In this document: positions 1 through 64,000 of the stretch, one piece after another
How the letters are laid out: the number at the start of each line of letters is the position of its first letter
Numbering within the stretch: position 1 is the stretch's first letter
From: Gemmatimonadota bacterium
Lineage (GTDB): Bacteria > Gemmatimonadota > Gemmatimonadetes > Gemmatimonadales > Gemmatimonadaceae
Assembly: GCA_027307165.1 (NCBI GenBank)
Contig: DAHUXM010000025.1
Span: forward strand, 1-64,000
Length of the DNA stretch: 64,000 bases
Direction of reading: 5' to 3'
Position numbers and translations under genes: made by a program
The notes under the pieces: generated by a model
Told to the model about the DNA's origin: nothing
Seen by the model: only the letters and a program-made list of their open reading frames with translations
Database searches by the model: none

Positions 1-308
<308 letters not shown>

Positions 309-445
309 GATTCGTCCAACTGGATGGGCACGCGGCCCATCCCCACATTCTCCTTCGCCAACAACTTCACAAACAACCTCGTACGGCCAGCCCCTGTGGC
401 CACCCTTTCCCAACGATGGACGGATCTCAATATCCGTCCCGAACA

Positions 446-518
446 AGCGGGAGACGGGACTCGAACCCGCGACATCAAGCTTGGAAGGCTAGCGCTCTAC
501 CAACTGAGCTACTCCCGC
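446..518 (-). tRNA. tRNA-Gly (anticodon TCC)
   Basis: The acceptor stem GCGGGAG/CTCCCGC is perfect, and the anticodon loop CTTCCAA gives anticodon TCC. The anticodon stem CTAGC/GCTTG has one T-T mismatch next to the outermost pair. CCA is not encoded. The 137-bp spacer to the next tRNA holds an 8-bp hairpin (322-329 with 335-342) that could be a processing site. It corresponds to glyT of the E. coli cluster. Confidence 0.95.
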
Positions 519-544
519 GACAGTGCTGAACAATGATCGAACAA

Positions 545-627
545 TGGTGGGGGAAGGATTCGAACCTTCGAAGGCGTTAGCCGGCAGATTTACAGTCTGC
601 TCCCGTTGGCCGCTTGGGTACCCCACC
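545..627 (-). tRNA. tRNA-Tyr (anticodon GTA)
   Basis: An 83-nt class II tRNA with a long variable arm. The acceptor stem is GGTGGGG/CCCCACC, the anticodon stem GCAGA/TCTGC encloses CTGTAAA with anticodon GTA, and the T-loop region is GGTTCGAATCC. The discriminator is A and CCA is not encoded. It corresponds to tyrU in the E. coli thrU-tyrU-glyT-thrT-tufB order. Confidence 0.97.
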
Positions 628-677
628 TGAGTCCTGCGCGACCACCGTGTGCCGCATGTAACCCCCCTTTCCCGCAG

Positions 678-750
678 AGCTGACGACCGGAATCGAACCG
701 GTAACCTGTCGATTACAAATCGACTGCTCCGCCAATTGAGCTACGTCAGC
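678..750 (-). tRNA. tRNA-Thr (anticodon TGT)
   Basis: A complete 73-nt cloverleaf. The acceptor stem GCTGACG/CGTCAGC is perfect, the anticodon stem GTCGA/TCGAC encloses TTTGTAA with anticodon TGT, and the T-arm is CCGGTTCGATTCCGG. It is the first gene of the tRNA-tuf transcription unit, just downstream of a good promoter, and corresponds to thrU of E. coli. Confidence 0.97.
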
Positions 751-774
751 AACGCGTTTCCACGCAAGCCTGGA

Positions 775-804
775 AAAATACCCTGTTTCCAGGGCAAGAG
801 TCAA
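775..804 (-). promoter_or_regulatory. Candidate housekeeping-sigma promoter of the tRNA-tuf operon
   Basis: Reading the minus strand, TTGACT (complement of 799-804) is followed after 18 bases by TATTTT (complement of 775-780). This closely resembles a sigma-70 -35/-10 pair. It lies about 25 bases before the first tRNA (ends 750) and just outside the cysS stop codon, as expected for a strong stable-RNA promoter. Confidence 0.65.
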
Positions 805-807
805 CGC

Positions 808-2220
808 CTACAACAGCTTTTTCCAACGAGTGCCCTGCGGCCCATCCTCGATCGCGATCCCTCGGTTCGTCAGCTCGTCCCGAATTGCATCACTCGTGGC
901 AAAATCCCGCCTGGCGCGCGCTGCCCGACGGTCCGCGAGCCGCCCTTCCACGTACGCGGCCAGCTCGGCATCGCCCTCCACCCGGTCGGGGACTATGTCG
1001 AGAACCCCGTCCACGAGCGCAAATGCCTCCCTTGCCCGTTCGAGGGCCGCCACATCGGTCCCGGATCTGTCCAGCTCCGAATTTGCGCGCCTGATGAACC
1101 TGAACAGCGCACCCATCGCCTCCGGCGCGTTGAGATCGTCGAACAACGCGGCCTTCGCCTCTCTCTCCAGGTCTGCCGCGGCAGCAGCGAGCTCGGGGGT
1201 CCCGCCCGTCGCCCCTTCCAACCGCTCGGCGAAGTCGCCGACTCGACGCACACCCTCGAGCGACGCTTCGAGAGCCTCCGGCGACAGGTTGATCTGCTTG
1301 CGATAGTGCGTGGAGAAGGTGAAATGTCGGAACGCCGCGCCCGACACACCCTGCTCCCGCATGTCCGCGACCGTCGCGACGTTCCCCACCCGCTTCGCCA
1401 TTTTGGCTCCGTCGGTGAGAAGAAACTGGCCGTGGCACCAGAAGCGCGAAAATTCATGGCCGGTCGCAGCCTCCGACTGCGCGATCTCGTCCTCGTGGTG
1501 CGGAAAGACGAGGTCGATCCCGCCGCAATGAATGTCCAGCGTCTCTCCAAGAAACCGCATTGCCATCGCGGAGCACTCCAGATGCCAGCCGGGACGGCCG
1601 CGGCCCCATGGCGAGTCCCAGGCGGCACCGGAGGCCTCGTCCTCGGGCTTCGCCGCCTTCCACAGCGCGAAGTCCTGCGCGTTCTCCTTGGCGTAGTCGT
1701 CCTGTGCCACGCGTGCACCGCTCTGAATCTCGCGCTTGTCCAGGCGCGACAACTTGCCGTACGCGGGAAACTTGTCGATCGCGAAGTACACCGATCCGTC
1801 GTCGGCCTGATATGCGACGCCTCGCGCGACCAGTCGCTCCACCAGAGCAATCATCTCCGGAATGCTTTCAGTGGCGCGAGGGTAGCGCTCCGCGTCCTCG
1901 ATCCTCAGATAGCGCCGATCGGCGTGAAATCGTTCGGTGACCGGCCCGGTGATCTCACCGATCGTGACACCGGCCTCCGATGCGCGACGAATGATCTTGT
2001 CGTCGACGTCGGTGAGATTCATCACCTGATCGACCTCCCATCCGGCCAACCGAAGCACACGTCGCATCAGATCTTCGAACAGAAACGTCCTGAAGTTTCC
2101 AACGTGCGCCGGATTGTACACTGTCGGGCCGCACGTATACATGCGCACCATCCTGCCGTCCGCTGGCGCGAATAGCTCGACCGACTGCGTCATCGTGTTG
2201 TAGAGGCGAACCTGAGGCAT
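808..2220 (-). CDS. cysS: Cysteinyl-tRNA synthetase
   Basis: A class I aminoacyl-tRNA synthetase charging tRNA-Cys, 470 residues, normal for the family. The HIGH-type motif appears as PAHVGNF after TCGPTVYNP, which contains the first zinc cysteine. Further zinc ligands lie in HLECSAMA and FPHHEDE, and the KMSKS loop reads KMAKRVGN. Translation can be extended upstream in frame to 2508, but homology begins at MPQVRLYNTMTQ, so the ATG at 2220 is chosen. It is transcribed away from the kinase gene at 2411 and towards the tRNA-tuf unit. Confidence 0.95.
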   Translation of the reverse strand: MPQVRLYNTMTQSVELFAPADGRMVRMYTCGPTVYNPAHVGNFRTFLFEDLMRRVLRLAGWEVDQVMNLTDVDDKIIRRASEAGVTIGEITGPVTERFHADRRYLRIEDAERYPRATESIPEMIALVERLVARGVAYQADDGSVYFAIDKFPAYGKLSRLDKREIQSGARVAQDDYAKENAQDFALWKAAKPEDEASGAAWDSPWGRGRPGWHLECSAMAMRFLGETLDIHCGGIDLVFPHHEDEIAQSEAATGHEFSRFWCHGQFLLTDGAKMAKRVGNVATVADMREQGVSGAAFRHFTFSTHYRKQINLSPEALEASLEGVRRVGDFAERLEGATGGTPELAAAAADLEREAKAALFDDLNAPEAMGALFRFIRRANSELDRSGTDVAALERAREAFALVDGVLDIVPDRVEGDAELAAYVEGRLADRRAARARRDFATSDAIRDELTNRGIAIEDGPQGTRWKKLL

Positions 2221-2410
2221 CGTACAAAGGTAAGTATGCAGCCTAGAGGCCGCGATGTTGCGATGGCCGGCCTCGTCCGTCAAGCAAGCTGAACCGGAGC
2301 GCTTGAGCGAAATCGTGTGATCGCGGAATGCACCGGCCACGATCCATGCCGCAATCCCAGCGCGATGCCGCCTGCAGCGATTCGATGGCGCCCGAGCCGG
2401 TCCTGCCTCG

Positions 2411-5296
2411 GTGATCTCGTCAATACGGACACAGTCGAATGAGCAGATTTCAGCAGCCAGGCGATTGAGCGAACCGGGCGAATTCAAAACGCGGCGTCGC
2501 CTCCGCACAGCACTTGTCGCGGCGCTCGCCGCGCTGGGCTACTACGCTGGTGCGCGCCTCGGCTACCGCTTTGCGATTCCAGGAGGCGCGGTCATGCTGT
2601 GGCCCGCCAGCGGAGTCATGCTGGGACTGATGCTCTCGAGCCAACGGCGCGACTGGCCCGCAATCCTTGTCGGGGGACTCATCGGAAGCATCGTCTCGGA
2701 CACGCGATCCGGCTACGGCGCCGTGTTCGCGGCTGGCGCCGCTGTCGCCAATGTCGGCGAGACTCTCGCGGCGACTCTGCTGGTGACCTGGCGGCTGCGG
2801 CACCGAATAACACTTTCGAGTCTCCGCGACGTGGGTGTGCTGGTCTTTGGTGCCGTCATCCTCAGCAACGCAGCGACCGCGATCCTCGGCGCGATAGCCA
2901 TGCATCAACGATTCCACTCAGCGTTGCTGCACGCATGGTTCTTCTGGTGGATCGGCGACGGTCTCGGAATGCTGATAGTGGCGCCCGTAGTGATCACAGG
3001 GTTTCTGGCGGCGAGACGCCCGCGACTCAAAACTCGATCCGCCGCCGAGGCAGTGCTCGTGTTTGCCGCACTCGCAGTCATCTCTCAGATAACGCTCGGC
3101 CCCGGATACTCGTGGGCGGCGGGACCCGGGCCGTTCGCCACGTTTCCGCTGCTTCTCTGGGCCGGCCTGCGCTTCGGCCCCTTTGGCGCGGCGGCCGCAA
3201 CTCTGGTGGTTGCGGCAATTGCAACGTGGAACGCGGCGCTGCATCTGGGTCCATTCACCGGCAATTCACTCTCGGTGATCGACACAGCCGTGCAAACTTA
3301 CACGTATCTCACTGTGACGAGCCTGTGCGCACTGATCCCGGCAGCCGTGGTCGCCGAGCGCGAGGCATCGGTGCGCCGCCAGAGTGAGAGTGAGGACCGC
3401 TACCGCTCGGTCGTGGAGGCGGCGACCGACGCAATCGTGACGATCGACACCGAGAGCCGCGTGCGCTTCGCGAACGCTGCCGTGAAGGACATCTTTGGCT
3501 ACGCGCCCGATGAACTCATCGGACGCAATCTCGACGTCCTCATGCCCGAATCGTTTCGGCCACTTCACAAGGCCGGACTGCACAGGTACGTGACGACGGG
3601 TGCACCGACCCTCGACTGGAGAGCGAAGCGGCTCACCGGCCTGCACAGAGACGGACACGAGATTCCCCTCGAGATCTCGTTCGGTGTCCGCAACGAAGGC
3701 GATGCGCGCATATTCACGGGCATTATCCGCGACATCAGCGATCAGCAAACAACCGCGCGCGCACTACGCGAAGCGGAAGACCGCATGGGATTCGCGCTGG
3801 CCGCCTCGCGAGTTGGAACATGGGAAGTGGATGTCGCGACGGGCGCCTCGACATGGTCGACCATCCAGGAGGAGCTTCACGGCGTCGCTGCGGGCACATA
3901 TGGCGGGACGCTGGAGGCGTTCATCGACCGGATCCATCCGGATGACCAACAGCAGGTCAAGGCTGCAATCCAGAAGGCGATGCAGCAACGCACAGATTCG
4001 AATCTTCTGTATCGCACTGTGTGGCCCGATGGAAGCGTCCACTGGATCAGCGGCGTTGGGCGCTCCTTCTACGACGCTGACGGCGCTCCGATACGCGCCG
4101 CCGGCATCACGCTGGACGTGACGGAGCGACGCGCACTGGAGGAACAGTACCGGCAATCACAGAAGATGGAGGCAGTTGGACAATTGGCGGGTGGTGTCGC
4201 GCACGATTTCAACAACTTGCTCACTGTGATTCAGAGTTACGGAAGCATCCTGCGCGATGGCGCGAAGCCGAACAGCGAGGCCGCCAACAACATCGCGGAG
4301 GTGCTTTCCGCCGCGGATCGCGCCGCAGCTCTGACGCGTCGATTGCTCGCGTTCAGCCGCGGACAGCTTCTGGCGCCGAGAGCATTGAGTCTGTCGGAAT
4401 CATTGCTGAGCGTCGAGCCGATGCTGCGCCGCCTGATCGGCGAGCACGTCGAGATCGTCGTGCGTGCTCCCCGCGACGCCGGCAACGTCGTTGCGGATCC
4501 GAGTGAGATCGAGCAGGTCATACTCAACCTTGCGATCAACGCGCGCGACGCAATGCCGGACGGAGGCACGTTGACGCTGGAAATCAGCAACGTCGAGCTC
4601 GACTCTGCGTATCAGCGAATGCACGGCACCGCGGCGACCGGTCCCTATGTGATGCTCGCCGTGAGCGACACCGGCACAGGGATGGACGCAGCAACCGCGA
4701 CGCGGGTGTTCGAACCATTTTTCACGACGAAGCCGCCTGGCAAGGGCACCGGCCTCGGCCTGTCGACCGTTTACGGGATCGTGACGAGGAATGGAGGATC
4801 GATCGCTGTTTACAGCGAGCCGAACCACGGGACGACGTTCAGAGCCTACTTTCCGCGCAGCGATGCCAAGATGGAAACCATCACGCCAACCGCTCCGGCG
4901 TGCGCAGCGTCCGGTTCTGAAACCTTGTTGCTGGTGGAAGATGATCCTGCGATCCGACGCATCACGACCCGTATCCTCACCGCGGCGGGATATCGCGTGA
5001 TTCCTGCAGGATCGCCAGAAGAGGCGCTGGACATCGCGAACACCAACGCGGCGGATATCGACCTTCTCTTTACAGACGTGGTGCTTCCAGAGATGAGTGG
5101 GCGAGGCTTGGCCGAGAAGCTTTCCGCGCGGGCCCCATCGATGAAAGTGCTCTACATGTCCGGCTACACCGACGACATGGTTGTGCGCACGGGCGTACTT
5201 GAACACGATACGCTGTTTCTTCAAAAGCCCTTTTCACAGAGCGCCTTGCTGAGCAAGGTGCGCGAAGCGCTCGATCGTAATTCGGCTCGGAGCTAG
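2411..5296 (+). CDS. MASE1-PAS-PAS hybrid sensor histidine kinase
   Basis: A membrane-bound hybrid two-component kinase of about 961 residues. Residues 30-300 form a MASE1-like sensory membrane domain with several helices. Two PAS/PAC domains follow (about 325-450 and 455-575), the second starting near [15 protein letters not shown]. The HisKA box is VAHDFNN with the phospho-accepting His near 598. The HATPase has the N-box NLAINARDA, the G1 box DTGTGMD and the G2 box GKGTGLGLS. The C-terminal receiver (about 835-955) has its phospho-Asp near 889 in [11 protein letters not shown] and the conserved Lys in LQKPF. A GTG start at 2411 is assumed; the exact N-terminus is uncertain. The signal sensed is unknown. 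Its stop overlaps the convergent transporter gene by 4 bases. Confidence 0.9.
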
Positions 5297-6468
5297 GCTC
5301 TGAGCCGCGTCTTGAACGCTTCCATATCCACTGGGTGTCCCTCGGCGAGCAGTACCCCTCCGTCCGGTACCGGTACGCGAAGCACGAGCTTGCGGTCGCG
5401 ACCACCCTTGCGGAAGCCCTTTCCCTCGTAGATGCGGTTGATGAGGATCCGTCGCACTACAACCATCACCATCGCGAGAGTTGGCAATGCAACCACGAGT
5501 CCGAGCGGACCGAGCAGGCTCCCAACGACGAGCACCGCCATGATCGTAAGCACCGGCGGCAGCTCGACCTGCTTGGACATTACGAGCGGTGAGACGAGAT
5601 TGCCCTCGATGAGGTGCACTATCACGCCCACGCCGAGTACGAGCAGCGCGCGCGTTCCGCCATTGGGACCGGCGAGGACGAAAGCGGCCGGCAACGTGGT
5701 GCTGAGCAGTGAGCCGAAGAACGGAACTATTGCGACCATTCCCGTGAACACGCCGAACGTGAGCCAGTACGGCACGTTGAGCACCCACAGAAAGAACGCG
5801 GTGAGAATCGCGAGCACCGTCATCGTCGTCAGCTGGCCTACGATGTAGGCACGCAGCGAGCCCGCAATATCGCGCAGAATGTCGCGCACGAGATCGCGAT
5901 GTCGCGGCGGAAACAGCGCTATGAGCCATTCGCGATACACACCCGGTTGCAGAGCGAGATAGATGCTCATCACGAAGACAGAGAACACGTCGATCAGAAT
6001 TCCGACGACGGAGAACACGCGCGAGAACATTCCCTGTGCGTAGCTCGACATCTGATCGTACAGTGCGCGCAAGACCTGATGCTGGCCGGTCTTCCAATAG
6101 CCGCTCATGCCGGGAAGGCTGAGCACGAAGCGATCGAACGATGCCTCCCAGCTCGTGATGTAGGTGGGAAGGACATCCACGAGCTCACGCGTCTGTCCGA
6201 CTACGGCGGGCACGAGGAGCCAGAACAGACCGACCACGACCCCGATCGTGAGGAACACGCTCGCCGCGAATGCGACACGTGCGGGCATCTGCGCGCGCGA
6301 CACGAGCGCATCGCGCACCGCCCCAAGGTACAGCGAGAGTATGACGGCGATGAAGAGCAGCAGAAACACGTCCACCGTTCTCTGGAACATCCAGAGAAGT
6401 AGGATCAGGACTGTGACCGCCGTTATCGTTCCGGCGGCCTTTCCTCCACCTACGGAGACGGGACTCAA
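5293..6468 (-). CDS. AI-2E family transporter (TqsA/PerM-like permease)
   Basis: A polytopic inner-membrane protein of 391 residues. The N-terminal half has hydrophobic helices near residues 12-50 and 65-90. A soluble segment (about 95-150) follows, then further helices including the region GVFTGMVAIVPFFGSL and a late helix around VVGSLLGPLGLVVALP that are typical of the AI-2E (formerly UPF0118) family. Members export small molecules or act as Na+/H+ antiporters; the substrate cannot be read from sequence. The ATG overlaps the pspA stop by 4 bases (ATGA), so it is translationally coupled to pspA and probably part of an envelope-stress operon. Confidence 0.88.
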   Translation of the reverse strand: MSPVSVGGGKAAGTITAVTVLILLLWMFQRTVDVFLLLFIAVILSLYLGAVRDALVSRAQMPARVAFAASVFLTIGVVVGLFWLLVPAVVGQTRELVDVLPTYITSWEASFDRFVLSLPGMSGYWKTGQHQVLRALYDQMSSYAQGMFSRVFSVVGILIDVFSVFVMSIYLALQPGVYREWLIALFPPRHRDLVRDILRDIAGSLRAYIVGQLTTMTVLAILTAFFLWVLNVPYWLTFGVFTGMVAIVPFFGSLLSTTLPAAFVLAGPNGGTRALLVLGVGVIVHLIEGNLVSPLVMSKQVELPPVLTIMAVLVVGSLLGPLGLVVALPTLAMVMVVVRRILINRIYEGKGFRKGGRDRKLVLRVPVPDGGVLLAEGHPVDMEAFKTRLRA

Positions 6469-7256
6469 GTTTCCGGCTTTTTCTCGCTCGCATCCGGTGC
6501 GGGAAGTCCGCGCGCCGGATCAGAGGCCACTTCACCCGGCGCCAGCTGCCGCGACTGCGGCGCCTGGCCAGAGCCAACCAATCCCATCTTCTGCTTGAGC
6601 TGCGACAGCTGCAGATCCGCGGTCGCATCTCCCGCAGACGACTCCAGTTGCTTGAACTGATTGCTGAGCGCGTCGCCAGAGAACTCCTGATCGATCTCGA
6701 CGCTCGCGCGAATCTGTCGCTCGTTCTGCTCGATCTTCTCTTCCATGCGCGCGAACGCATCGAACGCCGACTTGTCGGACATCGACGACATGGTTTCCGA
6801 AATACGCTTCTGCGCTTCGGCACGACGCTGCCGCGCGAGCAGCAGTGTCTTCTTACGGTTTGCTTCTTCGATGTTGTCGTTTAGATCACGAAGCGAATTT
6901 TTGAGGCGGTCGGTCTCCTGCTTGTGCGCCTCCCATGTCATCTGCATCTGCTGGCCGCGCGAGACGTGCTCGTTTCTGCGCATGAGCGCCTGCTTGGCCA
7001 GCTCGTCGCGCCCTTCCTTGACGGCGAGCATGGCGCGTCGCTCCCACTCCTCGGCCTCGCGCAGCTCTCCCATGGTCTGGTCTTCAAGGCGCTTCTCGTC
7101 GGCAATCGCAGCGGCGACCTGCTGCTTGGCGCGCACGAGCTGCGTCCGCATGTCGGCGATGATCTGTGTCAACATCTTGTCCGGCTGCTCTACAGCCGAG
7201 ATCGCGGCGTTCACGTTTGCGCGAAAGAGACGCGCTATGCTTTCAAAGATGCCCAT
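6465..7256 (-). CDS. pspA: PspA/IM30 family membrane-stress protein
   Basis: A 263-residue, mostly helical coiled-coil protein starting MGIFESIARLFRANVNAAIS, the amphipathic N-terminal helix of PspA/IM30 (ESCRT-III superfamily). These proteins form rods or rings on damaged inner membrane and help keep the proton gradient. The coiled-coil core spans roughly residues 25-215. The last 40 residues are Pro/Ser-rich and probably disordered. The gene is coupled to the downstream AI-2E-type permease. No PspF or PspBC homologue lies nearby, so regulation differs from the enterobacterial psp system. Confidence 0.93.
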   Translation of the reverse strand: MGIFESIARLFRANVNAAISAVEQPDKMLTQIIADMRTQLVRAKQQVAAAIADEKRLEDQTMGELREAEEWERRAMLAVKEGRDELAKQALMRRNEHVSRGQQMQMTWEAHKQETDRLKNSLRDLNDNIEEANRKKTLLLARQRRAEAQKRISETMSSMSDKSAFDAFARMEEKIEQNERQIRASVEIDQEFSGDALSNQFKQLESSAGDATADLQLSQLKQKMGLVGSGQAPQSRQLAPGEVASDPARGLPAPDASEKKPET

Positions 7257-7904
7257 GCGGACAGAATTGGTCGGAGTTCGTGGAGCGGGTGGTCGTCACG
7301 TACCAGGCCAGGTAAGGCTGAGCCGGTGCTATCTGTGCTGCCTATATACTAGCGCCGGCCACCAGATAAAAGAATAAACAAATACCAATGAGCGGGCGCC
7401 TCGGCCGTCTGCCGGCCGCCAACGGTTCGCTCCAGTCGCTCCGCGACAGGGCCGATCTGGCTACCCCGCCCGGCAATCCGCCGCACAGCCGCCAGTGCGA
7501 ACCGAGACCGCGATGGCGGCATTCCTGCCGAGCGCGGATGGCGCCGTCCGGACTGCGTCCCGGACGTGTTGTGTCTACCCATATGGGACGGCCGGTTCCG
7601 TCGCGACGACACAACAGTCGGGCTGTTTCGGAGACAGCCGTTTCGCAGTTGTCGACACACCGGATCCGTTGGCTAAGCCGTTGACGGACAACGTGTTGAC
7701 GAGAAATGACATTCTGATGATCCCGGACTGGCACGGGGCCCTGGAATTGCTCACTCGAATTGCGCGATAAACGGTGCGCACTTTCCACTCCGGAGCAGCC
7801 CGATGGCCCGTCGAATACTTCACACATCGGCCGCGATTTCGCGTTCGCTGGCATCCGTTATGATGTCACGCATTTCCACACCCTCACTCAGGAGGTCGAC
7901 CCTT
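7257..7904. other. Intergenic region without a convincing gene
   Basis: About 650 bases separate divergent pspA and the PEP-CTERM gene. Short open frames exist on both strands, the longest antisense at 7342-7854, but none shows a domain, ribosome binding site or normal composition. An AT-rich patch near 7340-7390 could hold promoter elements. A small hairpin (7621-7626 with 7634-7639, GGCTGT/ACAGCC) is visible. The region probably carries promoters for both neighbours and perhaps a long 5' leader. Confidence 0.5.
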
Positions 7905-8738
7905 ATGTTACGCTCCAAGCTGGCCCTTGGCGCCAGTGTATTGGCGTTGTGTACGCTTTCGGCGCCGGTACGGGCTCAGGCTGTCCGAACCGACCCCGGC
8001 TTTACCACGAACAATCTTCCAGCCAACGACGACGGATCTACAGGCCTGATCAACCTTGGATTCTCGGCGAATCTGTTTGGCGCGACGTACACGCAGGCGT
8101 ACGTCAACAACAACGGCAACATCACGTTTAGCGCGCCCCTCTCCACCTTCACTCCATTTGGTCTCACAGGTGGCGGCGTCCCACCGATCATCGCTCCGTT
8201 CTTCGCTGACGTGGACACACGCAACGGCCCAGTAATGACGTACGGCACGAGCTCGATCGGCGGTCACAATGCGTTTGGCGTGGACTGGCCCGGCGTCGGA
8301 TACTTCGGCGGCCACATCGACAAGACGAACATCTTCCAGCTGGTCCTGATTGATCGCAGTGATACTGGTGCGGGGAATTTCGATTTCGAGTTCAACTACA
8401 ACCAGATCCAGTGGGAGACTGGCGATGCAAGCGGGGGTTCGGGCGGCTTGGGGGGCAGTTGCGCGCACGCGGGCTACTCCAATGGCCTCTCCGGTGCCTC
8501 CAACAACTCCGCCGAGTTGACAGGCTCGGGCGTCTGCGGTGCCTTCCTCGATGGCGGAGTCGACGCGCTGATCAGCCACGACCAGAACAGCACCCAGCTT
8601 GGACGGTACGTCTTTTCGGTGCGCAACGGGCAGGTCATCCCGCCGACAACGGTGCCCGAGCCATCCTCGCTAGCGCTCCTCGGCACCGGCTTTGCGGGGC
8701 TCATCCCCATGGTGCGGAAGCGCCGCCGGAACCGTTGA
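7905..8738 (+). CDS. Secreted NIDO-like domain protein with PEP-CTERM sorting signal
   Basis: A 277-residue exported protein. It begins with a signal peptide (MLRSKLALGASVLALCTLSA, cleavage near VRAQA). A nidogen-like (NIDO) region of Asn/Gly-rich beta structure follows, containing AYVNNNGNITF and PIIAPFFADVDTR. The C-terminus is a PEP-CTERM signal: VPEPSSLALLGTGFAGL and then a basic tail. Such proteins are recognised by exosortase (EpsH), cleaved and placed in the outer envelope or exopolysaccharide matrix. The ATG at 7905 has a perfect AGGAGG nine bases upstream; in-frame upstream codons to 7803 lack such support. No exosortase gene lies in the window. Confidence 0.88.
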   Translation: MLRSKLALGASVLALCTLSAPVRAQAVRTDPGFTTNNLPANDDGSTGLINLGFSANLFGATYTQAYVNNNGNITFSAPLSTFTPFGLTGGGVPPIIAPFFADVDTRNGPVMTYGTSSIGGHNAFGVDWPGVGYFGGHIDKTNIFQLVLIDRSDTGAGNFDFEFNYNQIQWETGDASGGSGGLGGSCAHAGYSNGLSGASNNSAELTGSGVCGAFLDGGVDALISHDQNSTQLGRYVFSVRNGQVIPPTTVPEPSSLALLGTGFAGLIPMVRKRRRNR

Positions 8739-8764
8739 ACGCGCAAGCTCACAAGCACTTTTGA

Positions 8765-8792
8765 AAGGGCCCATGTTATCGCATGGGCCCTT
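8765..8792. terminator. Hairpin terminator between convergent genes
   Basis: An 11-bp perfect stem (8765-8775 with 8782-8792, AAGGGCCCATG and its complement) closes a 6-base loop. It lies between the end of the PEP-CTERM gene and the end of the convergent acetyltransferase gene. The stem ends in AA/TT pairs, so it may work in both directions although neither side has a long T-run. Confidence 0.7.
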
Positions 8793-8795
8793 CGG

Positions 8796-9266
8796 TTATC
8801 TGCCTGCGGGACGAACCATTTCGGTGTGCGGTATGTCGTCCTCGTCGTACTCGTAACCGGTCGAGACGAAGCCCAACTGCTCGTAGAAGCGGAGCAGGTA
8901 CCTCTGCGCCCCGATGCGAATCGGAACGGGGCCGTACAGCCGCTCGGCGCGGGCGATTCCTTCCCGCACCAGTGCACGCCCGAGTCCCGTTCCTCGCACC
9001 GATGCAGCCGTTGCGATCCGCCCCAGCGACGGCTCAACGTACTTGATACCAGGCGGAACGACGCGCAGGTAGGCCGCTATCTCGCCGTTGGCACCACGCG
9101 TCCACAGATGATGTGATACCCGATCTGCGCCATCGGAATCCTGGTACGGACAGTTCTGCTCGACGATGAAGATCGCGGTGCGGAGCGCGACGATGTCGTA
9201 CAGATCGTCCGGTGTTAGCTCATGGAAGTGCGCCCACTGCCACACGGTGGCGGGTTGCTCGGTCAC
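8796..9266 (-). CDS. ElaA-type GNAT N-acetyltransferase
   Basis: A 156-residue acetyl-CoA-dependent acetyltransferase of the ElaA group. Family features seen are the N-terminal WQWAHFHELTPDDLYDIVALR, followed by FIVEQNCPYQDSDGAD. The acetyl-CoA-binding loop is RGTGLGRALV (motif A, near residue 96). The C-terminal FYEQLGFVSTGYEYDEDDIPH is also typical. The natural substrate of ElaA proteins is not established. It lies 3 bases upstream of the sdaAA stop on the same strand, so it is probably the last gene of the uvrA-sdaAB-sdaAA transcription unit. Confidence 0.88.
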   Translation of the reverse strand: MTEQPATVWQWAHFHELTPDDLYDIVALRTAIFIVEQNCPYQDSDGADRVSHHLWTRGANGEIAAYLRVVPPGIKYVEPSLGRIATAASVRGTGLGRALVREGIARAERLYGPVPIRIGAQRYLLRFYEQLGFVSTGYEYDEDDIPHTEMVRPAGR

Positions 9267-9269
9267 GAC

Positions 9270-10148
9270 CTACGCCCGCTTGATCTGGTACAGCCTCTCC
9301 TTGGCAAGGCGGCGCCCTGTAGGCGTCGCCGCGAGGCCACCACCTGCTGTCTCGCGATAACGCACGTCCATCTCGCGACCAATCTGCCCCATCACGTCGA
9401 TCACCTCATCCACCGGTATCGCGAACTCGATCCCTGCGAGCGCCATCTCGATCGCTGCAAGCGCAATCGCGGAGCCAGTAGCGTTCCGGAATACACATGG
9501 CAACTCCACGAGACCGCCAAGCGGATCGCAAATGAGGCCGAGCGTGCTCTGCATGGCAAGCGCCGTCGCGTGGCCGGCCTGGCGCGGCGATCCGCCGAGC
9601 ATCTCCGTGGCTGCACCCGCGGCCATTCCAGCAGCCGCGCCCGTCTCCGCCTGACATCCGCCCTCTGCACCAGACAGAGATGCGCGCTCGGCGATCACCG
9701 CGCCGATGAGGCCGGCGGTTGCGAGTGCATCGACGAGTTTCTCATCGGGGATACCGCGCGCAGTGGCTATGCCAGTGAGCACTGCGGGCAGAACGCCGGC
9801 GCCGCCCGCAGTCGGCGCAGCGACGATTACGCCCATTGCCGCGTTCACTTCCTGAACTGCCAGCGCGCGTATGAGGATGTCGTGGAACGGCGTCGCGGCC
9901 AGCGGTCCTGCAGTGCTGTTGACGAGCTTAGCGGCATCGCCACCAACGAGCCCGGAATTGGAGCGCATCGCGCCGGTCATTCCAGCGTCGACTGCGCCAC
10001 GCATCACATTGAGCGCGCGAGCGAGCGAGCCGCGGATGTCTGCGACGCTGCGTCCCTGATCCTGCGATTCCAGGTCGAGTGCCACGGTTGTGAGCGTGGC
10101 CCCACGGGCTTCGGCGTCGCTTATGGCCTCGGCGAGTGATCTATACAT
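9270..10148 (-). CDS. sdaAA: L-serine ammonia-lyase, alpha subunit
   Basis: The iron-sulfur catalytic subunit of L-serine dehydratase, converting serine to pyruvate and ammonia. The 292 residues contain the family cysteines in AEGGCQAETGAAAGMAAGA and LICDPLGGLVELPC, which hold the labile [4Fe-4S] cluster, and the segment SNSGLVGGDAAKL. The enzyme is split into alpha and beta chains as in Firmicutes, unlike the single-chain enzyme of enterobacteria. It follows sdaAB by 9 bases. Confidence 0.95.
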   Translation of the reverse strand: MYRSLAEAISDAEARGATLTTVALDLESQDQGRSVADIRGSLARALNVMRGAVDAGMTGAMRSNSGLVGGDAAKLVNSTAGPLAATPFHDILIRALAVQEVNAAMGVIVAAPTAGGAGVLPAVLTGIATARGIPDEKLVDALATAGLIGAVIAERASLSGAEGGCQAETGAAAGMAAGAATEMLGGSPRQAGHATALAMQSTLGLICDPLGGLVELPCVFRNATGSAIALAAIEMALAGIEFAIPVDEVIDVMGQIGREMDVRYRETAGGGLAATPTGRRLAKERLYQIKRA

Positions 10149-10157
10149 TCGACTGCC

Positions 10158-10829
10158 TCAGCCGCCCGAGACTCGATCCAGCCGCATGGCCCAGCGAACC
10201 CAGGCGAGCTCGCGGATCTCGTCGCGAACGTCCTCGCCTGGATTGTCATCGCACTCGATCACGATGAATGCGTCACCGCCCCGCTGCTTACGTGTGAGCT
10301 TGAGCGTCGCGATGTTGATGTCGTGGTTGGACAGAATGTGCGTGACGCGTGCGATCGACCCCTTCACATCGGCGGCAAGAATCACGATGCTGTAAAAGTT
10401 GCCGCTGATATCGACCGGATAACCGTCGATTTCCGTGACGAGCACGCGGCCAGCACCGAGCGATGATCCAACCATGACGGCGCGGCGCGGCCCGCGCGCG
10501 ACAGTGATGCGCACCGTGTTCGGATGCGATTCCTCGCTGATCGTCGTCTTCTCGAAGCTGTACTGGAGCCCTTCCCCGTCGGCGATCTCGAGCGCAGTCC
10601 TGATTCGTTCGTCATCCGGACGAAAACCAAGCAGGCCTGCTACGAGTGCCTTGTCGGTGCCGTGCCCCTCGCCTGTACGCGCAAACGATCCGTGCAGCTC
10701 CAGCAGCGCCGTCTGCGGCGTGCCACCTACGAGGCCGCGCGCCAGCAATCCGAGCCGGCACGCACCGGCCGTGTGGGATGACGACGGCCCCACCATTACG
10801 GGGCCGATGATATCGAGAAGAGATACCAT
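10158..10829 (-). CDS. sdaAB: L-serine ammonia-lyase, beta subunit (with ACT domain)
   Basis: The partner chain of sdaAA, 223 residues. It begins VSLLDIIGPVMVGPSSSHTAGA, the SDH-beta signature. The last about 75 residues form an ACT domain (SIVILAADVKGSIARVTHIL, NHDINIATLKLTRK) that probably binds serine or another amino acid. The start codon overlaps the last base of the uvrA stop (TGATG), a sign of translational coupling. Linking a DNA-repair gene to serine breakdown is odd but probably just operon packing. Confidence 0.94.
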   Translation of the reverse strand: MVSLLDIIGPVMVGPSSSHTAGACRLGLLARGLVGGTPQTALLELHGSFARTGEGHGTDKALVAGLLGFRPDDERIRTALEIADGEGLQYSFEKTTISEESHPNTVRITVARGPRRAVMVGSSLGAGRVLVTEIDGYPVDISGNFYSIVILAADVKGSIARVTHILSNHDINIATLKLTRKQRGGDAFIVIECDDNPGEDVRDEIRELAWVRWAMRLDRVSGG

Positions 10830-13672
10830 CAGCCCGCCTTGCGCCGGGACATTGCTGGAAGCATGTGGCGAAGATACTGCCCCGTGTGCGATGCTGCCAC
10901 GCGCGCAACCTGTTCAGGTGTCCCGCTCGCCACGATCGTGCCGCCTTTCAAACCGCCCTCGGGTCCAAGATCGATGATGTAGTCGGCTGTCTTGATGACA
11001 TCGAGATTGTGCTCGATCACGAGGACTGTGTTGCCACGATCCACGAGCGTATGCAGAACCTTGAGCAGCATGCGCACATCCTCGAAGTGCAGACCGGTGG
11101 TCGGCTCGTCCAGAATGTAGAAAGTGCGTCCCGTATCCCGCTTGGACAGCTCGGACGCAAGCTTGACGCGCTGCGCCTCTCCGCCCGAAAGCGTGGTGGC
11201 GCTCTGACCGAGATGGATGTAACCCAGTCCGACTTCATTGAGCGTGACGAGCTTGTTGTGAATGCGTGGCTGGTTGACGAATACCTCGGTCGCGTCTTCG
11301 ACCGTCAGCTCGAGAACGTCGGCGATGCTCAGCCCGCGAAAACGCACCTCGAGCGTTTCGCGGTTGTACCGCTTGCCCTTGCATACGTCGCACGGCACGT
11401 ACACATCAGGCAGAAAGTGCATCTCGATCTTCACGAGGCCGTCGCCTTCGCATGCTTCACAACGACCGCCCTTCACGTTGAACGAGAAGCGGCCCGGTCC
11501 GTATCCACGGATCTTCGCCTCCGGAAGCTCTGCGAACAGCTCACGCACCGGTGTGAACAGTCCGACATAGGTCGCCGGATTGGACCGCGGCGTGCGCCCG
11601 ATCGGACTCTGATCGATGTCGATGACCTTGTCGATGTGCTCCAGACCGGTGATGCGCTTGTGCTTTCCGGGGATGACGCGCGCGCGATAGAAGTGACGCG
11701 CGAGCGAACTGTGAAGAATGTCTTCCACGAGCGTCGATTTGCCCGATCCGGACACACCCGTCACCGCGACAAAATTGCCGAGCGGAATCTCCGCCGTCAC
11801 GTCGCGCAGATTGTGCTCGGTTGCACCTTCTATGCACAGCATCCGGTCGCCGTCCTGCGGGCGCCGCTTTTCCGGAACAGCGATCACCGAATCACCGCGC
11901 AGGTAACGCCCAGTCACCGACGCGCGATCGTTGGTTACCTGCTCCACCGTTCCCTCGGCAATGACGAAACCACCGTGCTTTCCGGCGCCAGGTCCGAGGT
12001 CGATCAGGTGATCCGCGGCGCGCATCGTCTCCTCATCGTGCTCCACGACGATCACGGTGTTGCCGAGATCGCGCAACTGCCGCAACGTCGCGAGCAAGCG
12101 AGCGTTGTCTCGCTGATGCAGGCCGATCGACGGCTCGTCCAGTATGTACAGCACGCCAACGAGTCGTGAGCCGATCTGTGTCGCGAGGCGAATGCGCTGC
12201 GCCTCGCCCCCGGACAACGATTCCGCTGCGCGGCCAAGCGTCAGATAGTCGAGACCTACGTCGACCAGAAAGCGCAGCCGCTCACGTACTTCCTTGAGGA
12301 TTGGACCGGCGATGTCGGCATCGAGCCCCGGTTGCGATCCCGAGCGAACCTTGATGTCATTGAAGAAGTGAACCGCTTCGCCAACGGACAACTCGACGAC
12401 GTCGCCGATGTTGACGCCGGCGATCGTCACCGCGAGCGACTCGGGCTTGAGCCGTCGTCCACCACACGCAGTGCATGGAAGCGCGGTCATGAACTGCTCG
12501 AGATCGAGACGCACCGAATCCGACTCAGTCTCGTCGTACCGGCGCTGTACGTTGGAGATGATCCCTTCCCACTTGATGTCGGCAGAGCGCGGACCACCGC
12601 GGCGTCCGCCCGATCCGTAAAGAAGTGCGTCGCGCGTCTTCTGCGGCAGCTCGCCCCAGGGCGTATCGAGATTGAACTTGAGCTCGCGCGCGAGTCCTGG
12701 AAGGATGGTCCGCCGCAGATATCCGTCCGGCTCACCCCACGGGAGAACCACGCCTTCCGGAATGGTCAGACTGGCGTCGCCGAGTATGAGATCCTCGCTC
12801 ACCTCGCGACGAGTTCCGAGTCCGCCACACTTGGGGCACGCACCGAACGGCGAATTGAACGAGAACTGGCGCGGCTCGAGCTCTGTGAGCGACGTTCCGC
12901 AATCGGGACATCCGAACTTCTCGGAAAACAGGTTCGACGAATCGTCGTCGTGACGTTTCACTTCGACCAGACCGTCGGACAGCTTGAGTGCCGTCTCCAC
13001 CGAATCCGCCAGGCGCCCGCGGTCGTCGCGATTGACGACAACGCGGTCGACGACGATGGCGACGCTGTGATTCAGCTTCTTGTTCAGCTTTGGTGGCGAC
13101 GCAAGCTCGATCAGATCGCCGTCGACGATGGCGCGCACGAATCCCTGGCGCCGTGCACTCTCGAACAGCTCACGAAACTCGCCCTTTCTCTCGCGCACGA
13201 GCGGCGCGAGAATCTCGATGCGCGTGTCCGCTGGCCACTGAAGGATCGTGTCCGCGATCTGTGCGGCGCTCTGACGCTCAACGGCACGACCGCACGTGGG
13301 GCAGTGCGGTGTGCCAGCTCGCGCGTAAAGGAGACGCAGGTAATCGTAGATTTCCGTTACGGTACCGACGGTAGAGCGCGGATTGTGGCCCGCCGTCTTC
13401 TGCTGGATCGATATCGCCGGTGACAGTCCCTCGATCGAATCGACATCGGGCTTTTCCATCAACCCAAGGAACTGGCGTGCATAAGCGGACAGCGACTCCA
13501 CGTACCGGCGTTGACCCTCGGCGTAGATGGTATCGAAGGCCAGCGACGACTTGCCGGAGCCCGACAGGCCGGTGATCACCGTCAGCTTGTCGCGCGGGAT
13601 GGTAACATTGACGTCGCGGAGATTGTGCTCGCGAGCGCCTCGAACTATCAGTGCCTCTTCTGCCATAGCCAT
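10829..13672 (-). CDS. uvrA: Excinuclease ABC subunit A
   Basis: The damage-sensing ATPase of nucleotide excision repair, 947 residues. It has two ABC cassettes: Walker [15 protein letters not shown] near residue 35 and [14 protein letters not shown] near 640. Both signatures ([12 protein letters not shown] and [12 protein letters not shown]) and both Walker B sequences ending LDEP are present. Zinc modules are visible as [13 protein letters not shown]...CPKCGG and CEACEGDG...CDVCKGKRY. Start at 13672 or the second Met six bases later. It is divergent from cutA with a 34-bp gap, so both promoters are compact. uvrB and uvrC are not in the window. Confidence 0.97.
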
Positions 13673-13706
13673 CTAAACCTAACGGACTTACGGTGTAAAT
13701 TCGGGT

Positions 13707-14042
13707 ATGCCACACTCCGACGCAGTAGTAGTCCTGACGACGGTCGGGACGGAGGACGACGCTGCCACCCTCGTCCGGGCCCTTCTCGAGCGGCGCCTTG
13801 TCGCGTGCGGGACCATGCTCCCAAAGGCGCGCTCCATCTACCGATGGGACAACAAGGTTGCCGACGAGACCGAGGTGGTCCTGATGCTGAAGACCAGGTC
13901 CGCCTGCCTGGACGCCCTTCAGGCCTCTTTCGAGACGCTCCACCCATACAAGCTGCCCGAGCTGCTGGTCCTTCCGGTTGCCGCCGGCCTGCCGAAGTAC
14001 CTCAGCTGGATCGCGGACGAGACCGGCCTCTCGATCGCGTGA
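13707..14042 (+). CDS. cutA: CutA1 divalent-cation tolerance protein
   Basis: A small trimeric protein of 111 residues related to PII signal proteins. The family pattern is clear: VVLTTVGTEDDAATLVRALLERRLVACG, the segment SIYRWDNKVADETEVVLMLKT, and HPYKLPELLVLPV before a C-terminal YLSWI. Its cellular role is unsettled despite the metal-tolerance name. Its TGA overlaps the GTG of the next gene (GTGA), so it heads a four-gene run with an ABC exporter. Confidence 0.95.
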   Translation: MPHSDAVVVLTTVGTEDDAATLVRALLERRLVACGTMLPKARSIYRWDNKVADETEVVLMLKTRSACLDALQASFETLHPYKLPELLVLPVAAGLPKYLSWIADETGLSIA

Positions 14043-14803
14043 AACTGAACCTGGACCGCCGCGTCCTCGCCGCGGCGGTTCTTCTCTGCTGGGCGATCGG
14101 GCTGGCCTGGATGGTCAGACGTCGCCACGACGTCTCCGACGCTGACCGCCTCGCGCTGGGCGTCCTCCGGCTCGAGCCGGCAACCTACTTCTACACAATC
14201 GATCAGACCGGTAAGCCAATCGGCTGGGCCAGCTCATCGCTCGATACCGCCGCAAGCGGCTTCACGGCTCGTGGGGCGGTGCGGGTGCGGGCGCTTATCG
14301 CCGGCGACAGCCAATCGGTAATCGCGTCGTCAACCGCTCACCTCACCCGCGCATTCGCGCTCGATACTTTCGCGTTCACCATAAACGGAATCGAGCATCC
14401 CCTTCAGCTCCGCGAAACGCCTCCCGCAGGCTCAGGCGTTCTGCTTCCCTCCCTGGCGCCGATCGCGATAATGCTTACGCGCGCGCCCCACATCGGGGCG
14501 TCGACCGTGACCCGCATCTACAATCCGGTCAGCCGGCGCGTCGAAACCGTGACGCTACGCATTGCTGCAGAGTCCTTATTCAGCGTGGCGGACAGCGCAG
14601 TTTTCGACACTGCACGAAAGAACTGGGTAGCAGCTCACATCGACACTGTACGCGCCTGGCAGCTCGTACCACCCTCTCGTGCGATTTCTGCCTGGGTGGA
14701 TTCACGTGGCCGGCTCGTTGCCGCGAGCGAGCCCGGCGGACTGTCGATGACGCGCAGTACCTACGAGATCGCCACGCTCAACCCGAAGCTCCCGAAACCT
14801 TGA
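14039..14803 (+). CDS. Membrane-anchored protein of unknown function in ABC exporter operon
   Basis: A 254-residue protein with one N-terminal hydrophobic segment (about residues 8-25) and a predicted periplasmic remainder. I do not recognise a named domain. Visible traits are TYFYTIDQTGKPIGWASSSLD near the start of the soluble part and a later region rich in Arg and Thr. The GTG start overlaps the cutA stop, and its own TGA overlaps the TTG of the ABC ATPase gene. A role as an accessory factor of the exporter is suggested by this coupling but unproved. Confidence 0.8.
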   Translation: MKLNLDRRVLAAAVLLCWAIGLAWMVRRRHDVSDADRLALGVLRLEPATYFYTIDQTGKPIGWASSSLDTAASGFTARGAVRVRALIAGDSQSVIASSTAHLTRAFALDTFAFTINGIEHPLQLRETPPAGSGVLLPSLAPIAIMLTRAPHIGASTVTRIYNPVSRRVETVTLRIAAESLFSVADSAVFDTARKNWVAAHIDTVRAWQLVPPSRAISAWVDSRGRLVAASEPGGLSMTRSTYEIATLNPKLPKP

Positions 14804-15555
14804 TCCAGCTTGCAGGCCTCACGAAGCGTTACGGCAACTTCACAGCTGTTGCAGGAATGGATCTCGCGGTGCGACGAGGTGAATTGTTCGGCCTCCTCGG
14901 CCCTAATGGTGCCGGCAAGACCACGACGCTGCGCATGATCGCCGGCATTCTTCAGCCTACGGCCGGAACCATCACGATTGGCGGTGTCAGTCTCGCCGGC
15001 GATCCCGTCGCAGCCAAATCCAGGTTGGGCTTTATCCCGGATCGCCCATTCATCTACGAAAAGCTCACCGGCACCGAATTCCTGCGCTTCGTCGCCGGTC
15101 TGTACGGTCAGGGCGGAGATGAAATCGACCGGCGTGGCGAGGAGCTGCTCGCGCTCTTTGATCTCATGGACTGGAAGGACGAGCTGGTCGAAAGCTACAG
15201 TCATGGCATGCGCCAGAAGCTCATCATCGCCAGCGCGTTCGTTCACCGCCCGGAAGTCATAGTCGTCGACGAGCCGATGGTCGGACTCGATCCAAAAGCT
15301 GCACGTCTGCTCAAGGACCTGTTTCGCGCGTACGTCGATCGTGGTAATACGATAGTCATGTCGACACACACGCTCGAAGTCGCGGAGACGTTGTGCGACA
15401 GGATCGCGATCGTCCAGAACGGAAGGATCGCAGCCATGGGCACGATGAGCGAGCTTCGCAGCAGTACCGGTTACGATTCCGGACTTGAAGACATCTTCCT
15501 CCGGCTGACCGGCGAGAAGGCAGGGCGTACGGCGCTGGAAGTTCTGTCGGTCTGA
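14800..15555 (+). CDS. ABC transporter ATP-binding protein
   Basis: A 251-residue ABC-2 type ATPase. Walker A is GPNGAGKTTT near residue 34, the signature loop is the variant SYSHGMRQKL in place of LSGGQ, and Walker B is VIVVDEPMVGLD followed by the H-loop STHTLE. It energises export through the permease encoded 10 bases downstream. The TTG start is chosen from the 4-base overlap with the previous gene and from homology starting at IQLAGLTKRYGN. Confidence 0.92.
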   Translation: MIQLAGLTKRYGNFTAVAGMDLAVRRGELFGLLGPNGAGKTTTLRMIAGILQPTAGTITIGGVSLAGDPVAAKSRLGFIPDRPFIYEKLTGTEFLRFVAGLYGQGGDEIDRRGEELLALFDLMDWKDELVESYSHGMRQKLIIASAFVHRPEVIVVDEPMVGLDPKAARLLKDLFRAYVDRGNTIVMSTHTLEVAETLCDRIAIVQNGRIAAMGTMSELRSSTGYDSGLEDIFLRLTGEKAGRTALEVLSV

Positions 15556-15565
15556 CGGCGACATC

Positions 15566-17239
15566 ATGGTCCGGCAGCTACTGCACGTACTGTCCCCCAA
15601 AGTGCAATCGCTTCGCGCGGTTGCGCGACGGGGATCACGCGGACGCGGCGCGCGAATCGTTCTTTTGTCGACTGTCGGCGGAGTGTTCTGGCTCTGCGTA
15701 TTCGGCGTCACCTACCGGCTGCTGACGTACTTCAGGAACGTTCCAGAGATCGGCACGCTGCTCGCGGCAAAGCTGCTCGGCCTGGTGCTCGTGAGCTTTT
15801 TTGGCCTTCTGTTGTTGTCCAACGTCATCACCGCGCTGTCCACCTTCTTCCTCGCGCGTGATCTGGACCTGCTCGTTGGAACCCCAGTCGACTGGCTGTC
15901 AGTCTATTGCGCGAAACTCATCGAGACGCTGGTAAACTCCAGCTGGATGGTCGTGTTGATGGCGTTTCCCATCTTCACGGCATACGGAATCGCCTACGAC
16001 GGAGGTTGGTGGTATCCGCTCGTTGCAATCGCCGCAGTGATTCCATTTCTGATAATCCCGGCTGCCGTGGGCGCAGCCGTCACGCTTCTGCTTGTCAACA
16101 TTTTTCCCGCACGTCGCACACGCGACATTCTGAGCGTGATCACTGTGCTCGCCGCTGGCGGCGTCATACTCGCGTTCAGATTGCTGCGTCCCGAACGACT
16201 CGCCCGACCGGAGGGCTTCCGCTCGCTCGTCGATTTTCTCTCAGTTCTGCGCACGCCCACCTCGCCGTGGCTCCCGAGTGACTGGGTGCAGACGGGGGTG
16301 CTCGGCTGGCTGCGTTACGAGCCGGATGCGCTGCCGTTCTATCTACTGTGGTCGACTGCTGCGGCGCTTGTCGTCATGGGTGCGATACTGCATCGCACCC
16401 TCTACACCGCTGGCTTCAGCAAATCACAGGAAGGAAGCGGCAGAACGGCCACACGCGGCCGCGTACGGTCGCTCATGCTGCTGAACATACTCCCGGCCAC
16501 GCGGCGAGAGCTGGTGCTCAAGGAACTGCGCCTGTTCTTCCGCGATACGACGCAGTGGTCGCAGCTGATCCTGCTGGTCGTGCTCGTCGTCGTGTACGTG
16601 CTCAACATTCGCTTCCTTCCATTGCGCGGCGACGGAATAACCTTCTTCCTCGCCAACATCGTTCCATTCCTGAATCTCGTGCTCGCGGGATTCGTGCTCG
16701 CCTCGATCGCTGCGCGGTTCATCTTTCCATCGGTGAGCCTGGAAGGACGCACGTGGTGGCTGCTCAAGGCCAGTCCACTCTCGATGCGCGACCTGCTGTG
16801 GGCGAAGTTCTGGGTGGGTACGATGCCACTTCTCGCGTTGGCACTCGCGATCGTCTTCACGACCGACGTGTTGCTCGAGGTGAGCGAGTTCATGACCGCT
16901 GTCTCCATCGGCACGATCACGCTGCTTACCTTCGCAATATCCGGCCTCGCGATCGGCGCGGGAACCATGTTCCCCCAGTTCGAAACTGAGAACGCGGCTC
17001 AGATTCCTACATCGTTCGGCGGTCTCATATTCATGATGACCGCCATTTCGCTCATCGGTGCCGTGATCGTGCTCGAGGCGCGGCCGGTGTACACGTATCT
17101 CCTGGCGCGATCGTTCGGGAGCCCGATCGACCCGACCGAGATGATAATCGCCTTCTCGGCCGCGGCGGCATTGTGCCTGACGGCAACTCTGGCACCGATC
17201 CACCTGGCGGTGCGACGGTTGACTGCACTGGAGCTATAG
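15566..17239 (+). CDS. ABC exporter permease subunit
   Basis: A large membrane protein of 557 residues with about ten to twelve hydrophobic segments. Examples are IVLLSTVGGVFWLCVFGVTY near 33, a pair around 65-100, and a C-terminal cluster from about 340 onwards. It has the look of two fused ABC-2 permease halves with a basic central linker. The substrate is unknown; no biosynthetic genes lie nearby. The stop overlaps the end of the convergent TonB-plug gene by 6 bases. Confidence 0.82.
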   Translation: MVRQLLHVLSPKVQSLRAVARRGSRGRGARIVLLSTVGGVFWLCVFGVTYRLLTYFRNVPEIGTLLAAKLLGLVLVSFFGLLLLSNVITALSTFFLARDLDLLVGTPVDWLSVYCAKLIETLVNSSWMVVLMAFPIFTAYGIAYDGGWWYPLVAIAAVIPFLIIPAAVGAAVTLLLVNIFPARRTRDILSVITVLAAGGVILAFRLLRPERLARPEGFRSLVDFLSVLRTPTSPWLPSDWVQTGVLGWLRYEPDALPFYLLWSTAAALVVMGAILHRTLYTAGFSKSQEGSGRTATRGRVRSLMLLNILPATRRELVLKELRLFFRDTTQWSQLILLVVLVVVYVLNIRFLPLRGDGITFFLANIVPFLNLVLAGFVLASIAARFIFPSVSLEGRTWWLLKASPLSMRDLLWAKFWVGTMPLLALALAIVFTTDVLLEVSEFMTAVSIGTITLLTFAISGLAIGAGTMFPQFETENAAQIPTSFGGLIFMMTAISLIGAVIVLEARPVYTYLLARSFGSPIDPTEMIIAFSAAAALCLTATLAPIHLAVRRLTALEL

Positions 17240-18364
17240 CGAGGGCCCGACGAATGTGAACGGCAGCTGAACCAGCTGTCGAACGGGATGGCCGCGCAGG
17301 CGCGCGGGAATGAACCGGGCTTCCGAAAGCGCCCGGACTACTGAGGCCGCGAACCGAGGATCGGTCGACGAGACAATGCCAATCGTTTCAGGCTCGGGGC
17401 GCCCAGTAGCGTCGACCACGAACTCCGCCAGGACTCGTCCGGGGATGCGCTCCCTGTAGAGAGGATCGGGATACCAGGGCGTGACAGGAGCCGACGAGTC
17501 CGCTCGCGCGGGTATGTCCACCTCATCGGCGGTGTAAACCTTGAGACGATCTACAAGGTCGGCGAGTTCCGCCGCAGTGAGCGATCTCTTCTTTTTTGGC
17601 TCGCCCTGGCGGGTCCAGACAACGATGGTGCCGCAGAGTATGGGACCGAGCCGATCGACGAACTGCGGCGGAACGGTGGCGATGCTCGAGTAGATCTCGA
17701 TTCCGGCGATATCGCTCGGCGTCACCCAGTCCAGATCGAACTCTGCCGAGTTGGCCGGCGTGCCATCGATCCAGACCGACGGCCAGCAGCTATTGCCGCG
17801 AACGCGAACATGAGACTCGTCCGGATTGGTTGCCGTGACCTGAATTCCCGGAACCATCCGGAGCATGTCTGTGATCTTCATCGGCGCGCGCTCCGCAATT
17901 TCGTCAGCCGTGATGAAGTGGCCGAAGCCTTGATCTCGTCGTTCGTAGAATCCCGCCAGATAACCTTCATAGTGGCGCGGAAGCTTTGCGCGCACGACCA
18001 CCGCGCTGAGCTGGTGCGGTACTTCCTTCATCGTCACGTCGACGTGTGTGGTCGTTCGGCTCGTGACGACAACATCGATGGACACCGGCAAGAAGCCCAG
18101 GCGCCTAAGGTGCAACGACCCTGGTCCGGGAGGGACTGCCTGGAGGACGAACCGGCCGGAATCGTCGCTCTCGGCGTTGAGCGCGGTGCCGGCCACGGAG
18201 ACTTTCACTCCGTTGATTCCAACACCGAGGGAGTCACGCACGGTGCCGGTGATGGTACCCTGCGCTGCAGCGTTGCGGGTAAACGCCGGCGACGCGCTCA
18301 GGATCAGGAGCGCAGGCAGCATTACAGCTGAACCTCTTGAGATCCGCACGGGCGACCAGTGCAT
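17234..18364 (-). CDS. Barrel-less protein: carboxypeptidase-like domain, TonB plug and TonB C-terminal domain
   Basis: A 376-residue exported protein with an unusual order. After a signal peptide (cleavage near NAAAQG) comes a carboxypeptidase-regulatory-like beta sandwich (TITGTVRDSLGVGINGVKVS). Next is a TonB-dependent receptor plug-like part (MKITDMLRMVPGIQVT, then CWPSVWIDG). The end is a TonB C-terminal-like domain (GRVLAEFVVDATGRPEPETI, ASVVRALSEARFIPARLRG). The 22-strand receptor barrel is absent. The start at 18364 is set by GGAGG five bases upstream. It could be a periplasmic coupling factor or a plug-domain scaffold; function is unknown. Confidence 0.8.
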   Translation of the reverse strand: MHWSPVRISRGSAVMLPALLILSASPAFTRNAAAQGTITGTVRDSLGVGINGVKVSVAGTALNAESDDSGRFVLQAVPPGPGSLHLRRLGFLPVSIDVVVTSRTTTHVDVTMKEVPHQLSAVVVRAKLPRHYEGYLAGFYERRDQGFGHFITADEIAERAPMKITDMLRMVPGIQVTATNPDESHVRVRGNSCWPSVWIDGTPANSAEFDLDWVTPSDIAGIEIYSSIATVPPQFVDRLGPILCGTIVVWTRQGEPKKKRSLTAAELADLVDRLKVYTADEVDIPARADSSAPVTPWYPDPLYRERIPGRVLAEFVVDATGRPEPETIGIVSSTDPRFAASVVRALSEARFIPARLRGHPVRQLVQLPFTFVGPSL

Positions 18365-18384
18365 CTGAACCTCCGGATCGATGC

Positions 18385-18642
18385 CTACAACGTCTTTCCC
18401 TCGATGGTCTTGCCAAGGAACGCGCGAAACAATGGCGGCAGGGAGGCGAGCGCCCACACCACTTCGAGGATGATAAACCCGGCGCGCCGGTCATGGATCG
18501 CTACCCAGGCGAGCAGCCCCGATCCAACAAAGTTGAGCACATTGAATGCCGCGCCGTCGTTTCGCATCTTGCCCGCCTGCAGCGACACGAATCCGACGAG
18601 CAGGAACGCGGCGCCGACCATCGACAGAGTTTGATAGAACAC
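18385..18642 (-). CDS. Small membrane protein, CBU_0592-like family
   Basis: An 85-residue protein with three hydrophobic helices, beginning FYQTLSMVGAAFLLVGFV and containing FNVLNFVGSGLLAWVAI and GFIILEVVWALASL. This layout matches the CBU_0592 family of small bacterial membrane proteins, whose function is unknown. The GTG start at 18642 lies 4 bases after the previous gene's stop, and in-frame sequence upstream of it overlaps that gene. It is probably the last gene of the cytochrome c maturation operon. Confidence 0.75.
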   Translation of the reverse strand: MFYQTLSMVGAAFLLVGFVSLQAGKMRNDGAAFNVLNFVGSGLLAWVAIHDRRAGFIILEVVWALASLPPLFRAFLGKTIEGKTL

Positions 18643-18646
18643 CCTG

Positions 18647-19000
18647 TCAGGCCGCCAGAACGTTCCCGCACTCGGAACAGTAAGCCGCGTCACTCTCCGG
18701 ACGCGGCCCGCAGCGCGCGCAGACCACCTCACTCGCCGGCGCGGGTTCGCCCGTGCGCATCGCGGCTACGGCACTCTGCGTGTACGACGACTTGAGCTCT
18801 GCGTAGTCAGTATCCGAAAGCTTCCCGGTTACATGGTCGAACTCGATCTCGCGCAGTGCGTCGACCGCGGTCGTGACGCCGGTGCTTCGGGTCACCACGC
18901 GCGGCACCGACTTCATCCCGAGCGGTTCCCGGAATAGTGGATACAACACGAAACAGAGCGCCACGATGGCAAGCCCCGTTCCAACGATCATCGCAATCAT
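18647..19000 (-). CDS. CcmI-like membrane protein with zinc ribbon
   Basis: A 117-residue protein: one N-terminal membrane helix (MIAMIVGTGLAIVALCFVLY), then a helical segment VDALREIEFDHVTGKLSDTD that resembles the start of the soluble part of CcmI. It ends in a two-cysteine-pair zinc ribbon (CARCG...YCSECG). The TPR part of classical CcmI is missing. The ATG overlaps the ccmH stop (ATGA). It probably helps present apocytochrome c for haem attachment, inferred from position and the short similarity. Confidence 0.75.
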   Translation of the reverse strand: MIAMIVGTGLAIVALCFVLYPLFREPLGMKSVPRVVTRSTGVTTAVDALREIEFDHVTGKLSDTDYAELKSSYTQSAVAAMRTGEPAPASEVVCARCGPRPESDAAYCSECGNVLAA

Positions 19001-19566
19001 GCGTCGTCCCTCATTACTTCGTGCAAACGCGCAAGCTCTTCCGGCGTGGCGTGAACCGTATCCTCCGGGATATGCGGTGCTGCCTCCGGCCTGCTCCAGT
19101 GCTTCAACAGCGCAAACACCAGCACGCTGCCAGCGCCAAGCGTCACGAACGGAGCCAGATAGCCCAGCCAGTTGAAGCCTTCCTTGGCAGGCGCCATCAG
19201 CACCCGCTCGCCGTACACGGCGCGAAACGCAGCCAGGATCTCCTGCGCATCGTATCCGCCCCCGACGAGGCCCATCACGTCCACGTGCATCGGCGGTGAG
19301 ACAGGACACGTGAAATCAGTTGTCCTGCAAGTATAGATGTCGAGGTTGCAGCCGCACTGGCAGTGAATGTGGTGTTCGAGGTCGTCCCGTTGCGCGTCGC
19401 TCAGCAGCGGAGTGGCGTTCGGCTTCGCGGGCAGTCGCACCGGCTTGTACGTGGCGGCGCTCATGTCCATGTCCATCGAATTCGCCGATCCCTGCGCACC
19501 CGCGACGCGCGCGACCGCAAGACTGCTCGCGACAGATAGCAGAAACTGTCTGCGCCCCATCGTCAT
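18997..19566 (-). CDS. ccmH: CcmH-like cytochrome c maturation protein
   Basis: A 189-residue envelope protein with a twin-arginine-like signal (GRRQFLLSVASSLAVARVAG). A CcmH/NrfF-type region follows with several cysteines in HIHCQCGCNLDIYTC, then GGYDAQEILAAFRAVYGERV and a membrane helix (PFVTLGAGSVLVFALL). CcmH proteins reduce the CxxCH thiols of apocytochrome and work with CcmF. The cysteine cluster is richer than the usual LRCxxCQ. The ATG overlaps the ccmF stop by 4 bases. Confidence 0.85.
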   Translation of the reverse strand: MTMGRRQFLLSVASSLAVARVAGAQGSANSMDMDMSAATYKPVRLPAKPNATPLLSDAQRDDLEHHIHCQCGCNLDIYTCRTTDFTCPVSPPMHVDVMGLVGGGYDAQEILAAFRAVYGERVLMAPAKEGFNWLGYLAPFVTLGAGSVLVFALLKHWSRPEAAPHIPEDTVHATPEELARLHEVMRDDA

Positions 19567-21602
19567 GCGCTTTCCACCGGTATCGCGTCCGGACGCAGCG
19601 TCGTCACGTATCCGCCCTGCTTTCTCCTGCGCTCTGCCTGCGGCCACATCACGATCAGACCGCCGACCGCCATGCACATTCCGCCGAGCCATACCCAGCG
19701 CACCAGCGGGTTGAACGTGATTCGTATCTCGCCCGTATCCTGGCCAGTCACACCGGCGAGCGTCACGTACACGTCCTGCCTGAACGAGCCCTTGATACCC
19801 ACCGCCGTCGCCGGCTCGAACGTCGGAACGCGATTGTTCGGGTCGTTACCGGAGAAGTACTGCCGCTTCTCACTCGTGATGACACCCATCCGCTTGCCGT
19901 CGCGTTTCGTCTCGAGCGCTATCGCCGTTACTTCGCGATTCAGAACGTCGTAGCGCGACACACCCTGGCTCGTGAACGTCCACGTGTGCCCGAAGGGATC
20001 GACCAGCGTCTTGGTATCGCCAGCGGAAATTGTGAGATCGTGCTCCGTCTTGAACGCGAGTCCGGCAAACGCGCAGAAGATGATCACCACGCCTGCATGT
20101 ACGATGTAACCGCCATAACGCCGGCGGTTCCGCGCGATCAGATGCACGAATGCAATCGGTAGCGCTTCGTCGTACATCGAATGACGCGCGCCAATGCCCT
20201 TGTAGAATTCCTGCAGAATGGTCGCCGCGACGAAGCCAGCGAATGCGTATGCGATGATCGCGGACATGCTTCGCATGCCAGCTGCGAACAATAGCGCCGG
20301 TACGATCACGAGCGCCGACGCGGGAAACGTGAACTGTCGTCGCAGGTTCGCGACCGACGCACGACGCCACGCAATCAGCGGACCGATTCCGGTCAGCAGC
20401 AGCAACAGCAGTCCCAGCGGAACGTTGACCGCATTGAAGAACGGCGGACCCACCGTGATCTTGGTGCCGCGTACCGCTTCGGTGAGAATAGGAAAAAGCG
20501 TTCCCCACAAAACGGAAAACGCGATTCCAACCAGTACGAGATTGTTGTACAGGAACGCCGCCTCTCGGCTCACCATGCTCTCGAGCACCGCGTTGGCCTT
20601 GAGGTCCTTGAGACGCGTGGTGACGAGATACACGCTCACGATGATCGCGACGCCGAGGAATCCGGCGAACCAGTTGCCAACCGGCGACTGAGCGAACGAG
20701 TGAACGCTGGATATCACTCCACTGCGAGTGATGAACGTGCCGAAGATCGACAGCAGGAAGGAGCAAATGACCAGAGTCACGTTCCACTTGCGCAGCATGC
20801 CGCGCTTTTCCTGCACCATCACCGAATGCAGAAACGCAGTCGTCGTGAGCCACGGGAGCAGGCTTGCATTTTCGACCGGATCCCAGGCCCAGTAGCCGCC
20901 CCATCCAAGCTCGACATACGCCCACCACATGCCAAGCACGATGCCCGTCGTGTTGAAGAACCAGCTGACCAGCGCCCAGCGCCGCACCGCGACCAGCCAC
21001 TCGGCGTCGAGTCGGCGCGTAACCAGCGCCGCGATCGCGAATGCGAATGGAATGCTGGTGCCGACGTAACCGAGATAGAGATTCGGCGGATGGATCGCCA
21101 TTCCCGGATTCTGGAGCTGCGGATTCATTCCGCGCCCGTCGACCGGTAGCCAATCGAGCCGCTCGTACGGATTCGATCCGAAGCAGAGCGTCGCGAGGAA
21201 GAAGATCGCGATCACGGCGAGCGTACCGATCACGTAAGGCATCAGCTCGCGATTGCGGCTGCGACTCGTCAGCACTGCAAGCGACGAGAAGAAGGTGAGG
21301 ATGAGAACCCAGAACAACATCGAGCCCGCCTGCCCGCCCCAGAAGGCGGTGAACAGATAGGCTTTCGGTAGATTCGCGCTGGTGTACGACGCGACGTACT
21401 TGAAGGAGAAGTCGTGGGTGAAGATCGCCGTCCACAACCCGGCCGAAGCAAGAACCACCATCGCGAACGTCGCGTAAGTTCCGCGCTCCGCACTCGCGAT
21501 AAGATCCTGGCGCTTGAGCGAGCCGCCGGCAAAAGACACGGTCGCCGTCCAGACCGCCATCAACAAGGCGACCCACAGCGACAGCTCACCAACGAGAATC
21601 AT
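19563..21602 (-). CDS. ccmF: Cytochrome c haem lyase subunit CcmF
   Basis: A polytopic inner-membrane protein of 679 residues that transfers haem from CcmE to apocytochrome c. The haem-handling WWD signature is clear: GWGGYWAWDPVENASLLPWL near residues 233-252. Flanking family segments include GLWTAIFTHDFSFKYVASYT and GTFITRSGVISSVHSFAQS. The C-terminal periplasmic part follows the last helices. It lies between ccmE (39-base gap) and ccmH (overlap), as in standard ccm operons. ccmABCD and ccmG are not in the window. Confidence 0.96.
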   Translation of the reverse strand: MILVGELSLWVALLMAVWTATVSFAGGSLKRQDLIASAERGTYATFAMVVLASAGLWTAIFTHDFSFKYVASYTSANLPKAYLFTAFWGGQAGSMLFWVLILTFFSSLAVLTSRSRNRELMPYVIGTLAVIAIFFLATLCFGSNPYERLDWLPVDGRGMNPQLQNPGMAIHPPNLYLGYVGTSIPFAFAIAALVTRRLDAEWLVAVRRWALVSWFFNTTGIVLGMWWAYVELGWGGYWAWDPVENASLLPWLTTTAFLHSVMVQEKRGMLRKWNVTLVICSFLLSIFGTFITRSGVISSVHSFAQSPVGNWFAGFLGVAIIVSVYLVTTRLKDLKANAVLESMVSREAAFLYNNLVLVGIAFSVLWGTLFPILTEAVRGTKITVGPPFFNAVNVPLGLLLLLLTGIGPLIAWRRASVANLRRQFTFPASALVIVPALLFAAGMRSMSAIIAYAFAGFVAATILQEFYKGIGARHSMYDEALPIAFVHLIARNRRRYGGYIVHAGVVIIFCAFAGLAFKTEHDLTISAGDTKTLVDPFGHTWTFTSQGVSRYDVLNREVTAIALETKRDGKRMGVITSEKRQYFSGNDPNNRVPTFEPATAVGIKGSFRQDVYVTLAGVTGQDTGEIRITFNPLVRWVWLGGMCMAVGGLIVMWPQAERRRKQGGYVTTLRPDAIPVESA

Positions 21603-21641
21603 TGTAAGGAGAAGTTGAGCGCGGTCATGGCCGCGCTGTCG

Positions 21642-22064
21642 TCACGTCTGAGTGCGCGCTGGACGATCCGGCGCGTTCTCATACCGCGAGGCGCACTTGG
21701 CGAGAAGTGTCGTCGCATGAAATACCTGGTCGCGCCCGAGGCGACCCTCCACTACTACGTCCACGCTGTCCGTGAACGTATCCGGCGCGATGCCACGATA
21801 ATCCACGTTGTACGTGTGCGTCCCGTCCGTCATCCGGAACGACGTCTCGCGACCGCCAGGCTGGCGCACGATCGAGCCGCTCACGACACGCGCGCCAACC
21901 TTGACACCCGTATTGTAAAACGTGGGATCGGTCGCAATCTTGCTCGAAAGCTCCGTTGGCGTGAGATAATACGTCGCCGTCTTACTGATGGAGTTCGCCA
22001 TCAGATATCCGGCCACGCCGAGTATCAGCGCACCGCCAGTCAGGAATTTGGTGCTCGCTTTCAC
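21642..22064 (-). CDS. ccmE: Cytochrome c-type haem chaperone CcmE with CxxxY motif
   Basis: A 140-residue periplasmic haem chaperone with an N-terminal anchor (about residues 7-25) and an OB-fold (YYLTPTELSSK, NVDYRGIAPDTF, VVVEGRL). In most CcmE proteins haem binds covalently to His in LAKHDExY; here the same place reads LAKCASRYE, so Cys124 replaces His and Tyr128 is kept. Such CxxxY forms are known from Desulfovibrio and some archaea. The gene begins the run ccmE-ccmF-ccmH. Confidence 0.92.
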   Translation of the reverse strand: MKASTKFLTGGALILGVAGYLMANSISKTATYYLTPTELSSKIATDPTFYNTGVKVGARVVSGSIVRQPGGRETSFRMTDGTHTYNVDYRGIAPDTFTDSVDVVVEGRLGRDQVFHATTLLAKCASRYENAPDRPARTQT

Positions 22065-22218
22065 AGCTTGGAAATATATCGTCTGTCACCGGCGCAAATG
22101 GAGCGCCGGCCGCGTAAACAGGAGGTGACGGGCGGCACCGACCGGCCCCCGCTATCCGGGCGGCGCCGTCCAGGATCCTGCACGGCGCTCTGGCAATCGC
22201 GACGCGCCGCGTCAACGG

Positions 22219-23472
22219 TCATAAAGACTTCAGATACTCCACGAGATCGGCCTTCTGCTGGGCTGTGAGGTTCAGCGCCAGCTTGGAATTGTACCGCTCC
22301 ACCACGTCCGCCAGTGTCGCCGCGCTCCCGTCGTGAAAATACGGCGGATGCTGCCACACTCCCTTCAGTGGCGAGGTCCTCCACTGCTTGGTAGCCGTCC
22401 GCAAGGCGTACGCCGGATCGGTCGGGATCTCGGACAGCGCGTGTAGCCGAGTGTTGCCGTCCGTGAATTCCTGCCCCACGTGGCACTGCGCGCACTTGCC
22501 GGGCCCCGCGAATACCACCTGCCCGCGCGCGGCCGCAGTCGCGTCGAACGACCCGGCCGGTGCCACAGGAGCGTTCAGGCTCAGCTGGTATGCCTGCAAA
22601 GCCGGAAGCTTCGGCTCGACCAGATTGGGCGCCGGCTGCTGCACGTTGATTCCAAGACGCGGCTCTGAAAAATTGCCCTGCCCATGCATCTGCGTGACCG
22701 CGACGTACCGGTTCCAGTATTCCAGATCCGTCCCGTCACCCGTAAATGTCACCGAATGCAGCCCCGCCAGTCCGTACGCCGGCGGTATGACGGTCGGCCC
22801 ATTCTTCCCGTCGAAGTTGTAACGTGGATCGTACTTCCCCGCTCCCCACGAGTTGTACACGGCCTTCTGCGCCGGCGTGAGCGCACCCGAGAGAGCGATG
22901 ATCGCCCCGGGATTGAGGTCGCGGTTGGGCCACCCGTCCAGCCTGTGGCCGATGCCTGGAGCAAATGCGTCGTCCACAGTCGAGTGACACAGCGCGCAGG
23001 TGATTCCCACGCGTGTCAGAGAGTCACGTCCGTTCACCGTCACCACGGTCCCGCGCACTCCGACCACGGCGCCGAGCTTGATGAGCGCGACGGTGGTCGC
23101 CGGACTCTTCAGGTCCACCTGGCCCGCCTGAATCGCCTGCACGAGCGCAGCAGGAAGCGTATCCATGTCCACCTTGAGCCCCACCGACAGCGCGGTCGTG
23201 GGATCGACGGCTGCCTGGATCACGCGCTCCATGTGCAGCGTGTCCGTCCAGAATTTCTCGTCGCCAAAGGTGTCGAACCTGAAGATCTGCTTTCCGCTCG
23301 CGATCAGCTGCGGCGACGGCGGCGGCTCCACGGGATTGCGATCGCTGTTACACCCGACGACGGACGCCGCCGACCCAGTTATAAGGAAGAGCAGCATCCA
23401 CGACTGGAACCGATCACGCACACTCCGCCGGCCCTTCTCCAGTGCGCACTCGATCCACGATCCTGACAACAT
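22219..23472 (-). CDS. Dihaem c-type cytochrome lipoprotein (cytochrome c peroxidase-like)
   Basis: A 417-residue exported protein with two CxxCH haem sites, CALCH (159-163) and CAQCH (327-331). It starts with a hydrophobic signal ending in a lipobox (ASVVGC41), so it is probably lipid-anchored. The C-terminal region (WRTSPLKGVWQHPPYFHDGS, then DVVERYNSKL) resembles the dihaem cytochrome c peroxidase/MauG group. The start has AAGGAG seven bases upstream. The adjacent ccm genes, on the same strand after a 154-base gap with no visible gene, would mature it. Its redox partner is unknown. Confidence 0.87.
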   Translation of the reverse strand: MLSGSWIECALEKGRRSVRDRFQSWMLLFLITGSAASVVGCNSDRNPVEPPPSPQLIASGKQIFRFDTFGDEKFWTDTLHMERVIQAAVDPTTALSVGLKVDMDTLPAALVQAIQAGQVDLKSPATTVALIKLGAVVGVRGTVVTVNGRDSLTRVGITCALCHSTVDDAFAPGIGHRLDGWPNRDLNPGAIIALSGALTPAQKAVYNSWGAGKYDPRYNFDGKNGPTVIPPAYGLAGLHSVTFTGDGTDLEYWNRYVAVTQMHGQGNFSEPRLGINVQQPAPNLVEPKLPALQAYQLSLNAPVAPAGSFDATAAARGQVVFAGPGKCAQCHVGQEFTDGNTRLHALSEIPTDPAYALRTATKQWRTSPLKGVWQHPPYFHDGSAATLADVVERYNSKLALNLTAQQKADLVEYLKSL

Positions 23473-23542
23473 GGCTCGGCTCCTTTTCGGTTCTGACCGG
23501 TCTCCAGCGCGCCCCGCAGAAGGGCTGCCGGATGCCGATATC

Positions 23543-23574
23543 TAAATAAGTGCAGGTTTTCCTTGACTTATTTA
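23543..23574. promoter_or_regulatory. AT-rich perfect inverted repeat upstream of the dihaem cytochrome gene
   Basis: TAAATAAGT (23543-23551) and its exact complement ACTTATTTA (23566-23574) are separated by 14 bases. This is a strikingly AT-rich island in GC-rich DNA. It lies about 70-100 bases upstream of the cytochrome start (23472, minus strand) and after the stop of the next minus-strand gene. It could be an operator for a dimeric regulator, a promoter element, or both; no known regulator consensus is matched with certainty. Confidence 0.5.
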
Positions 23575-23617
23575 TTTAACCCGATTGCCGTCGTCGCTGG
23601 GTAAGATGTTTGTCAGG

Positions 23618-24256
23618 TTATTCCGGGCGCAGGCGGCGCCGTAGCAGCGAAAGGGCTTCGTCCAGCAGTGCCTTGTGCCCCGCGCCGTGGACCCAGCTGC
23701 TTGCGCCGGATGGATGCGGTAAGGGAATTACAGTGGTCTCCCGCCCGTCCAGCTCACAAACGTGTTCCCGGCCGATCAAACGATCGAGCGGCGCGCGGGG
23801 GAGAAATCGGTCGATTGCGAGGCGCCCAACGGGGATGACCACCGCGGGCCTGATCAGCGCAAGCTCCGCATCCAGCCAGTGGCTGCACAACTCCTGCTCT
23901 GCTGCCGACGGCACGCGGTCGCCGCGACCGCTCTCGCTCGCACCGGGATAGCAACGTGTGATTGCGGCGATGTAGATCTGCTCGCGAGCCTCCTCTTCAC
24001 TGAGACCCGCCTGCGCCAGCCACCTGAACAGAGTCTTCCCAGCCCGCCCTGCGAACGGCCGCTGACCTGTTATCTCGACCTGCCCGGGCGCCTGCCCCAC
24101 CAGCATCGCGCGCGGGCGGCGCGCCGTCGACAATATTGGAATCGCGCCCGCAACCCTGTCTCCGCACGCGCGGCACTCGCTCAACGCGGCGCAGTGCCGC
24201 TCCAGCGCTCGTTCGAGATCGCGCCCGGCGTCACGCTCGAGCAACCCACCAGACAT
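23618..24256 (-). CDS. Uracil-DNA glycosylase, iron-sulfur (family 4/5-like)
   Basis: A 212-residue DNA repair enzyme that removes uracil from DNA. Motif 1 is GQAPGQVEITGQRPFAGRAG (54-73) and motif 2 is HPSGAS (181-186), both typical of the family 4/5 enzymes. Four cysteines (C28, C31, C102, C124) are spaced as for a [4Fe-4S] cluster. GQAPG differs slightly from the usual GEAPG/GEGPG, so the exact subfamily is open. The topoisomerase gene begins upstream and ends 15 bases before this gene. Confidence 0.88.
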   Translation of the reverse strand: MSGGLLERDAGRDLERALERHCAALSECRACGDRVAGAIPILSTARRPRAMLVGQAPGQVEITGQRPFAGRAGKTLFRWLAQAGLSEEEAREQIYIAAITRCYPGASESGRGDRVPSAAEQELCSHWLDAELALIRPAVVIPVGRLAIDRFLPRAPLDRLIGREHVCELDGRETTVIPLPHPSGASSWVHGAGHKALLDEALSLLRRRLRPE

Positions 24257-24271
24257 TCGCGAATTACACCT

Positions 24272-25291
24272 CTACTCCGAACCGCTGCGTCTCCGTTGAC
24301 GGCGGTCCGGAAAATATTCGTCCAGAAACTGAATCAGCGCGCGCTCTTCCGGCGTCCGTGAACTGCGCGCAGACCGCTGATTGGAGGATGCCGGTAATCG
24401 TATTGTATCACCATGGTCCAGGTACCGCTCGATGACCACAGGATGCACGTACGATTCCCTGCAGATGGTCGGCGTATTACCGAGCTCGGCCGCGACGAGC
24501 CTGATTGCGGTCGCAACATTCTTCTTTGCTTCGCGCTCGGATGCCGCGGCGCCAATATCCGCGAGCACCGTTGCCGCGCGCAACGTGCCACCCCATGTCC
24601 TGAAGTCCTTGGCGCTGTATGGGAATCCCGCAATCTCCTGTAGGTAGTCGTTGACCTCGCCGGACTCCACGTTGTGCCATGCACTGTCACCGTCCCGATA
24701 TCGAAACAGCCGCCGTCCGGGAACCTTCAGCAGCGTCTGTACGAACCGCGCAAGGTCCCGATTCACCACCGTCTTGCGATGTCTGATCGATCGCTTGCCT
24801 ACATAGTCGAAACTGATTCTGTCGCCATCCACGGCGACGTGTGACTTGCTGAGCGTCGTCAGACCGAACGTGCCGTTCTCCTTCGCGTATCTCTCGTTCC
24901 CGATTCGAAAGAAGCCGTCCGCGAGCAACAGGATCAGCGCCGCATGGACTTTCTCGGGAGAGAAATCCTTGCGCCGGAAATCTTCCGACACGCGCCGTCG
25001 AATCGCCGGCAGATCGCGCGCCATCTGCCGTACGCGATAATACTTCCGTCGCTGGCCACGCTTCACCGCGTTTGGATGATAGCGGTACTGCTTGCGACCG
25101 CGAGCGTCGAAACCCCACGCCTGGATCGCGGCGCGTTCGCTCGCCGCGATGTGAACGTCGGTCCACGCGGGCGGGATCGCCAGCGCGTCGATCTGCGCGG
25201 CGCGTGCAGCGCTCACGGCCTTCCCCGACGAAGTCACATAGCTGAAACGGCCGCGCTTTCTGCCGGTTCTCGAGAGCCAGGTTTGGCGCAT
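24272..25291 (-). CDS. DNA topoisomerase IB (poxvirus-like)
   Basis: A 339-residue type IB topoisomerase relaxing supercoils through a 3'-phosphotyrosyl link. Family marks are RYHPNAVKRGQRRKYYR, RIGNERYAKENGTFGLTTL with catalytic Arg/Lys residues, and KDFRTWGGT. The active-site Tyr281 lies in CRESYVHP. An upstream in-frame TTG at 25309 is possible, but the ATG at 25291 gives the expected N-terminus. It is divergent from the crotonase gene across about 67 bases. Bacterial members are non-essential accessory enzymes. Confidence 0.92.
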   Translation of the reverse strand: MRQTWLSRTGRKRGRFSYVTSSGKAVSAARAAQIDALAIPPAWTDVHIAASERAAIQAWGFDARGRKQYRYHPNAVKRGQRRKYYRVRQMARDLPAIRRRVSEDFRRKDFSPEKVHAALILLLADGFFRIGNERYAKENGTFGLTTLSKSHVAVDGDRISFDYVGKRSIRHRKTVVNRDLARFVQTLLKVPGRRLFRYRDGDSAWHNVESGEVNDYLQEIAGFPYSAKDFRTWGGTLRAATVLADIGAAASEREAKKNVATAIRLVAAELGNTPTICRESYVHPVVIERYLDHGDTIRLPASSNQRSARSSRTPEERALIQFLDEYFPDRRQRRRSGSE

Positions 25292-25358
25292 GTCCGGCGA
25301 TCCAAGCAAGAAGGCTGCCTTCCGGGACCGGCGGTCCGGCGGCGCTTATATTCAGCGC

Positions 25359-26141
25359 ATGTCTTCCTATGACTTTATCACCTTTGAAGTCGCCGACCGG
25401 ATCGCCACGATCACGGTCAACCGCCCCGACAAGCTCAACGCGCTGAACTCCGCCACGATCGCCGAGCTCGGCGCGGCGATCGACGACGCGCGAGTACGAC
25501 AGGACGTTGGCGGCGTGATTCTGACCGGCGCCGGACGCGCGTTCATCGCCGGCGCGGACATCAGCGAGCTGCAGGGTCAATCGCCATTCGTCGCGAAAGG
25601 CCGTTCTCGCGCCGGCCAGGAAGTTTTTCGCCGCTACGAGATGTGCCCCAAACCAGTCATCGCTGCGGTCAACGGATTCGCATTGGGCGGCGGATGCGAG
25701 ATCGCCATGGCGTGTCACGTGCGCATCGCATCGGAGCACGCCAAGTTCGGCCAGCCCGAAGTGAAGCTCGGGATCCTTCCCGGTTACGGTGGCACCCAAC
25801 GGCTTCCGCGCCTCGTAGGCAAGGGACGCGCACTGCAGCTGCTCATGACGGGCGAGATGATCGACGCCGAGGAAGCGCTTCGCATCGGACTCGTGAACCG
25901 CGTCGTGCACGCTGCGGAGCTGATCGGAGCCGCGCAGATAATGTTGAAGCAGATCATGCAGAACGCGCCGCTCGCGGTCGCGCTCAGCATCGAAGCCGTG
26001 GACCGTGGACTTGGTATGACCCTCGACGAAGGCCTGACGCTCGAGGCGAATCATTTCGGCTTGCTCGCCGCAACTGACGACATGAAGGAAGGAATGTCGG
26101 CATTTCTCGAGAAGCGCACGCCGGGCTTCAACGGACGCTGA
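25359..26141 (+). CDS. Enoyl-CoA hydratase/isomerase (crotonase family)
   Basis: A 260-residue crotonase-fold enzyme, most likely hydrating 2-enoyl-CoA in fatty acid oxidation. The oxyanion-hole segment FIAGADISEL and the block GFALGGGCEIAMACHVRIA are present. Both catalytic acids of true hydratases are kept: Glu114 in GGCEIA and Glu134 in GQPEVKLGILPGYGGTQRL. Start at 25359 is chosen because homology begins MSSYDFITFE; an in-frame extension to 25290 runs into the topoisomerase gene. Confidence 0.92.
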   Translation: MSSYDFITFEVADRIATITVNRPDKLNALNSATIAELGAAIDDARVRQDVGGVILTGAGRAFIAGADISELQGQSPFVAKGRSRAGQEVFRRYEMCPKPVIAAVNGFALGGGCEIAMACHVRIASEHAKFGQPEVKLGILPGYGGTQRLPRLVGKGRALQLLMTGEMIDAEEALRIGLVNRVVHAAELIGAAQIMLKQIMQNAPLAVALSIEAVDRGLGMTLDEGLTLEANHFGLLAATDDMKEGMSAFLEKRTPGFNGR

Positions 26142-26175
26142 CGGAGACGCGGAAGCGTCGCCCCTACGGCTGGCC
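26142..26175. repeat. Degenerate copy of the GCGTCGCCCC intergenic repeat
   Basis: Just after the crotonase stop, GGAGACGCGGAAGCGTCGCCCCTAC resembles one unit of the repeats at 137-208: it keeps GCGTCGCCCCT and a partly complementary left arm. It is a single unit in the short spacer before recF. Confidence 0.45.
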
Positions 26176-26183
26176 ACATACCA

Positions 26184-27308
26184 ATGGCGCTTCTCGATCG
26201 TCTCTCGATCCGTGACTTCCGCAACGTCGTACGAGCGGAGCTCGCGTTTCCGGCCGAGGGCGTGGTCATCATTGGCGACAATGGCCAGGGCAAGACGAAC
26301 ATTCTGGAAGCGATCTACTACTTCCAGCTTCTCCGCTCGGTTCGCGGCGCGCGCGACACGGATCTAGTGCGCTTCGGCGCAAGCGCGTTTCATCTGCACG
26401 CAACAGTTGCAACCAACGGTGAGCACGAGATCTCCGCGGCGTTCGGTCGCGGACGAAAACGCGTGACCGCCGACGGCGCGGAGGTCAAGCGCCTGAGTGG
26501 CGCGCTCGGCTCGCTTCCGGCCGTCGTGATATCGCCGCGCGATGTCGCGCTCGTGAGCGGATCGCCAAGCGAGCGACGGCGGTTTCTGGACGTCGCGCTC
26601 GCGCTCACTTCACCTCGCTACCTCAACGCGCTGCAGCAGTACCGTGCGGCGCTCACGCAGCGCAACGCCGCGTTGCGCGGAGTTGCGCGCGGAGCCCAGT
26701 CCGAAGAGAGCGTGGCTGCATGGGAACCCGCGCTCGCGACAAGCGGTGCAGTTCTGCTGGCTGAGCGGATCGCGTGGATGGATCAGCACGAGAGCGAGTA
26801 CACGCGAATCACCGCCGCGATTGGCGAGCCCGAGCCGATGACCATGCGCTACGTGACGTCGATCGCGAATCCGCGAGACGCTGCGGACGAATTGAGCGAC
26901 ACGCTCGCTCGCAAGCGCACGCTGGATATTCGTCGGGGATTGACGCACGCCGGACCGCATCGGGACGACGTGGTATTGCAGATCGGCGGCCATGATCTGC
27001 GCACTTTTGGCTCCGGGGGCCAACAGCGCACCGCCGCCATCACGCTCCGATTGCTGGAGGCCGAGACACTCAAGGCGCACGCTGGCACCGATCCGCTCCT
27101 GCTTCTGGACGATCCGTTCGCGGAGCTTGACGTCCGTCGCAGCGCGCACATCCTCGCGTTGCTCCAGGAAGCTGTGACGGGCCAGACGATTCTGACCGTG
27201 CCACGCGCGGGCGACATACCGCCAAACCTGAGCAGACTGGTGCGATGGCATATCGCGGCCGGCGCGATCGCGTCTGGAGTCGTACCCGGAGGCGAGAGTG
27301 TCCGGTAA
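26184..27308 (+). CDS. recF: DNA replication and repair protein RecF
   Basis: An SMC-like ATPase that helps load RecA at single-strand gaps, 374 residues. Family marks are RDFRNVVRAELAFPAEGVVI, Walker A GDNGQGKTN near residue 32, LGSLPAVVISPRDVALVSGS, and the C-terminal signature FGSGGQQRTAAITLRLLE. Walker B is LLLLDDPFAELD. The downstream dciA and gyrB fit the usual dnaA-dnaN-recF-gyrB neighbourhood, but dnaA and dnaN are not here; a crotonase gene lies upstream instead. It overlaps dciA by 11 bases. Confidence 0.95.
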   Translation: MALLDRLSIRDFRNVVRAELAFPAEGVVIIGDNGQGKTNILEAIYYFQLLRSVRGARDTDLVRFGASAFHLHATVATNGEHEISAAFGRGRKRVTADGAEVKRLSGALGSLPAVVISPRDVALVSGSPSERRRFLDVALALTSPRYLNALQQYRAALTQRNAALRGVARGAQSEESVAAWEPALATSGAVLLAERIAWMDQHESEYTRITAAIGEPEPMTMRYVTSIANPRDAADELSDTLARKRTLDIRRGLTHAGPHRDDVVLQIGGHDLRTFGSGGQQRTAAITLRLLEAETLKAHAGTDPLLLLDDPFAELDVRRSAHILALLQEAVTGQTILTVPRAGDIPPNLSRLVRWHIAAGAIASGVVPGGESVR

Positions 27309-27612
27309 AAAACGCACTCCTGAACGGATCTCCGACGCGCTCAGCTTCTATCTCAAGGAAGCCGGGCTGGACGTCCGCATGGTCCAGTCCGCGGTCGTTC
27401 CGGAATGGGCCGAGCTGGTTGGGCGCGACATCGCCGCCGTGACTGAGCCGCTGTTCGTGACGCCCGACGGATCACTCTTTGTGGCCGTCCGGACAAATGC
27501 GTGGATGACCGAGTTGCAGCTCATGGAGCCGCAGCTGGTAAGGGCGTTGAATACCGATCCCGCGCGCCCGCGGGTCCGAAAGCTCCGGTTCCAGTTGGCG
27601 CGACCGGTCTGA
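27298..27612 (+). CDS. dciA: DciA-like protein (DUF721)
   Basis: A 104-residue protein of the DUF721/DciA family, starting VSGKKRTPERISDALSFYLK and containing VVPEWAELVGRDIAAVTEPLF. DciA is the ancestral loader of the replicative helicase DnaB in bacteria lacking DnaC or DnaI. The GTG start at 27298 overlaps recF. The place between recF and gyrB is typical of DUF721 genes. The alternative is a general nucleic-acid-binding KH-like protein of the same family. Confidence 0.85.
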   Translation: MSGKKRTPERISDALSFYLKEAGLDVRMVQSAVVPEWAELVGRDIAAVTEPLFVTPDGSLFVAVRTNAWMTELQLMEPQLVRALNTDPARPRVRKLRFQLARPV

Positions 27613-27758
27613 CACCGCCAAGTTGTTGCCGCACAATAGCTTACAGTGTGCCACGACGCTTGCCAACAGGGTCCGTTCCGGTTATATTACAGAGTCTACG
27701 GCACCGTTTCATTCGGTATTTATTCGGTAGTCGTCCCACGCCAATTTTGGTCGCGTAA

Positions 27759-29708
<1,950 letters not shown>

Positions 29709-29736
29709 GGCACGCCCATGCTATGACGAGTTGACG

Positions 29737-29783
29737 AACGCAAGAGCCCGGCAATCTTCCATCGATTGCCGGGCTCTTGCGTT
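29737..29783. terminator. Long perfect hairpin after gyrB
   Basis: A 20-bp perfect stem (29737-29756 with 29764-29783) around the 7-base loop TTCCATC, starting 28 bases after the gyrB stop. The stem contains AAGAGCCCGGCAATC and ends with GCGTT. It has no long T-run, so it may act as a strong hairpin terminator or as a 3' stability element. Confidence 0.75.
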
Positions 29784-29931
29784 ACGTGCGTCACAGGATC
29801 GGGCGACGCGTCCTGCAGCAGCGAATCGCTTCCACTCGCTCACCCCAGCTTGGCCTCGCGCGCACTCCTCCGCCCTATACTCGGCGCGTATCACTCATCC
29901 GATTCGCCGCCGACGCGGCAGGAGTGTCATA

Positions 29932-30468
29932 ATGCAGAGAGTACTTCGCCGAACGTTGCTCGCGGCGCAGTTGATCGCCGCCACTGTAATCGCAACGCCG
30001 GCCCATGCGCAGTCCAGCGTGTCTGGCTCGATCGCGATCACCGCACAGGTTGTCGCACCGCTCCAGCTCATCGTCACACACGCACTTGATTTCGGCCGAA
30101 TGCTCACGGCCACTACCAAGACCATCGCTCCGAGCGCGGCGACCGGTGGCCGCTTCGAGCTGATCGGCGAGGGCGGCTCCGCTGTCACCGTAACGCTGTC
30201 GATGCCGTCGCAGCTCAATCCGCCGTCCGGAAGCAATCTGCCGGTCACGAACTGGACCTACCTCCTCGGCGACAGCCCAACGCTGACCGGAACACCGGTC
30301 GCCTTCAACTCCGGTACGAGCGACCCGATCCCCGCACGCTTTCAGACGTTCGCCGGTACGACGAAGTTGTACTTCGGAATCGGTGCAACCGTGCAGGCCT
30401 CCGCGGCCCAACCCACCACGGCTTACACGGGCACCGGCCAGATTACGGTCGCGTATTCCGATCTGTGA
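29932..30468 (+). CDS. Secreted DUF4402 protein (pilin-like subunit)
   Basis: A 178-residue exported protein with a signal peptide (LLAAQLIAATVIATPAHAQS). A DUF4402 domain follows, seen as SGSIAITAQVVAPLQLIVTH, a Thr/Ser-rich middle and the C-terminal GTGQITVAYSDL. DUF4402 proteins are small beta-sandwich surface proteins resembling fimbrial subunits. The ATG at 29932 has AGGAG seven bases upstream; the open frame upstream of it is not supported. The stop overlaps the GTG of a PapD-like chaperone gene, which suggests the two proteins work together. Confidence 0.82.
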   Translation: MQRVLRRTLLAAQLIAATVIATPAHAQSSVSGSIAITAQVVAPLQLIVTHALDFGRMLTATTKTIAPSAATGGRFELIGEGGSAVTVTLSMPSQLNPPSGSNLPVTNWTYLLGDSPTLTGTPVAFNSGTSDPIPARFQTFAGTTKLYFGIGATVQASAAQPTTAYTGTGQITVAYSDL

Positions 30469-31328
30469 GGCTGCGTCTCGTCGGTGGCCGAGCGGCCAAG
30501 ACCGGAGTCGCGTGGTGCGCGCTCGGCAGGCTCGCCGGTGCGCAGGTTGCCGGAATAGGCGTCGATCCGCACATGGTCGTGCTGACGCAGGCCCGGCCTG
30601 CCGGAGAGATAACGGTGCTGAACCCGCACGCAACGCGTGCGGAGTTCAGCGTCGACCTGCGGTTTGGTTACGCGACCACTGATTCCGCAGGACGGCTCCG
30701 CGTCGAGTTGAACGACGAGCCGGACAACGCAAGCGCGGCCGGATGGATCATTCCATATCCCAGTCGATTTGTACTGAAGCCTGGCGCGACCCGCACCGTT
30801 CGGCTCCTCGCCCGACCGCCAGCAACACTTGCCGACGGCGAGTACTGGGCCCGCATCACCGTTCACGCGCGAGACGGCGCACCGCCCGTTTCGATCGATA
30901 CGACCGATACGACCGCCCCGCGGCTGCATATCGCAATGGAAACCGCGACGGTTCTCCCGATATTCTTCCGCAAGGGAATGGTTTTCACCGGAGTCGCGAT
31001 CGGATCGGTAGAGGCCGTCGCACGACGCGGTGTGATCGACGTACGCGCAACGCTCACGCGGAACGGCAACGGTGCATTCATCGGTGTGGCTCACCTCATC
31101 GTGCATGACTCCACGGGCCATCTCGTCGCGACTGCCGATCGTCAGATCGCGGTGTATCGCACCATGCGGCCGCGCTGGACGATCCCGATTCCGCCCGAAG
31201 CCTCGCTCGACGGGAATTCTGTAGCCGTGTCGCTTTCCACAGATCGGCACGACGTACCGCGCAACGTGCTGCTCCAGGCAAGCCCGGTTGCGGCCGTCTT
31301 CGCCGCAAGGAGAGAGGAAGCGCCGTGA
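30465..31328 (+). CDS. PapD-like periplasmic chaperone
   Basis: A 287-residue protein with a short N-terminal hydrophobic part and an immunoglobulin-like domain. Traits that recall fimbrial chaperones are IGVDPHMVVLTQARPAGEITVLNP, IPYPSRFVLKPGATRTVRLLARPP, and DGEYWARITVH with later PIFFRKG. A second beta domain follows. The GTG start is coupled to the DUF4402 gene by a GTGA overlap. No outer-membrane usher gene is next to it, so assembly or secretion must differ from classical chaperone-usher pili or use a distant usher. Confidence 0.72.
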   Translation: MRLRLVGGRAAKTGVAWCALGRLAGAQVAGIGVDPHMVVLTQARPAGEITVLNPHATRAEFSVDLRFGYATTDSAGRLRVELNDEPDNASAAGWIIPYPSRFVLKPGATRTVRLLARPPATLADGEYWARITVHARDGAPPVSIDTTDTTAPRLHIAMETATVLPIFFRKGMVFTGVAIGSVEAVARRGVIDVRATLTRNGNGAFIGVAHLIVHDSTGHLVATADRQIAVYRTMRPRWTIPIPPEASLDGNSVAVSLSTDRHDVPRNVLLQASPVAAVFAARREEAP

Positions 31329-31334
31329 CGTTGC

Positions 31335-32663
31335 CTACTGAAGCTGCTCGACAGCATCCGACGTTATTCGATGCGACACCAGCGGCAGGACATCGACTGG
31401 CGCATCACCAATCGAGATGGCGGCGTCGAGCACGCTGTGGCCGATCGCCACGCCGGCATCGTCCGCTGCGTGAATGATTGCAATCACGTCGCCTTCCGTA
31501 ACTGTCGCGTTCGGCTTCACCATTATGTCGAAGCCGACGGCGGGATCGACGACGTCGTGCATTGTGCGCCGGCCGCCACCAAGCGCGACCACACCATGAC
31601 CAATGGCACGCGGCTCCACGCGCTGCACGATTCCGTCGCGCGATGCACGAAACTCGGCACGAAGTGGCGACGACGGAAGCAGTGATAGATCGTCGACGAC
31701 GCGTGGGTCGCCGCCCTGCGCCGCGACTATGGCCCGGAAGCGCTCTGCAGCCCTGCCGCTGCTGATCGCTTCGCGCATCTGCAGCTGAGCATCCTGATGC
31801 GTTGTTGCGACGCCGGCGAGCTGCAGCATCTCCGCGCCCAGCGCATACGTTACCGCCGCGAGATCCTCGGGGGAATGGCCGCGCAGAAACTCGATCGCCT
31901 CGCGCACCTCCATCGCGTTGCCGCACGCGTCCCCGAGCGGACGGTCCATTGCCGTGACGAGCGCGACCACGGGACAACCGCGATCGGCGCCCAGCTCGAT
32001 CATCGTCTTCGCGAGCTCGATCTCGCGATCCAGCTCTGGGAGAAACGCGCCGCTGCCACTCTTGATATCGAGTACGAGACCTGTCAGGCCCTCTGCGAGC
32101 TTCTTGCTCATTATGCTGGCCGAGATGAGCGGTATCGCCTCGACAGTCCCGGTTGCGTCGCGGAGCGCGTACAACTTCCTGTCCGCCGGGGCAATCTCAG
32201 CGGTCTGCCCGATGAGCGCGCAGCCGATGCGGTCGAGCTGCGCACGTGCGGCCGCAAGCGACAGGTCGGTCCGAAATCCGGGGATCGATTCCAGCTTGTC
32301 GAGCGTACCGCCCGTGTGACCGAGCCCGCGCCCCGACATCATGGGCACCGCCACGCCCAGCTCGGCTATCAGGGGCGCAAGTACGAGCGACACCTTGTCG
32401 CCCACGCCGCCCGTGGAATGCTTGTCGAGCCGGGGGATGGCCATGTCGGACAGATCCAGCCTGGCGCCGCTGCTGAGCATCGCATCGGTCAGCGCGTCGG
32501 TTTCGGTACGAGTCATGCCGCGAAAGAAGACCGCCATCAACAGCGCCGACATCTGATAATCCGGCACGTCGCCTGCCGAATACCCATGAATGAGCTCCAG
32601 CCATTCGGACGACGTAAGTTTGTCGCCGTCGCGCTTGCGCTCGATAAGCCGTGGAACGATCAT
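31335..32663 (-). CDS. deoA: Thymidine/pyrimidine-nucleoside phosphorylase
   Basis: A 442-residue enzyme that splits thymidine (and possibly uridine) with phosphate to give the base and deoxyribose 1-phosphate. The family signature KHSTGGVGDK stands at residues 81-90, followed by SGRGLGHTGGTLDKLESIPG. Residues SASIMSKKLAEG and LDIKSGSGAF complete the substrate and phosphate sites. It cannot be said from sequence whether it is thymidine-specific (deoA) or of the broader pdp type. It is convergent with the chaperone gene (6-base gap) and divergent from the TPR gene at 32707. Confidence 0.94.
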   Translation of the reverse strand: MIVPRLIERKRDGDKLTSSEWLELIHGYSAGDVPDYQMSALLMAVFFRGMTRTETDALTDAMLSSGARLDLSDMAIPRLDKHSTGGVGDKVSLVLAPLIAELGVAVPMMSGRGLGHTGGTLDKLESIPGFRTDLSLAAARAQLDRIGCALIGQTAEIAPADRKLYALRDATGTVEAIPLISASIMSKKLAEGLTGLVLDIKSGSGAFLPELDREIELAKTMIELGADRGCPVVALVTAMDRPLGDACGNAMEVREAIEFLRGHSPEDLAAVTYALGAEMLQLAGVATTHQDAQLQMREAISSGRAAERFRAIVAAQGGDPRVVDDLSLLPSSPLRAEFRASRDGIVQRVEPRAIGHGVVALGGGRRTMHDVVDPAVGFDIMVKPNATVTEGDVIAIIHAADDAGVAIGHSVLDAAISIGDAPVDVLPLVSHRITSDAVEQLQ

Positions 32664-32706
32664 CGGGGTATTCTAAGCAACGTTTACGCTCTTGGAGATG
32701 CCAATC

Positions 32707-33480
32707 ATGGTTCGTAAGCTTGCCGCCACTGGATTCATAGCACTGTCCCTCGCCATCCCGGCACTTTCAGCCAGCGCCCAGTCTGCGGTTGCGTGGGTAG
32801 CTCGTGGCGATACGGCCTACGATGCCCGCAACGCGACTGCGGCACTGGAAGCGTATCAAAAAGCGCTCGTAATCGACCCGAACAACTATGACGCGTCGTG
32901 GCGTGCAGCCCGGTCGCAGGTGGACCTCGCACTGAGCGAATCAGATGCGGGCAAGCGGAGCGCGATGTACAAGGCGGCACAGGACGAGGCGACTCATGCC
33001 ATTCAGGTCAACCCCTCCGGCGCCGACGGCCACTTTGTATCCGCCGAAGCGCTTGGCCGCATGGCGCTCACACTTGGTGCCCGCGATCGCGTGAAATACG
33101 CAGGCAAGGTTCGCGACCAGGCACTGGAATGTCTCAGAATCGAGCCGAAGCATGCCGGCTGCCTGCACGTGATGGGAGTGTGGAACGCCGAAGTAATGCG
33201 GCTCAGCGGCTTCACCCGTATGATTGCGCGCAATTTCCTCGGAGGTCAGGTCTTCAGCCAGGCGAGCTGGGCCAACGCGCGGAGCTATCTGGAGCAGGCT
33301 GTGACCAACGATCCACGCCGGATTGTGCATCGCCTGGACCTCGCAAAGGTGTACGTCGACATGGGGCTCTCTTCACTCGCGAAAACGGAATATCAAGCCG
33401 TCCTGTCGGGTGAGCTTGTCGACTACAACGACCCGAAGTACAAGGCCGAAGCAGCAGAGGCGCTGAAAAAGCTGCAGTGA
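32707..33480 (+). CDS. Exported TPR-repeat protein
   Basis: A 257-residue protein with a signal peptide (MVRKLAATGFIALSLAIPAL, cleavage near ASAQS) and helical repeats. One clear TPR unit is DTAYDARNATAALEAYQKAL, and another repeat lies in the C-terminal third (TNDPRRIVHRLDLAKVYVDM). Start at 32707 is chosen for a GGAG nine bases upstream; TTG 32692 and ATG 32698 are in frame as well. The role is unknown, probably a periplasmic protein-interaction scaffold. Confidence 0.82.
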   Translation: MVRKLAATGFIALSLAIPALSASAQSAVAWVARGDTAYDARNATAALEAYQKALVIDPNNYDASWRAARSQVDLALSESDAGKRSAMYKAAQDEATHAIQVNPSGADGHFVSAEALGRMALTLGARDRVKYAGKVRDQALECLRIEPKHAGCLHVMGVWNAEVMRLSGFTRMIARNFLGGQVFSQASWANARSYLEQAVTNDPRRIVHRLDLAKVYVDMGLSSLAKTEYQAVLSGELVDYNDPKYKAEAAEALKKLQ

Positions 33481-33565
33481 CGAGGCTGGTGCTCCGGAAC
33501 AGGGCGGCCCGTCGATGGCGAAAGCGGGAACGCGTCCGCCCCGGTTGCCGATAGCTGAAACCGCC

Positions 33566-33934
33566 TTATGCGACGTCAGCCGGACGACGGTGGCCGGCGC
33601 GCATCCGGGCTGCCCTGTTCAACTCCTTGCCGAGTTGCTCCCATGGACTGCGGCGCCAGGGGCGACGACGCCGGAACTCCCGGCTCAGGGCCAGCCTGGT
33701 ATGGGCCCCTGACTGCGGAGCGATCACAAGTGCAATGCCGGCGCCGAGTACCAGGCCAGCGGCAACCCCTGCACCGACCAGGGCGACCGAGCGCCAGTCA
33801 GCTTCGCGCTTGAATGGCCGGCCGCGTGGAACATGGGTGGCGTCAGCGCCGTTCTTGCGGCTGAGTTTTGGTCTCCAGAAGCGCCGCGAGCGCGCGCCAA
33901 ATGTTTCTTCGGGTGAGTCGTGAATGGTATCCAT
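33566..33934 (-). CDS. YtxH-like small membrane protein
   Basis: A 122-residue protein with one strong hydrophobic stretch near residues 50-75 (SVALVGAGVAAGLVLGAGIA) followed by LVIAPQSGAHTR, the pattern of YtxH-domain stress proteins. Both flanks are very basic. The start at 33934 (MDTIHDSPEETFG) is preferred to an in-frame position at 34054 because the latter would overlap the divergent response-regulator gene. There is no clear ribosome binding site, so the call is moderate. Confidence 0.55.
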   Translation of the reverse strand: MDTIHDSPEETFGARSRRFWRPKLSRKNGADATHVPRGRPFKREADWRSVALVGAGVAAGLVLGAGIALVIAPQSGAHTRLALSREFRRRRPWRRSPWEQLGKELNRAARMRAGHRRPADVA

Positions 33935-34004
33935 TAGTCTTGTGAGAACTGAAGCTGGTAAGAATCTTGCTTGAGACGGCGTGCAATACCCGTGCGAGGA
34001 GTGG

Positions 34005-34383
34005 ATGAGCGAATCTGGAAAGTTAGTGTTACTCGTAGAAGACAACGAAGACAACCGGATCGTCTACTCGACGATTCTCAAGCATTTCGGCTATAGTGTC
34101 ATCGAGGCGTTGAACGGAGAGGAGGGCATCGCGAAGGCGCGAGCCCAGCAACCCGATCTCGTCCTGATGGACATTTCCATACCCGTAATCGACGGCTGGG
34201 AGGCCACGCAGGTGCTGAAGCACGACCCCGCGACCAGGCACATCCCCATCATCGCGCTCACAGCTCACGCGCTGGCATCTGACCGCGAGAAGGCGATGGA
34301 AGTTGGATGCGATGGCTACCTTGCCAAGCCCTGTGAGCCTCGCGCCGTTGTCGCCGAAGTTCAGCGCTTCCTTGGTCGGCCTG

Positions 34384-34394
<11 letters not shown>
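34005..34394 (+). CDS. Single-domain response regulator (CheY/DivK-like)
   Basis: A 129-residue stand-alone receiver. Acidic residues lie in LLVEDNEDNR, the phospho-Asp is Asp56 in LVLMDISIPVIDGWEA, the switch Thr is in IALTAHAL, and Lys is in GYLAKPCEP. The architecture (VEDNEDNR, DGWEATQVLK) is that of DivK-type cell-cycle or hybrid-kinase partner regulators. A GAGGAG precedes the ATG closely. The last 11 bases overlap the next gene, a PleD-like diguanylate cyclase, so the two are coupled and probably share a kinase. Confidence 0.9.
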
Positions 34395-37408
<3,014 letters not shown>

Positions 37409-37409
37409 A

Positions 37410-37928
37410 GTGAACGAGACCAATACCAACAATCCGCCGCTTCTATCAGTCCCGCCCCGTGCGCTCCTGGCGCTTCGGAAGGCCATGCTAACGCGACCGG
37501 ACCTCGACACCGTCTTCGCGCTACGGGATGCCGCCTTTGCCGGCGGTGACGCGATGTACGACGCCTTTGCAGCGTTCGTCCAGGCAAAGGACAACGTCGA
37601 CCCGCAGGAACTCGAAATCCAGCGCTTCTTCCAGCGGGCCGGTGAATTCTGGACCCAGTCCGGCTGGGGTCAGACATCGTTTTCCGAAGCCGATGGGGCC
37701 TTCTGCGCGGTCGAGATCACCGGCTGCTGGGAAGCACACGTCGACGACCAGCCCGACCCTCGCGGCTGTCATCTCACGGTGGGTATCATCGGAGCATTTC
37801 TGGGCAAGTTCGCGGACTATCCCGTCGCGGTGCTCGAAGTCGAGGGACCCGCCACGGACAGCGAGAAATGCCGCTTTCTGGCGGGAAATGTGGACATGAT
37901 CGGCGCGAAGTACGCGGAGAATTCGTAG
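37410..37928 (+). CDS. V4R-like domain protein
   Basis: A 172-residue protein starting at a GTG one base after the ligA stop. The C-terminal half (CWEAHVDDQPD, GCHLTVGIIGAFLGKFADYP, VLEVEGPATDSEKCRFL) has the shape of a 4-vinyl-reductase/V4R ligand-binding fold, in which conserved Gly and Cys residues frame a hydrophobic pocket. The N-terminal half is helical and not recognised. It could bind a small hydrophobic ligand or sense one; the match is weak and no function is claimed. Confidence 0.6.
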   Translation: MNETNTNNPPLLSVPPRALLALRKAMLTRPDLDTVFALRDAAFAGGDAMYDAFAAFVQAKDNVDPQELEIQRFFQRAGEFWTQSGWGQTSFSEADGAFCAVEITGCWEAHVDDQPDPRGCHLTVGIIGAFLGKFADYPVAVLEVEGPATDSEKCRFLAGNVDMIGAKYAENS

Positions 37929-37958
37929 ACGGAGTGTGACGGGAAACCGTCTGTCCGT

Positions 37959-38062
37959 CGTCATTCCCGCGAAAGCGGGAATCCATGTTATCGAGCTTTG
38001 GATGCGATGACAGCGTAAAGCTGATCGGCAGCAGATGGATTCCCGCTTTCGCGGGAATGACG
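37959..38062. repeat. REPIN-like inverted pair of 28-bp repeats
   Basis: Copy one (37959-37986, CGTCATTCCCGCGAAAGCGG and on to ATCCAT) and copy two (38035-38062) are exact reverse complements. Each also has an internal short palindrome ATTCCCGCGAAAGCGGGAAT that fits the ATTCCC-N8-GGGAAT pattern of the Neisseria dRS3 repeat. The 48-base spacer contains AGCTTT...AAAGCT, so the whole element could fold into one long hairpin. A degenerate third arm follows at 38073-38092. It lies between two convergent genes and probably doubles as a transcription stop. Confidence 0.8.
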
Positions 38063-38113
38063 AATCTGGAGGAGCTTTCGCGGGAGTGATGACACCAGCT
38101 ACTCGCCGTCCCC

Positions 38114-38638
38114 CTAACCGTTCAGCAGCTCTCGGTAAACCGGATTTGGAACGAGTGTTCCATCGACGATGACTTCTCGATCCCACGGGAGCACCACTGC
38201 GCTCTCGGTCGCCAGCGCATGGTAATCCGGCTCATAGCTTCCCGTTCGGAAACAAACAGCTGTTCTCACCTCGACCGCGCCCACGTGATGCAACGCTGCG
38301 ATCGCCAATCGTAGCGTATCGCCGCCGTCGCACGTCTCATCCACTAGCAGCACTCGGCGATTCAGCGCCTGCGGCGGCGCCTCCCCAAAGACGGCGGGCG
38401 TTTCACGGATGACTTCGGAGTGATATTTCCGGCTCACCAGAATCGAATGAAAGTCGCGGCCCAGCATGGCGGCCACGACGGCGCCCGGCACGACTCCCGC
38501 CGTGGCGACTCCCACGACGATGTCCGGCTGGTACGCGCGCGCGACCTTGAGGGCAAGTCCGCGGGAGAGCTCGCCGAAAAGGGGCCACTCTACCACGAGG
38601 ACCCCGCGCGCCGGATCGATCGATGTGCGTCGAGGCAT
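38114..38638 (-). CDS. Phosphoribosyltransferase family protein
   Basis: A 174-residue type I PRTase. The PRPP-binding motif is VLLVDETCDGGDTL, preceded by a VSRKYHSEVIRETP region and the N-terminal IVVGVATAGVVPGAVVAA. The fold is that of hypoxanthine/xanthine phosphoribosyltransferases, which convert free purines to nucleotides; the base recognised cannot be decided. It is convergent with the V4R-like gene and divergent from the TPR gene at 38684. Confidence 0.82.
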   Translation of the reverse strand: MPRRTSIDPARGVLVVEWPLFGELSRGLALKVARAYQPDIVVGVATAGVVPGAVVAAMLGRDFHSILVSRKYHSEVIRETPAVFGEAPPQALNRRVLLVDETCDGGDTLRLAIAALHHVGAVEVRTAVCFRTGSYEPDYHALATESAVVLPWDREVIVDGTLVPNPVYRELLNG

Positions 38639-38683
38639 GATAGCAAGCTAGCCCGAACGGTGCGTCCTCGATAGCTTCCCCTA

Positions 38684-39172
38684 ATGTCGTTCTGGAGCCG
38701 GCTGACAGGAAAAACTGCAACACAGAAGCCACAAAAGCTGGACTACTTGAGCGAGGCACTCGCGCTCGAGCGTCAGGGCGATTACGACGCGGCCCTGACT
38801 TCGTATCGCCTCGCAATGCGGGACCAGCCGAGCAATTTCAAGGTGCTCCAGAACATGGCGATTGCCTACACCAAGGTCGGCCAGCCGGAGCAGGCAATCC
38901 GCTGTTACCGCGGCGCGCTGCACATCGAACCGCGGCTGGCGGGAGCGCACTACGGACTGGCCTTTCTGTTGCTCAAGCGCGGCGACATCGCAGACGCAGC
39001 ATATCATCTCGACGCCTTTCTGCTCGACGCACCCAAGAGCCCCGAAGCCACGCGCTGGGTCACGCATGCGAGAGAGACGCTGGATACGCTGCGGACCAGC
39101 GATGGTGAAGTGACGACCGATTCCGTGGACGCTGATCTGACCATGGATCAGCCGCCAGAGGATCCGGCATAA
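38684..39172 (+). CDS. Cytoplasmic TPR-repeat protein in ParA operon
   Basis: A 162-residue protein without signal peptide, with three TPR-like units: LSEALALERQGDYDAALTSY, VLQNMAIAYTKVGQPEQAIR and GLAFLLLKRGDIADAAYHLD. The C-terminal 35 residues are acidic. Its TAA directly abuts the GTG of a ParA gene, so both are very probably made together and may bind each other. No more specific function is visible. Confidence 0.82.
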   Translation: MSFWSRLTGKTATQKPQKLDYLSEALALERQGDYDAALTSYRLAMRDQPSNFKVLQNMAIAYTKVGQPEQAIRCYRGALHIEPRLAGAHYGLAFLLLKRGDIADAAYHLDAFLLDAPKSPEATRWVTHARETLDTLRTSDGEVTTDSVDADLTMDQPPEDPA

Positions 39173-39943
39173 GTGGGTTCAGTTCTCGCCGTCGTCAGTC
39201 AGAAGGGTGGCGTCGGCAAGACGACCACCGCGGTGAATCTCGCCGCGGCATTCGCGCGGCGCGGACTCAAGACGCTCATCATCGACGTCGATCCGCAAGG
39301 CGCCGTTCGTTACGGCGTTGGGCTTCGCAAGGACCACTCAGTTTACGGCTTCGCCGACTATCTGAGCGGCGAGTGTGCGCTGCGCGACGTGATTCTTCCG
39401 ACGATGCTGCCGTGGCTGCGTGTGATTCTCGCGGGCACGGTCAGTGACGAAGCCGATCACCTCGCATATCAGAGCCTGGTCGCCGACTCGGAGTTGCTTC
39501 CCGAGCTGTTGGAAACGGCACGCCAGCGCTGCCACGTAGTGGTGGTCGACACCCCCCCGGGACTCGGTCCCATCACGCACAAGGTACTGCTCGGCAGCCA
39601 GCACGTAGTAGTGCCGCTGCAGTGCGAGCCGCTTGCGTTGCAGACCACGCCGCAGATCCTTCGCGGGATTCAGGGCGTCGTCGAACTGAACGAGCAGCTG
39701 ATACTGGACGGGCTCATTCTGACGATGTACGAGCCCAACAATCCTGCCAGCGAGCGCGTCGTCGAGTACGTTCGGCAACACCTGCCCGCGAATATCGTTT
39801 TCCGCCAGCTCGTGCCGCGCACAGTTGCGGCGGCAGATGCGTTCGCAGCCGGTCAGCCTGTAGTGACGCGCAGCCCTGCGGACGCCGCCGCGCAGGCGTA
39901 CATCAACATCGCAACTTCGCTCGTCGAGCGAATGGATGGCTGA
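39173..39943 (+). CDS. Orphan ParA-type ATPase
   Basis: A 256-residue deviant-Walker P-loop ATPase: SQKGGVGKTTTAVNLAAAFA carries both the signature and the catalytic lysine, then IDVDPQG (A') and VVVDTPPGLGP (Walker B). These proteins form dynamic gradients on nucleoid or membrane to position DNA or protein cargo. No parB gene follows; the neighbours are a TPR protein and a lipoprotein, so positioning of another cargo rather than chromosome partition is likely. The GTG start is fixed by the abutting upstream stop. Confidence 0.9.
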   Translation: MGSVLAVVSQKGGVGKTTTAVNLAAAFARRGLKTLIIDVDPQGAVRYGVGLRKDHSVYGFADYLSGECALRDVILPTMLPWLRVILAGTVSDEADHLAYQSLVADSELLPELLETARQRCHVVVVDTPPGLGPITHKVLLGSQHVVVPLQCEPLALQTTPQILRGIQGVVELNEQLILDGLILTMYEPNNPASERVVEYVRQHLPANIVFRQLVPRTVAAADAFAAGQPVVTRSPADAAAQAYINIATSLVERMDG

Positions 39944-40742
39944 GCTGGTCCGCAAGGTGATGCCGCGCAACCGTGGTATTCCTGCGTTGATCGCGCTGCT
40001 GCTCTCCGCAGCCGTGCTGGGAGCGGGCGCGTGCGCGGAGATCAACACCGATCCGAAATTCGCCGCGGCGATCGCTATCGACACGCTGCCGTTCCCCTCG
40101 ATCGTGGCGAACGACTCTCTGCGCGATTCGCTTGGTGTTGCTCGTCCGCTGCACGGCTCAGTATTCAACATCGAGGGAAACGCTCTCCCGTCTATTGCAG
40201 TGACGTTTCGCACACCCGACGCAGGCGCAAGGGTGGACAGTGTAACCGGATACGTCGTGGCCGATACGGCGCGGAGTACTCCTGTAAGGATCATCGCGGT
40301 CTCTGGCACGCTGCAGTCCGCGCCCGACACTCTGTATATCGTTCCGGTGCCGGACACCGTGAGCACGACCAGTACCGCCGATTCACTGCTGTATTCTCTC
40401 ACGGATACGACGGCTAACATCTCGAATCCCCTGACACTGCAAGTGGGCCATCGTGTTCCGGTCTCGACACCACTGCCGGTGCGCTCATATATCGTGAGCT
40501 ACCGAATCGCATATCCGACGGATACGCTTCTGGCGCAGCTGGTGACGCGCGACGGTGCCCGGAAATCGACCGTGGACACGACCGACGCAACCGGTACTTC
40601 GCAGCGACGAATCAGGCTTCGGCCCTTGAGTCTAACGAGTGTCAACGATTCCGTAGTGGTGATCGCTACGGTACGTTACCGTGGTGTTGCCGTCGCCGGC
40701 GCACCAGTTCGGTTTACACTCAAGGTAAAGCCGCACCCGTAA
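39936..40742 (+). CDS. Putative lipoprotein with beta-rich repeats
   Basis: A 268-residue exported protein with signal and lipobox (LLLSAAVLGAGAC). The mature part is Ser/Thr/Val-rich, with two apparent Ig-like segments (SVFNIEGNALPSIAVTFRTP; SYRIAYPTDTLLAQLVTRDG). No named domain recognised. It overlaps the end of the ParA gene by 8 bases, so it is coupled. A place in the outer or inner membrane leaflet cannot be decided. Confidence 0.75.
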   Translation: MAELVRKVMPRNRGIPALIALLLSAAVLGAGACAEINTDPKFAAAIAIDTLPFPSIVANDSLRDSLGVARPLHGSVFNIEGNALPSIAVTFRTPDAGARVDSVTGYVVADTARSTPVRIIAVSGTLQSAPDTLYIVPVPDTVSTTSTADSLLYSLTDTTANISNPLTLQVGHRVPVSTPLPVRSYIVSYRIAYPTDTLLAQLVTRDGARKSTVDTTDATGTSQRRIRLRPLSLTSVNDSVVVIATVRYRGVAVAGAPVRFTLKVKPHP

Positions 40743-40756
40743 GACTGGAGCTGTAG

Positions 40757-42610
40757 ATGCTCGTGGTAAACGGTGGACCACGCCCGGAGCCCGGTACCCT
40801 GAACCAGTTGTTTTTTCAGGCGATCGAGCGGTACGACAAGCCGGACGCGCTGCAGGTGAAGATCGGAGGGCGCTACGAGCCCATTTCGCATCGCGCCATG
40901 CTGGAGCGCGTGCGCCACGTCGCGTACGCGCTGCAATGGATGGGAGCGAAACCGGGTGATCGTGTCGCGATACTTTCCGAGAACCGCCCGGAATGGGCGA
41001 TCGCCGATTTTGCGTGCCTTACGACAGGCGTGACCGATGTTGCGATCTACCCAACGCTACCGGATTCGCAGATCGCGTACATCCTGAAGGATTCGGGCGC
41101 CATGGCGATCTTCGTCTCGACCGTGGAACAGGCTCAGAAGGTTGCGACGATACGCCATCAACTTCCCACGCTCAGATGCGTCGTAAGCTTCGATTCCGTG
41201 GAGTCGGGTCTGGCGGATTTCAGCATGGCCGAATTCGAGCGGCGCGGCGCGGAAGACGAGCCGCCCGATGCCGCCGCGCGCCACCGTGAGCGCGCCTTGC
41301 AGGTACGCCCCAACGACATAGCGACCTTCCTCTACACCTCGGGTACCACCGGCGAGCCGAAGGGCGTCATGCTGACGCACGACAACATCCATTCCAACGT
41401 CGCTGCATCGCGCGAGATGATCCCGTTCGTCGGTAATGACGTTGCACTCAGCTTCCTCCCGCTATCGCACATCCTGGAACGGATGGCCGGACACTATCTG
41501 ATGTTCGCGACCGGAACTTCCATTGCATATGCGGAGTCCACGGCGACAGTACCGGACGACATGCTCGTGGTGCGCCCGACGCTCATGATCTCTGTCCCGC
41601 GCCTGTATGAAAAGATGTACGGACGCGTCGTCGAGACCGGAATGACTGGCGGTGAGGTCAAGAAACGAATCTTCGTCTGGGCGCGCGCGACAGGTGACAA
41701 GTGGGCGGACGTGAAGCTTGCCGGTGACACACCGCGCGGCGTCCTGGCGCTGAAATACTCGCTCGCGCAGCGGCTCGTCTTTTCCAAGCTCAGGACGCGC
41801 ACTGGCGGACGGCTGAGATACATGGTATCCGGCGGTGCGCCCCTCTCCGCAGAAATCAACAAGTTCTTCTACGCTGCCGGTCTCACTATCCTCGAAGGCT
41901 ACGGCCTCACGGAAACCTCGCCGGTCGTCGCCGTGAACACGCCAAGCGCATTCCGTATCGGAACCGTAGGCATGGCAATTCCGGGTGTGTCGATCTCCAT
42001 TGCCGAAGACGGCGAGATTCTGGTGCAGGGCCCCAACGTGATGGTGGGCTACTACAACAAGCCGTTGATGACGAAGGAAGCGATCGATTCCGACGGATGG
42101 TTTCACACCGGCGACATCGGCGTGCTGAACGACGGCTTCCTTACCATCACGGATCGCAAGAAGGAGCTGCTGGTTACGGCGGGCGGAAAGAACATCGCAC
42201 CGCAGCCGATCGAAGCGCTGATGAAACGCAGCAAATTCGTCGCGGAAGCGGTGCTCATTGGCGACCGGCGCAAGTTCCCCATGGCGCTGGTGATTCCGGA
42301 CTTCGACCAGTTGGAAAAGTGGGCGCGCTACAAGGGGCTCGTCTTCTCGGACCATGAAACGTTGATCGCGCTTCCGGAAGTGCGCGCCAAGATGGAGCGA
42401 GAGACGCTATCCAGCCTTGGCGATCTCGCGCACTTCGAGACACCCAAGAAGGTCACGCTGCTCCCGGAGGATTTCTCCGTGGATCGCGGCGAGCTTACGC
42501 CGACGCTCAAGGTCAAGCGACGCGTGATCGACGATCATTACAAGCATCTGATCGACGCTGTCTATTCCGACGTGGAGGCGACTGGGTCAGCGCCGGTGGA
42601 GCGCCACTAG
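40757..42610 (+). CDS. Long-chain fatty acid-CoA ligase
   Basis: A 617-residue AMP-forming ligase activating fatty acids to acyl-CoA (FadD15/Faa-like). The P-loop is FLYTSGTTGEPKGVMLTH near 190-207, the adenylate motif is ILEGYGLTETSPV, then GWFHTGDIGVLNDGFLTITDRKKEL and the C-terminal lysine in LTPTLKVKRR. Residues FLPLSHILERM mark the long-chain group. The 3' end overlaps the convergent gene by 24 bases. Chain-length preference cannot be read from the sequence. Confidence 0.92.
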   Translation: MLVVNGGPRPEPGTLNQLFFQAIERYDKPDALQVKIGGRYEPISHRAMLERVRHVAYALQWMGAKPGDRVAILSENRPEWAIADFACLTTGVTDVAIYPTLPDSQIAYILKDSGAMAIFVSTVEQAQKVATIRHQLPTLRCVVSFDSVESGLADFSMAEFERRGAEDEPPDAAARHRERALQVRPNDIATFLYTSGTTGEPKGVMLTHDNIHSNVAASREMIPFVGNDVALSFLPLSHILERMAGHYLMFATGTSIAYAESTATVPDDMLVVRPTLMISVPRLYEKMYGRVVETGMTGGEVKKRIFVWARATGDKWADVKLAGDTPRGVLALKYSLAQRLVFSKLRTRTGGRLRYMVSGGAPLSAEINKFFYAAGLTILEGYGLTETSPVVAVNTPSAFRIGTVGMAIPGVSISIAEDGEILVQGPNVMVGYYNKPLMTKEAIDSDGWFHTGDIGVLNDGFLTITDRKKELLVTAGGKNIAPQPIEALMKRSKFVAEAVLIGDRRKFPMALVIPDFDQLEKWARYKGLVFSDHETLIALPEVRAKMERETLSSLGDLAHFETPKKVTLLPEDFSVDRGELTPTLKVKRRVIDDHYKHLIDAVYSDVEATGSAPVERH

Positions 42611-43207
42611 CGGACCACGCTTCTCGCCTATCCACCAGCGATCGTCGCGCGCTATCTCTTCCATCTCCGCTGGCACCGGCAGCATTGCAGGCGCGACCAT
42701 CCGCCCGCCGGGTGAGAGGGCGCGCGCGGCGAGCCTCAACTCATCCCCCGACCAGCGTGCTTCGTCGATCGCGACACCGCGGAGGGAGCCGTCGGTAACC
42801 GGCAGGCGGTTATTGGAGTAGAGCGTTCCAACGCGCTCCGACTCCCCGATGGGTTCCGGCGGGTTGACGGCGTAGACGCGCAATCCAACCAGCTCCGCAA
42901 GCTCGATAGCGTACCGCGCCCAGTCACCCACGAGTGCGATCGTCGCCCCGTCGGCAACTGCGAGGAATGCGCCGACTCGGATCGCACCTTCGTCATCGCT
43001 TGGCAACAACTCCCCGGTGCCGGCTCCGCCAGTCCGGTCGCGGAACCACACTGCACCGTCCTCGATCTCGTATTCGCGGCGGCAGGTCGGGCAGCCGAGT
43101 ACCCCCTGCACGACCAGGCGATCGTCGCGTTGAAGTATTGCCGCAACCAGCGGGATCTGAGGATGGTCGGCGGTGCAGCGCAAACCATCCAGTAGCTCGA
43201 TGAACAT
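42587..43207 (-). CDS. Protein with Trm112-like zinc domain and degenerate methyltransferase-like fold
   Basis: A 206-residue protein. The N-terminal 55 residues resemble Trm112/YcaR zinc-binding domains: LRCTADHPQIPLVAA, then VLGCPTCRREYEIEDGAVWF. The rest has an alternating alpha/beta order like a Rossmann methyltransferase (GATIALVGDWARYAIEL, DELRLAARALSPGGRMVAP) but lacks a clean GxGxG SAM site. It may be a partner of a methyltransferase or an inactive relative. Convergent with the acyl-CoA ligase. Confidence 0.6.
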   Translation of the reverse strand: MFIELLDGLRCTADHPQIPLVAAILQRDDRLVVQGVLGCPTCRREYEIEDGAVWFRDRTGGAGTGELLPSDDEGAIRVGAFLAVADGATIALVGDWARYAIELAELVGLRVYAVNPPEPIGESERVGTLYSNNRLPVTDGSLRGVAIDEARWSGDELRLAARALSPGGRMVAPAMLPVPAEMEEIARDDRWWIGEKRGPLVALHRR

Positions 43208-43239
43208 CCAGCAACCCGTTCCGGCGCGTTATGCGTGCA

Positions 43240-43962
43240 TCACGAGTGCGACAGCCGCAACTCGTCGACGTTGACGGTCGCTGGCTGCGTCACCGCGTAC
43301 AACACCGCGGACGCCACGTCGCCCGGGGTGAGCATCGCACCGCGATCCGGCACGATCCGTTCGGGCCCGCTGAACGTGATTCCATCCCACATGTCCGTAT
43401 TGACCGGTCCCGGTGAAACGAGCGTCGCGCGGACGCCGGAGCCCCTCAACTCGATGCGAAGCACCTCGTGCATTGCACGCAACGCGTACTTGGCCGGTGC
43501 GTACGCACCATTCTCGGGAAAGATTCCGCGGTCCGCGATCGAGCCCAGGCTGACGAAGTGTCCGCTTCCGCGCTGCTTCATCTTCGCCGCAAACGCGTGT
43601 ATGATCAGAAACGGGCCGAACAGATTGGTGTCGAGTACGTCGCTGAACAACCGCATCGGCATCTCCGTGATCGCGGCGACCTGAAAGACCCCCGCATTGT
43701 TCACGACGATGTCGGGCGCGCCTCCCAGCTCGGTTTCCACACGCTCCGCCATCCCGCGCACCGACGTCTCATTGGTAACGTCGCACGGCGCGGCGAATGC
43801 GCCGTGGCCAATCTCGCCCGCAACACGTCGCAGGGGATCCTCCGTACGTGCAACGAGTGCGACTCGCGCTCCGTCACTGCCAAGAGCACGCGCGATCGCC
43901 TCACCGATGCCGCGCGATGCGCCCGTTACGAGCGCACTTCTTCCGGCCAGAGGGTTGCTCAG
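43240..43962 (-). CDS. Short-chain dehydrogenase/reductase with probable CTG start
   Basis: A 240-residue NAD(P)-dependent reductase. The cofactor motif TGASRGIG stands at 13-20, NNAG near 88-91, catalytic Ser near 138-141 and YxxxK at Tyr154/Lys158 (YAPAKYA). No ATG, GTG or TTG exists in frame upstream of the cofactor motif; starting at the GTG at 43761 would remove the Rossmann core. A CTG at 43962 overlaps the folE stop (CTGA), matching the NTGA overlaps used throughout this window. With folE and PTPS upstream it is a candidate sepiapterin reductase-like enzyme, but the substrate is unproved. Confidence 0.82.
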
Positions 43963-44603
43963 AGTGACGGCCCGTTCGGGATCAGACGCAGGAACTCGTC
44001 GCGCGTCTTTGGATCCTCACGAAACGATCCCAGTACGGCGGACGTGACAGTGGTCGAGTTCTGCTTCTGTACGCCGCGCATCATCATGCACAGGTGCGCA
44101 GCTTCGATCACCACTCCGACGCCGCGCGGTTTGAGTACGTCCGTTATGGCTTGCGCGATGTCGACTGTCAGACGCTCCTGCACCTGCAGGCGGCGCGCAA
44201 AGATGTCCACCACGCGGGCAAGCTTGGAGAGCCCTACGATTCGTCCGTCCGGTATGTACGCAATGTGCGCCTTTCCGAAGAACGGCAGCATGTGATGCTC
44301 GCACATCGAGTACAGCTCGATGTCGCGCACCAGGATCATGTTCGAGTGCTCCTCCTCGAACATTGCATCTCCGATGACCGTTCGCGCATCCTGATCGTAG
44401 CCGTGCGTAAGAAACGCCATCGAACGTGCGACACGCTCCGGCGTCTTGAGAAGACCTTCGCGAGTGGCGTCCTCTCCCAGCAGAGTCAACTGCTTTCGCA
44501 CGAGATCTTCGTAGTCAGCCAGCGCGGCTGCGGATGTGCCCGGCGGCAGAATGTCATCCGGGTCCGGTTCGAACGCCGTTTTGATCACAGTGTCAGTTGC
44601 CAT
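43959..44603 (-). CDS. folE: GTP cyclohydrolase I
   Basis: The 214-residue enzyme turns GTP into 7,8-dihydroneopterin triphosphate, the first step of folate, biopterin and queuosine routes. Zinc ligands are Cys101 and His104 in [10 protein letters not shown] and Cys172 in [23 protein letters not shown] and [12 protein letters not shown] are family blocks. It overlaps the PTPS gene by 11 bases upstream and the SDR gene by 4 downstream. Confidence 0.96.
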
Positions 44604-45006
44604 TGTATTCCACGTAGTTGTTCTCCGTCTCCCAGAGTACCAGCCGAACCAGCCGGCCCGGCCTGATCTTTCCTTCGAGAATGCGCCACATCTGGACGAT
44701 CATGTTCTCGGCGGTCGGGATCACGTCGTGCATGAACGAAACGTCGACGTTCAGGTTGTGATGGTCGACGAGATCGACCACCTCACGAGTGACCAGATCC
44801 TTGAGCCGGCTCAGATCGAACACGTACCCCGTGTTCGGATCCACCTCACCAGCTACCGAGACGTCCAGCGTGTAATTGTGGCCGTGGCCGTGCGGATTGT
44901 TGCACTTGCCAAAGGTGCGACGATTCTCCTCATCGGATAGCGCCGGATTGTGGACGCGGTGTGCCGCGTTGAACTTGAGTCGCCGGGTGACTGTGACCGT
45001 TGGCAT
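44593..45006 (-). CDS. 6-pyruvoyl-tetrahydropterin synthase, animal-type motif
   Basis: A 137-residue tunnelling-fold enzyme. The active-site stretch is [14 protein letters not shown] with Cys35, His41, His43 and the upstream zinc His16 (FNAAHR). The spacing Cx5HGH and the preceding LSDEEN equal animal PTPS rather than QueD (CxxxHGH). DHHNLNVD and PTAEN follow in family places. It would convert dihydroneopterin triphosphate to 6-pyruvoyl-tetrahydropterin. Start 45006 has GGAGG four bases upstream. QueD activity is the alternative. Confidence 0.88.
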
Positions 45007-45021
45007 GCATCCTCCGGACGC

Positions 45022-45057
45022 AAAAACCTCCGTCGTGGCTCGAGCCACGACGGAGGT
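45022..45057 (-). terminator. Perfect-palindrome terminator/attenuator before the PTPS gene
   Basis: A 32-base perfect palindrome (45026-45057, arms ACCTCCGTCGTGGCTC and complement) is followed on the minus strand by a run of T (complement of 45022-45026). This is a strong intrinsic terminator. It ends only six bases before the GGAGG of the PTPS gene, so transcripts from upstream must read through it to express the operon; this is the layout of an attenuator. Confidence 0.8.
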
Positions 45058-45215
45058 CGGAGTGGAGAGGATTTTTGAAGCCCTGTCGAAACAATGAGGC
45101 TCTCACCCACGCTTTCCGCCTTCCCCGCACTGGGGCATGACGTCGGCACAGTTTGTCGATCCCACGTGAAGGACTTATCGGCTCAAAAACTGAGCTCTCC
45201 GCTCCGATGAAAACC
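45057..45215 (-). ncRNA. Undescribed structured RNA (leader or small RNA)
   Basis: On the minus strand a long rod is closed by TCGGAGCGGAGAG (complement of 45195-45207) and CTCTCCACTCCGA (complement of 45057-45069), with one mismatch in 13. A second helix pairs TTTTTGAGCC with GGGCTTCAAAAA, and a CCCC-AGTGC-GGGG hairpin sits inside. A -10-like TATAAG (complement of 45222-45227) lies at the right distance upstream. The roughly 150-nt size plus terminator recall 6S RNA, while the place before the pterin operon recalls a riboswitch. No known motif is matched with certainty. Confidence 0.55.
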
Positions 45216-45277
45216 GCGTAACTTATACGGAAGAAAGCTATTGGTCGTTCCACATCCGGTCAACGGACTAGAGGGGC

Positions 45278-45454
45278 ATGGATCCAGGCATTGTCGTTGC
45301 GGTAGTGATGCTCGTGATATGGGGTGTGTGGACCTTCGCGCTCAATGCGCCGGGCTGGGCGCACATACTGCTTACCGTGGGAGTATTTCTGCTTTTCTAT
45401 CGAATCGTGGTCCGCGGCACACCTGGATATCCCACAGCGGGCCGCAAACAGTAA
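45278..45454 (+). CDS. Small membrane protein (58 residues)
   Basis: A 58-residue open frame with two hydrophobic helices (IVVAVVMLVIWGVWTFAL and HILLTVGVFLLFYRIV), resembling lmo0937-type/DUF5670 mini-membrane proteins. A GAGG lies shortly before the ATG, and it ends 3 bases before the next gene's ATG. Function unknown. The clean helix pattern and placement support a real gene. Confidence 0.6.
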   Translation: MDPGIVVAVVMLVIWGVWTFALNAPGWAHILLTVGVFLLFYRIVVRGTPGYPTAGRKQ

Positions 45455-45457
45455 ACC

Positions 45458-46480
45458 ATGTATGACCCAGCCGCGTCGGTCAGCGGACGCGGTGCGATCG
45501 CGGAACAGCCCCTTGCGCTGAAACCAGTCCCGCCGGGACTTGGACGGCGCGTCGTTGTCACCGGAGCTGCTGGCTTCGTCGGCTGTCACACCTGCCGCGC
45601 TCTCGCCGGAAAAGGCTGGCAGGTCCGCGCCCTTGTTCGAAGCGCCGCCAAAGCGGCCGAGCGACTCGCCCATCTTCCAGTGGAAATCCGAATTGGTGAC
45701 ATTCGGGATCCTGCTTACCTCGCGTCGTCGATGGACGGCGCCACAGCGGTCGTTCACCTCGCCGCCATCGCTATCGAGCACGATGGCGATACCTACGAAT
45801 CGGCCAATACGAACGCAACGCGCGCCGTGATCGAATCCGCCTCGAATGCCAGGGTGCGCCGCTTCGTGCACATGTCGCAGAACGGCTCCGACAGCAAGTC
45901 GCCTTACCGATTCCTTCGAAGCAAGGGTATTGCGCAGGACCTCGTCACGTCGAGCGACCTCGAATGGACGGTGCTCCGCCCGTCCGTCATCTTCGGACGC
46001 GAGGACGAGTTCGTCAACATGCTCGCTCGTCTGGTGCGCCTCACTCCATTTGTATTGCCGCTTCCGGACGATGGCCGCGCACGGTTTCAACCGATCGCGG
46101 TCGACGATGTCGCCCAGGTCATCGCGCACACAATCAGCGATGCGTCCACGCATCAGCAGATCTTTCCGCTCGGCGGCTCCGCCGAGCTGACGCTTCGTCA
46201 GATAGCCGAGCGCATTCTCGTCGCCATGAACGCCAGGCGCGCCGTTATTGGCGTGCCGACCGCGATCATTCGGCCACTCGTCGCAGCGCTCTGGCATCTC
46301 GTTCCGAGGCCACCCGTGACGAGCGAGCTGCTCGACATCCTTGCGTTGAACAACACCGTCCCGGACAACACACTCGTATCGGTGTTCGGAATCACCCCGA
46401 CCCCGTTCGCGCCGGAAGAGCTGTTGTACCTCCGCAACATCACTTTCGGCGAAGCGCTCAGGTCGTTGTTCAGGAGCTAA
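45458..46480 (+). CDS. NAD(P)-binding protein, NDUFA9-like extended SDR
   Basis: A 340-residue atypical extended short-chain dehydrogenase. The Rossmann motif is VVVTGAAGFVGCHTCRALAG (near 32-51), then GDIRDPAYLASSMDGATAVVHLAA. YRFLRSKGIAQDLV and WTVLRPSVIFG follow, as in the NDUFA9/complex I accessory family and related quinone- or NADP-binding proteins. The catalytic YxxxK is not clear, so a structural or regulatory role is possible. Its end overlaps the convergent aminotransferase gene by 4 bases. Confidence 0.85.
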   Translation: MYDPAASVSGRGAIAEQPLALKPVPPGLGRRVVVTGAAGFVGCHTCRALAGKGWQVRALVRSAAKAAERLAHLPVEIRIGDIRDPAYLASSMDGATAVVHLAAIAIEHDGDTYESANTNATRAVIESASNARVRRFVHMSQNGSDSKSPYRFLRSKGIAQDLVTSSDLEWTVLRPSVIFGREDEFVNMLARLVRLTPFVLPLPDDGRARFQPIAVDDVAQVIAHTISDASTHQQIFPLGGSAELTLRQIAERILVAMNARRAVIGVPTAIIRPLVAALWHLVPRPPVTSELLDILALNNTVPDNTLVSVFGITPTPFAPEELLYLRNITFGEALRSLFRS

Positions 46481-47586
46481 TTCCTCAACGCCCTCAGACC
46501 GCCTGCGACCGCCGCGAGGCAGGATTCCAATCCCGCAACCGTATGGTCTCCCATATGTCCCACGCGAAACGTCGCCGATCGTAAAGCTCCGTAACCGGTG
46601 CCGATCGTATATCCCCGCTCGGCAACCTCCCGCACCAGATCTGTCGACACCATTCCCGACGGCAACGATACCGCAGTTACGGTCGGCGACCGCGCTCCCT
46701 CCTTCGCGAGTATCGAAACGTCGATATCGAGCGCATCACGCGTCCTCCCCACCCATTGTTCCATGGTCACGCGCATCGCTTCATGTCTGGCCCAGCGCGC
46801 CTCGATCCCTTCGGAGACAATCGCCTGCACCTGTCGATCGAGCGCGAAGATGAGCGACACCGCGGGCGTCGCTGGCGTCTCATGGTTCCGCCCGTGGGAA
46901 TCGAAGGCGAGCAGATCGAAGTACATGCCACGACCCTCCACTTTTTCGATCGCCCGCAGATAATTCTCCGACACCACGGCGAACGCGAGCCCCGTCGGGA
47001 GTGCGAGCGCCTTCTGCGATGCGCTCACGACACAGTCCACCTCCCACGCGTCGAATTCCAGCCGCGCACCGCCAACTCCGCTGACGCTGTCGACGATTGT
47101 CAGTACTCCTGATTGGCGCGCGACGCGCGCGATTGCGCGCACGTCTGCGAGCGCGCCAGTGGAGCTCTCGTTGTGAATCATGGTCAGCGCCGAGTATGAT
47201 CCAGCTTCGAGTCGCGTGCCGACCTCGTCGGCGTCCGGAACATCTCCCAGCGCAAAACCGATCTGATCCACCTCTCGGCCACACTCATGCGCGAGCTTCA
47301 CGAAGCGCTCGCCGAACGCCCCGTTCACGAGCGCCAGTATTCTCCCGCGCGGCGCACAACGGATTGCGGCCTCCATTCCACCAGTGCCGGAGGACGTGAG
47401 TACATACACGGGCCGTTGCGTCTGGAACACGTCGCGCATTCCGGCTTGTATGCGCGAGAAGATCTCGTGAAACTCCGCGCCGCGGTGAGGTATCGGCTGC
47501 CGCAGCATCGCCTTCAGGACGTCTTGTCTGACTTCGGTGGGGCCGGGAAAGAAGAATGTGCCCGGCTGCGGTTCGGGTTGCTGCAC
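46477..47586 (-). CDS. Class V aminotransferase (serine/alanine-glyoxylate type)
   Basis: A 369-residue PLP enzyme. The N-terminal FFPGPTEVRQDVLKAM, substrate loop HRGAEFHEI, TSSGTGGMEAAIR, the PLP aspartate in IVDSVSGVGG and the Schiff-base Lys in VVSASQKALALPTGLAF fit the AGXT/SPT group. Activities in this group include serine-pyruvate and alanine-glyoxylate transamination. Its ATG directly follows the GNAT stop, so it is the last gene of the long NurA-HerA-Mre11-Rad50 operon. Confidence 0.88.
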   Translation of the reverse strand: MQQPEPQPGTFFFPGPTEVRQDVLKAMLRQPIPHRGAEFHEIFSRIQAGMRDVFQTQRPVYVLTSSGTGGMEAAIRCAPRGRILALVNGAFGERFVKLAHECGREVDQIGFALGDVPDADEVGTRLEAGSYSALTMIHNESSTGALADVRAIARVARQSGVLTIVDSVSGVGGARLEFDAWEVDCVVSASQKALALPTGLAFAVVSENYLRAIEKVEGRGMYFDLLAFDSHGRNHETPATPAVSLIFALDRQVQAIVSEGIEARWARHEAMRVTMEQWVGRTRDALDIDVSILAKEGARSPTVTAVSLPSGMVSTDLVREVAERGYTIGTGYGALRSATFRVGHMGDHTVAGLESCLAAVAGGLRALRN

Positions 47587-48564
47587 TCAGATCTCCCAGT
47601 TCGACAGGATGACGCCGGCGTGCGCCGGCTCCGGACGATCGGCGAGCGTCATGCGAAGGTCGGTCCATCGAACGCGTGCTCCCCGACGAATGAGCTGCGC
47701 ATACAGCGCGCCGTAGGCGCCCTGCATTCTGATGGCCACCCGACGCGTCCCGGATCTGCGCGCATAATCCGCGAGTTGCGTCGCGAGCACATCGACGTCA
47801 CTTTCCGCGCGGCACGCAAGCTTCAGCACACGCAGCTCGTCCCTGCCCCGCCCTTCGACAAGCGGCGCTGTGTGACACAATGCAAAACCATCGACCGTGC
47901 CGCCGCGCTCCAGGACGAGCGTATCTCCCAGGCCGAGCGCGTGAGTCAGGTTGATCTCGCGCGTGTAATCGTATCCCGGCGATATGTCGTGCGTGAGCTC
48001 TGCGCATCTCGTGACGAGGTCGGTCCGCTCGCTCTCCGACAGGCGCCCCAGCTGCACGATTCTGTTGTCCGCGTAATCCGCGTCCAGCGTGATGGTGATC
48101 GTGAGATAGGATGGAACGTAGCCCAGCGACGAGTAGAAGCCGATGTTGTCGACCGTGCGCGGCATGGTTTCGAGACCTATGACTTTCGCGCCGTGATCAG
48201 CGAGCCACCTTGTCCCCTCGGTGACTACGCTCTTCCCAATACCATGACCCTGGAGAGACGGAGTCACGGCAAGTGGACCCATCCAGCCTTCCGTGCCAGA
48301 CAGATGACACATGTTGAAAGCGACGATTTCATCGCGCTCTCCGCGCCATAGCATTGCGCCCCCGTCGGCGTCCTCGATCGCGAACCGCCAGATCGCGGAG
48401 CTGAGATTCGGAACGTGAACGCCGACCAGCCCGTCCTTGCGGTATCGGTCGGTGAAGGCGCTACTGAACACCGAGTTGAGGCTTGCGACGTCCCGCACGG
48501 TCGCAGGATACGGTCCCGACACGCTCGGCGAGCGTCTGAAGTTCTTCGCGAATCCAGCCGTCAC
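47587..48564 (-). CDS. GNAT acetyltransferase, tandem-domain
   Basis: A 325-residue protein with an N-terminal GNAT domain (WMGPLAVTPSLQGHGIGKSVV is motif A) and a C-terminal GNAT-like half that lacks the acetyl-CoA loop. The segment NIGFYSSLGYVPSYLTITI is motif B of the first half. The acceptor is unknown. It starts directly after the Rad50 stop and ends directly before the aminotransferase ATG. Confidence 0.78.
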   Translation of the reverse strand: MTAGFAKNFRRSPSVSGPYPATVRDVASLNSVFSSAFTDRYRKDGLVGVHVPNLSSAIWRFAIEDADGGAMLWRGERDEIVAFNMCHLSGTEGWMGPLAVTPSLQGHGIGKSVVTEGTRWLADHGAKVIGLETMPRTVDNIGFYSSLGYVPSYLTITITLDADYADNRIVQLGRLSESERTDLVTRCAELTHDISPGYDYTREINLTHALGLGDTLVLERGGTVDGFALCHTAPLVEGRGRDELRVLKLACRAESDVDVLATQLADYARRSGTRRVAIRMQGAYGALYAQLIRRGARVRWTDLRMTLADRPEPAHAGVILSNWEI

Positions 48565-51039
48565 TCAGGCTCCTTGCATCGGGAATACCGTATCCACCTC
48601 CAGATCGTCGCGCTCCGCCAGCCGAAGCGACGGGATTCCCTCGTCCGACCCGTCAACCACCGACGCGCCCGTCTCCTCATCATAGCGCACGACGATAACC
48701 CGATCGACCCCATCACGCACGCTCTCGATATGCGTGATGAGAATCACCTGCTCGAATCTGTCTTCCAGTCTGTGGAGCAGCTCCAGAACATTGTCGCGTC
48801 TGGATGAGTCCAGTGATCCGAAGACCTCGTCCAGCACCAGCAACGAGAACGGTTGGCCCGAGCGGTCGGCAATCATCTGAGAAATCGCCAGGCGAAGCAC
48901 CAGATTGGCAAGGTCTTCCTCACCGCCGGATATCACGGGCTTTGCTATCCCATCCTCCAGAACGACGATGTCGTAACGTTCGTCCAGCTCGAGCCTGTCG
49001 TAGCGCTCGTCAGTAAGCGCGCCAAGAAATGAGCTCGCAATCTCCGAGAGTTCCGGACGCAGGGCGTCGTTCAGATCGCCCCGAAGGTCCCGGAATGCGT
49101 TGTCCAGCTCGTCGTGCATCAGCCGCTGGCCGTTCAGTACGCGCAGCCGTTCCGCCACTCGCTCATACTCGCGCTTCGCGGCCTCCGCGGTATCCAGGCG
49201 TTGCTGTGCAGCACGTACGTCGCCCTGGGCCCCGACCACGATCAGCTCGCTGGATCGGGAAGCTTCGGTCGCGCGCTCGAAATCGGCGCGAACGGCATCG
49301 TGTGCAGTCTGCGAGAACTCGCGCGTTGCGCCGGCGTTGCGCAGCGTATCGCGTTTCGCAATCGCCCTCGCCAGTTCCGCGTCGATTCGCGCTCGCTCGA
49401 CCTGCGCTGCCGGTGCGCGCTCGACCGCGGCCTCGAGCCGCGCGGCACGAAGGTCCATTGGTGCGAGACGCTCGATTTCCCTGCGCACGTACGCGTGACG
49501 CTCGGCATCGTACACGGCGCTGATCGAGTTGATCTCCGCAAGCATCTCGGCGCGACGTTGGTCCTTCGCCGCAATCTCGCGTTCGAGAGCCGGCAATTCG
49601 TGCACGGCAGCCTGCACCTTGGCAAGCTTCCGCTCGAGGGTCGTGAGGGCCGTAGCGAGGCCGCGCCGCTTCTCCTCAAGGGTCGATACGCCAGCCGGAA
49701 TCGCGGCAAGCTGATCTTCGCGGTCCCGATAGTACTGGCCGTCCACGCGCAGCGTCTCCAGCTGCTCGGCCAGGTGCGTCACGACAGATCGGAAGTTGGC
49801 GCCGAGTACACGGTTGCATGTTGGACAGATGCCCTCTGCACCCAGCTCGACGATGCTGTCGTGTTGCTCCTTCACGTCCGCGTACTGGCGCCGCAGCTCC
49901 TGCAGCTTCGTTTCCGCTTCCTGTTTGTCGCGTACCCATTCGGTGCGCAGCGTTTCAAGCGTCTGCGACGTCTCCTCGAACTGCGTACGAGCTTGCTCCA
50001 GCTCGAGCGTCACGGCCTCTTCCAGAGCTGGTGCTGTCTCGAGTCGTCCCAGCCGATCACGCAGGCGAATCAGCTCGTCCGCCAGTGCGCGCTCGTTTTC
50101 CATGAGCGCGAGGCGTCGACCTTGCTGGCGGAAGAGCTCGTCCAGACCAAGCAGCTCCTGACGCAGAGCAGGCAGCGGCGCAATTGCCGCGCGCAGCGCC
50201 GCCAACTCCTCGTGCACGGTCGCGATCGCGATCAGTTCCGAGGCCAGGCGCTCTCCGTCTCTCGTGAGATCCGAAACCTCACGCTCGACGATCGTTATCT
50301 CGGCGAGCAGTCGTTGCCACTGCTCGCGCTCGCGCTGCGCCTGTTCCCACAAGGGAGTCACACGCCGCAGCTCCGCGAGCGCGATCGAATGACGCGTCCC
50401 GGCTTCGTTCGAGCGGGCAATCGCAGCCTGCAGACTTGCGGCCGCCGCCGACAGTGCGCCTGTGATCGCCTCCGGTTCAGGCATCGCGGAGCGGAGGCCG
50501 GCGATTTCGGCGCCGATACGCCTGCGTGATTCGCGTGCGATCTCCTGTGCGGCACGCAGTCGCTCGTAACCCAGCACTCGCGACAGGAATTGCGCGCGCT
50601 CGGTGGTACCCATCGCCGCCATCACGGCGAGATCCTTCTGACCCGTAAAGTACGTATTGAAGAATTCGCCGCGCGACATGCCCATGCGTCGCGCGACGAG
50701 CTCGTTCACGCCGCTGATGGAATTGGCGACTGCAGATTCGGATCCGTCCAGATAGAGCGACGCGGTCGTCAAGCCGCGCTTCACTCTGTAACGATGTCCA
50801 CCAAGCTCGAAATCGAGCTCTACCTCGACCGGGGCACGTGGGCCCGCGCCGAGGAACCGGACTCCGTCCCGTTGACCACGGATGGCTGGCTGGCCGTACA
50901 GTGCCCACGCGATTGCTTCGAGCACCGTCGTCTTGCCGGAGCCGTTTGGTCCGATGATCGCGGTGATGCCGCGATCGAACGTCATCTCCGTCCGCGCGTG
51001 CTGGCGGAAGTTCAGCATGCGAAGACTGTTGATCTTCAC
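48565..51039 (-). CDS. sbcC: Rad50/SbcC-type ATPase
   Basis: An 824-residue SMC-like ATPase of the Mre11-Rad50 complex that holds and processes DNA ends. Walker A is GPNGSGKT (30-37), the zinc hook CPTC is at 405-408 in the middle of two long coiled coils, the signature is ISGGEEDLAN and Walker B is LVLDEVFGSLD (near Asp737-Glu738). It is shorter than E. coli SbcC (about 1050) and nearer archaeal Rad50 in length. The ATG overlaps the Mre11 stop by 4 bases. Confidence 0.93.
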   Translation of the reverse strand: MKINSLRMLNFRQHARTEMTFDRGITAIIGPNGSGKTTVLEAIAWALYGQPAIRGQRDGVRFLGAGPRAPVEVELDFELGGHRYRVKRGLTTASLYLDGSESAVANSISGVNELVARRMGMSRGEFFNTYFTGQKDLAVMAAMGTTERAQFLSRVLGYERLRAAQEIARESRRRIGAEIAGLRSAMPEPEAITGALSAAAASLQAAIARSNEAGTRHSIALAELRRVTPLWEQAQREREQWQRLLAEITIVEREVSDLTRDGERLASELIAIATVHEELAALRAAIAPLPALRQELLGLDELFRQQGRRLALMENERALADELIRLRDRLGRLETAPALEEAVTLELEQARTQFEETSQTLETLRTEWVRDKQEAETKLQELRRQYADVKEQHDSIVELGAEGICPTCNRVLGANFRSVVTHLAEQLETLRVDGQYYRDREDQLAAIPAGVSTLEEKRRGLATALTTLERKLAKVQAAVHELPALEREIAAKDQRRAEMLAEINSISAVYDAERHAYVRREIERLAPMDLRAARLEAAVERAPAAQVERARIDAELARAIAKRDTLRNAGATREFSQTAHDAVRADFERATEASRSSELIVVGAQGDVRAAQQRLDTAEAAKREYERVAERLRVLNGQRLMHDELDNAFRDLRGDLNDALRPELSEIASSFLGALTDERYDRLELDERYDIVVLEDGIAKPVISGGEEDLANLVLRLAISQMIADRSGQPFSLLVLDEVFGSLDSSRRDNVLELLHRLEDRFEQVILITHIESVRDGVDRVIVVRYDEETGASVVDGSDEGIPSLRLAERDDLEVDTVFPMQGA

Positions 51040-52238
51040 AGCGAGTCGCTCACAGGAATGGCCGTCGCCGCAGCATCGGCCATGGTCAGATACTCCATGC
51101 CGAGCGACACGAATGCAGCACGATCGATCTCCGCGGAAATCGGTCGTGATTCCAGCTTGTCGCGCAGTATCTCCGGCAGTGACGGACGCCTTCCCGGCGC
51201 CCCACTCGCACTGCGAAGCACGAGCTCCGGGCGTCGCACGTCGAGGTTGAAGTGCAATGCACGCCGCTTCACGTCGCGCACAGCCTTGGGGTCCATCTGA
51301 CGCGCAACGTGTCGCGACACGTTGGTGATCACGAGCCGGGCGACGTTGTCGTCTATGGGCACGCGCGCGTTATCTACTCTTTCTCGTATTGCCTCGTCGA
51401 GCTCCCGCGCCGTCATCGACATGCCATCGAGCCGCGGAAGGTCCACCAGCGGCCGGGAGACGGTGAGTGGATGAAAGGTGTGGGTCGCCGTGTCGAGGTC
51501 CCACTCGATGATGCCCTTTCCCCCGCGAACCGGATCGTGCAATCCGGCGGCCCGCTCCTCGTGAATCTCGCCCCACGGATTGGCGCTGGTGTAATCGATC
51601 GAGCCGGAGTAGTAAGCGTTCGGCGCCACTTCGCGGTGAACGTGATAGTGGCCGAGCGCTACGTAGTCCCAGCGCGTCGGCTCGATCTGATCCTTGCTTA
51701 TCTCGACGCTGGCTCGCTCCATGCGCCGCGCGTAATCCGGCAGTACCCCCTCAACCTCACCGTGCAACAGCAGAATATTCCGCTGCGCGGCCGGATCGGG
51801 TGTAAGCGCCGGAACGCCGCTCGGCATGTCCGGGACCGCCAGAATCGAGACGCCCTGCTCCGGAAACTCCAGTCGCTGTGCATCACCTTCAACGACAGTG
51901 ATTCCGAGCGGCGAGAACAGGCGAAGAATGCAACCCGTTTCCGCCGTGCGCGGAGTGTCGTGATTTCCAGCAACCATCACCACCTTCGCATCCGGCAACG
52001 ACGAAACGAGACGCGCGAATTGCAGGAAGGCGTGCAGGATCGCGGGATTGGACGGGCGCACCGTGTGAAATACGTCGCCCGCGATGAGAACGAAGTCGGG
52101 ACGCAATTCGATGGTGCGGTCGATCGCCCGCTTGAACGTGCCGGCGACGTCGGCTTCACGCTGATTGATTCCAGCGGGAGTCAATCGCTGATACTGCCGA
52201 TAGCCAATGTGAAGATCGGCGAGATGAACCAGCCGCAT
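51036..52238 (-). CDS. sbcD: Mre11/SbcD-type DNA nuclease
   Basis: A 400-residue metallophosphoesterase nuclease, partner of the Rad50 encoded next to it. Metal ligands appear in order: ADLHIG (Asp8, His10), GDVFH (Asp55, His58), GNHD (92-94), LLHGEVEG and GHYHVH. The C-terminal part should carry the Rad50-binding helices. It removes protein-blocked or hairpin ends and starts resection. It follows a small secreted-protein gene by 5 bases. Confidence 0.94.
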   Translation of the reverse strand: MRLVHLADLHIGYRQYQRLTPAGINQREADVAGTFKRAIDRTIELRPDFVLIAGDVFHTVRPSNPAILHAFLQFARLVSSLPDAKVVMVAGNHDTPRTAETGCILRLFSPLGITVVEGDAQRLEFPEQGVSILAVPDMPSGVPALTPDPAAQRNILLLHGEVEGVLPDYARRMERASVEISKDQIEPTRWDYVALGHYHVHREVAPNAYYSGSIDYTSANPWGEIHEERAAGLHDPVRGGKGIIEWDLDTATHTFHPLTVSRPLVDLPRLDGMSMTARELDEAIRERVDNARVPIDDNVARLVITNVSRHVARQMDPKAVRDVKRRALHFNLDVRRPELVLRSASGAPGRRPSLPEILRDKLESRPISAEIDRAAFVSLGMEYLTMADAAATAIPVSDSL

Positions 52239-52243
52239 CGCGG

Positions 52244-53035
52244 TCAGTTCCCCACCAGTTCCATGAGCGACTGGACGATGCGCATGCGTGCATGGATCGG
52301 CGGCCGTCCCAGTGGATGCACGTCCGACACCACGCTCACGACCATCTGCGAATCGGTAATCCAGCCCAGGCGGCGGTCCACCTGCATCGTGCCCTCGATT
52401 GTTCCGAAGGTTTTCCCCACGGTTCCGGCTCCGTCCTGAGCGTGATCATGCGTCACGGCCCCGTGGAAAGATACGTACGCCACGGCGCCGCGTCCGGCCA
52501 GTGAATCCAGACGGAACGTGGTGCGCACGTCCGCGGTGCTCGGCCCGCTGGTGCTCAGCGGTACCCGCATGTCGCGTACCCACGTATGACCGACCGCAAC
52601 AGGATGTGAAGGAAGCATAGACGGCATCTGCGTCCCGACCCCGAAGACCTCGCCTGAGCCAGCCCCGACGTTCATCCCGCCACTCTCATCCACGCGCAGG
52701 CGAACGGTGCGGCCTTCCAGCGCACGCTGAGCCTCGCGAAGCGGTCGCAGCGCAACGTTGGATGGAAAGACCCGCACAGAGTCGGTCACCGAAAGAAGAT
52801 CCGTGTATCCGTGCGCCCGCTGCAGCACGATCGCCCGCGTCCAGACACGCATCTCTCCCGACATCGTTTCGGGCGGATCGCCCGACTCCATCTCGAATCG
52901 CTGCTCCAGCTGCATGCGCAACGTGTCTCCCGCGGGCGGAGCGATCTTCAGCGTAACGGTCTGAGCCAGCAACGGCGCTCCTGCCAGTCCGCACACCAGG
53001 AAAAGTGGTAACAAGCCACCCACTCCGCGGATCAC
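52244..53035 (-). CDS. Exported protein of unknown function within the end-resection operon
   Basis: A 263-residue protein with a signal peptide (LPLFLVCGLAGAPLLAQT) and a beta-rich mature part with many Val/Arg/Thr (WTRAIVLQRAHGYTDLLSVT; HTWVRDMRVPLSTSGPSTAD), similar in style to DUF6263-like envelope proteins. Nothing in it suggests DNA work. It sits 3 bases after herA and 5 before the Mre11 gene, so it must share their transcript. No function is proposed. Confidence 0.78.
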   Translation of the reverse strand: MIRGVGGLLPLFLVCGLAGAPLLAQTVTLKIAPPAGDTLRMQLEQRFEMESGDPPETMSGEMRVWTRAIVLQRAHGYTDLLSVTDSVRVFPSNVALRPLREAQRALEGRTVRLRVDESGGMNVGAGSGEVFGVGTQMPSMLPSHPVAVGHTWVRDMRVPLSTSGPSTADVRTTFRLDSLAGRGAVAYVSFHGAVTHDHAQDGAGTVGKTFGTIEGTMQVDRRLGWITDSQMVVSVVSDVHPLGRPPIHARMRIVQSLMELVGN

Positions 53036-53038
53036 CGG

Positions 53039-54985
53039 TCAGGCTCCGTATGGATCGTCGTTCGGTGCGCCGCGAAGCGCGGCCACCTGCGGCCGCTGCT
53101 GCACGGACTGCGTGATTCGTTTTGGCAACCGCGCGCGGAAGGTGCCGAGCACGTCCGCTGGTCGCTCCTTGAGAGTCACTGCGAGCGCGCGAAGCACGTC
53201 GCCCTCATCGTGCAACCCGATCGCGTCTTCCACAGCCTGCAGCGTGATCGAAGAATCGCGCGCACGGAGCGCGCGGTATACCGCCGCTTCCAGCGACACT
53301 TCTCCGCCTTGCGGATATTGCTCCGCCCCGAGACGACCAGCCATGACCGCCGGCCGCGGGAACCGCACGAATATCGGCTGGGTGAAATGCGGATGCCGGA
53401 TCATAAGCTGCCCCTTCTCGAGCGTCGCGAGCTTGGTCCGCGTTGCAGGCGAGAGCACTGCGTAACCCGGTGCACTCAACTCGTCCGCATCCATTCGTCC
53501 GAATACCGAGGTGCCCGAGTTGCCCACGACTCTGCGATGCACCTGGGACCTGAACTGCTGCGCACTGAACAGCACCAGCCCCAGATACCGCCCCCGTTCG
53601 GCGATGTCCAGCAGCATCTTGCGCACGTACGTGTCCGGCCCGTCGCCCGGCGCATACTTGTTCAGCTCGTCGACGAACACCACTACATGCTTCACGCCGA
53701 GGTCGCGCCGCTCCAGATGCTCCCGTAATTTGGACACTATGCGCGCGAAGATCAGATCCTGCGCATCCTCCTCCAGATTCGCGACATCCACCACATAAGT
53801 CGCGCGATCCTCGAACTCGCCAAAAGGCAGATCGCTCACCGGCCCCGAGTCGGTAACCAGCCCCGCACATCTCACCGATATATTGGACAGGCGGTTGCGA
53901 ACTTTGCGGATCGTCGCAACGTGATGAGTGCGCCAGCTTTCCTTGTTGCCGTTCTCGAGTCCGCGCAACACGTCGCGAAACCAGTCTTCCAGGTCCGCAA
54001 AAGACTGCACAACATGCGGCCGCGCGAGCATGGGATCGGTGAATGTCTGATCGATGACGCTGCGTGTTATGAAATCGATCAGCGCGTCCGCCTTCGCGTC
54101 GATGTCGTCCCGATTGAGCAGCACCTCGGCGTACTGCAACACCTCGCGCAACCCCCAAGTGAGCGGAGTCACGTTGTGCGCGAGCGTCTCGTTCGACCGC
54201 AGAGTGTTGAGAGAGAAGCCGCGTGCCGAGTAGGGTGCGTAGTATTGAACGTTCTGAAACGGCCGCGCCGGAACACCCATCTTGTCGTACAACGCCCTGT
54301 CGCCGTCATCCAGCTTGCCCGGCAGATCGAGAAAGCAGAGATCCGGCCCCTTCACGTTGAAGCATACCGCGGCAATCGATCCGCGGCTCTCCGGAAAGTG
54401 CGTGAACAACGATGCAAGTATCCACTCCACCGCGCTCGTCTTAGTCGCCAGGCCCGATACGCCAGTGATATTCAGATGCGCTGCTTCCGGCCCGACGAGA
54501 AAATCCGCGTCGAGAAAAATCGTCGCGTCCGTTCCACCAGCGCGATACACCCCGATCGGAATCCCCGTGTGGCCGCCGTCGCGCAGATAACCATCCATCC
54601 GGAGCGCGATGTTGACGTCTTCCTCCTGCGCGAGAAACACATCGCCCATCGGCACCGGCTGCAGCGGCTCCTCGGGGATCTGTCGCAATACCGCCGCGCT
54701 GTAAAGCCGGATCTCCGACCGCTCTGCAGATGCGAACCCGGCCGATCCTGGTGCACCATCATGCCCCAGCACATCGTGCATCGGCGTGAGCAGATCGGTG
54801 TAGCTGAAACCCTCGGTCACGATTCCGTAGATGTGCGGAATCTGCCCTTCAACCGGCCGGCGCCCATCGACGCGCACTATCGTGCCAATGCCTACCGGCG
54901 AATCCAGCGCTGTCCAGAAATGAAATTCGTGCGGCGTGTTGGGCTTCCGCTCTGTCGCGACGACCCTTCCAAGTATTTCGCTCAC
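53039..54985 (-). CDS. herA: HerA-like hexameric ATPase
   Basis: A 648-residue FtsK/HerA superfamily translocase. An N-terminal HAS-barrel-like domain (ILGRVVATERKPNTPHEFHF) leads to the RecA core. Walker B is VVVFVDELNKYAPG (Asp439-Glu440), and a sensor QQFRSQVHRRVVGNSGT follows. The Walker A is unusual: GVSGLATKTS (175-184) instead of GxxGxGKS/T. HerA works with NurA to unwind and digest DNA ends after Mre11-Rad50. Its ATG overlaps the NurA stop (ATGA). Confidence 0.87.
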   Translation of the reverse strand: MSEILGRVVATERKPNTPHEFHFWTALDSPVGIGTIVRVDGRRPVEGQIPHIYGIVTEGFSYTDLLTPMHDVLGHDGAPGSAGFASAERSEIRLYSAAVLRQIPEEPLQPVPMGDVFLAQEEDVNIALRMDGYLRDGGHTGIPIGVYRAGGTDATIFLDADFLVGPEAAHLNITGVSGLATKTSAVEWILASLFTHFPESRGSIAAVCFNVKGPDLCFLDLPGKLDDGDRALYDKMGVPARPFQNVQYYAPYSARGFSLNTLRSNETLAHNVTPLTWGLREVLQYAEVLLNRDDIDAKADALIDFITRSVIDQTFTDPMLARPHVVQSFADLEDWFRDVLRGLENGNKESWRTHHVATIRKVRNRLSNISVRCAGLVTDSGPVSDLPFGEFEDRATYVVDVANLEEDAQDLIFARIVSKLREHLERRDLGVKHVVVFVDELNKYAPGDGPDTYVRKMLLDIAERGRYLGLVLFSAQQFRSQVHRRVVGNSGTSVFGRMDADELSAPGYAVLSPATRTKLATLEKGQLMIRHPHFTQPIFVRFPRPAVMAGRLGAEQYPQGGEVSLEAAVYRALRARDSSITLQAVEDAIGLHDEGDVLRALAVTLKERPADVLGTFRARLPKRITQSVQQRPQVAALRGAPNDDPYGA

Positions 54986-55941
54986 GCTATGGCTCGCAGA
55001 AACTGCTCGCAGTCACGAATCCCGTATGCCATCCGGTCCCATCGGCCGTCGGGCAATGACAGTGGCGTCACTTCGCCCAACACCCAGCGCGACACTTCAT
55101 TGGCGCGCTCCGCAACATCCTCCGTCGGAGAGACCTCGATGCGAACAAGTCCGAACATCGCGTCATGTCCGCGTGGATCGCGCAACCGGAGATACCAGCT
55201 GATCACCGGACTCCGCTGCCTCGCCGACAACGCGAATACGGAGCTGCGCTCCCCTCGCTTGAGTGACATCACCACGTCCAGCGCATCTCCATCGGCGAAC
55301 AGAGTCTGATGACTCTTTACGACACCGACCGCACAACTCGCTGCCGCCACACGCCCGCTTCCGCTGATTCCGCCATCGATGAACAACGGCTCAGAGCCAT
55401 CGGCACACCATAGCTCTGCGAGCTTGCGCTCGGCTTCGTCGCGATCCCGTCCCACCCGCTCGAATGCAACCGCGCGCAGCGCCGCCGGATGACGCGATAC
55501 CAGCTCTCCGGTGGCGGCGTCGTGACTGGTATCCACGATCTCGAAGCCCCCCGTCTCTGTCTGACCTTCGCATTTGAGGAGCGTCAACGGCATGTACAAC
55601 CGTCGCGACACGATCGGTGTGCGATGGCCCCACGTGACGAACCGACGGTTGACGCGAACGCGCACGACCGCCGCCACTGTCCCATCGACTATCGGAATGC
55701 CATTGCGATGACATGCGATTCGGGCACGCTGGATTCCGTCCAGAAAACCCGCGAAGCGAACCTCGGGCTCACCGGTTATGCGATGCGCACGCAGCCTCTG
55801 CCCTTCTATGCACTGCGCCGCTGCGATGCGCGGCGCCTCGTTGTACGCGCCGGAGTAACTCTCGTCAGCCGGCGCGTCCGACTGAACTATCTCGACATCC
55901 GGGAGCAGGGATTGGATCGCTCGCAGTACGTCAATTGACAC
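54982..55941 (-). CDS. nurA: NurA-domain nuclease
   Basis: A 319-residue putative single- and double-strand 5' nuclease. NurA-like marks are FAGFLDGIQRARI (Asp68), IPIVDGTVAAVVRV and LFIDGGISGSG (Asp189), the metal-binding acidic residues of the RNase H-like fold. Start GTG 55941 is preferred to the longer frame to 55968. It overlaps the previous RAM-domain gene by 11 bases and herA by 4. Identification rests on motifs and the HerA context. Confidence 0.82.
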   Translation of the reverse strand: MSIDVLRAIQSLLPDVEIVQSDAPADESYSGAYNEAPRIAAAQCIEGQRLRAHRITGEPEVRFAGFLDGIQRARIACHRNGIPIVDGTVAAVVRVRVNRRFVTWGHRTPIVSRRLYMPLTLLKCEGQTETGGFEIVDTSHDAATGELVSRHPAALRAVAFERVGRDRDEAERKLAELWCADGSEPLFIDGGISGSGRVAAASCAVGVVKSHQTLFADGDALDVVMSLKRGERSSVFALSARQRSPVISWYLRLRDPRGHDAMFGLVRIEVSPTEDVAERANEVSRWVLGEVTPLSLPDGRWDRMAYGIRDCEQFLRAIA

Positions 55942-56209
55942 CGATGTCCCACGCTTGCTCCAGATCACCCTTCGAGTACACTCGGAATGCCGTCAGGGTC
56001 TGTGTCTTCTGCAGACCCGGCGCCGTGGAAACCTCTTCGGTTACCACGCGGGCGACGCTTTCAAAGTCGGGAACCTCCACAAGAGCGACGAGATCCCAGT
56101 CGCCACTCACGGAGTACACGCGCGATACCCCTTCAATCCCGGCCAGCTTGGTGGCACATTGCGGGATCCGCTGCGGGTCGGCCCTCACCAGCACGATGGC
56201 GGAGATCAT
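55931..56209 (-). CDS. Stand-alone Lrp/AsnC ligand-binding (RAM) domain
   Basis: A 92-residue protein consisting only of the RAM domain of Lrp/AsnC regulators (ISAIVLVRADPQRIPQCATK, VYSVSGDWDLVALVEVPDFE). The DNA-binding helix-turn-helix is missing. Such proteins bind amino acids and may modify other regulators. It is the first gene of the operon running through NurA, HerA, Mre11 and Rad50. Divergent from 56237 with a 27-base gap. Confidence 0.9.
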   Translation of the reverse strand: MISAIVLVRADPQRIPQCATKLAGIEGVSRVYSVSGDWDLVALVEVPDFESVARVVTEEVSTAPGLQKTQTLTAFRVYSKGDLEQAWDIGVN

Positions 56210-56236
56210 CCCATAACATTACCGAGCGAACACCGA

Positions 56237-57676
56237 ATGGAACAGGCCGAGCGCGGCACGGCTTCACGCAGCCAGAACGTCGTCCACTTTCTCCCGAGGA
56301 CGACCGATGCGCTGGTGCGCGTCATAACGCCCGCTCTCGAGCGCATGGATGCAACCCAGTCCTCTCTCCAGATCGTGGTCGTGACGCCCGACGCGGAGAC
56401 GGCCGTCATCGTGGGCGACGTCGTCAGCCGCTTCGCTGGCGCCCAGGGAATCGAGGTCCTCCCGGTCACCTCCGCCAACCGCGCCGCCCGCATGCTCGCC
56501 GAGCGTCCGGTCCACGCCGTCGCAGGGCCCGCAATCGAGCTCCAGACCCTCATCCAGCGTTCCGCGATCAAGCTCGATGAACTTCGAACAATTGTTCTGG
56601 CATGGGTAGATGACGAGATGGCCGAGACGCCGGCAGCCTTCGCCGCCCTCGAATCGCTCTTTGGCGAGCTCCCAAAGACCGCTACTCGGGTAATGATTGC
56701 CCGCCGCGCCACACCCGACGCCGAGAAGATCATCGATGCACACCTGAGAACCGCCAGGCGGATGACGCCGCCCGACGCCGAAGCCGGCGCGGCGCCCCAG
56801 ATCTCACCGGCGGCACCATCGGTCCATTACGTCAGCATCAGCTCTGCATCGCGTCCCGCGGCACTGCGCCGGCTTCTGGACGAGCTCGACCCGCCCTCGG
56901 CCGCGATAGTCGTCCGCGACGCAGCGTCAGAAGCAGATGCCGTCCAGACCGTCCGGAGCCTCGGCTACCGCCGCACCGACGATCCGATCAGGATCGCGCG
57001 TTACGACGCTATTCCGGCGAGCCATACCGTAATTCTGTACGACGCGCCGGTGATGCCGAGCGAGATCGCGTCCGCCACGGCAATCGGCCCCGTTCAGATC
57101 GTCGCCCTCGCGACCCCGCGCGACATGATCCCGCTGCACGAGCTGGCGGAATCACTGCTCCCGCTGACACTCGAAGGCCCCGGCTCGGCTGCGCGCTCGC
57201 GCGATTCACAGCTGCGCGAGGAGCTGGCGATCGTACTTTCGCAGGGCGTTGCCACACGCGAGATGCTGGCGCTGGAACCGTTGCTCGACCGTTACGACGG
57301 AATCGAGATCGCCGCGGCGGCAGTACGGTTGCTCGACGTCGAGCGCACACGCAGTGCCGCCGCACCACGCCAGCTCCGACTCGTGGCAGCAGACTCCACG
57401 TCCGCGCAGTCGCGTGAGAATCGTGGCGGTGAGCGCGGCTCGCGCCCGCCACGCGAGCGTGAGTTTCGTGGACCACCGCGCGGTGGCCCACGTCCGGAAC
57501 GTACCGAGCGCAAGGAATGGACGCCACGTCAACCGCGCGAGGGAGGAAGCGCGCACGCCGGCAGCGATCGCCGCGAGCGCAACCTTGGCCGCGGTCCCCG
57601 TTCTGGTGGACCGGGGCGCGACGATCGCGGTCGCCCGAGCGGTCCTCCACGTCGTCCACGGCCGTCTGAGCGGTAA
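56237..57676 (+). CDS. Degenerate DEAD-box helicase-like protein with RGG-rich tail
   Basis: A 479-residue protein whose two alpha/beta domains recall DEAD-box RNA helicases. The first reads SLQIVVVTPDAETAVIVGDV then LRTIVLAWVDDEM where DEAD would be. The second reads VHYVSISSASRPAALRRLLD then SAAIVVRDAASEADAVQTVR. Walker A and the arginine fingers are not visible. The last about 70 residues are Arg/Gly/Pro-rich (RGG-like), typical for RNA binding. It is probably an RNA-binding chaperone or remnant; helicase activity is unlikely. Confidence 0.65.
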   Translation: MEQAERGTASRSQNVVHFLPRTTDALVRVITPALERMDATQSSLQIVVVTPDAETAVIVGDVVSRFAGAQGIEVLPVTSANRAARMLAERPVHAVAGPAIELQTLIQRSAIKLDELRTIVLAWVDDEMAETPAAFAALESLFGELPKTATRVMIARRATPDAEKIIDAHLRTARRMTPPDAEAGAAPQISPAAPSVHYVSISSASRPAALRRLLDELDPPSAAIVVRDAASEADAVQTVRSLGYRRTDDPIRIARYDAIPASHTVILYDAPVMPSEIASATAIGPVQIVALATPRDMIPLHELAESLLPLTLEGPGSAARSRDSQLREELAIVLSQGVATREMLALEPLLDRYDGIEIAAAAVRLLDVERTRSAAAPRQLRLVAADSTSAQSRENRGGERGSRPPREREFRGPPRGGPRPERTERKEWTPRQPREGGSAHAGSDRRERNLGRGPRSGGPGRDDRGRPSGPPRRPRPSER

Positions 57677-57682
57677 CGCGGA

Positions 57683-58294
57683 GTGAGTGTCGCATGCCAG
57701 CACACCGGCGGCTGGATCGAGGTGGTCGCCGGCGTCATGTTCAGTGGCAAGAGCGAGGAGCTCATTCGCCGAATCCGGCGCGCACTCATCGCGCGCAAGC
57801 GCGTCCAGGTATTCAAGTCACGTCTGGACGAGCGCTACGCTGGAATCAATGCTGTCTCGAGCCACGACGGGCGTACCGTGGAGGCGATTCCTGTGGACAC
57901 GGCTGCACAGATCGCCCAACGACTGGATCCCACCGCGCAGGTGATCGGGATAGATGAAGCGCAGTTTCTCGATCCGGGAATCATCACACTCGTCACGACG
58001 CTCGCTGACACCGGCCGGCGCGTGATCATTGCCGGCACCGACACCGACTTTCGTGGCGAGCCGTTCGGCGCCATGCCGCAGCTCATGGCGATCGCCGAGA
58101 TCGTGGACAAGCTGCACGCGATCTGTGTGCTCTGCGGCGGACCCGCAACACGCAATCAGCGACTTATCGACGGCAAGCCTGCGCCGTACGAGAGTCCACA
58201 GATCATGGTCGGCGCGGCCGACCGGTACGAAGCGCGCTGCAGGATGTGCCACAGCGTGCCGCGGCTGGACGCCGCGCAGGTGCGCATGTTCTGA
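57683..58294 (+). CDS. tdk: Thymidine kinase (type II)
   Basis: A 203-residue salvage enzyme that makes dTMP from thymidine with ATP. P-loop [11 protein letters not shown], Walker B-like [12 protein letters not shown] with catalytic Glu, zinc lasso CVLCGG...CRMCH, and [11 protein letters not shown] are typical. It starts at a GTG a few bases after the helicase-like gene and probably shares its transcript. With deoA in the window it indicates thymidine salvage and breakdown. Confidence 0.95.
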
Positions 58295-58395
58295 GGCTCC
58301 TCCAAGCCGATCACGAGCCTGCGGGATGGGTCGCGCTGTCAAGAACATTCCCGGCCGTGCAGTCGCGACGGTCGTTGACGAACAGCAGCAAACAA

Positions 58396-58425
58396 GAACG
58401 GCCCCGGTAGATACCGGGGCCGTTC
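58396..58425. terminator. Bidirectional hairpin terminator
   Basis: A 14-bp perfect stem (58396-58409 with 58412-58425, GAACGGCCCCGGTA and complement) with a very tight centre lies between the convergent tdk and prepilin-operon genes. AACAAG on one side and CTGCAG on the other give little T-run, but the position is right for both directions. Confidence 0.75.
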
Positions 58426-58448
58426 TGCAGTGTCACACGTTCCGATGG

Positions 58449-60476
58449 CTACGGTGTCAGCGAGTTGTACAACGCTGCCACGTCGAAACCCGCCGGATCG
58501 ATTTCGTAATATCTGTTATCAGTGTACCGCCCTGTCGTGGGGAAGTACGGCGGTGGATTGTACAGCGCGCACTTGTCGTAGCTGTATCGCTTGGCGAATC
58601 CGGTTCCATTGGATGTTCCAACAGCGCCGCGCTGCTGCTGAATTATTCCGCCGGTCAGATACAGGCAGCCGCGGCCGTTGTTGGTTCCTTCGCAATCGTT
58701 CGCGTTTGTCGGCCCCGACGCGTAATTCTCAACGCCGAAGGCCGTGTTGAGCGCCATCATGACACCCTGCACGAAGACGTCCTTGGTGTCATCCATGTTT
58801 CTGTAGCCGACGCCGGATATGTTCAGTGGATCCTGCAACGCGTTGTCGGCAATGAATATGTTGTTGCCGGAAATTATTCCGAGCATGTCAGCCGTGCAGT
58901 TGTTGAGCGATGGATCCGTCACGTATTTCGTATCGCGCAGAATCGCGACGTTACCGGTGGCGTACAGCGTGACGCGGCCGCGGAGCGTGCCGCTCAAGCC
59001 CGTGGTTCCCGCGACATAGATCACGCCCTTGGTGCCAGGATTGAGTCCGCGGTAAAGCGGGTATAGATACTGTGCCTCCGCCGGGTACAATGCAGTCAGC
59101 TGAGGAGCGACGGACCCTCCGTACGGCTTCCAATAGCCGACAGTATTCAGAGTTGTACCTGGGAAGAACGTCGTGCTGTCACCAGCGATCTTCTGTGCTA
59201 CCGCAAGAACTTGCGCGGCTGTCTTGGTTGCCATGCCGACGGTATCAGTGGCATAGCCAGCACCCGGCTCACTACGGTAGCTTACCGCGCGCAGATTGGG
59301 ATCTCCGCCCAGATAGCAGCGGGCGGACGACTGCTTCATCACGTACGCTGTCATTCCGGATCCGCTCGTCAGCGACGTAATGACACTTCCGCTGTAGAGG
59401 CCCGACTTGCTGAGGGCGGTCTTGAACCACGCCCTGGTATGCTCCGAAAGAGGAACGAACGCCGGGTGAGACGGCGATCCCAGCCCCGTTCCGGTGCTCG
59501 TAAACGTGTATGCCGCACCGCAATTGTCCGCGGTCGAGTCTCCGCGCACCCACCGCGCGGTCTTGCCATAGTACACCCTGAAAAATCCGTCGTCGGCGCC
59601 ATTGATCGGCAGGCCGGCAACGCCGCCGGCTCCACCGTTGTACGGGCGCGCGACGAACTCGATGCGCATCAGAGTGTTGTCGATCGTGCTGGAGTTGGGC
59701 GCAGTGAAATTGAATCCACCCGAAGACGCATATCCCGGCAGCGAGCTGAGCGCTGTGTTGTTGGGAAGCGCGATCGGCTTCTGGTTGGCAGAATAACCCA
59801 CATCGAACGTGCCGTAGCCGGCGCCAAGTACTGCACCCGCCGTTCCTACCGTACCGTGAAAACGCGCGCCACCGGACCCGATGTTGATATTGTCATTGGA
59901 CCAGACGGGGCCCCACAACTGGTCGTTGTTGTTGAAATAGATTATGGAGCCGTTATTCGTTTCCTGGTTGGACCAGTAGGCGAACTTCGCGAAGCTCTCC
60001 TGTGCCAGCTCGAGTCGGCGCACGACCTCCGCACCACTCTGATTCTTCGCGACCGCCACGACGCTCACGAACCGTCCGAACTGCCCGGTATTCGAGCTCG
60101 TCGGCCCCAGATACATGCTCACCGTAATTCCCGGGACCACCTTGCCGTCCGCGCCAAGTATTGTCGCGTTGCTGGTGACAGTGGTGTAGCCCGAATCCGG
60201 CGCAGCGTACGGATCGAAATTGAGCGTGCTCTTGCCCATCGCGAGCACTGCCTCGGCAGCGTAACGCAAGTCACGCTCCTGATCGTACGAGTTCGCGAGT
60301 ATCTGTTCGTTGCCGCCGAGATAGATCGCCGATGTCGCGAGGCTCGCCAGCGACAGCGTGAGCACGAGTGTCAATATCAACGCGGAGCCGCGGCGCTCGA
60401 CGCCGGGTCTCATCGTGCGCCTACTCTTCCACGCGCGGTACTTGACCGCTATTTGCGTAAGGTGCTTGGCGTACAT
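58449..60476 (-). CDS. PilX-like pilus assembly protein, large
   Basis: A 675-residue protein with an N-terminal hydrophobic helix after a basic patch (VERRGSALILTLVLTLSLAS) and a YAAEAVLAMG segment as in PilX-type minor pilins. The long remainder is Gly/Asn/Thr-rich and beta-like. PilX proteins are usually near 200 residues, so the C-terminal passenger is unusual and may be a surface adhesin-like domain. Start 60476 is supported by GGGGGAAG just upstream. It is the last gene of the prepilin operon. Confidence 0.75.
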   Translation of the reverse strand: MYAKHLTQIAVKYRAWKSRRTMRPGVERRGSALILTLVLTLSLASLATSAIYLGGNEQILANSYDQERDLRYAAEAVLAMGKSTLNFDPYAAPDSGYTTVTSNATILGADGKVVPGITVSMYLGPTSSNTGQFGRFVSVVAVAKNQSGAEVVRRLELAQESFAKFAYWSNQETNNGSIIYFNNNDQLWGPVWSNDNINIGSGGARFHGTVGTAGAVLGAGYGTFDVGYSANQKPIALPNNTALSSLPGYASSGGFNFTAPNSSTIDNTLMRIEFVARPYNGGAGGVAGLPINGADDGFFRVYYGKTARWVRGDSTADNCGAAYTFTSTGTGLGSPSHPAFVPLSEHTRAWFKTALSKSGLYSGSVITSLTSGSGMTAYVMKQSSARCYLGGDPNLRAVSYRSEPGAGYATDTVGMATKTAAQVLAVAQKIAGDSTTFFPGTTLNTVGYWKPYGGSVAPQLTALYPAEAQYLYPLYRGLNPGTKGVIYVAGTTGLSGTLRGRVTLYATGNVAILRDTKYVTDPSLNNCTADMLGIISGNNIFIADNALQDPLNISGVGYRNMDDTKDVFVQGVMMALNTAFGVENYASGPTNANDCEGTNNGRGCLYLTGGIIQQQRGAVGTSNGTGFAKRYSYDKCALYNPPPYFPTTGRYTDNRYYEIDPAGFDVAALYNSLTP

Positions 60477-60487
60477 TCTTCCCCCGA

Positions 60488-61672
60488 TTATGGAACAGTT
60501 ACCTGATTACTCACCGCAATTGGAGAGAACTGGCCGCCACAATCTTCAGCAGCCACTCCGTAGACCCACGTGTTGGTACTCGACACCTGAGTGTCAGTGA
60601 ACGTGTAAGTCGACTGTCCCGCGGGTATCGAGGCGAGCGGATCTGCAAACACGTCACCTACCAGACGTCGATAGATCACGTACTTCTCCACATCCTTTTC
60701 GCCGCCGCCGTCATCGGTCGCGCGACCCCAGCTCAGCACTACCTGATTGGATGTCGGCGCGACAGCAGTCACCGACTGCCCAAAGACCGGCGCGTCGCCG
60801 CACGTCGCGTGATTCAAGAGACCGGCATTGAGCAACCGGATCGATGCATCCGCCGGCCGTTGAGTCTTGGTTCCGTCGCGCTCGATGAAGCTGCCAATCA
60901 AATGAACCTTCACAAAGCGAATCTGATCGGTGAGGGCCGATGACCCGGTGTCGGCCGGCGACCCATGTACGGGAACGTGAATTGCCGGGAGCGACGACGC
61001 CGGAACGTCGACGACGGCACCAGCAGCGTTGATTATCTGATACGTAAATGGAGGAGTGAGCGGATCGAGCAACATCCCGCGCGCCAGCGTGTCGATCGGC
61101 ATCGCGTTCACGCGCCGAAACAGTGCGTACCGGCCGCTCGAACCCGGACTGTTGTCCGGTGCGACCCAGAAGGAAATGGTTTCCGCAGCGCTCGGCGGTC
61201 CGCCACGAAAGTACGAGGTCGTCGGCCAGACGGTCGACGAGAGCGGTAGAGTGATCTGATGCGCCGGCGTCATGCTCATCGTAGAGCCGGCCGGTAGATC
61301 GGGATCGTAGTACACCGCGCCGAACGCTCCGCCTTCGGCTGCCGTATCGCGCGCTGCGTAGTCTGCATCGAACGTCACGGCGAATGGATCGGCCTGCACG
61401 AGCAGCGGTTGCTGATCGGAAACACCGGCACCGGCCACGCGTATCTGCCGCTCCATCGTCGAGATGGCGAAGCGCACGTTCTGCTGAGCGTCGGATCGTC
61501 CAGCGGTGCTGCCCATTGCCTGCACCTGTGAACGGAAGAGTGGAACGGTCATGGCGAACACCAGCAGCAGAATGGTGATCGACAGCATGACTTCCAGCAG
61601 CGTGAATCCGCTGCGCCTCCGTCCCGCACGGTGGGGGGCATTCGAGCTCGCGGCGATGGTCATCGCATTCAT
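60488..61672 (-). CDS. PilW-like minor pilin with C-terminal fibronectin-like domain
   Basis: A 394-residue prepilin. The class III leader is RRRSGFTLLEVMLSI with Gly at the prepilin-peptidase site and the conserved Glu at +5. The middle carries minor-pilin features (QQNVRFAISTMERQIRVAG). The last about 100 residues look like a fibronectin type III domain (APTSNQVVLSWGRATDDGG, EKYVIYRRL, TYTFTDTQVSSTNTWVYGVA). The start lies one base after the pilV-like stop. Confidence 0.85.
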   Translation of the reverse strand: MNAMTIAASSNAPHRAGRRRSGFTLLEVMLSITILLLVFAMTVPLFRSQVQAMGSTAGRSDAQQNVRFAISTMERQIRVAGAGVSDQQPLLVQADPFAVTFDADYAARDTAAEGGAFGAVYYDPDLPAGSTMSMTPAHQITLPLSSTVWPTTSYFRGGPPSAAETISFWVAPDNSPGSSGRYALFRRVNAMPIDTLARGMLLDPLTPPFTYQIINAAGAVVDVPASSLPAIHVPVHGSPADTGSSALTDQIRFVKVHLIGSFIERDGTKTQRPADASIRLLNAGLLNHATCGDAPVFGQSVTAVAPTSNQVVLSWGRATDDGGGEKDVEKYVIYRRLVGDVFADPLASIPAGQSTYTFTDTQVSSTNTWVYGVAAEDCGGQFSPIAVSNQVTVP

Positions 61673-61673
61673 G

Positions 61674-62063
61674 TCAGAACGCGGCTATCATCGTCGTACG
61701 CTTGATCGGCGTGCCGAGTCTGGGATTGGAGACGGTTACGGTAATCGTCTTGTAGTCGTAGAGGTCGCTCGACCCGCCGCCCGTGTGCGTGACCTGCGTC
61801 GTCCTCGTGTAGCCGACATATGGTGTCGCGAGTACCACCGTACCAGGATAGAGCGTGTCGATCGCAGTGTAACGCGGCGCATTCTTGATTTCTTCGAGCC
61901 GTTGCGACGCGAGCTCGTTCGCGGTGTTCTTGACGTCACTGACGGCGGCGATACGCGCGAATTTACCCATGAAGCTCGCAATGCTGAGCATCGCGGTGGC
62001 GAGAATCGTCACTGCGATCATGACTTCGACGAGCGTCATTCCCTTTCGTACGCCCTTGATCAT
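61674..62063 (-). CDS. PilV-like minor pilin
   Basis: A 129-residue prepilin with the leader KGMTLVEVMIAVTILA (Glu at +5) and the N-terminal helix typical of minor pilins, followed by ELASQRLEEIKNAPRY. It should cap or start type IV pilus fibres together with its neighbours. The ATG overlaps the fimT-like stop by 4 bases (ATGA). Confidence 0.85.
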   Translation of the reverse strand: MIKGVRKGMTLVEVMIAVTILATAMLSIASFMGKFARIAAVSDVKNTANELASQRLEEIKNAPRYTAIDTLYPGTVVLATPYVGYTRTTQVTHTGGGSSDLYDYKTITVTVSNPRLGTPIKRTTMIAAF

Positions 62064-62620
62064 AGTCCTGCTCCTATCCAGGTGCTCCCATTGTAGCGGT
62101 ACGACTGCACGCGCCCGGTTGCCTGTCGAACGTGAATCGCGCGCATGTCAGACTTGTTGATTCGATAAGAGGACAGATACAGCTCCAGCTCACTGCTCAC
62201 CGCACCGTCACGATGGTAGTAGACGGTAGGGTAGTTGTCACGACTGGCAAGGCTGCTGCCGACGACGGATGCACTGGCGCTGAGCTGCACTCCGACGGGC
62301 GGGAGAATGAAACGAGTCCCATCCTCAAGTTGCGTCCAGCGAACGGTCTCTCCGGGGTCCACCTGATGATTGTCGTTTGCGTCGTAAACCACGCGTATGC
62401 GTCGCCCGGTTGTGTCAAAGCTGACCATGACGTCGGTCTGACGCACGATCGCGACTCGCTGGGCCTGCTGAAGCGCGATCTCCACCGTGCGCATGCCCGT
62501 ATCCGCGTCGAATTGTGCGGCCTTGAGGCGTGGCAGAGCGAGTGCGGCCAGAATGCCCACGATGGACACCACGATCAACATCTCGATTAGCGTGAATCCC
62601 GCGCGAACGGTTTTCGCCAT
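62060..62620 (-). CDS. FimT/GspH-like minor pilin
   Basis: A 186-residue prepilin with leader RAGFTLIEMLIVVSIVGILAA (Glu at +5), and the FimT/GspH pattern RTVEIALQQAQRVAIVRQTD. FimT proteins help natural DNA uptake in some bacteria; others belong to type II secretion. It heads the order fimT-pilV-pilW-pilX on the minus strand and is divergent from the AraC-type regulator (63-base gap). Confidence 0.88.
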   Translation of the reverse strand: MAKTVRAGFTLIEMLIVVSIVGILAALALPRLKAAQFDADTGMRTVEIALQQAQRVAIVRQTDVMVSFDTTGRRIRVVYDANDNHQVDPGETVRWTQLEDGTRFILPPVGVQLSASASVVGSSLASRDNYPTVYYHRDGAVSSELELYLSSYRINKSDMRAIHVRQATGRVQSYRYNGSTWIGAGL

Positions 62621-62683
62621 ACTGAGAAGGTAGGGTTATCGGGTCGCGTGAGTCGTCACGCTCCCGGACGGTCTTGTCACTAA

Positions 62684-63523
62684 ATGCGAGTATCGGCGTC
62701 CATAGTGACAACCAAAGCATTTGAAAACATCCACGTGAGCGTCATCGTCACTCTGACGAGCCATCCAGGGCGCCTTGCCCGGATCCGGTCCGCCGCGCGC
62801 GACAGCCACACGGTTATCGCCTGCGACAGCTGGGAACAGATTTTTTCCACATGCCGTGACCGGATGGTTCACGCCGCGGTTCTGGACCTCGAAACGGCGG
62901 CGTCGCCGAGCTTCGACTCCATCCGCCGGTTCAAACGGATGAATCCAACAGTTGTGCTCATCGGATACACGACCTGCACCCTCGAAAGGGTACATCACAT
63001 TTTTGACGCAGGGCGCTACGGTTTCGAGGCCCTCGTCATCGCCGACATCGACGACGGGCCGTCGGCATTCTCACGCGCAATCGAGAGGGCCTCGGCGCGG
63101 GGTGTCGCGGCGATGGTGAGGAACAACCTGGCGCCAGCCGTCGATCCGATGGCCACGGACGCCTTGCTGACAGCGATCACCCGAGCCCATGAGCGACTCA
63201 CGCCGGCGAGCCTGGCGCAGGAGATGGGGGTCGGCGGCCGGCGGCTCTCGCGCGCACTTGCAGCATCGGGATATCCGTCGGCGCACAAGCTCATCATGTG
63301 GGGAAGGCTCATCGTTGCGGCGGCGCTCATGGACGGAACGCGCCACAGCACTGACCGGATCGCGCTTACCTTGCGCTTTCCATCGGGCAGCGCATTCCGC
63401 AACAACTGCCGGCGCTACCTGGGAGCCAAGCCGTCGGAAATCCGTGCGCGCGGCGGTGCGACGCTGGTTTTCAGCCTGCTGCGCGATGGAATTGCGGCGA
63501 ACCTTCAGTCTTCCGACCTGTAG
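62684..63523 (+). CDS. AraC-family regulator with receiver-like N-terminus
   Basis: A 279-residue protein. The N-terminal 120 residues have an alpha/beta order recalling a response-regulator receiver (VIVTLTSHPGRLARIRSAAR; AAVLDLETAASPS) but without a clear phospho-site. A C-terminal AraC helix-turn-helix is visible in LAQEMGVGGRRLSRALAASG and later FPSGSAFRNNCRRYLGAKPS. Divergence from the prepilin genes makes it a candidate regulator of them. Confidence 0.78.
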   Translation: MRVSASIVTTKAFENIHVSVIVTLTSHPGRLARIRSAARDSHTVIACDSWEQIFSTCRDRMVHAAVLDLETAASPSFDSIRRFKRMNPTVVLIGYTTCTLERVHHIFDAGRYGFEALVIADIDDGPSAFSRAIERASARGVAAMVRNNLAPAVDPMATDALLTAITRAHERLTPASLAQEMGVGGRRLSRALAASGYPSAHKLIMWGRLIVAAALMDGTRHSTDRIALTLRFPSGSAFRNNCRRYLGAKPSEIRARGGATLVFSLLRDGIAANLQSSDL

Positions 63524-63620
63524 CTGCCCGACGTCCCGCAGAGGTTCATCCGGCCCCGATATGGCGGCGCCAACAGTTTTCCGTTTACAAGCGTCGGTCC
63601 ATTCATACTTTAGTTGGTGA

Positions 63621-64000
63621 TGCTATACATAGGCTTGACTGGCAACATTGCGAGCGGAAAGTCGGAGGCTGCGGCCCGATTCGCGCGTTACGGGGCGACC
63701 ATAGTGGACGCGGACGTTCTGGCTCGTGACGCGGTCGCGGTCGGTTCGCCGGCGTTCGAGCGCGTCGTCGCTCGTTGGGGCAAGGGAATTCTGGCCCCTG
63801 ATGGAACCCTCGACCGGGAGGCATTGAGGCATACCGTCTTCGCCGACCCGGCCCAGCTGGAAGAGTTGAACGCGATAGTCCACCCTGGCGTCAACAAGCT
63901 GCGCCGGAAGATGGTGGCCGAGGCGCGGAAGCGCGGCGACGCGGTGCTGATCTATGTGGTGCCGCTGCTGTTCGAGCGACGGCTCGCGGGCGAGTTCGAT
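63621..64000 (+). CDS. coaE: Dephospho-CoA kinase, N-terminal part
   Basis: The frame runs off the right edge after about 126 codons. It opens MLYIGLTGNIASGKSEAAAR, whose P-loop and following IVDADVLARDAV are the marks of dephospho-CoA kinase, the last step in coenzyme A synthesis. HPGVNKLRRKMVAEA and IYVVPLLFE follow in the expected places. A GTG directly before the ATG is an alternative start. Confidence 0.93.

Follow-up and report, generated by a model that had tools for sequence, protein, structure and literature searches.

The window, by which is meant the whole 64,000-nucleotide stretch of DNA analysed here, carries on its minus strand an open reading frame of 376 amino acids at positions 17234-18364 including the stop codon, with the coding part at 17237-18364 and the stop at 17234-17236. 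An upstream GTG start would lengthen the product to 407 amino acids; the ATG at 18364 is preferred because it fits a signal peptide. The stop end of this gene shares six bases (window 17234-17239) with that of a convergent gene for an ABC transporter (PF16949). The product begins with a Sec signal peptide (residues 1-34; 18263-18364), recognised from the sequence and judged by eye to be likely cleaved before Q35, which is followed by a SusC-type N-terminal extension (NTE) with a carboxypeptidase-D (CPD) regulatory-like fold (residues 36-116; 18017-18259), assigned from Pfam and from a structural match to 9hfj. Next come a degenerate Ton-box-like strand, LSAVVVRA (residues 119-126; 17987-18010), assessed from pattern counts across the copies of the gene described below, and a receptor plug (residues 142-253; 17606-17941), assigned from Pfam and from a structural match to 6z9a_B. 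The plug contains two cysteines, Cys193 (17786-17788) and Cys244 (17633-17635), which covary in an alignment of 97 copies. A linker (residues 255-282; 17519-17602), delimited from the model and the alignment and containing a predicted helix (264-274) and a conserved VYTADEVD segment, leads to a TonB C-terminal domain (residues 283-376; 17237-17518), which is assigned from Pfam and fold and includes the conserved last strand VRQLVQLPFTF. All of these features lie on the minus strand.

Three Pfam families exceed their curated cut-offs in the 376-residue protein, namely CarboxypepD_reg (37-113, E 1e-14), Plug (151-229, E 2e-10) and TonB_C (PF03544; 296-371, E 2e-9), and neither a beta-barrel family nor an STN domain is among the five families listed to E 1. 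After the plug only about 120 residues are left, and these are occupied by TonB_C. In NCBIfam, residues 37-224 align with positions 2-180 of the SusC/RagA model TIGR04056, and the TonB family model TIGR01352 scores the protein above its cut-off. The latter match is an annotation trap, since the protein could on this basis be named an energy transducer though no motor anchor is seen in it.

Structure models were built from three sequences, and both the full-length AlphaFold2 model (mean pLDDT 63) and the model of the plug stretch alone (mean pLDDT 65) are of modest confidence. Within the full-length model, residues 36-116 match the NTE of SusCdex (9hfj; Z 13.8, rmsd 1.8, 80 residues aligned with VIA-align), residues 142-253 match the plug of SusC BT1763 (6z9a_B residues 96-206; Z 10.0, rmsd 3.0, 104 aligned) and residues 283-376 match TonB in its complexes with FoxA (6i97_D, Z 12.1) and BtuB (2gsk_B, Z 10.5). 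The best match of the plug-only model is again 6z9a_B (Z 9.8, rmsd 2.7, 102 aligned), and its best 50 listed matches are all TonB-dependent transporters by title. Comparison of the models with known structures thus supports all three predicted folds. The first-pass annotation had described a signal peptide, a carboxypeptidase-like domain, a plug and a TonB C-terminal domain in one 376-residue chain devoid of a barrel, and had named structure prediction of the plug as a check; the Pfam and fold matches bear out the description, with a plug fold predicted even for the isolated stretch.

A search of 179 genomes from the window's own family, the Gemmatimonadaceae, yielded many full-length copies of the gene, and a single-sequence scan of the collection found one relative. 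For further analysis, matches reaching both ends of the query were picked out, giving 97 copies from 82 genomes, whose common architecture is therefore partly a matter of choice. These copies are 28-91% identical to the window protein, keep the domain order unchanged and are each encoded in a single reading frame; scanned one by one with Pfam, 96 show Plug, 96 TonB_C and 95 CarboxypepD_reg. The nearest relative, in genome G041, is of equal length (376 amino acids) and differs at 33 residues, and the values for the pair (dN 0.043, dS 0.148, dN/dS ~0.29) point to purifying selection. A frameshifted or truncated receptor, which had been raised earlier as the finding to look for in relatives, is rejected on the length of this nearest relative and the presence of TonB_C in 96 of the 97 copies; the fused gene is a conserved family, neither a frameshift nor a remnant.

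The distribution of the full architecture was followed in two samples of the phylum, comprising 249 and 298 genomes with 7 and 5 candidates scored per genome, respectively. Among the matches listed for the two samples, the plug and TonB_C are spanned together only in the window's own family, and those from elsewhere in the phylum end after the plug. A profile search of the 298-genome sample separates fused from plug-only matches by a gap in score from 313 to 252 bits. Outside the Gemmatimonadota the search was directed at plasmids alone, where 13 records matched; none of them has a single place covering more than 80% of the query, and the best place in each record ends by query residue 275, before TonB_C. 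Tandem pairs of the fused gene occur at three loci (L001:5911-8270, L085:6936-9986 and L118:335-2963; L147 was left out as a duplicate of L001), and the pair at L001 directly precedes one pair of SusC and SusD-like genes. At L086, SusC is preceded by one fused copy, and a second follows the SusD-like gene.

Of the 97 copies, 86 had at least 2 kb of downstream sequence, and 24 are followed by a SusC-like gene that starts no more than 1 kb away in the same orientation; a SusD-like gene stands behind SusC in 21 of the 24 linked copies, the fetched sequence of the other three ending 2.7-3.3 kb downstream. SusC or SusD is nearby on the same strand in six further copies and convergent in another six, eight copies have too little downstream sequence for a call, and 53 have neither within about 1.5 kb, a few of which (L081, L085 and L151) have one farther off. 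These counts exclude 13 further full-length or partial matches, most of them at contig ends. Gaps of -62 to 400 bp separate the fused gene from SusC; these values are underestimates, as open reading frames were called from the first start codon. SusC was called from one protein scoring 454 bits with TIGR04056 and from similarity of the others to that protein. SusD was called from a nine-protein profile that matches SusD chains in the PDB (7kv1, E 6e-7; 3iv0, E 1e-6); the three SusD-like proteins that were tested had no SusD match in Pfam or NCBIfam. Seventeen of the 21 SusD-like genes are of the profile type (three of them weakly, at 48-60 bits) and four are of another type, one member of which has only weak TPR matches in Pfam.

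By a rough estimate, a random gene would be followed by a gene for a receptor-sized plug protein in well under one case in a hundred, because the window's own genome has 18 plug frames of receptor size (at least 700 amino acids and over the cut-off, with one plug-only frame left out). In an unrooted tree, the directly linked copies belong to three groups with top support, which contain 7 such copies among 8 rows, 16 among 23 and 1 among 43, and the copies inside one group are not independent; the third linked group comprises one directly linked copy and five with SusC or SusD nearby. The adjacency could reflect shared descent within clades. The window copy itself has no SusC neighbour and lies between genes for cytochrome c maturation (CcmE/CcmF/CcmH) and the convergent ABC-transporter gene. 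The proposal of the first-pass annotation that the protein might regulate SusC-like transporters thus gains from the SusC genes directly downstream of 24 copies, although the copy on which it was made is not among these. Common neighbours of the solitary copies were considered and rejected, as candidates recur only among a few loci in the gene map, in parts of which antisense reading frames displaced real genes.

The N-terminus bears on whether the protein could be energised. The pattern S-x3-H is the Ser/His motif of the TonB membrane anchor. By eye, the window protein has no TonB-like membrane segment with this motif, and its signal is of the cleavable type; across the family, crude rules find a cleavage-like motif at the N-terminus in all 97 copies, a lipobox-like pattern in five and SxxxH in three. 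Direct coupling of the fused protein to ExbB/ExbD is unlikely because no TonB-type anchor is seen. The identity of an energised TonB is rejected on the same absence of a Ser/His anchor, and the earlier suggestion that the protein couples energy in the periplasm is not upheld.

Further differences from SusC are found in the receptor-like half. The strand LSAVVVRA sits at the Ton-box place of SusC and is degenerate in sequence: the stricter Ton-box pattern L.[EQD]V.V is present in 5 of the 97 fused copies versus 12 of the 24 adjacent SusC proteins, and the looser pattern L..V.V in 52 of 97 versus 15 of 24. Cys193 and Cys244 are both present in 81 copies and both absent in 16, with no copy retaining a single one, and the equivalent positions are not cysteine in any of the 24 adjacent SusC plugs (one of which is gapped at one position). 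As judged from this covariation, a Cys193-Cys244 disulfide may replace the support that a barrel gives to the plug.

In TonB itself, the final strand of the C-terminal domain pairs with the Ton box. In the fused protein, the TonB C-terminal domain is 46% and 48% identical to those of the two anchored TonBs of its own genome, both of which have, by eye, a membrane segment with S-x3-H and one of which is encoded next to ExbB- and ExbD-like genes (named from sequence). The pattern VRQLV.xPF.F in the last strand is common to all three proteins, the VYTADEVD segment of the linker also aligns with the two TonBs, and the last-strand residues V361, Q363 and F371 are kept in at least 90% of the copies. 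Among five TonB_C sequences of the genome that were compared, the highest identity (50%) is to an M56-TonB_C protein. At L162:1-4555 (own genome C25:109000-113554), genes for a BlaI-like repressor (named from sequence), an M56 (BlaR1-type) peptidase-TonB_C fusion and a CPD-containing protein (871 amino acids, cut by the fetched edge) lie in a row on one strand; the fusion is another instance of a TonB domain outside a TonB protein. A 334-amino-acid frame at L013 (own genome C7:60304-60600), with a signal-like N-terminus by eye, a TonB_C-like end and no plug, is possibly a second soluble TonB_C protein.

By its sequence, the fused protein resembles barrel-less CPD-plug proteins that occur across the phylum. 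Five such paralogues are present in the window's own genome (L167:5867-7465, L164:4416-5966, L165:7562-8512, L166:6655-7461 and L168:3955-6306), with one to four CPD repeats and an end right after the plug. The Plug family is above the Pfam cut-off in two of them, just below it in two and not listed in one. The fused protein scores 66-110 bits against these paralogues versus at most 58 bits against the full receptors of the genome. By eye, all five have a cysteine at the place of Cys193 and a C-terminal end of the form C-[GA]-...-W-T-[KR], and in no case is the next gene downstream of receptor size.

The fused protein is tentatively proposed to be a secreted periplasmic accessory of SusC-type TonB-dependent transporters that would dock on Ton boxes without pulling, a reading to which slightly less than even confidence is attached. 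While the NTE-plug-TonB_C architecture is conserved and built of known modules, the accessory role is our best-supported guess, and the mechanism is one that we infer. An ancestral barrel-less CPD-plug protein, with its plug held by a disulfide in place of a barrel, would have gained a TonB C-terminal domain in which the final strand that clamps the Ton box was retained. This domain would probably dock on the Ton box of a partner SusC, binding it but not pulling, with the NTE-plug half serving as a receptor mimic. Through occupation or presentation of the Ton box, the fused protein would then set when an energised TonB can open the SusC transporter; the outcome for SusC would be gating, insulation or holding during assembly. 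FusB, a TonB-like protein, is reported to interact with the Ton box of its receptor and also with its substrate (PMC7593965), which indicates that specialised TonB domains exist. It is possible, though somewhat less probable than the accessory role itself, that these proteins make up a separate class, in which barrel-less receptor mimics with a TonB clamp domain of their own act as soluble readers of the Ton box that are not energised; they would be dedicated to the SusC-type transporters of the Gemmatimonadaceae, gating a given one or insulating it from the shared TonB motor. The fused protein touches two broader questions, namely how many transporters can be served by one TonB motor and what part the NTE plays in SusC. 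Deletion of the SusC NTE in B. theta is reported to abolish growth on levan, with transporter biogenesis mentioned by the authors, who call the function of the NTE unknown and suggest specificity for different TonBs (PMC7782687). A conserved protein that unites the TonB-facing parts of a receptor with the clamp of TonB, and that has SusC as a neighbour in a quarter of the copies, would give a small soluble handle on both questions.

Other roles were weighed against the accessory reading. In a VreA-like signalling role, the receptor half would contact a regulator in the inner membrane, while the TonB-like half would sense a partner, the output being transcription and not transport. VreA of Pseudomonas aeruginosa (PA0674) is reported to be likewise barrel-less and mostly soluble, with a receptor-derived N-terminal domain and a TolA/TonB-like C-terminal domain (PMC2729926), and three genomes of a single genus (L105, L106 and L156) have ECF sigma genes at a distance of 1.8-3.2 kb from the fused gene, a possible VreA-like arrangement. 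The role is nevertheless considered unlikely, as the STN-like domain of VreA is not found by Pfam in the fused protein, no ECF sigma gene was found beside the window copy, the contig's nearest PF08281 match being at 146417, and deletion of vreA is reported to have left PUMA3 promoters at wild-type level under low phosphate (PMC4971064). ECF sigma genes were found at only 4 of 93 loci with queries taken from 12 of the 26 PF08281 places in the window's own genome, and on this count ECF-sigma signalling is rejected as a general role.

The position directly before SusC in 24 of the 97 copies would also suit an assembly factor that accompanies SusC across the periplasm and uses its own plug and NTE to mimic or hold the client's counterparts until barrel insertion, as would the levan phenotype and the mention of biogenesis cited above (PMC7782687). 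We regard this as rather improbable, since 53 copies are without a close SusC or SusD, Pfam finds no chaperone domain in the 376-residue protein and the TonB_C domain would be left unexplained. Comparably little weight is given to a general envelope scaffold or ligand-binding protein, in which plug and TonB_C would serve adhesion and have nothing to do with transport: such a role accords with the five barrel-less paralogues that have no receptor-sized gene directly behind them, but the adjacency to SusC in 24 copies and the conserved final TonB strand speak against it. The presence of a Ton-box-like strand and TonB_C in one chain might further suggest a passive relay, with an energised TonB pulling on the strand and the force passing via TonB_C to a receptor; given the degeneracy of the strand, in which the stricter pattern is kept by so few copies as compared with SusC, this is highly improbable. 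The accessory role at SusC-type transporters is retained as the preferred reading.

No paper on the NTE-plug-TonB_C architecture was found among the matches listed in the open-licence literature, and the fused protein is best placed by comparison with systems that hold parts of it. SusC/RagA transporters have the same order of NTE (CPD) and plug, whereas the fused protein is devoid of a barrel, has a degenerate Ton box and carries an added cysteine pair and TonB_C. With TonB energy transducers, including FusB, it has the C-terminal domain in common by sequence and fold, but it lacks the S-x3-H transmembrane anchor, and the NTE-plug half replaces anchor and spacer. The M56 (BlaR1-type) peptidase-TonB_C protein is also a non-TonB fusion, and differs by its Peptidase_M56 domain and in having no plug. 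The order of CPD and plug is common to the barrel-less CPD-plug proteins of the phylum, which end after the plug, the addition of TonB_C being confined to the Gemmatimonadaceae among the matches listed. The closest precedent, by analogy, appears to be VreA, with a somewhat similar build that its authors call unique (PMC2729926). This protein of PUMA3 cell-surface signalling combines, as does the fused protein, a signal peptide, a receptor-derived N-terminal domain and a TolA/TonB-like C-terminal domain with no barrel; the text available on VreA describes an STN-like domain and no plug, in contrast to the NTE and plug of the fused protein, and places its gene with ECF sigma and anti-sigma genes (PMC2729926), where a subset of the fused genes has SusC-SusD neighbours.
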